Of a stretch of DNA of 23,387 nt, positions 1 to 23,387 are shown one piece after another (positions within the stretch are counted from its first letter, which is position 1; the number at the start of each line of letters is the position of its first letter). The translations under genes were made by a program, and so were the position numbers. Below the pieces are notes generated by a model. That model did not search any database, was not told the DNA's origin, and was given only the letters and a program-made list of their open reading frames with translations. The DNA comes from a virus. The DNA lies in IMG/VR virus record IMGVR_UViG_3300025120_000572, positions 1 through 23,387 of that record; one strand, written 5' to 3'.

Positions 1-1
1 T

Positions 2-52
2 ATTAAAGCACTTAAAAAAAATATTAAACAGTTAAAAGAAATGGAAATATAA
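2..52 (+). CDS. C-terminal end of an upstream gene (partial)
   Basis: An open frame enters from the left edge and ends at TAA 50-52. The last visible residues are IKALKKNIKQLKEMEI, lysine-rich and probably helical. It is in the same orientation as everything downstream, and the late-type motif at 60-67 follows directly, which suggests a real gene end. Too little is visible to name it. Confidence 0.5.
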   Translation: MKALKKNIKQLKEMEI

Positions 53-59
53 TATTTAC

Positions 60-67
60 ATATTTAT
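60..67 (+). promoter_or_regulatory. Late-type promoter motif ATATTTAT (1)
   Basis: Exact ATATTTAT in the gap before the first head-protein gene, with 22 bases between it and the ATG at 90. The same 8-mer recurs before most head genes in this window. No TTTG-type -33 box is visible upstream, so it would act as a -10-only element like T4 late promoters. The role is inferred. Confidence 0.5.
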
Positions 68-89
68 CACGGAATAATTCTACTTAAAC

Positions 90-725
90 ATGAAAAAACA
101 AGATCTAAAAAAATTAATCAAAGAAGATATAACTGAATGGTTAAAAGAGCGCAACATACCAGAAGCTGGTAGTGGCGATATGGCTTACACTGAAAAAGCC
201 GAAGTAAAAGAAAAAATAGCTAAAATCGAGGACCAAATTGCTGAATTTTATTACGTAACAAAACCTACCAAAGAATCTTCAGTTGAAGAATTAATAAAAA
301 GTGGAGACGTATTTGAATTTGCTATGAGTGGTTTAACTCGTGAAGACATCTCAGGTATTTACAAATCAGAAGGTAGAGCAAAATCTGCCGCTAATAAAGT
401 AATTAAAGAAAGAGATTTAAAACTTAAAGAAACTTATAAAAAAGGACAAGATAAGTTAAAAGCAATGGAAGCTTCAATTGACGAAATTAAAGGTCAAATT
501 GAAGGTAAAATGTCTGAAGCTACTTCAAATCCTGATATGAGAGAATCTTTAACAGCTGAATCTAATAGCTTAATGGAAAAACTTTCAATGTTAGAAGCAC
601 ATATTAATAAACTAAGAGAAGTGTTAGAAGCAGAAGGAATGCGTTTCGAGAAGAAAAAGCCTAAAAAGGATACTAAAAAAGACGATAAGAAAGACGAAAA
701 AGAGGACGATAAAGATAAAGAGTAA
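90..725 (+). CDS. Probable internal head protein, coiled coil with charged tail
   Basis: A 211-residue protein of no recognised enzyme family. Residues 1-12 (MKKQDLKKLIKE) align without gaps to the N-termini of the proteins starting at 729, 2326, 3846 and 17829. They end in I-K-E, a form matching the (L/I)xE consensus of T4 gp21 protease. Further possible sites are I14-T-E, L18-K-E and I23-P-E followed by A. Residues 33-190 are charged and heptad-like, probably a coiled coil, and the last 22 residues are almost all K, D and E. It follows a late-type motif and lies 3 bases before the next gene. The role as a packaged or scaffold-like core protein is inferred from the N-terminal tag and context. 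Confidence 0.6.
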   Translation: MKKQDLKKLIKEDITEWLKERNIPEAGSGDMAYTEKAEVKEKIAKIEDQIAEFYYVTKPTKESSVEELIKSGDVFEFAMSGLTREDISGIYKSEGRAKSAANKVIKERDLKLKETYKKGQDKLKAMEASIDEIKGQIEGKMSEATSNPDMRESLTAESNSLMEKLSMLEAHINKLREVLEAEGMRFEKKKPKKDTKKDDKKDEKEDDKDKE

Positions 726-728
726 TCA

Positions 729-1532
729 ATGGACAAGCTCAAACTCAGATATTTAATCAGAGAGGCTATAGAAAATGTTGCTAATGTTACGTCAAAATTT
801 TCTGTAGGTGATAAAGTAACAACTGTAGATGGAGACACTGCGTTTGTTACAATGGCAGAACATCCTTTTTATACTGTAGAATTAGAGGAAACAGGAACAT
901 CTAAATCATTTAATTTTAAAGATTTAGCTCCATTCCAAGAAAAAGTTATCGCAAAAACATCAGAAGGTATTAAGCTACAAGAAGGAGCTAATGCCTCTCC
1001 TGGTTTATTATTCCATCAAACCCACAACAAACCATTATCAGAATGCGTTTTTAGAATTGGTTCTAAATCATATGTAGAGTTCTATGCTGAGGCAAGAGAA
1101 TTATTCAACGAAGGTATTCTAAAAATAAATGAATTAGATAGAGATTTAATTCGTAAAACTGATGTTGGTGAATATGGGTTATTTGAGAGTAAAAAAGTAC
1201 CCTTAGATATTCCTTTTATTAATGAAAATATAGAGGAAAAAAAGAAAAAATCAACTAAAAAGGATCCACCAATTGGAAAACCAAAACGTGGTGGTTCAAA
1301 GGCATATTACGTTTACGTAAGAGATCCTAAAACAAAAAGAATTAAAAAAGTTTCATTCGGGTCGGGAGGTTTAAGAGCAAAAATTAATAACCCAAAAGCA
1401 CGTAGAGCGTTTGCTGCTAGGCATAAATGTTCACAGAAAAATGATAGAACAAAAGCTTCGTATTGGAGCTGTAGATTACCAAGATATGCTAAAGCATTAG
1501 GTTTAGGTGCTAATAAAAATACTTTCTGGTAA
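729..1532 (+). CDS. Modular head protein with KOW-like N domain and basic C-terminal module
   Basis: A 267-residue protein. Residues 1-12 (MDKLKLRYLIRE) form the shared N-terminal tag with a possible cut after E12. Residues 23-52 (VGDKVTTVDGDTAFV) look like a KOW/SH3-type barrel strand pair. The C-terminal module (about 180-260) is very basic, with GKPKRGG, YYVYVRDPKTKRIKKVSFG, FAARHKC and YWSCRLPRYAKALGLG. I recognise this pattern from T4-like marine phages; it may correspond to DUF5872, though I cannot check. Residues 163-166 are FINE, the same tetrapeptide that ends the tag of the protein at 3846, and they sit exactly before the lysine-rich linker. A gp21 cut there would release the basic module. 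Function is unknown; DNA binding inside the capsid is a guess from charge. Confidence 0.65.
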   Translation: MDKLKLRYLIREAIENVANVTSKFSVGDKVTTVDGDTAFVTMAEHPFYTVELEETGTSKSFNFKDLAPFQEKVIAKTSEGIKLQEGANASPGLLFHQTHNKPLSECVFRIGSKSYVEFYAEARELFNEGILKINELDRDLIRKTDVGEYGLFESKKVPLDIPFINENIEEKKKKSTKKDPPIGKPKRGGSKAYYVYVRDPKTKRIKKVSFGSGGLRAKINNPKARRAFAARHKCSQKNDRTKASYWSCRLPRYAKALGLGANKNTFW

Positions 1533-1533
1533 A

Positions 1534-1791
1534 ATGGCAACTTATACTGATTACGATTACAAAGGTTATCACATAAGACATTTTTCACACGATACTGAAA
1601 GCGCTGAGCTAGTATGGCACCGTGATAGAAAAGATAGATATATTACACCCATTGGTAAAACTGATTGGCAAATTCAATTAGATGATGAGTTGCCTAGGCC
1701 AATAAATGATTGTATCTTTATAAAAGAAGGTGTATGGCATAGAGTAATAAAAGGTAGTGGATGTTTAAAAATATTGATAGATGAAAATTAG
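1534..1791 (+). CDS. Small cupin-like conserved phage protein
   Basis: An 85-residue protein. I chose the ATG at 1534, which follows the previous stop by one base, over an upstream GTG that overlaps the preceding gene. The pattern ELVWHRDRKDR, W-x-I-Q-L-D-D-E-L-P, IFIKEGVWHRVIKGSG, LKILID is that of a small beta-barrel protein often seen in T4-like marine phages. The two W-H-R elements and the pattern of hydrophobic strands suggest a cupin-like fold. It has no shared N-terminal tag, unlike its neighbours. It overlaps the next gene by 11 bases, so the two are probably translationally coupled. Biochemical role unknown. Confidence 0.6.
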   Translation: MATYTDYDYKGYHIRHFSHDTESAELVWHRDRKDRYITPIGKTDWQIQLDDELPRPINDCIFIKEGVWHRVIKGSGCLKILIDEN

Positions 1792-2344
1792 GATAGTAAA
1801 AGAGCAAAATTTAGGTTCAGAATTTCCAGGTAAAGAAGCAGGGAGAGGATATACAATGTCAAGAGAAATTATTGATATGTTGAGATCAAAAGTATATCCT
1901 AAATTAAATGACGATGAATTAGAAGAATTTGGAACAGAAATGCATGATCATTTTATGGCTTATATGAAAGAATCTGTAAATGAAAATAAATCTGGGTTAG
2001 AAAGAATTAAATTTCATTTTGATAAATTATTTGGTCCTGACTTAAGATTTAATATAAATACAGGTGGAGATCGTATTGATGTTCGTGGCTCACAACAAGA
2101 TTTAATGGATTTTGGAAGTGAATTAGGTGGTGAAAAAATGGAAGGTTATGAAGTATTTTGGACACAAGATGATGATAGAGGAGAAATAGTTCGTATTGTT
2201 AAATCAGATTCTATAAACGAAAAAAAGGACAAAGCTGATAGATGTCTTAGAATAGCTAGACGTAAAATCCCACAATCCTCAGCATATCGTTCTGGACTAA
2301 TTGTAAAGTGTAGAAAAGGAATGATATGGAAAAAAGAAAAATAA
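1781..2344 (+). CDS. Modular head protein with cleavable basic Cys-containing tail
   Basis: A 187-residue protein. The start at 1781 gives MKIRIVKEQN, a shorter possible version of the shared tag (V-K-E rather than I/L-x-E). Residues 25-140 are mixed alpha/beta with no family I can name. The tail after residue 147 (KKDKADRC, RIARRKIPQSSAYRSG, IVKCRK) resembles a small module found repeatedly in phage head proteins, usually with the pattern SAYASGALVKCRK. The module is preceded by S-I-N-E (E147), a good gp21-type site, and has two cysteines (155 and 177). It overlaps the genes on both sides, upstream by 11 and downstream by 19 bases. Function unknown; the packaged-peptide role is inferred. Confidence 0.6.
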   Translation: MKIRIVKEQNLGSEFPGKEAGRGYTMSREIIDMLRSKVYPKLNDDELEEFGTEMHDHFMAYMKESVNENKSGLERIKFHFDKLFGPDLRFNINTGGDRIDVRGSQQDLMDFGSELGGEKMEGYEVFWTQDDDRGEIVRIVKSDSINEKKDKADRCLRIARRKIPQSSAYRSGLIVKCRKGMIWKKEK

Positions 2345-2601
2345 AAGCTTTAATTAGAGAAGCACTATTAAGTGAAAAAGAAACCTTACGTACCTGGTTT
2401 GGTCGTAAAGGTGCTGCTGGTAAAAAAGGTGGATGGGTCGATTGCAACACAGGTAGAAAAGATCCAAAAACCGGTAGAATGAAATATAAACCTTGTGGCA
2501 GAGCCAAAGGTGAAAAAAGATCAAAATATCCATCTTGTAGACCTACCCCCGCAGGATGTAAAGATAAAGGTAAAGGTAAATCGTGGGGTAAAAAGAAATA
2601 A
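2326..2601 (+). CDS. Cys-rich, strongly basic tagged head peptide
   Basis: A 91-residue protein. Residues 1-12 (MEKRKIKALIRE) are the clearest match to the shared tag, with A13 after the putative cut. The remaining 79 residues are dominated by K, R and G and contain four cysteines at 40, 57, 71 and 78, within GGWVDCNTGRKD, YKPCGRAKGEKRSKYPSCRP and AGCKDKGKGKSWGKKK. I know this pattern as a small recurrent module in marine phage genomes, without assigned function. The spacing would allow a four-Cys zinc site. A short, basic, possibly zinc-bound peptide with a capsid tag would fit a packaged DNA-binding or injected effector protein, but that is inference. Confidence 0.65.
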   Translation: MEKRKIKALIREALLSEKETLRTWFGRKGAAGKKGGWVDCNTGRKDPKTGRMKYKPCGRAKGEKRSKYPSCRPTPAGCKDKGKGKSWGKKK

Positions 2602-2604
2602 ATT

Positions 2605-3159
2605 ATGAAAAAACTATTAGTATTATTATTTACAACTATATTATTACTAGGTTGTGAACCCGCACTAGAACTATCTTTTAATGAAATGGTAGATGTTGCA
2701 CAAGAAAAAGCATTAAGCATAGAATCTTCAGCTAATTTTTATGAAGCATCAGCAACAAAAAATATAAATGGAATTAAATCTGTATTTCAAGGGGTTGAAA
2801 ATTCTACAATTTTAGTAGTAGTAAAATCAACCGGTTTAGCTATACCTGAGGTTGTTGATTCTCCATTCTTAGATGATTTAGTAATTCAATTACCTGTTAA
2901 AATGACATTAGAGGAAGCAGAACAATTATTATTAGATGCTGGTTATGGAACAGGAGTTGAAGGAGTTGCTGATTGGTCAGTAGTAGTATTAAGAAGACCA
3001 TTAGGCCCTGAAGAAACACCTGCACTATATATTTTTACTACAAGTAAAGGCTATGTTAATGTAAACACAATTACGGGCATAGTAAGCCCAGTATACGACA
3101 CAGTTGACGATTGCCCATGTGCATGGTCAGATTGTTTATGCATCACTGATAACCAATAA
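2605..3159 (+). CDS. Predicted lipoprotein of unknown function
   Basis: A 184-residue protein. The N-terminus is a lipoprotein signal peptide: K2-K3, a hydrophobic stretch 4-15, and lipobox L14-L15-G16-C17. Residue 18 is E, so inner-membrane retention by an Asp at +2 is not indicated and surface or outer-membrane placement is possible. The mature part has no family I recognise. A late cluster of cysteines (DDCPCAWSDCLC) lies near the C-terminus. The gene starts 3 bases after the previous stop and is followed within 6 bases by a second lipoprotein, so the pair sits inside the head-protein transcription unit. It may act in lysis, superinfection exclusion or envelope alteration; nothing in the sequence decides between these. 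Confidence 0.65.
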   Translation: MKKLLVLLFTTILLLGCEPALELSFNEMVDVAQEKALSIESSANFYEASATKNINGIKSVFQGVENSTILVVVKSTGLAIPEVVDSPFLDDLVIQLPVKMTLEEAEQLLLDAGYGTGVEGVADWSVVVLRRPLGPEETPALYIFTTSKGYVNVNTITGIVSPVYDTVDDCPCAWSDCLCITDNQ

Positions 3160-3165
3160 TTAAAG

Positions 3166-3822
3166 ATGAAAAAATACATATTATTATTATTAATTTTAAC
3201 ACTAACTAGCTGTGGTAGTTATCAAGTCAATGATAACCGAATAGCAAGTATATTAGCTGTAACTGAAAAAGGAGATACTATTTCTGTTCCTTATAAACAG
3301 TTTTTGACTGATAGGTATACTAATTATACTAGATTTAATTATAATAATAATTGGTATTACAATAATTGGAGATATGATTATAATTGGAGGTGGAACTATT
3401 ATTATTCTCAATTAGATTATTACAATAGATGGTATAATGACAGATATAACCGTTTCCCTGAGAATGGCGGACTAAATTATAATAATAATAGCCTAACAGG
3501 AACTCAAACTAATGTAAATAGTAAAAGAGGAGAAAAAGTAACATCTATACCACCAGAAAATGATGGGATATATGCACCACCTACACTACCTAAACCACCA
3601 AAAGATAAAAAAGATAATATGCGTATTTGGAGTAGTCCTAGACCAGCTCCTGGTAATACAGTAAGAAGAATTTTTAATCAACCTTCTATAAGACAAAATA
3701 ATTTTACTCCACCATCTAGAAGTTATAGTGCTCCTAGAAGTAATGCCCCTACAAGATCAGCTCCAGCTGTGCAAAGTAGACCATCAGGTGGTAAAGGAAA
3801 TTCAACTGGCAAAATTAATTAA
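3166..3822 (+). CDS. Predicted Tyr/Asn/Trp-rich lipoprotein of flavobacterial type
   Basis: A 218-residue protein. It has a signal peptide with lipobox L13-T14-S15-C16. Residues about 50-100 are a low-complexity run of Y, N, W and R. The C-terminal half is rich in P, S, R and N (for example [13 protein letters not shown], and [15 protein letters not shown]). This style is typical of outer-membrane lipoproteins of Flavobacteria, which points to acquisition from the host and supports a Bacteroidota host. It is followed by a late-type motif at 3822. Function unknown; the aromatic and Asn-rich zone could be adhesive or simply exposed on the surface. Confidence 0.65.
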
Positions 3823-3829
3823 TATTTAT
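3822..3829 (+). promoter_or_regulatory. Late-type promoter motif ATATTTAT (2)
   Basis: Exact ATATTTAT starting on the last base of the preceding stop codon and 16 bases before the ATG at 3846. With the next base it also reads TATTTATA, the reverse complement of the T4 late element TATAAATA, so its direction is not settled by sequence alone. Confidence 0.5.
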
Positions 3830-3845
3830 ATCAAAATATATAATC

Positions 3846-4493
3846 ATGGACAAATTTAACTTAAAAGGATTTATTAATGAAAATAACCTTGGTGCATACT
3901 CTAAATTAGAAGCTAAGAAACGTGATGTTGATGGAGATGGAGATATTGATTCTGATGACTATATGGCTGCTAAAGATGTTGCTATTAAAAAAGCAATGGC
4001 TAAAAATGAAAATATAACTGAAGCTACTGATGTAGAAGTAATTGATATAATATCCGAAATGTTATTTATACTATCAGATGGAAACCATACAGCTAGACAA
4101 GCTGCATTGGAAGTAGCTAAAGAAAGAGGGGTAAGTTTTAATCTTATTTTACAACAATACCAAAAGAAAGGTGGTGAATTACAAGATATAGATTTTGAAA
4201 CATTAAAAGAAGATCTAGATGTTGGACATCAAGATGATGAACCACAAATGCTAAAGAAAACTTTATATAGATCAGCTAAAATGGCTTCAATGTTATATAA
4301 AGAATTAGATAAATTTGATAAATTACCTACTGAAGTAGATTTTCCAAATTGGTGGCAAGCAAAAATTATTAAAGCAAATGATTATTTAAATGCTGCTTTT
4401 GATTATCTAGATGGTGAGCAACAAACAGCTAAAATGGATGCTATGAATGAAGGTCCAATTAAACTTGCTAATTTATTTAATGAAAAAAAGTGA
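3846..4493 (+). CDS. Three-module tagged head protein with EF-hand-like loop
   Basis: A 215-residue protein with the shared tag [12 protein letters not shown], possible cut after E12. Residues 27-38 ([12 protein letters not shown]) fit an EF-hand/dockerin calcium loop, with D at loop positions 1, 3, 5, 7 and 12, G at 6 and I at 8. I57-T-E59 followed by A60 and L120-K-E122 are further (L/I)xE sites. The second lies just before a module I recognise from marine T4-like phages ([47 protein letters not shown]). Possible cut sites thus bracket each module. It overlaps the nuclease-like gene by 14 bases. It is probably a prohead-packaged protein; the activity of each module is unknown. Confidence 0.65.
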
Positions 4494-6087
4494 ATTTATA
4501 CAACTTTTAGAGCAAGAGGTTGAAGATTTTATCCAAACTCAAGCTGATAAGATTGTCTCATTTGAAGATGATCCCAAGGAATATATTCTGCAAAAATATC
4601 CTTCATTAAAAGACACTCTTATTGATTTAATGACGGAAAGTTATGATGAATACATTACTGGTATCTATGTAATGGCTCCAAAACCAACAACATTTAAAGT
4701 ATTACTTCATAATGGTCAACATTTTTATTTAATCTATGCTAAAGATTCTTATATAGCCAAAATCTCAGGTAAAAAATATTATTTATCAGATTTAGGAGCT
4801 GAAGAATATGCAATTAAATCAATAGCAGACTTACTTATAATGGGTATGCCTCCAGGAGCAGAAGGCCCTGATCAAGAAGCAGAGAATGACATGACTAAAG
4901 ATGCTGATGAAACCCCAGATGCTGAAACGGATGACACAGGGGGAGATGAAGAAGAATTAGCAGAAAGTATTGATGATATTCCTGATAGTGAAAAAGATGA
5001 TTATGGTCGTCCTTTTGTAGATCCTAAAGGTTCAAGAACTTATATGGATGATAATGAGATAGAAAAGATAATGAACAAACTAGGTGAAAAATTATCAACT
5101 AAGAAGCTTCGTATTTTAAAAGAAGCAGAGGAAAAAAAAACATTTAGTAAGCAAGATTTAGTTGACTTAATTGATGGGATTGATGATGAAAAAACCCTTC
5201 AAAAAATTTTTAAATATGCTTCATCAACAGGTTTTGATCAATCAATAGACCCTTATTTAAAAACTAAAAACTTAACTGATAAAGATGTTACTTATTTCTT
5301 ATCTTTATTAAGTGAAATGGGTAAATTAGGTGAATTTGCTAAAATAGCAGAAAACCCACCAAAATTAGATTTAGCAGGAGATAATTTTTACAACCAAATA
5401 TCAGGATTTACACCTGCTGAATTAGAAAGTTTATTTACTACAATGAAAGATTCCATTAAAGGTACTGTATCAATGGGACCTGGAGAAAACTTCTTAAGTA
5501 TATTTTTTGGAAATGTATCTAAAGCAAATAGCAAAGGAGATCTAGATGTTGATGGAAAAGAAGTAGAATTAAAAGCAAGAACAGGTGATAGTGGTGCCGT
5601 TGTTGCTCCTAAAACATATAATAGAGGAGATTTTAGTAAAATAGTAAAACCTAAATTAAGTAAATTTATCAATGATTTAGGTACAGAACCTAGTGTAAAA
5701 AAAGAATTAGAACAAATAAATACACCTGGAGGAAGTGCTTGGCCTAAAAAATTAAATAATATGTTTGGTGTTTATTTACAAGGAGGTGGAAGTATAGATA
5801 AGTTTTCTACAGAGTTAACTAAAACTTTTAAAGATATGTACCCATCTTTAGATTTAAATGCTAGTGATTATTTAGGTCCAACAGGATTTGATCATTCTGC
5901 TTTTACAATTAGCTTAGCTAAAGAATTATCAAAAGAATATTACGATGTAGAAAAGTTTGATGCTTCAATGTTTGCTGATTTTAAAGGAAATTACCAATAT
6001 TATGCTGGAGATGGATTTATAGATGCTATAGGTAATGGAATTAAGGTAGCTTACCCATCGGATTTATTACCAAGATTAAAAGTATAA
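4480..6087 (+). CDS. PD-(D/E)XK nuclease-like protein with possible capsid tag
   Basis: A 535-residue protein. I chose the ATG at 4480 over the ATG at 4447 because it gives [13 protein letters not shown], close to the T4 tag pattern (MK..xEFI.E) with L9-L-E11 as possible cut. Residues 125-175 are an acidic linker. K208-K-L-R-I-L-K-E215 followed by A is a second tag-like site. Residues 332-336 (MGPGE) and 353-365 ([13 protein letters not shown]) form a PD-(D/E)XK-type core: D354/D356, then E363-x-K365 on the next strand. This core recurs in marine phage proteins of unknown role. A cut after E215 would free the C-terminal nuclease-like part. It could attack host or competitor DNA, or work in maturation. 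The fold is inferred from motifs, and the catalytic assignment is moderate. Confidence 0.6.
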
Positions 6088-6088
6088 G

Positions 6089-6096
6089 ATATTTAT
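6089..6096 (+). promoter_or_regulatory. Late-type promoter motif ATATTTAT (3), in front of a terminator
   Basis: Exact ATATTTAT two bases after the stop of the nuclease-like gene. Unlike the other copies it is not followed by a head gene but by about 80 non-coding bases ending in a terminator at 6147-6180. If it fires on the + strand it would make a short RNA. Confidence 0.4.
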
Positions 6097-6146
6097 AACA
6101 TATAGACAGATTCATAGCCTGTCGTGATTAAAAAAATTATAGGAGC

Positions 6147-6180
6147 TGTGGCCCAATTTTTGGAGCCACAACTTTTTTTT
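6147..6180 (+). terminator. Rho-independent terminator
   Basis: The stem TGTGGC (6147-6152) pairs with GCCACA (6165-6170). It is extended by CCA/TGG around a short A/T loop, with one unpaired A, and is followed by eight T residues (6173-6180). It lies between the head-protein run and the carbamoyltransferase and should separate their transcripts. A TTTG box of the next promoter is embedded in its loop and 3' arm. Confidence 0.8.
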
Positions 6181-6190
6181 CGTATATTTA
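6159..6190 (+). promoter_or_regulatory. Bacteroidota-type promoter before the carbamoyltransferase
   Basis: TTTG at 6159-6162 and TATATTTA at 6183-6190 are separated by exactly 20 bases. This fits the Bacteroidota housekeeping form TTTG ... TAnnTTTG except for the last base. The same two boxes with the same spacing occur at 9676-9707. The ATG at 6201 is only 10 bases past the -7 box, so the 5' leader would be a few bases long. Confidence 0.65.
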
Positions 6191-6200
6191 ATAGTTAATT

Positions 6201-7316
6201 ATGGAGGAAATTATAGTAAGTGTATCAATAGTAAATCATGATCGTTCTATTACAGTATTAAAAAATGGTGAGGTTAAAACCATTTTAATTGAAGATAGAG
6301 TAAGTAGAACTAAAAATGATTATATATACCCTTATTTATCTATATTAGAATTACCTAAAATTGTTAATAAAATTGACTATTTAATATTATTTGGTTCTTC
6401 ACATGAAGAAGAAGAAAAAAATATTTTAGATTATTTTAATAAAATTAAACTTGTTCCAAAAAATTTAAAAATAATTAGAGGAATTAAAAAAAACCACCAC
6501 CAAGCCCATGCTGCTTCTAGCTTTTATGGATCAGGGTTTAAAAAAGCTATTTGTTTAAGTATAGATGGTTTTGGAGGTTTAATTTCTTTACCACAAACCA
6601 ATAATAATTTAGGAAAATTTACTACCTCTATATTTTCTGCTAGTTATCCTAATAATTTTAAATTAAAATATGCTAATATATGGTATGAAACCAAACATTT
6701 TAATGTCTTCCCAGAACATTGTAATAATGATAAAATATATGATTATAATTCTAATTTAGATATAGGAAACATATATGAAGCTGTTGCAAGATATTTAGGT
6801 TTTTATCATGCTAATGAAGTTGGAAAGGTTATGGGCCTATCATCTTATGGAAAATATGATCCAAATATTCCCCCTTTACTATATAAGGATACTTTATATG
6901 CAAATTCTAATTTATTCAGAGGTGATAAAGAAATTCAAACTAATTTAAATCCATATTTAAAAGAATTAACTAAAGAAAAAGCAAGGAATATAGCTTTTGC
7001 AATCCAAAAAGCATTTAATAAAGTTATTCTTAAAAGAATAGAACAATCTTTAAAACTTAATAAAACAAATAATTTAGTATTTTCAGGAGGTTGTGCTTTA
7101 AATGTGTTAGGTAATTATTTAATTAAAAAAAGTTTCCCTAATATTAACTTATATATAGATCCTATAGCAAATGATAGTTGTTTATCTTATGGTATAGCAA
7201 AAAGTTTATATTATACTTTAAACCCTAATAAACCACCAAACCCCTTAAAATCTTTATATTATGGGCCAAAATATTCAAATAAAGAAATAATGAATACAAT
7301 AAATAATTATATTTAA
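6201..7316 (+). CDS. Carbamoyltransferase, N-terminal (Kae1-like) half
   Basis: A 371-residue protein matching the first domain of the NodU/CmcH/TobZ O-carbamoyltransferase family. Family marks are NHHQAHAASSFYGSGF (98-113), SIDGFGG (120-126), ANEVGKVMGLSSYG (204-217) and LVFSGGCALN (292-301). In this family the domain binds carbamoyl-adenylate made from carbamoyl phosphate and ATP and passes the carbamoyl group to a hydroxyl. The usual single chain is about 550-600 residues; here it stops right after the family position GPKYSNKEI and the rest is encoded by the next ORF. The break is TAA, two bases, ATG. Some phage members are known to carbamoylate 5-hydroxymethylcytosine in DNA; the substrate here is not shown. 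Confidence 0.85.
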   Translation: MEEIIVSVSIVNHDRSITVLKNGEVKTILIEDRVSRTKNDYIYPYLSILELPKIVNKIDYLILFGSSHEEEEKNILDYFNKIKLVPKNLKIIRGIKKNHHQAHAASSFYGSGFKKAICLSIDGFGGLISLPQTNNNLGKFTTSIFSASYPNNFKLKYANIWYETKHFNVFPEHCNNDKIYDYNSNLDIGNIYEAVARYLGFYHANEVGKVMGLSSYGKYDPNIPPLLYKDTLYANSNLFRGDKEIQTNLNPYLKELTKEKARNIAFAIQKAFNKVILKRIEQSLKLNKTNNLVFSGGCALNVLGNYLIKKSFPNINLYIDPIANDSCLSYGIAKSLYYTLNPNKPPNPLKSLYYGPKYSNKEIMNTINNYI

Positions 7317-7318
7317 AA

Positions 7319-7888
7319 ATGAGCAAATTTAAAAAAATAAAAGTATCTCATAAAGATATAGCCAAATTAATTTCAGAAAGAAACATAGTCTGTATTTTTC
7401 AAGGTAGATCTGAAGCAGGCCCTCGTGCTTTAGGCAATAGATCTATATTATATGATCCAACAGACCCAAATGGTAAAGATTTCGTTAATAAAGTTAAAAA
7501 AAGAGAATGGTTTAGACCATTTGCAGGTACCATTCTATCAGAAAAAGCAAATAGATGGTTTGATATGGCGGGGTTAGAAGAATCACCATTTATGATGTAT
7601 GCTATGGATGTTTGGCCTAATAAACAAGATAAAATTAAAGCTATTACCCATGTAGATGGTACTTGTAGAATCCAAACTGTAACTAAAGAACAAAACCCAC
7701 ATTATTATAAATTAATACAAGAATTTGAAAAAATAACGGGGGTACCTATCTTATTTAATACTTCATTTAATTTAGCAGGTGACCCACTTGTTGAAACAAT
7801 TGAAGATGCTTTAGAAACAGTTTTAAAAAGTGAAATGAATTATTTATATTTACCCGAGTTAGAAATACTTTTAGAAAAAAATGCATAA
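7319..7888 (+). CDS. Carbamoyltransferase, C-terminal half
   Basis: A 189-residue protein matching the C-terminal domain of the same family. It has FQGRSEAGPRALGNRSIL (27-44), KKREWFRPFAG (60-70), HVDGTCRIQTV and the late GVPILFNTSFNLAGDPLVET. In the single-chain enzymes this domain holds part of the carbamoyl-phosphate/ATP site, so both halves are needed. It starts 2 bases after the stop of the first half, in the -1 frame relative to it, and no conserved segment seems lost. It probably works as a two-subunit enzyme by coupled translation. A single-base error in the A-run TTAAAAATG cannot be excluded. It overlaps the FAD gene by 8 bases. Confidence 0.85.
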   Translation: MSKFKKIKVSHKDIAKLISERNIVCIFQGRSEAGPRALGNRSILYDPTDPNGKDFVNKVKKREWFRPFAGTILSEKANRWFDMAGLEESPFMMYAMDVWPNKQDKIKAITHVDGTCRIQTVTKEQNPHYYKLIQEFEKITGVPILFNTSFNLAGDPLVETIEDALETVLKSEMNYLYLPELEILLEKNA

Positions 7889-9179
7889 AAACATAGTAAT
7901 AATAGGAGCTGGAGTAGCTGGTGTAAACGCTGCTACTAAATTAATAGATAATCAATTTGATGGTAATATTACTATCATTGATATGGGCAAAGATCCATAT
8001 AAAAGACCTTATGAAGAGGTAATGACAGGTTTTTTAGGAGCTGGTGGTTGGTCAGATGGTAAATTAACTTACCATACTGCTATAGGTGGACAATTAGCAA
8101 AATATTGTGGTGAGGAAAAAGCAATGGAATTAATGGATCAAGTAATTGAAAATTTTAAACGATTTCATCCCAAACCCGAAGCAGTACAATGCTCTAACCC
8201 AATAGAGGAACCAGATTTTATTAAACCTTATTTTGGATTAAAATTATTCCCAGTATGGCATGTTGGAACTGATTACTTACATGAAATAGGTAAAAACTGG
8301 TATAATTTTTTAGTTGAAGGTAATGTAAATTTTAAATGGGAAACTAAAGTAACTAATATTGATTTTGAAAAAAATATAGTTTACATGGATGATGATAAAA
8401 TACTATATGATGAATTAATATTTGGAGTAGGAAAATCAGGTATTGATTTTGGTAAGCAATTAGCCGAAAAATATGAATTACCAACTGAACCTAAATCAGT
8501 ACAAATAGGTGTTAGATTTGAAGCACCACAAGAACATTTCCAAAAATTAATAGATGTTTCTTATGATTTTAAATTATATAGGAAATTTGAGGATGAAGGA
8601 GTATCATTAAGATCATTCTGTACTAATAATAACGCTGCTTATGTAGCAGTGGAAGAAACGTATGGAGACCATAGTTACAATGGTCACGCTAAAAAAGATG
8701 AGGCCTACCGAAATAACATGACTAACTTCGGAATTCTAATGGAAATACAGGGTATAACATACCCATTTAATTTCTCCAGAAGTGTAGTATCTAATTTAAA
8801 TGATATATCTAAAGATGGTACAGGATTATATTATAGCCCATCTCGTAAACCCTCAACAACCTCAGAAGGGGCAGATGTATCAGCTGTTCAAATTAATGAT
8901 GATGATTTAAGACAAGTAAAAGAAGAATTTAGAGGATATTTTAAATACATAGATGATTTTATTAATGATATGAAAAAAGTATTTCCAACATTAAAAGATG
9001 ATTGGGGAATTTATATACCAGAAGTAAAATATTTATCACCAGAACCCTTAGTTAATTATAATAATTTAAGTCTAACCAAATATGAGCAAGTCCACTTTGT
9101 CGGCGATGCACTCTCTGCTAGAGGAATTACTGTCAGCGGAGCACAAGGAATCTACGTTGCTGAAGAACTCATCAGCTAA
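7881..9179 (+). CDS. FAD-dependent dehydrogenase, COG2509-like
   Basis: A 432-residue protein. The N-terminus has the Rossmann fingerprint GAGVAG (9-14) with an acidic residue at the end of the second strand. It shares marks with the uncharacterised FAD-dependent dehydrogenases of COG2509: GAGGWSDGKLT (53-63), HVGTDYL (127-133), a GVGKSG strand, IGVRFEAPQEH, a SFC-containing segment and the C-terminal FAD loop VGDALSARGITVSGAQG. No NAD-binding second fingerprint is clear. The reaction is unknown in this family; it is presumably a cytosolic redox enzyme. Its overlap with the carbamoyltransferase suggests the two act on one pathway, possibly nucleotide or DNA modification or a small metabolite. 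The last 98 bases are less AT-rich than the surroundings. Confidence 0.75.
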   Translation: MHKNIVIIGAGVAGVNAATKLIDNQFDGNITIIDMGKDPYKRPYEEVMTGFLGAGGWSDGKLTYHTAIGGQLAKYCGEEKAMELMDQVIENFKRFHPKPEAVQCSNPIEEPDFIKPYFGLKLFPVWHVGTDYLHEIGKNWYNFLVEGNVNFKWETKVTNIDFEKNIVYMDDDKILYDELIFGVGKSGIDFGKQLAEKYELPTEPKSVQIGVRFEAPQEHFQKLIDVSYDFKLYRKFEDEGVSLRSFCTNNNAAYVAVEETYGDHSYNGHAKKDEAYRNNMTNFGILMEIQGITYPFNFSRSVVSNLNDISKDGTGLYYSPSRKPSTTSEGADVSAVQINDDDLRQVKEEFRGYFKYIDDFINDMKKVFPTLKDDWGIYIPEVKYLSPEPLVNYNNLSLTKYEQVHFVGDALSARGITVSGAQGIYVAEELIS

Positions 9180-9192
9180 AGAGTTAAAAGAA

Positions 9193-9348
9193 ATGATGAT
9201 TGCAATTGATGGGTATTTTTTATTAAATTACTCAAATCAGGCATTATTTGACCCTATTACTTTAAAAGAAATTGAAGGTTTTTTAGATTTAAGACAAGAA
9301 GTTTTAATAAAATATCAGGCGCTTAGCCCACACGAATATTTATATTAG
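9193..9348 (+). CDS. Small protein of unknown function, start uncertain
   Basis: The frame is open from an ATG at 9082, which would overlap the FAD gene by 98 bases and give 88 residues. I prefer the ATG at 9193, 13 bases after that stop, giving 51 residues (MMIAIDGYFLLNY to SPHEYLY). The upstream extension is possible because the overlapped DNA has unusual composition, which could reflect double coding. The protein has hydrophobic and acidic helical stretches and no motif I recognise. A late-type motif at 9336-9343 lies over its end. Confidence 0.45.
   Translation: MMIAIDGYFLLNYSNQALFDPITLKEIEGFLDLRQEVLIKYQALSPHEYLY
9336..9343 (+). promoter_or_regulatory. Late-type promoter motif ATATTTAT (4)
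   Basis: Exact ATATTTAT overlapping the last codons of the small gene and 11 bases before the ATG at 9355. It is the only copy I found overlapping a coding end by more than a base, so its status is less sure. Confidence 0.35.
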
Positions 9349-9354
9349 AACCTT

Positions 9355-9675
9355 ATGAGCGAAAACGCTGTACATATTTTTATTGCTATTATCTCTGCGC
9401 TAGGTAGTGTAGGGGCATGGAGATTTTATGAAACAAAGTTAAAATTAAAATCTGATAGAGAAAGTAGCTCACAACAAGCTAATGAAAATTTTATTAGTGA
9501 TTTACAAGAAAGGGTAAATAAATTGGAAGCTTTATTAATAGAATCATCAGAAGAAAAAGATGAAATGCGTGATATAATTACTACATTATCTTCTGAAATG
9601 GCGGCATTACAAGTTAAAATTGAGTATTTAGAGGATGAAAATATATTTCTTAGAGGAAAGAAATCGCGCAAATAA
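9355..9675 (+). CDS. Membrane-anchored coiled-coil protein
   Basis: A 106-residue protein. Residues 6-22 (VHIFIAIISALGSVGAW) form one membrane span, followed by a basic stretch and then a long heptad-like coiled coil (about 45-100; DLQERVNKLEALLIESSEEK and onward). I know this layout from T4-like marine phages, where it is a common hypothetical protein. An inner-membrane protein with a coiled coil on one face could be a lysis (spanin or holin partner) or membrane-adaptor protein; the sequence does not decide. It is followed by a host-type promoter. Confidence 0.55.
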   Translation: MSENAVHIFIAIISALGSVGAWRFYETKLKLKSDRESSSQQANENFISDLQERVNKLEALLIESSEEKDEMRDIITTLSSEMAALQVKIEYLEDENIFLRGKKSRK

Positions 9676-9707
9676 TTTGGCTACCTGAAATGAAGTTCGT
9701 ATATTTA
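9676..9707 (+). promoter_or_regulatory. Bacteroidota-type promoter before the 9731 gene
   Basis: TTTG at 9676-9679 and TATATTTA at 9700-9707, again with exactly 20 bases between, in the only gap of this region. The 12 bases TTCGTATATTTA are identical to those at the promoter before 6201. The ATG at 9731 is 23 bases past the -7 box. Confidence 0.65.
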
Positions 9708-9730
9708 CGCCTAATTTAAATGTTATATAT

Positions 9731-9985
9731 ATGAGTAAAAAATCTACAAAAGGCGAATTTAGTACCCGCACAATAAGAACCCCAGAAGGTATCCAAGTTT
9801 CATTTTTTGATAATAAATTCCATAATTGGAATGGACCTGCTATTAAATATCCAAGAGAATTTAAAACAAAACCTAAATACTTTTTATATGGTTTTGAAAA
9901 AACAAGAGACGAATGGATTGAAGCTAGAAGAGACAGAAATGGTGTCCCACCAGACAAAAACCCACAAGTAAAAGCAAGATTTTAG
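9731..9985 (+). CDS. Small conserved phage protein with MORN-like motif
   Basis: An 84-residue basic protein. Residues 22-60 (IQVSFFDNKFHNWNGPAIKY ... YFLYGFEKTRDEWIEAR) resemble the repeat type with H-x-x-x-GPA followed by a Y-x-x-G element, seen in MORN-like and toxin-immunity-like repeats. The family recurs as a hypothetical protein in marine phages. It stands first after a host-type promoter and one base before the nucleotidyltransferase gene, so it probably belongs to an early or middle operon running to 11518. Function unknown. Confidence 0.55.
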   Translation: MSKKSTKGEFSTRTIRTPEGIQVSFFDNKFHNWNGPAIKYPREFKTKPKYFLYGFEKTRDEWIEARRDRNGVPPDKNPQVKARF

Positions 9986-9986
9986 T

Positions 9987-10415
9987 ATGAAAAAGGCTAT
10001 AATAGTATCAGGCTATTTTAACCCAATACATAAAGGTCATTTAGAGCTCTTCGCGAAAGCGAAGGCTCAAGGTGATGAATTATGGGTTATTGTTAATAGT
10101 GATTTACAACGTAAATTAAAAGGATCAACAGAATTCCAATTAGAAGATGAAAGGTTATTAATAGTAAATAGTCTTAAGATGGTTGATTATGCTATGGTAG
10201 CTGTTGATAAAGATAGAACAGTAAGTGAATCAATAAGAGCTTTAAACATAAAAGCAATAACTAAAGATCCTAAATATCAAATTTCATTTGCAAATGGTGG
10301 AGATCAAAATAATGATTCTATACCAGAAGCTAGGATCTGTAGAGAACTTGGTGTATCTTTATTAGAAGGTTTAGGTGATAAAATTCAATCATCTAGTTGG
10401 TTATTAAAAAAATAA
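9987..10415 (+). CDS. Cytidylyltransferase-like nucleotidyltransferase (TagD/RfaE-C type)
   Basis: A 142-residue protein spanning a full single-domain enzyme. H15-K-G-H18 in GYFNPIHKGHLEL is the nucleotide-binding signature. VIVNSD (35-39) followed by LKG (44-46), GGD (104-106) and the C-terminal S135-S-S137 match the glycerol-3-phosphate cytidylyltransferase and heptose-phosphate adenylyltransferase (RfaE C-domain) group better than NMN adenylyltransferases. Such enzymes activate a phosphorylated sugar or polyol as its CDP- or ADP-derivative. It is near a P-loop kinase and downstream of a carbamoyltransferase, so a sugar-nucleotide or base-decoration route is possible. The substrate cannot be read from the sequence. 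Confidence 0.75.
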   Translation: MKKAIIVSGYFNPIHKGHLELFAKAKAQGDELWVIVNSDLQRKLKGSTEFQLEDERLLIVNSLKMVDYAMVAVDKDRTVSESIRALNIKAITKDPKYQISFANGGDQNNDSIPEARICRELGVSLLEGLGDKIQSSSWLLKK

Positions 10416-10418
10416 AGT

Positions 10419-10982
10419 ATGGTAAATCCTGTATTATCTGTTGATGTTGATTGGGTAAAAAGTTACCATCAATTAAATTTATTATTTGATTTTGTTATAG
10501 ATAAATTCAAAAAAAGTAAACAAATAATTTTTATTGATTGCCACCATAATATTTTAAATTTTTTAGATAATAATGATAAATTTTTAATAAATATTGATCA
10601 CCACCATGATATATTTCAACCTCAAGTTGAAGGAGATAGTAAATATATTCACATTGGGAATTGGGTTAAGCAATTAATAGATGAGAATAAATTAGACCAT
10701 TATTTCTGGGTTAATAATTCCAATTCCTTCCTTGAAGATTCAAATTTAGACCCAGTTAGAAATATAAAATCATTTAAAATATTAGATAATATTAATGATA
10801 TTAGTAAATTTGATTATGAGAAGATTGTTATTTGTAAAAGTTTTGATTTTTTTACAGAAAAAGAAAAAAATATGGGATTTTCTAATATATTTAATTTATT
10901 TCAAATAATAGCCATTAATTTATACAAAGAAAAAACAATTATAGATAATCAACCAAATCCTTATAGTTTTAAATTAAAATAA
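10419..10982 (+). CDS. His/Asp-rich protein, possible metal-dependent hydrolase
   Basis: A 187-residue protein. SVDVDWV (7-13), FIDCHHNI (38-45) and NIDHHHDI (58-65) place many Asp and His residues at strand ends, as in metal-binding hydrolases. The arginase/ureohydrolase and UPF0489 groups use similar D-x-H-x-D and S-x-D-x-D elements, but the order and spacing do not match well enough to assign a family. The rest is rich in I, N, F and D. It lies 3 bases after the nucleotidyltransferase and 5 bases before the kinase, so it shares their transcript. Base composition is even more AT-rich than the neighbours. Confidence 0.5.
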   Translation: MVNPVLSVDVDWVKSYHQLNLLFDFVIDKFKKSKQIIFIDCHHNILNFLDNNDKFLINIDHHHDIFQPQVEGDSKYIHIGNWVKQLIDENKLDHYFWVNNSNSFLEDSNLDPVRNIKSFKILDNINDISKFDYEKIVICKSFDFFTEKEKNMGFSNIFNLFQIIAINLYKEKTIIDNQPNPYSFKLK

Positions 10983-10987
10983 AAAAT

Positions 10988-11518
10988 ATGAAAATAGGTT
11001 TATGTGGTACAATGAGTGTAGGAAAAACTACATTAGTTAATAGATTAAAGGAATTAGGTCAATTTAAAAGTTTTGAATTTGCTACTGAACGTAGTAAACA
11101 TTTAATGAGTTTAGGTATTCCATTAAATACTGATTCTACATTAAAAGGCCAAACTGTATTCTTAGCAGAACGTGTTGCTGAATTAATGAAAGAAAATATT
11201 ATAACTGATAGAACAATTATAGATGTTATTGCCTTTACTAATTTAGCTAAATCAATTGATTTTAAAGATAAAGAATATTTTGAAGATTATGCCTGTTTGT
11301 TTGTAGGTGAGTATGATTATATATTTTATATTTCTCCCGAAGGTACTATTATGGAAGATAATGGTGTTAGAGAAACTGATTTAGAATATAGAGATGATAT
11401 TGATAATGCTATTGTTAAAACATTAAATAAGTTCGGTCATAGATGTGATAATGTCCATATATTAAAGGGTAGTACTAATGATAGAATCGAACAAATGTTA
11501 GGAATTATACAAGATTAA
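10988..11518 (+). CDS. P-loop nucleoside/nucleotide kinase-like ATPase
   Basis: A 176-residue protein. Walker A is G7-T-M-S-V-G-K13-T14. A D-R pair after the second strand (TDRTIID) and GVRETDLEYRDDID fit the AAA_28/NadR C-domain type of small-molecule kinases, including ribosylnicotinamide and other nucleoside kinases. The length suits a single kinase domain. Together with the nucleotidyltransferase at 9987 it recalls a split NadR, but that enzyme looks more TagD/RfaE-like, so NAD salvage is only one option. It ends one base before the late-type motif at 11519. Confidence 0.65.
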   Translation: MKIGLCGTMSVGKTTLVNRLKELGQFKSFEFATERSKHLMSLGIPLNTDSTLKGQTVFLAERVAELMKENIITDRTIIDVIAFTNLAKSIDFKDKEYFEDYACLFVGEYDYIFYISPEGTIMEDNGVRETDLEYRDDIDNAIVKTLNKFGHRCDNVHILKGSTNDRIEQMLGIIQD

Positions 11519-11526
11519 ATATTTAT
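11519..11526 (+). promoter_or_regulatory. Late-type promoter motif ATATTTAT (5)
   Basis: Exact ATATTTAT one base after the stop of the kinase gene and 15 bases before the ATG at 11542. It marks the change from the enzyme block back to head and lysis genes. Confidence 0.5.
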
Positions 11527-11541
11527 AGCAAATATAATATC

Positions 11542-12225
11542 ATGGATAATTTTAGTTTACAAAACTGGAGAATCAGAGTAGTTAACGAAGACGCATTTAA
11601 AGAAGGAATGGGAGAATTAAATGTGTATGGATACCAGACTAAACATTTTGATATATGCCCTGGCGCCCAAACTTTATTTAAGGACATTTTAAGAGGAGAA
11701 TTTACTGATGGTGTACCTAGTGCTAAGGAACAAGATAAGATTGCTGAATTAGCTAGATTACATGATCTTTTATTCTATTTAGAAAAATTAGCCCTTGAGG
11801 ATAAAGATAATCCTGAATTACCAATAAGCGCAATATTTAATCAAGTTATAGATGTAGCTTCTGATATCTATGAATTAGGTACTGAAATTGGATTAGACCA
11901 AAATTCAGATTTAAGATATATTCAAGGACATGTACAAAAGGTTAATGATATAGCTAGAGGAACAGATGATATTGGTAGACCATTAGATGAAATTGAATTA
12001 GAAATCCCAGGTGAAGAAAATGCACCCGCAGGAGATAAGGCGTTAAACGTCAAATTAACTAAAAATGATAAGATTATTAATGCTTATAAAGAGATAGAGC
12101 AAGAAATTAAAGATAGTATCCAAAAAATGAAATCTGGTAATGAAGATGAAAAAAAGGCTGCTTTAGATTTCTTAAAAGCTAATCAAGATACTATAAAAGC
12201 ATATAATAATTTAAAAAAGGTTTGA
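11542..12225 (+). CDS. Conserved head-cluster protein with TKHFDICPGAQ module
   Basis: A 227-residue protein. The start MDNFSLQNW resembles the shared tag at positions 1-9 and is followed by RIRVVNE16, a weaker possible cut site. Residues 32-50 (TKHFDICPGAQTLFKDIL) and ARLHDLLFYLEKLAL are features of a module I recognise from T4-like marine phages, often fused to other head modules. The C-terminal half is acidic and helical. It follows a late-type motif. Its stop TGA overlaps the TTG start of the next gene. Probably a prohead or internal protein; no activity is evident. Confidence 0.6.
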   Translation: MDNFSLQNWRIRVVNEDAFKEGMGELNVYGYQTKHFDICPGAQTLFKDILRGEFTDGVPSAKEQDKIAELARLHDLLFYLEKLALEDKDNPELPISAIFNQVIDVASDIYELGTEIGLDQNSDLRYIQGHVQKVNDIARGTDDIGRPLDEIELEIPGEENAPAGDKALNVKLTKNDKIINAYKEIEQEIKDSIQKMKSGNEDEKKAALDFLKANQDTIKAYNNLKKV

Positions 12226-12569
12226 ACCGAATAAGTGTTATATTACTTTGTATTACTACCCTTGCTATATTCTTCATAATTAATAAAAAAGAAGATATAG
12301 ACTTATCCGAGTATAGAGATAAAATTGAAGAATTGCAACAACAGGTAGAAGAGTTGGAGCAAGTAAATGATAGTCTAGAATTAATAGAAGAACAATTAGA
12401 GACTAAATTATCTAGTTATGATAAAACAATTGATAACTTAAATAGACAAATTGATGTTATTAAAATTGAAACAGAAGCTAAAATTAAAGCTGTTAATGAT
12501 CTTAGTACTAGTGAGTTGGAGTGGTTTTTCACAAACCGCTATAGATTCAGTCAAGATACAATTAACTGA
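12222..12569 (+). CDS. Membrane-anchored coiled coil, candidate inner-membrane spanin
   Basis: A 115-residue protein starting at TTG 12222, which overlaps the preceding TGA (TTGA). Residues 5-20 (SVILLCITTLAIFFII) form one membrane span, and residues 24-100 are a strongly predicted coiled coil (YRDKIEELQQQVEELEQ and onward). One N-terminal span plus a periplasmic coiled coil is the layout of Rz-type inner-membrane spanins. The next gene, carrying a signal peptide, begins inside this one in another frame, as in many Rz/Rz1 pairs. The spanin role is inferred from layout, not from homology. Confidence 0.55.
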   Translation: MNRISVILLCITTLAIFFIINKKEDIDLSEYRDKIEELQQQVEELEQVNDSLELIEEQLETKLSSYDKTIDNLNRQIDVIKIETEAKIKAVNDLSTSELEWFFTNRYRFSQDTIN

Positions 12570-12882
12570 ACCTGTTGCTAAATTAGTGATACAGGATTTA
12601 ATAAAATTTGATGCCTCTTATATGGAGATAGAGACATTACAACAAATCCTTAAAGAAACTAATTCAAAAATCGATACTCAAAGTGAGTTAAATACTAATT
12701 TAAGATCTCAAATTGAAACATACAGAACTATGTTATCAACTAAAGATGAACAATTAGATACTTCAAAAGATATGTCTAAAGAATTAGAAAAAGCATATAA
12801 AAAAGAAAGACGTCTTAAAAAATTATACCAAATTACTTCTATGGTAGGAGGAGCAGCAATATTATTATTATTAATACAATGA
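12454..12882 (+). CDS. Exported coiled coil with C-terminal membrane span, candidate spanin partner
   Basis: A 142-residue protein. I chose the ATG at 12454, one codon inside a TTG start. It overlaps the upstream gene by 116 bases in a different frame. Residues 1-27 are a signal peptide with a basic n-region and an h-region ending GFSQ, the usual flavobacterial cleavage form. A coiled coil follows (about 60-120) with KERRLKKLY, and a C-terminal span SMVGGAAILLLLIQ. Similar proteins are common in Bacteroidota phages. Two membrane-active ends joined by a coiled coil suit a single-chain or partner spanin that acts at the last step of lysis. The start could also be at 12496. Confidence 0.6.
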   Translation: MLLKLKQKLKLKLLMILVLVSWSGFSQTAIDSVKIQLTEPVAKLVIQDLIKFDASYMEIETLQQILKETNSKIDTQSELNTNLRSQIETYRTMLSTKDEQLDTSKDMSKELEKAYKKERRLKKLYQITSMVGGAAILLLLIQ

Positions 12883-13418
12883 CACAAGAACCTATCCTTA
12901 TAAAAAATGTAGTTCCACTTAGTTTTCTAAAAGATTTAAAATTAAGAGCTTCTACACTTAAATCATGGGAATTTACATATCCTACAACTCCACCAGATGT
13001 GGAGTTTGAACTAGAGAAAAAATTCCCAAAACTTGATTTAACAGATAATATAGGAGATAATCCTCCAAAAGATATGTTATTAGGCCAATCCCATGCTTTA
13101 TTTTTATTAATACATGCTAGGGGGGGATTTAGATATTTTAATAATTATTTTCAATGGTGTGGGATAAGTATAAAAGATAAATACTGGGAAGGATCATTAC
13201 ATACAGATGAACAAAATACTAACCGCCTTAAAGTAATAGGAGTTCTTAACCCAGATTGGGACCCAAAATGGGGGGGGAATTTTTTATGGAATAATAAAGA
13301 ATACCCATTATACCCAGGTGAATTTTTAATATTTAATCCTAGAGTAGAACATGAAAATAGTCCTATAAAATGCAATAAAAAACGTATGGCTATTGATTTC
13401 GCAGTTGATCCTATATAA
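12879..13418 (+). CDS. 2-oxoglutarate/Fe(II)-dependent oxygenase
   Basis: A 179-residue protein, ATGA overlap with the previous gene. Iron ligands are H108-T-D110 in GSLHTDEQN and H158 in PRVEHENSP. R169 in KKRMAIDFAV would bind 2-oxoglutarate. LNPDWDPKWGGNFLW supplies the usual strand before the turn. Length and pattern fit the prolyl-4-hydroxylase-like 2OG-Fe(II) proteins often carried by T4-like marine phages. They hydroxylate proteins or nucleic-acid bases; the substrate is unknown. It lies directly before terminase, sharing one base with it. Confidence 0.8.
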   Translation: MTQEPILIKNVVPLSFLKDLKLRASTLKSWEFTYPTTPPDVEFELEKKFPKLDLTDNIGDNPPKDMLLGQSHALFLLIHARGGFRYFNNYFQWCGISIKDKYWEGSLHTDEQNTNRLKVIGVLNPDWDPKWGGNFLWNNKEYPLYPGEFLIFNPRVEHENSPIKCNKKRMAIDFAVDPI

Positions 13419-15001
13419 TGGCAGAAGATTTAAAACATATAATCAAGTCCGAATTTATAAAGTGTGCTAAGGATCCTATATACTTTATGAAAAAGTATTA
13501 TACTATCCAACATCCACAAAGGGGTAGAATTAAATTTAATCTTTATCCATTCCAAGAGAAAGTACTTACTCACATGAATAATGAAGATTATACTATAATA
13601 AATAAATCAAGGCAACTAGGTATATCAACTTTATGTTCAGCTTATTCATTATGGATGATGTTATTTCATAAAGATAAAAATGTACTATGTATAGCAACTA
13701 AGCAGGAAACTGCTAAAAACATGGTAACAAAAGTAAGATTTGCATATGACCAATTACCAAAATGGCTCCAAATAAAAACCACAGAACATAATAAACTATC
13801 TTTACGTTTAGCAAATGGATCACAAATTAAGGCAGTAGCAGCAAGTCAGGACGCAGGTAGGAGTGAAGCAGTATCATTATTATTAATTGATGAGGCCGCT
13901 TTTATTGATGGTATTGATGAAATATTTGCTTCAGCACAACAAACACTAGCCACGGGTGGTGGGTGTATAGCACTATCAACACCTTATGGTACTGGTAATT
14001 GGTTTCATTCAACTTGGGCTAAAGCCGAAGCAAGAGAAAATACATTTTTACCAATTAGGTTACCATGGACTGTCCATCCAGAAAGAAATCAAGAATGGAG
14101 AGATGAACAAGACATAGTATTAGGTCCTAGAATGGCAGCACAAGAATGTGATTGTGATTTTAGTACCTCTGGTGATACTGTAATAGAACCAGATGTATTA
14201 AATTTTTACGAAAGTACTTATATTCAAGAACCTGTTGAACGTAGAGGTATAGATGGAAATTTATGGGTATGGGAAATACCTGATTATTCTAGAGATTATA
14301 TAGTAGTAGCGGATGTTGCTAGAGGTGATGGTAATGATTTTTCTGCATTTCATATATTTGATATAGAAGAAGCAACACAAGTAGCTGAATTTAAAGCACA
14401 AGTTCAAACTAAAGATTATGGAAATTTATTATTTGCTATAGCTACAGAATATAATGATGCTTTATTAGTAGTAGAAAATGCAAATATAGGTTGGGCTGTA
14501 ATACAACAATTAATAGATAGAGGTTACAGAAACTTATATTATTCCCCCAAAATGGATGTATCTATGACTAATGCTGACCAATATCTTAGTAGATATGAAA
14601 ATGGTCAAGGTATGGTTCCTGGATTTACTACATCAATGAAGACGAGACCACTTGTTGTCTCCAAAATGGTTTCGTACCTTCATGAGAAATCTGTTACTCT
14701 TCGTTCTAAAAGATTATTAGAAGAACTAAGAACATTTGTGTGGAAAAATGGAAAAGCACAAGCATTATCAGGTTACAACGATGATTTAACTATGGCATTA
14801 GGAATAGGAATGTTTTTAAGAGATACAGCTTTACACTTTAAACAACAAGGTGTAGATATGGCAAGAGCAGCACTAGGAGGAATACATTCAACAAATTATC
14901 AAGCACCTAACATTTATCAAGGTGGAAAACCAAACATAAACCCATACGAAATGGAAAATCCATATGGAGATAAAGAAGATATCTCTTGGTTATTGGGCTA
15001 A
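13418..15001 (+). CDS. Terminase large subunit (gp17-like)
   Basis: A 527-residue packaging motor ATPase and nuclease. The Walker A-like segment is S64-R-Q-L-G-I-S-T71; the usual lysine of T4 gp17 (SRQLGKT) is replaced by I, a form I have seen in other marine phage terminases. Walker B is LLLID158-E159. The coupling motif is ALSTPYGTG (185-193). The C-terminal RNase-H-like nuclease has D299 (VVADVARGDG), E353 (LVVENAN) and D455-D456 (GYNDDLTMA). It is shorter than T4 gp17 (610). It begins on the last base of the oxygenase stop and ends on the first base of the late-type motif before the portal. No small terminase subunit is recognised nearby. Confidence 0.95.
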   Translation: MAEDLKHIIKSEFIKCAKDPIYFMKKYYTIQHPQRGRIKFNLYPFQEKVLTHMNNEDYTIINKSRQLGISTLCSAYSLWMMLFHKDKNVLCIATKQETAKNMVTKVRFAYDQLPKWLQIKTTEHNKLSLRLANGSQIKAVAASQDAGRSEAVSLLLIDEAAFIDGIDEIFASAQQTLATGGGCIALSTPYGTGNWFHSTWAKAEARENTFLPIRLPWTVHPERNQEWRDEQDIVLGPRMAAQECDCDFSTSGDTVIEPDVLNFYESTYIQEPVERRGIDGNLWVWEIPDYSRDYIVVADVARGDGNDFSAFHIFDIEEATQVAEFKAQVQTKDYGNLLFAIATEYNDALLVVENANIGWAVIQQLIDRGYRNLYYSPKMDVSMTNADQYLSRYENGQGMVPGFTTSMKTRPLVVSKMVSYLHEKSVTLRSKRLLEELRTFVWKNGKAQALSGYNDDLTMALGIGMFLRDTALHFKQQGVDMARAALGGIHSTNYQAPNIYQGGKPNINPYEMENPYGDKEDISWLLG

Positions 15002-15008
15002 TATTTAT
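15001..15008 (+). promoter_or_regulatory. Late-type promoter motif ATATTTAT (6)
   Basis: Exact ATATTTAT beginning on the last base of the terminase stop and 17 bases before the portal ATG at 15026. Confidence 0.55.
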
Positions 15009-15025
15009 TATATATACTATACACA

Positions 15026-16951
15026 ATGGCAGATACTTCATTATTTGGTAGACTAAGAAGATTATTTTCTACAGACGTAGTAATAAGAAACGTCGGAGGA
15101 AACCAACTTAAAGTAATGGATTCTAACCAAATCCAATCTTTAGGACAACTACAAACAAATTCACTATACGATAGATTTAATAAATTGTATAGCACTACAG
15201 GGGGGCTGAATTATAATACAATGCAGCAAGCTAATTTCCCTTCTACTAGAATTCAATTATATACGGACTATGAAGCAATGGATACTGATTCTATTGTTGC
15301 TTCTGCATTAGATATAGTATCTGATGAATCTTGTTTAAGAAATGATATGGGCGAAGTATTACAAATTCGTTCGGCTGATGAAACAATACAAAAAATATTA
15401 TATAACTTATTTTATGATGTACTAAACATAGAATTTAATCTATGGTCTTGGACACGTAATATGTTAAAATATGGAGACTTTTATTTAAAACTAGAAATAT
15501 CAGAAAAATTTGGTGTATTTAACGTTATACCTTTTTCTTCTTATACTATCATAAGAGCAGAAGGTACCGACCCAGCTAACCCTGCTGATGTTAAATATAA
15601 GTATGATCCTAGTTATTCAGTATCTGAAAGTCCATTAGGATTCCAACAAATATCACCTGGTGTAGGTGTTAATACTGGTGAAGAAGTGATATTTGATAAT
15701 TATGAAATGGCACATTTTAGATTATTATCTGATTTTAACTATTTACCTTATGGTAGATCATATCTTGAACCAGGAAGAAAAATTTGGAAACAAATGACAT
15801 TGATGGAAGATGCAATGTTAATTCATAGAATAGTTAGAGCACCAGAAAAAAGAACTTTCTTTGTAAATGTTGGAAATATACCACCAAATGAAGTAGAAAC
15901 TTATATGCAAAGAATGATCAACAAAATGAAAAAAACACCTTATGTTGATCCAAATACAGGTGATTATAATCTTAAATTTAATATGCAAAATATCTTAGAG
16001 GACTTCTATATTCCTGTAAGAGGTGGTGATCAAACTACACGTATTGAAACAACAAAAGGTTTAGATTATGCCGCTATTGAAGATGTAACTTACTTAAGAG
16101 ATAAATTATTCTCTGCTTTAAAAGTTCCAAAAGCTTATTTAGGATATGAAGCTGATTTAGAGGGTAAATCAACACTAGCTGCTGAAGATATTAGATTTGC
16201 CAGAACAGTTGAAAGAATACAAAAAATATTAATATCCGAGCTAACTAAAATAGCATTAGTTCATTTATATTCACAAGGATATGATGATTCTGCATTAACT
16301 AATTTTGAATTATCATTAACTACACCTTCTATTATATATGATCAAGAAAGAACAGCATTATTAAAAGAAAAAGTTGACTTAGCCCAACAAATGATGGATA
16401 CTAAATTAATGCCTACAGATTGGATATATGATAATATTTTCCACTTTAGTGAAGATCAATACCAAGAATATAGAGATTTAATAATTGAAGATCAAAAACG
16501 TAAATTTAGAGAAGCACAAATTGAAACAGAAGGAAATGATCCTGCTGAATCAGGTGAAGCATATGGTACACCACATTCACTAGCATCATTATATGGAGCA
16601 GGAAGATATCCGGGAAGCAAAGGAGTTCCTACAGGGTATAGTGTAAATGATCCTGAATACCCTGAACAAGCATTAGACCAAGGAAGACCAGCTGATTCCG
16701 TATCTGATTATGGTTCACAAGATAGTAATTTAGGTAAAGATCCTATTGGCTCTAGCGGTATGAAAGTTAAATCAGGAAAAGAAGAAAGACCAGGATTATC
16801 TAACGCAGGGATGGCTTTAGAAAATTTAAATACCAAGTCAGTATTTGCTCAAAATGAGAAAATGTTAAAAGGTATGTTTAAACAAAAAGTTAACTTATTT
16901 GAAGGAGAAAATCTATTAGATGAAGATAATATCCGCGAGGAAGTTAAATAA
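15026..16951 (+). CDS. Portal protein (gp20-like)
   Basis: A 641-residue protein forming the dodecameric vertex ring through which DNA is packaged. The N-terminal half has the usual T4-like portal sequence: IQLYTDYEAMDTDSIVASAL, then SWTRNMLKYGDFYLKLEI, SYLEPGRKIWKQMTLMEDAM, IHRIVRAPEKRTFFVNVGN and PKAYLGYEADLEGKSTLA. It is longer than T4 gp20 (524), mostly through a C-terminal tail rich in G, S, P and D after about residue 500. The tail ends in NLFEGENLLDEDNIREEVK. It follows terminase without tail sheath or tube genes between them. Confidence 0.93.
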   Translation: MADTSLFGRLRRLFSTDVVIRNVGGNQLKVMDSNQIQSLGQLQTNSLYDRFNKLYSTTGGLNYNTMQQANFPSTRIQLYTDYEAMDTDSIVASALDIVSDESCLRNDMGEVLQIRSADETIQKILYNLFYDVLNIEFNLWSWTRNMLKYGDFYLKLEISEKFGVFNVIPFSSYTIIRAEGTDPANPADVKYKYDPSYSVSESPLGFQQISPGVGVNTGEEVIFDNYEMAHFRLLSDFNYLPYGRSYLEPGRKIWKQMTLMEDAMLIHRIVRAPEKRTFFVNVGNIPPNEVETYMQRMINKMKKTPYVDPNTGDYNLKFNMQNILEDFYIPVRGGDQTTRIETTKGLDYAAIEDVTYLRDKLFSALKVPKAYLGYEADLEGKSTLAAEDIRFARTVERIQKILISELTKIALVHLYSQGYDDSALTNFELSLTTPSIIYDQERTALLKEKVDLAQQMMDTKLMPTDWIYDNIFHFSEDQYQEYRDLIIEDQKRKFREAQIETEGNDPAESGEAYGTPHSLASLYGAGRYPGSKGVPTGYSVNDPEYPEQALDQGRPADSVSDYGSQDSNLGKDPIGSSGMKVKSGKEERPGLSNAGMALENLNTKSVFAQNEKMLKGMFKQKVNLFEGENLLDEDNIREEVK

Positions 16952-16956
16952 TTTTA

Positions 16957-16964
16957 ATATTTAT
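16957..16964 (+). promoter_or_regulatory. Late-type promoter motif ATATTTAT (7)
   Basis: Exact ATATTTAT five bases after the portal stop and 19 bases before the ATG at 16984. Confidence 0.5.
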
Positions 16965-16983
16965 TGATAGTAGCGCACTACTT

Positions 16984-17832
16984 ATGAAAGTAAAACACAA
17001 CAAGTATAAAAATACTGGTATTCTATTTGAACTTCTAGTAAGGAAGATTACTTCTGATACTTTAAATAATAGTAACTCAAAAGCAGCTTCATTAGTAAAA
17101 AAATATTTTACTAAAAGTGAACTAGCTAATGAGAATAAACTATACCAGACAATAAACAATTCAATATCATTATCAGAAGGTAAAGCTGAATCAGTACTAT
17201 CTACAGTACTTGATTTATCTAGAAAATTAGATAAAGATCAATTGTCAAAAGAGAAATATAACCTTATTAAAGAAATAAAAGAAAACTTTGATATGGTTGA
17301 TTTCTTCCAAGCTAAAATTAAAAGCTATAAACTTTTAGCATCAACATATATTCTTTTAGAATCACATAATAATAGAAAATTCGCTAATCCCGAATCTATT
17401 ATTACATCAAAAATTACTATTCTAGAGCATATTACTTCTAATCCTGATACTAAAATGTCTTTAACTCCTTTAGTTGAAGATTTAATGAAATTAGATAAAG
17501 GAACACGCGCGCTTACTTATAAAATAATGCTTGAAAAATATAATACTAAATTTGATGGTTTAACTAATGATCAAAAAGAAGTATTAAAAGAATACATAAA
17601 TAGTGCAACAGATGCTCCAAAACTTAAAGAATTTTTAAATTCTAAATTTGAGGGCATAACAACTATATTAAAAGAAAATATAGATAAAATAACTGAACCT
17701 GCACTTAAAATAAAAATCCAAGAAGTTATAAACCTTATTGAACCTATTTTAGAGTCTAGAAAAATAAAAGATGATCACTTAGTTGCGCTATTACAATATC
17801 TTGAACTTTCTAGAGAAATAAAAGTAGTATGA
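16984..17832 (+). CDS. Conserved prohead-cluster protein of unknown function
   Basis: A 282-residue, lysine-rich, mostly helical protein. It starts MKVKHNKYKNTGILFELLVRKITSDTL with later LSEGKAESVLSTVLDLSRKL and KYNLIKEIKENF. I recognise this family as a constant hypothetical protein between portal and protease in T4-like marine phages. In T4 that place holds the core proteins gp67 and gp68; no clear similarity to them is visible, so equivalence is only positional. It overlaps the next gene by ATGA. It lacks the shared N-terminal tag. Confidence 0.65.
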   Translation: MKVKHNKYKNTGILFELLVRKITSDTLNNSNSKAASLVKKYFTKSELANENKLYQTINNSISLSEGKAESVLSTVLDLSRKLDKDQLSKEKYNLIKEIKENFDMVDFFQAKIKSYKLLASTYILLESHNNRKFANPESIITSKITILEHITSNPDTKMSLTPLVEDLMKLDKGTRALTYKIMLEKYNTKFDGLTNDQKEVLKEYINSATDAPKLKEFLNSKFEGITTILKENIDKITEPALKIKIQEVINLIEPILESRKIKDDHLVALLQYLELSREIKVV

Positions 17833-18905
17833 AAAAGCTTAGAATAAAAGGATTAAATAAAGAAATGAGCACTACTGGTACTGGTGCTTCTTTTGCATCC
17901 GGTACAGGAGCACAATATGCTTCACCTAAAGCTTTTAAAAAAAAAGATGAAATAGGTGAGCCATTCACTAAACCTAATCCTTCTGTTCCTAATAGAAAAT
18001 CTAAATTTATAGATTACAAACAACTATTTGAAAAAGCTAAAAAAGCAATAAAATTTAATCCTGTTACTGATTTTACAGATTCACAGGCATGGGCTGGTGA
18101 TAATACTGGATATGATATGGATACCCAAGATGCTGCCTCAGTATCGGAATTAGCTAAAAAATCAAATGGTGATTTTAAAGTAGGTGATGTCCAAATTGAA
18201 AAAGGAACTAAATATATTGTAAAAGATATAAACCCAATTACAGGTGCAATTTCTTGGGATGTAGAAAATGTGCCTGCTTTTGATTCTGTATATAAAGAAT
18301 TTGATGAATTAAGAAAAGCTATGACAGTTTTAGATCAAAAAACTGATGATGCCGTTGTAGATGATATAGCTACTAAAATTAAATCAGAATTTAATAGATA
18401 TAGAACACATATTAGAAAAAATTACCCTGATGCTTATAAAAGATTCCAAACCAATGAAAATATAGATGAAGCAAGTGGAGGAGTATCAAGGAGTATACTT
18501 ATAAAATTAATTCATGATATAGGTGCTGATAGATTTGCTGATATTATTGCTGATTTAAAAGATGAAAATCTACAAGATCAAATAGTAGCGGCGTTTGGTC
18601 TATATAAAGACGAAGAAGGATCAGAGTGGATGAAACCTGATATATTAAAAGAAGCAAGATATTCACAATTTAAGAAAAAATCACAATTTCGTACACCTAC
18701 ACAACAATTACACATGGCTGTACGTGAAATGAGACGTAAAATTGATGAAATGAGTAAAGTTGTTTCGTTTACTGAAAGAATGCGTACAGAATTAAAGGCA
18801 AGTAACGAAGGTATGACATATTTGAACCGTACTCGTGAAGCTATTACTAGAATTAACGAAAAATTACAAGACCTAAATAATAGAATTAAAGGACTGACCG
18901 AATAA
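17829..18905 (+). CDS. Modular prohead protein with several possible gp21 sites
   Basis: A 358-residue protein. The start MKKLRIKGLNKE aligns with the shared tag, though I10 is N. Next comes a Gly/Thr-rich stretch TGTGASFASGTGAQYASPKAF (16-36), a motif common in marine phage head proteins. I212-D-E214 followed by A and L273-K-E275 followed by A are (L/I)xE sites that split the chain. They release a middle part (215-275) and a helical C-terminal module (276-358: FRTPTQQLHMAVREMRRKIDEM), also a recurrent module. It is probably a packaged core protein processed at assembly. Function of the pieces unknown. Confidence 0.65.
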   Translation: MKKLRIKGLNKEMSTTGTGASFASGTGAQYASPKAFKKKDEIGEPFTKPNPSVPNRKSKFIDYKQLFEKAKKAIKFNPVTDFTDSQAWAGDNTGYDMDTQDAASVSELAKKSNGDFKVGDVQIEKGTKYIVKDINPITGAISWDVENVPAFDSVYKEFDELRKAMTVLDQKTDDAVVDDIATKIKSEFNRYRTHIRKNYPDAYKRFQTNENIDEASGGVSRSILIKLIHDIGADRFADIIADLKDENLQDQIVAAFGLYKDEEGSEWMKPDILKEARYSQFKKKSQFRTPTQQLHMAVREMRRKIDEMSKVVSFTERMRTELKASNEGMTYLNRTREAITRINEKLQDLNNRIKGLTE

Positions 18906-18926
18906 TACGGAGGACAAGGACGATAA

Positions 18927-18934
18927 ATATTTAT
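18927..18934 (+). promoter_or_regulatory. Late-type promoter motif ATATTTAT (8), within a palindrome
   Basis: Exact ATATTTAT forming the right half of the 12-bp perfect palindrome ATAAATATTTAT (18923-18934). The ATG at 18939 is only 4 bases away, so a transcript from it would start at or inside that codon. Either the mRNA is leaderless, the real promoter half is the overlapping GATAAATA, or the gene depends on upstream transcription. Confidence 0.45.
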
Positions 18935-18938
18935 ATAC

Positions 18939-20171
18939 ATGACAACACAAGAATTATATAACAAGGTATTAGCTGAGGAAGTAACACAGCAAAAATTTTT
19001 ATACGAAGTTCGTAGAGATATTAACTTACCTTTCATCACTGCAAGTAACAACTTTAAAGATACTGTACAAATCTTAAAGAATAAAGGTATGATATCTGAA
19101 AAAAAGTTATCAACTGGTAAACAAGATGTTGAAATTTATGCTAAAACTATTGATATGGTTAATCCATATGAATATACTAGAGGTATGGATTATGAATTAG
19201 GTGTTGTTGTTGATGCAATAGGAAACAGAGTTGCAGATAATGCTGGCGATAGTATGCACATTGAAGATCTTACTAAAGATGACGTATTAAAAGCACAGAA
19301 AAAAGTATTAAAAAATCTTACCAAAAACCCTCAATACTATCAACAAAAGTTAATCCCCCAAATGGAAGGTGAAACTGAACACCCAGTTGAAGTAAATGCT
19401 AAATCAATAGAGGCCTTAAAAAAAAAAGCAGGGAAAGTAATTCGTGAACATGGTGAAGATTATGAAGCTGTATCCAAAGTTATGGGTAATGTTTCTCAAC
19501 TAGAAGAAGACGATAAAACTCAAGAATTCGTAATGGCTTTAGATATGTTTAAGAATGCTAAAGGCACTGCAGATGAAAAAAAAGCAAGAGAATATCTTAA
19601 AAAAATATCAAAACAATCAATTGGTGTTGAATTACCTATAGATACGGATATGGATGGTGATGTTGATAATATGGATGAACAGCAATTAGAACTTGATTTT
19701 CCTAATGATCTTAGAGATTTATCTTTTGCTCAAAAATCAAAACTACTTAATAATGCACTTAAAAACTATAGAGCAGCTAACTCCCCAGGATCTAAAAAAG
19801 CTGCAGCTAATGATTTAGTTAAAGTTTCAAAATCTATAGGAGCTAATATTGATGTTTCTGATATAATGGAAACAGATACAGACTACGATAGAGCTAAAGA
19901 TGCTAAAAGATTAGGTAAAAAAGGTGAAGAAAATATTTACGGGGCAGGAGTAAAAAAAGGTGAAGAAATTGCTGCTAAAAAAATGGCTGCTAAACGTGAA
20001 TCAATTTACGAAAAATATGCCCAAAAATATGGTGTTGATATTAATGATGTAAAAGATAGATTAGAAGCATATAAATTAAAAAGTGAAGATATTGAAGTTG
20101 AAGATGAAGATACAGCTATAGCAATACAAAAAAAATCACCTGACGCTGTCGTAAGAATAACTGGAAAATAA
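18939..20171 (+). CDS. Conserved prohead-cluster protein, scaffold-like
   Basis: A 410-residue charged protein. The start MTTQELYNKVLAE, possible cut after E13 (L-A-E), resembles the T4 tag pattern. Residues 20-50 (FLYEVRRDINLPFITASNNF) and 74-88 (VNPYEYTRGMDYELG) mark a family I know from the same position in T4-like marine phages. D235-T-D-M-D-G-D-V-D-N is a calcium-loop-like stretch. The rest is lysine-rich helix. It begins 4 bases after a late-type motif and shares one base with the protease start. A prohead core role is inferred from position and composition. Confidence 0.65.
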   Translation: MTTQELYNKVLAEEVTQQKFLYEVRRDINLPFITASNNFKDTVQILKNKGMISEKKLSTGKQDVEIYAKTIDMVNPYEYTRGMDYELGVVVDAIGNRVADNAGDSMHIEDLTKDDVLKAQKKVLKNLTKNPQYYQQKLIPQMEGETEHPVEVNAKSIEALKKKAGKVIREHGEDYEAVSKVMGNVSQLEEDDKTQEFVMALDMFKNAKGTADEKKAREYLKKISKQSIGVELPIDTDMDGDVDNMDEQQLELDFPNDLRDLSFAQKSKLLNNALKNYRAANSPGSKKAAANDLVKVSKSIGANIDVSDIMETDTDYDRAKDAKRLGKKGEENIYGAGVKKGEEIAAKKMAAKRESIYEKYAQKYGVDINDVKDRLEAYKLKSEDIEVEDEDTAIAIQKKSPDAVVRITGK

Positions 20172-20788
20172 TGGCACAAACACTATTAATAGAATATTCG
20201 GTATTTACTCCAAAAAATACCCAAATTACTGAAGGCATTTCAGGTAATAAAAATATGATTGTTGAAGGCGTTGTACAACGTGCTGAAGAATTTAATCATA
20301 ATGGTAGAAGATACCCATTTGAAATACTAAAAAAAGAAGTAGACAAATATATTGAAGGCCCTATTAAAGAAAATAGAGCACTTGGTGAATTAGATCACCC
20401 AGAATCTTCAGTAATTAATTTAAAAAATGCTTCTCATAATATAAAAGAACTACATTGGGATGGTAATGATTTAATGGGTAAAATTGAAGTTTTACCAACA
20501 CCATCAGGAAATATCTTAAGAGAATTATTTAAAAATAATATCACAGTTGGTATTTCATCACGTGGTATGGGCTCTGTTACACCACTTGGTGAAGGTAGAG
20601 TAGAAGTAGATGATGATTTCGAATTATTATGTTGGGATTTTGTATCTACACCATCTACTCACGGTGCTTTTATGAAACCTACAGGGTTAAATGAAGGAAA
20701 AAATCATACTTTTAATAAATATAATAAATTAAATGAAATAATATCTGATATTATATGTACACAATCCGGTATTTGTTGTCTAAAATAA
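20171..20788 (+). CDS. Prohead core protease (gp21-like)
   Basis: A 205-residue serine protease that in T4 cleaves scaffold, capsid and internal proteins after (L/I)xE. T4 gp21 is 212 residues, so this is full length. Catalytic candidates are H76 in GELDHPESS and S129/S130 in TVGISSRGMGS, with D156 in LCWDFVSTPS as possible third residue. The tail contains L173-N-E175 followed by G and L187-N-E189 followed by I, both fitting self-cleavage sites, and ends in the Cys-rich ICTQSGICCLK. Its substrates here probably include the tagged proteins upstream and the gp22-like scaffold. Confidence 0.92.
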   Translation: MAQTLLIEYSVFTPKNTQITEGISGNKNMIVEGVVQRAEEFNHNGRRYPFEILKKEVDKYIEGPIKENRALGELDHPESSVINLKNASHNIKELHWDGNDLMGKIEVLPTPSGNILRELFKNNITVGISSRGMGSVTPLGEGRVEVDDDFELLCWDFVSTPSTHGAFMKPTGLNEGKNHTFNKYNKLNEIISDIICTQSGICCLK

Positions 20789-20798
20789 CTAATAATTA

Positions 20799-22298
20799 AT
20801 GGGTTTTATAAAAAAGGTTAATATAGTAGGAGGAGGAACTGCTGGGCTTACAACAGCACTTATATTAAAATCAATACATCCTAAACTAAAGGTACAAATA
20901 ATAAAATCTTCTAAAGAAAAAATAGTTGGTGTAGGAGAAGGAAGCACCCCAGAATGGCATGAATTTTTAAAAATTGCCAATATTAATTTTAGAGAATTAA
21001 TTAGAGAAGCAGGTGCTACTGCAAAAATAGGAATATTATTTAATGATTGGAATTATATAAACCACCAATACACCCATTCCGTATTGTATGACTTTCCTAA
21101 TAAAGTTTTAGATTATTTAATATTATCTAATTCAAATTCTCCATTTCCTCTTTCACAATATTTTGAAAGTATATATTTTAAAAATAAAATCCCTATTATA
21201 ACCCCTGAATTTGAATCAGTAAAATCATATCATTTTGATACTTTTAAATTAAATGATTTTTTAATAAAAAAATGCAAAGAAAGAGGAATTATAATTAAAG
21301 ATTATTTTATTCAAAATTTAAATTTAAATAATAAAGGTGAAATATCATCACTCCAAACGTTAGATAATAAAATTATAGAAGGAGATTTTTTTGTAGATTG
21401 TACCGGATTTAAAAGAGTTTTAATGTCAAAATTAGGAGCTAAATGGAAATCATATAAAGATAACCTCCCAGTTTCACATGCTATAACATTTCCAACACCC
21501 TTAAACCCTGAAAAAGGAATTGAAACTTATACTACTGCTACTGCTTTATCCTCAGGATGGGCATGGAAAATCCCAACCCAATCTAGATACGGAAATGGTT
21601 ATGTATTTGATAGTAGATATATAAACGAAGATAATGCTTTAGATGAAATCAATAAACATTTAAATACTAATGTAGAAAAAGTAGCTAAAAGTATACCTTT
21701 TGAAGCAGGTAAATTAAATTCTCTTTGGATTAAAAATTGTGTAGCAATTGGACTATCAGGAAGTTTTTTAGAACCTTTAGAAGCACAAAGTATAGGTTAT
21801 GGTATTAGACAAGCTACTATATTAGCCAATGAATTATACAGTTATCCATTTTCAAAATCAGTAATTAATAATTATAATTCTAGGTTAGATAGAGTATTTA
21901 ATAATGTACTTAATATGGTGCAAATTCATTATTTAACTAAAAGAAATGATTCAAAATTTTGGAAAGAAAAACCTTTTAATTTAACTTCTTTTAATAAAGA
22001 AAAAATTGAACTATTTTCTTATGGGTTTATAGATTATTCTAATTTTGATGCTGCTCCTCATGATTTATTATTTTCACCTACAAATTTCTATCATGTATTA
22101 CAAGGGATGGATATTATTTCTAAAGAAAAAATACAATACAAACACAAATTACTATCATCCTCAGAATCTCAACTTAAGGAAGAATATGAAGACTATATAG
22201 AAAATCATTTACATGAGTTAGAAAGATATTCTTTATATAACCCTGATATTATTTCAATGGACCATATGGAATATTTAAATTTATTAAAACAATCTTAA
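20799..22298 (+). CDS. Flavin-dependent halogenase (tryptophan halogenase family)
   Basis: A 499-residue protein. FAD fingerprint G11-G-G-T-A-G-L in VNIVGGGTAGL; GVGEGSTPEW (44-53); K76 in ATAKIGILFNDW, which lines up with the catalytic lysine of PrnA; W254-A-W-K-I-P259, the WxWxIP halogenase signature; and FLEPLEAQSIGYG (323-335), with E328 where PrnA has its catalytic Glu, followed by A instead of S. PrnA-type enzymes use reduced FAD, chloride and oxygen to halogenate tryptophan or related compounds; substrate here unknown. It stands alone between gp21 and gp22, in the phage head cluster, 10 bases after the protease stop. Cyanophages also carry such genes. Confidence 0.85.
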   Translation: MGFIKKVNIVGGGTAGLTTALILKSIHPKLKVQIIKSSKEKIVGVGEGSTPEWHEFLKIANINFRELIREAGATAKIGILFNDWNYINHQYTHSVLYDFPNKVLDYLILSNSNSPFPLSQYFESIYFKNKIPIITPEFESVKSYHFDTFKLNDFLIKKCKERGIIIKDYFIQNLNLNNKGEISSLQTLDNKIIEGDFFVDCTGFKRVLMSKLGAKWKSYKDNLPVSHAITFPTPLNPEKGIETYTTATALSSGWAWKIPTQSRYGNGYVFDSRYINEDNALDEINKHLNTNVEKVAKSIPFEAGKLNSLWIKNCVAIGLSGSFLEPLEAQSIGYGIRQATILANELYSYPFSKSVINNYNSRLDRVFNNVLNMVQIHYLTKRNDSKFWKEKPFNLTSFNKEKIELFSYGFIDYSNFDAAPHDLLFSPTNFYHVLQGMDIISKEKIQYKHKLLSSSESQLKEEYEDYIENHLHELERYSLYNPDIISMDHMEYLNLLKQS

Positions 22299-22315
22299 TT
22301 TTTTATCCTCCTTAT

Positions 22316-22323
22316 ATATTTAT
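22316..22323 (+). promoter_or_regulatory. Late-type promoter motif ATATTTAT (9)
   Basis: Exact ATATTTAT 18 bases after the halogenase stop, 94 bases before the scaffold start. A CTAAATA element at 22387-22394 (like some cyanophage late promoters) is a nearer alternative for the scaffold gene. Confidence 0.45.
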
Positions 22324-22399
22324 CTATAGATAAGATAGATATTCCCAATAATATCTCCCTCTAGATAAAACACACTTATATTACTTCTAAATAAGTAAT
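22320..22399 (+). promoter_or_regulatory. Structured leader with three hairpins before the scaffold gene
   Basis: The 119-base gap between halogenase and scaffold holds a 14-bp perfect palindrome (22320-22333, TTATCTA/TAGATAA). It also holds a hairpin with 7-bp stem and 6-base loop (22337-22356, AGATATT/AATATCT) and a second of identical geometry (22380-22399, ATTACTT/AAGTAAT). The stems are A/T-rich and weak. No T-run typical of a terminator follows. A role in scaffold translation, mRNA stability or operator binding is possible. Confidence 0.4.
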
Positions 22400-22417
22400 C
22401 CCAAAATAAATTTTATA

Positions 22418-23387
22418 ATGTCAAACACAAAGTTTTTCAACGATGCTATCGCTGAAGCTAAGGAAATCCGTGAAACGGCCCTTGCTAATGCTAAGCTTGC
22501 ACTTGAAGAAGCTTTTACTCCACAGATTCAATCTATGTTAGAGAAAAAGCTTACACAAGAAGCTGATGATATGGATGAAGCAAAAGACATGGACGAAGCG
22601 AAAGCTAAGGACATGGACGAAGCTAAAGACATGGATGAAGCTAAAAAGGACATGGACGAAGCAAAATCCAAAGATATGGATGAAGCTAAAGACATGGACG
22701 AAGCTAAGAAAGACGTTGACGAGGCTAAAAAAGACGTAGATGAAGCTAAAAAAGACATGGACGAGAAAAAGGACATGGATGAAGCGAAATCTGACGTTGA
22801 TGAAGCTAAGAAAGACGTAGACGAAGCAAAAGTTGACGAGAAAAAAGACATGGAAGAAGCATCTCAAGTAGATGAAGCATCTGTAGAGGAATCTGCAGTT
22901 GAAGAAGCTGCTGTAGAAGAAGCATCTGACATGGAAGAAGGTCAAATCGAAGAAATCGATCTTGACGAATTGCTAGCGGAATTAGAAGCAGCTGAAGAAG
23001 GCTATTCTAACGAAGGTGAAGCAAAAGAAGAAATCGCTGTTGAGGCGCCTGTATCTGAAGAAGAAGTAGCTGAAGAAGCTGCTGCTGACGACGAAGTAGG
23101 TGAAATCTCAGTAGAAGATCTTAAAGACATCATCAAAGACGTAATGGCCGATGTGCTAGGCGGTGGCGGTGGTGAAGACATGGAAGTTGACGTAGATGGA
23201 GATGGTGACATGGATGTTGCTATTGACGGAGACGACGACGGAGATGTTGAAATAGAAGACGAATTAGCTGAAAAGAAAGCTGATGACAAAATGGATGAAA
23301 CTAAAGCTGAGTTAAACGAAGCTATTAATGTAATCAAAACTTTGAAATCAGAACTTAATGAAGTTAACTTACTTAATGCTAAACTTC
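22418..23387 (+). CDS. Prohead scaffold core protein (gp22-like), partial
   Basis: ATG at 22418; 323 residues are visible and the frame runs off the right edge. The N-terminus (SNTKFFNDAIAEAKEIRETA, then LEEAFTPQIQSML) is typical of gp22-type scaffolds of T4-like marine phages. Residues 51-148 are an acidic repeat of the unit D[MV]DEAK. They are followed by a Glu/Ala-rich helix and a region with calcium-loop-like DVDGDGDMD and DGDDDGDVE (about 255-280). A helical segment with two L-N-E sites (gp21-type) comes last. In T4 the scaffold is degraded by gp21 to empty the prohead. GAC and GAG codons are more frequent than in the neighbours, which fits high expression. Confidence 0.88.
   Translation, partial: MSNTKFFNDAIAEAKEIRETALANAKLALEEAFTPQIQSMLEKKLTQEADDMDEAKDMDEAKAKDMDEAKDMDEAKKDMDEAKSKDMDEAKDMDEAKKDVDEAKKDVDEAKKDMDEKKDMDEAKSDVDEAKKDVDEAKVDEKKDMEEASQVDEASVEESAVEEAAVEEASDMEEGQIEEIDLDELLAELEAAEEGYSNEGEAKEEIAVEAPVSEEEVAEEAAADDEVGEISVEDLKDIIKDVMADVLGGGGGEDMEVDVDGDGDMDVAIDGDDDGDVEIEDELAEKKADDKMDETKAELNEAINVIKTLKSELNEVNLLNAKL
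22568..22862 (+). repeat. In-frame acidic tandem repeat in the scaffold gene
   Basis: About 13 copies of a unit coding D[MV]DEAK or D[MV]DEKK, spaced by 6, 7 or 8 residues, plus two degenerate copies at the end. Third codon positions vary between copies (GAC/GAT, GAA/GAG, GCA/GCT/GCG), so the peptide pattern is kept while the DNA has drifted. The repeat is coding, not a CRISPR array. Confidence 0.85.

Follow-up and report, generated by a model that had tools for sequence, protein, structure and literature searches.

The internal proteins of phage T4 are injected and hypervariable, with each inhibiting a distinct type IV restriction enzyme, and shield the injected DNA from host restriction enzymes (PMC12373910; PMC3012670). 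As cargo they are diverse, only the targeting sequence being conserved (PMC3012670). IPI-IPIII and Alt, the latter an ADP-ribosyltransferase, are CTS cargo cut by gp21. In temperate phages, MuF polymorphic toxins comprise a constant phage-structural N-terminal part and a swappable C-terminal domain, a nuclease in more than half of the cases, and are associated with a packaging module (PMC5576092). The polyvalent proteins that phages and conjugative elements encode are likewise injected conflict proteins, with many domains (PMC5512222).

The locus considered here resembles that of T4 IPI-IPIII and Alt in its T4-type head module, its S77 protease, its short tags ending in (I/L)xE and its combination of a constant targeting part with hypervariable cargo (PMC3012670, PMC9958956). 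By contrast, whereas the internal proteins of T4 are small inhibitors of restriction, the cargo here is larger and nuclease-like, and is borne on a folded domain or on a KGYPD header. With MuF toxins the locus shares a constant phage part and a variable C-terminal domain, although it is found in T4-like phages presumed to be of Bacteroidetes type, presents a protease-type site at the junction, carries cargo that belongs nearly entirely to one nuclease superfamily and lacks a recognised immunity gene in the position of the next gene; a Pfam search detected no MuF domain in the carrier. A polyvalent protein would similarly be injected and serve in conflict, yet here a single swappable nuclease, rather than many concatenated activities, lies behind a tag. 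No earlier description of the carrier-header-nuclease locus was found in the literature searched.

The reading favoured, and considered the probable one, is that this is a polymorphic, head-packaged, restriction-enzyme-like effector locus, in which the cargo of a carrier-nuclease fusion would be freed, injected and cut the DNA of the recipient. This reading draws on sequence for the catalytic core, the linkage, the interchangeable vehicles, the protease gene and the sites at the junction, and on prediction for the fold.

The gene and its surroundings

The window, that is, the whole stretch of DNA analysed, is a virus record of 23,387 bases whose gene content (S77 prohead protease, Portal_T4 and terminase) is that of a T4-like phage. 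The relevant features are as follows:

4480..6087, + strand: whole gene (535 residues, ATG start), encoding carrier domain, acidic linker, tag and restriction-enzyme-like nuclease
4480..4512, + strand: N-terminal tag, a presumed targeting peptide (similar tags are found on neighbouring genes)
4570..4845, + strand: carrier (N) domain, residues 31-122, pLDDT about 92 (AlphaFold model, IMG/VR relatives)
4846..5100, + strand: acidic disordered linker, residues 123-207, pLDDT mostly below 50
5101..5124, + strand: internal tag KKLRILKE, residues 208-215, predicted head-protease site at the junction with the cargo
5125..6084, + strand: cargo, a PD-(D/E)XK, type II restriction-enzyme-like nuclease domain, residues 216-535 (alignments and model)
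5476..5487, + strand: GPGE, residues 333-336, in the first core helix, with G333 and E336 invariant
5536..5574, + strand: catalytic-core motif, residues 353-365, with G353, D354, E363 and K365 invariant
13418..15001, + strand: terminase large subunit, in T4-type context
15026..16951, + strand: portal protein, Portal_T4 (gp20)
20171..20788, + strand: prohead protease, Peptidase_S77 (gp21 family, E 3.8e-32), candidate enzyme for the tag sites

Searches of Pfam, PHROGs, NCBIfam, PADLOC and PDB sequences placed the protein encoded by 4480-6087 in no named family, with matches to DrrA and AlkC (E > 0.02) being dismissed as chance. Among 50,697 phage records, the sole named relatives of the gene were those of the Flavobacterium phages immuto, and it is because of this that the phage is presumed to be of Bacteroidetes type.

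The downstream neighbour of the nuclease gene is a NodU-like carbamoyltransferase in the window and an FAD enzyme in most close relatives. The NodU/TobZ-like carbamoyltransferase is seemingly split over two successive ORFs (6201-7316 and 7319-7888) 3' of the nuclease gene, and a related ORF lies downstream of the gene copy in relative L002. Upstream, ORF 3846-4493 encodes a dockerin/EF-hand-like motif that also appears in further tagged proteins encoded by these phages, as well as in a protein of a cyanophage (L010 11109-12767). ORF 20799-22298, flanked by the head protease and a scaffold-like gene, resembles flavin-dependent tryptophan halogenases (GGGTAGL, EGSTPEW); the scaffold-like protein (22418-23386) contains a long run of KDMDEAK repeats, and its ORF is interrupted by the end of the contig.

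Catalytic core and predicted fold

The initial annotation had assigned a D, D and E-x-K core to residues 353-365 and pointed to a conserved-looking GPGE upstream. When the protein was aligned with 16 relatives, sharing as little as 19-20% identity with it, L260, G333, E336, G353, D354, E363, K365 and P531 were the invariant columns of the C-terminal half, and a second alignment of the cluster (16 sequences after redundancy removal at 90%, averaging 24% identity) yielded the identical set. The conservation expected of D354, E363 and K365 was thus observed in both alignments, and the GPGE at residues 333-336 indeed includes two invariant positions, G333 and E336. D356, however, is not conserved among the 16 relatives and was rejected as a catalytic residue; the catalytic set is therefore considered to be E336, D354 and E363-x-K365. 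Such an E...D...E-x-K set is the signature of PD-(D/E)XK nucleases (acidic residue...D...(D/E)xK). Judged by these alignments, residues 353-365 together with G333-x-x-E336 are the invariant core of the nuclease family.

Comparable cores are seen in other cargo. A sister family presents the literal motif (GVGNGE...DDPDLF..GVEVKAY), and headerless profiles of the window family and of this GNGE...DPDL...GVEVKA family match over 190 columns with the motifs in register (E 2.4e-7). In the independent cargo family that includes relative L105, the largest of all, D187 and K201 are invariant, while E138 and S199 hardly vary. Cluster 0 comprises 40 sequences after redundancy removal at 90%, averaging 26% identity; the positions at which conservation reaches 95% or more are an E at the junction, a G, and the E, D and K of the core.

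The domains diverge strongly, yet conservation peaks at the active-site residues, which indicates catalysis. The same observation speaks against a counter-defence role like that of T4 internal proteins I-III, themselves injected and hypervariable, in which the restriction-enzyme-like fold would bind DNA or host enzymes and block restriction with no cutting; such a role is deemed improbable. The effector nuclease favoured here would, instead, be an active enzyme.

In the AlphaFold model of the window protein, a confident carrier domain (residues 31-122) is followed by a disordered linker and a mostly confident C-terminal domain, in which a helix (334-342) bears E336, strands 355-357 and 360-365 are found at D354 and E363-x-K365, and a helix comes after. 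The alignment used for this model was of small depth in its C-terminal part because rows of the header-bearing type were partly placed in the wrong columns. Full-domain VIA alignments of the C-terminal domain with MspI (Z 3.6), with ThaI (3ndh; Z 3.4) and with HinP1I (Z 3.1) were weak, while the nuclease domain of the L105 model (residues 132-350; pLDDT 88 for the model) aligned as a whole with HinP1I (Z 5.8, 157 residues) and HhaI (Z 5.2), all of these Z-scores falling in the 3-6 range where chance similarity occurs. Foldseek returned no significant PDB match for either model, and only unannotated phage proteins from BFVD. Type II restriction-enzyme HMMs matched the motif region of the fused relative L039 (1.6e-7) and of the header-borne relatives L113 (4.9e-4) and L190 (2.9e-5). 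The PD-(D/E)XK fold first proposed for this half of the protein is thus a prediction: the modelled secondary structure agrees with the alpha-beta-beta-beta-alpha-beta core of that superfamily, which has its catalytic residues on strands 2 and 3, and the weak MspI, ThaI and HinP1I alignments point the same way, although the PDB search did not reach significance. The reading of a nuclease-like domain is supported by these alignments, by the conserved core and by the model elements at E336, D354 and E363-x-K365.

Two further resemblances were noted. The carrier resembles frataxin/CyaY (Z 5.8, 76 residues aligned), taken as a likeness of shape only, and in L105 (5371-6486) a domain preceding the nuclease (residues 46-134) resembles minimal nucleotidyltransferases (ANT(2''), Z 6.7, 78 residues aligned).

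With the type II restriction endonucleases MspI, HinP1I, HhaI and ThaI the cargo shares an E...D...(E/Q/N/S)xK-type core, and to this are added the weak full-domain structural alignments and the HMM matches of three relatives. Unlike these enzymes, the cargo comes with a phage carrier, either as a fusion or as its partner, and the cognate DNA methyltransferase of a type II restriction-modification system was not found when 14 long related contigs were searched with two Pfam models, PF00145 and PF02086. Nor was a methyltransferase noticed among the ORFs of the window. Hydroxymethylated DNA was considered as a means of self-protection and set aside; thymidylate-synthase-type genes are present in 8 of the 14 related contigs but are not diagnostic.

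Carrier, header and junction tags

The carrier (residues 1-122) was found at at least 183 places in IMG/VR, and only in some phages is it fused to a cargo. In the unfused form, a carrier gene with an acidic tail is followed, directly or close by downstream, by a cargo gene that begins with a header of 33-45 residues (MDxLDxFFKKFSYKFPKGYPDMNNEQDVLLLESLL, here termed KGYPD), for which 550 relatives were obtained. Using an HMM built from carrier rows only (an HMM that included misaligned cargo rows gave nearly the same result), the carrier was found upstream of the header gene in all 78 testable loci, with a median gap of 115 nt, and cargo was either fused or encoded by a downstream header gene at 70 of 79 carrier loci. 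The fused and header-gene forms never occurred together at one locus. Because the two parts are fused here and encoded by adjacent genes there, a Rosetta-stone link, carrier and nuclease are taken to function together.

In Flavobacterium phage vB_FspM_immuto, the two are adjacent separate genes: gp192 is the same carrier (37% identity over residues 6-122) and gp193 belongs to the same nuclease family as that of the window. Immuto differs in that carrier and nuclease are unfused, the nuclease has a KGYPD header, and both genes are annotated as hypothetical. A motif of 14 residues in the linker of the window protein aligns with the KGYPD header and is suggestive of a decayed copy.

Relatives were also seen outside this arrangement. 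In Synechococcus phage S-8S55, L010 7755-8789 is a stand-alone cluster-0 nuclease relative, found among replication genes with neither carrier nor header. The single match among bacterial homologues lies on L191, a phage-like contig from a Flavobacteriales MAG, where 643-1491 encodes a cluster-3-type nuclease with a short tag only (MAKSFNMIIED), a third delivery form; its neighbours are a small upstream protein starting METTYKEFMEAK and downstream baseplate-like genes.

The protein had been described as starting with a tag-like peptide, as having a second such site, KKLRILKE, before its nuclease half, and as possibly packaged. Both tags are present, the second at residues 208-215, and tags similar to the first begin neighbouring genes. 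A strict tag pattern, chosen after the tags had been seen, occurs in the first 20 residues of 7 of the 29 window proteins, as compared to 2.1% of internal 20-mers. Most fused proteins contain one or two basic tags at the junction (e.g., KLRILKE, PLKFKILKE), resembling the N-terminal tags of neighbouring genes (e.g., MKIRIVKE at 1781). In header proteins, (I/L/V)xE was found at the junction in 103 of 103, as opposed to 27% of other stretches of sequence examined. The T4-type head protease prefers (L/I)xE. As in T4-type CTS cargo, an N-terminal tag, an (I/L)xE site and a genome-encoded S77 prohead protease are found together. Given the junction sites and tags and the S77 head protease encoded in the window, cleavage at LKE|AEE is likely. 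Packaging, with which the tight carrier operon also agrees, has hence gained in strength as a prediction.

We infer packaging, cleavage, injection and target to proceed as follows. The N-terminal tag and carrier domain would take the protein into an assembling T4-type head, where, upon maturation, the S77 protease would cut after the internal tag (LRILKE|AEE) and so set free, inside the head, a nuclease some 320 residues long that is PD-(D/E)XK in type and resembles type II restriction enzymes. This nuclease would exit with the DNA and cut DNA of the newly infected cell, be it the host chromosome, a plasmid, a prophage or a rival phage. The cargo is traded between phages as a cassette. Nuclease activity within a head is feasible, since infective T4 heads can carry staphylococcal nuclease, with the virus staying active and the DNA being cut once calcium is added (PMC3012670).

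The headerless stand-alone relatives, L010 in a cyanophage replication region and L191 beside baseplate-like genes, are in line with another reading, namely that an active restriction-enzyme-like nuclease is not packaged but works at a late stage within the producing cell, directed, for instance, at host DNA or at co-infecting phages, with the tags merely holding it at the site of head assembly. This is, however, unlikely, given the (I/L/V)xE junction on all header-borne cargo, the position of the locus near a head module with a head protease, the carrier gene that always adjoins and the fact that L191 itself starts with an IIE tag.

Exchange of cargo and its meaning

The 129 distinct cargo-bearing proteins fell into twelve cargo clusters, as defined by a replacement clustering, since single linkage with no coverage limit merged most cargo. 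By inspection, E...D...(E/S/D)xK is present in 11 of the 12, the exception being cluster 8 (L069, L081 and L091). The members of this motif-less twelfth family (L069 3696-4601, L081 5366-6250 and L091 5464-6375) bear the header, and the locus may thus carry other effector types too.

Among 104 fused pairs whose carriers share at least 75% identity, 59 bore cargo of different clusters, representing hypervariable cargo behind a constant part, as in T4-type CTS cargo. In L057 and L058, carriers that are 99% identical are followed by cargo of differing clusters. In the reverse case, cargo up to 75% identical is found on both vehicles, the fused carrier and the header. Such cassette exchange argues for a role in conflict rather than in housekeeping, and would be expected were target specificity or escape from host protection under arms-race selection.

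The location of the gene, with tagged head-type genes on one side and the terminase and portal genes on the other, and the constant linkage to the carrier could also reflect a part in head assembly or DNA packaging, such as the trimming of branched or surplus DNA in the head. A housekeeping nuclease should, however, be conserved, yet the cargo differs entirely even between carriers that share as much as 99% identity, and the phage encodes its own terminase. There is thus little likelihood of such a role, and attack on DNA in the recipient cell, as proposed here, fits the swapping of cassettes better than does trimming.

In its broadest form, the proposal is that uncultured T4-like phages of Bacteroidetes type employ head-carried, cassette-swapped restriction-enzyme-like nucleases that are released by a protease and injected as offensive enzymes with no cognate methylases, an arsenal of at least 11 sequence families on two interchangeable carriers. 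This is put forward tentatively, as a real possibility that falls somewhat short of being probable. The packaging logic that serves T4 internal proteins seems here to carry hyperdiverse, swappable restriction-enzyme-like nucleases in hundreds of uncultured aquatic phages. Flavobacterium phage immuto offers a cultured system in which the question of packaging can be addressed. If true, the locus would provide a test case for a head that holds an active nuclease beside its own genome, would be a source of nucleases with new specificities and would stand as the phage equivalent of polymorphic toxin systems, with restriction enzymes being used by phages as injected weapons.
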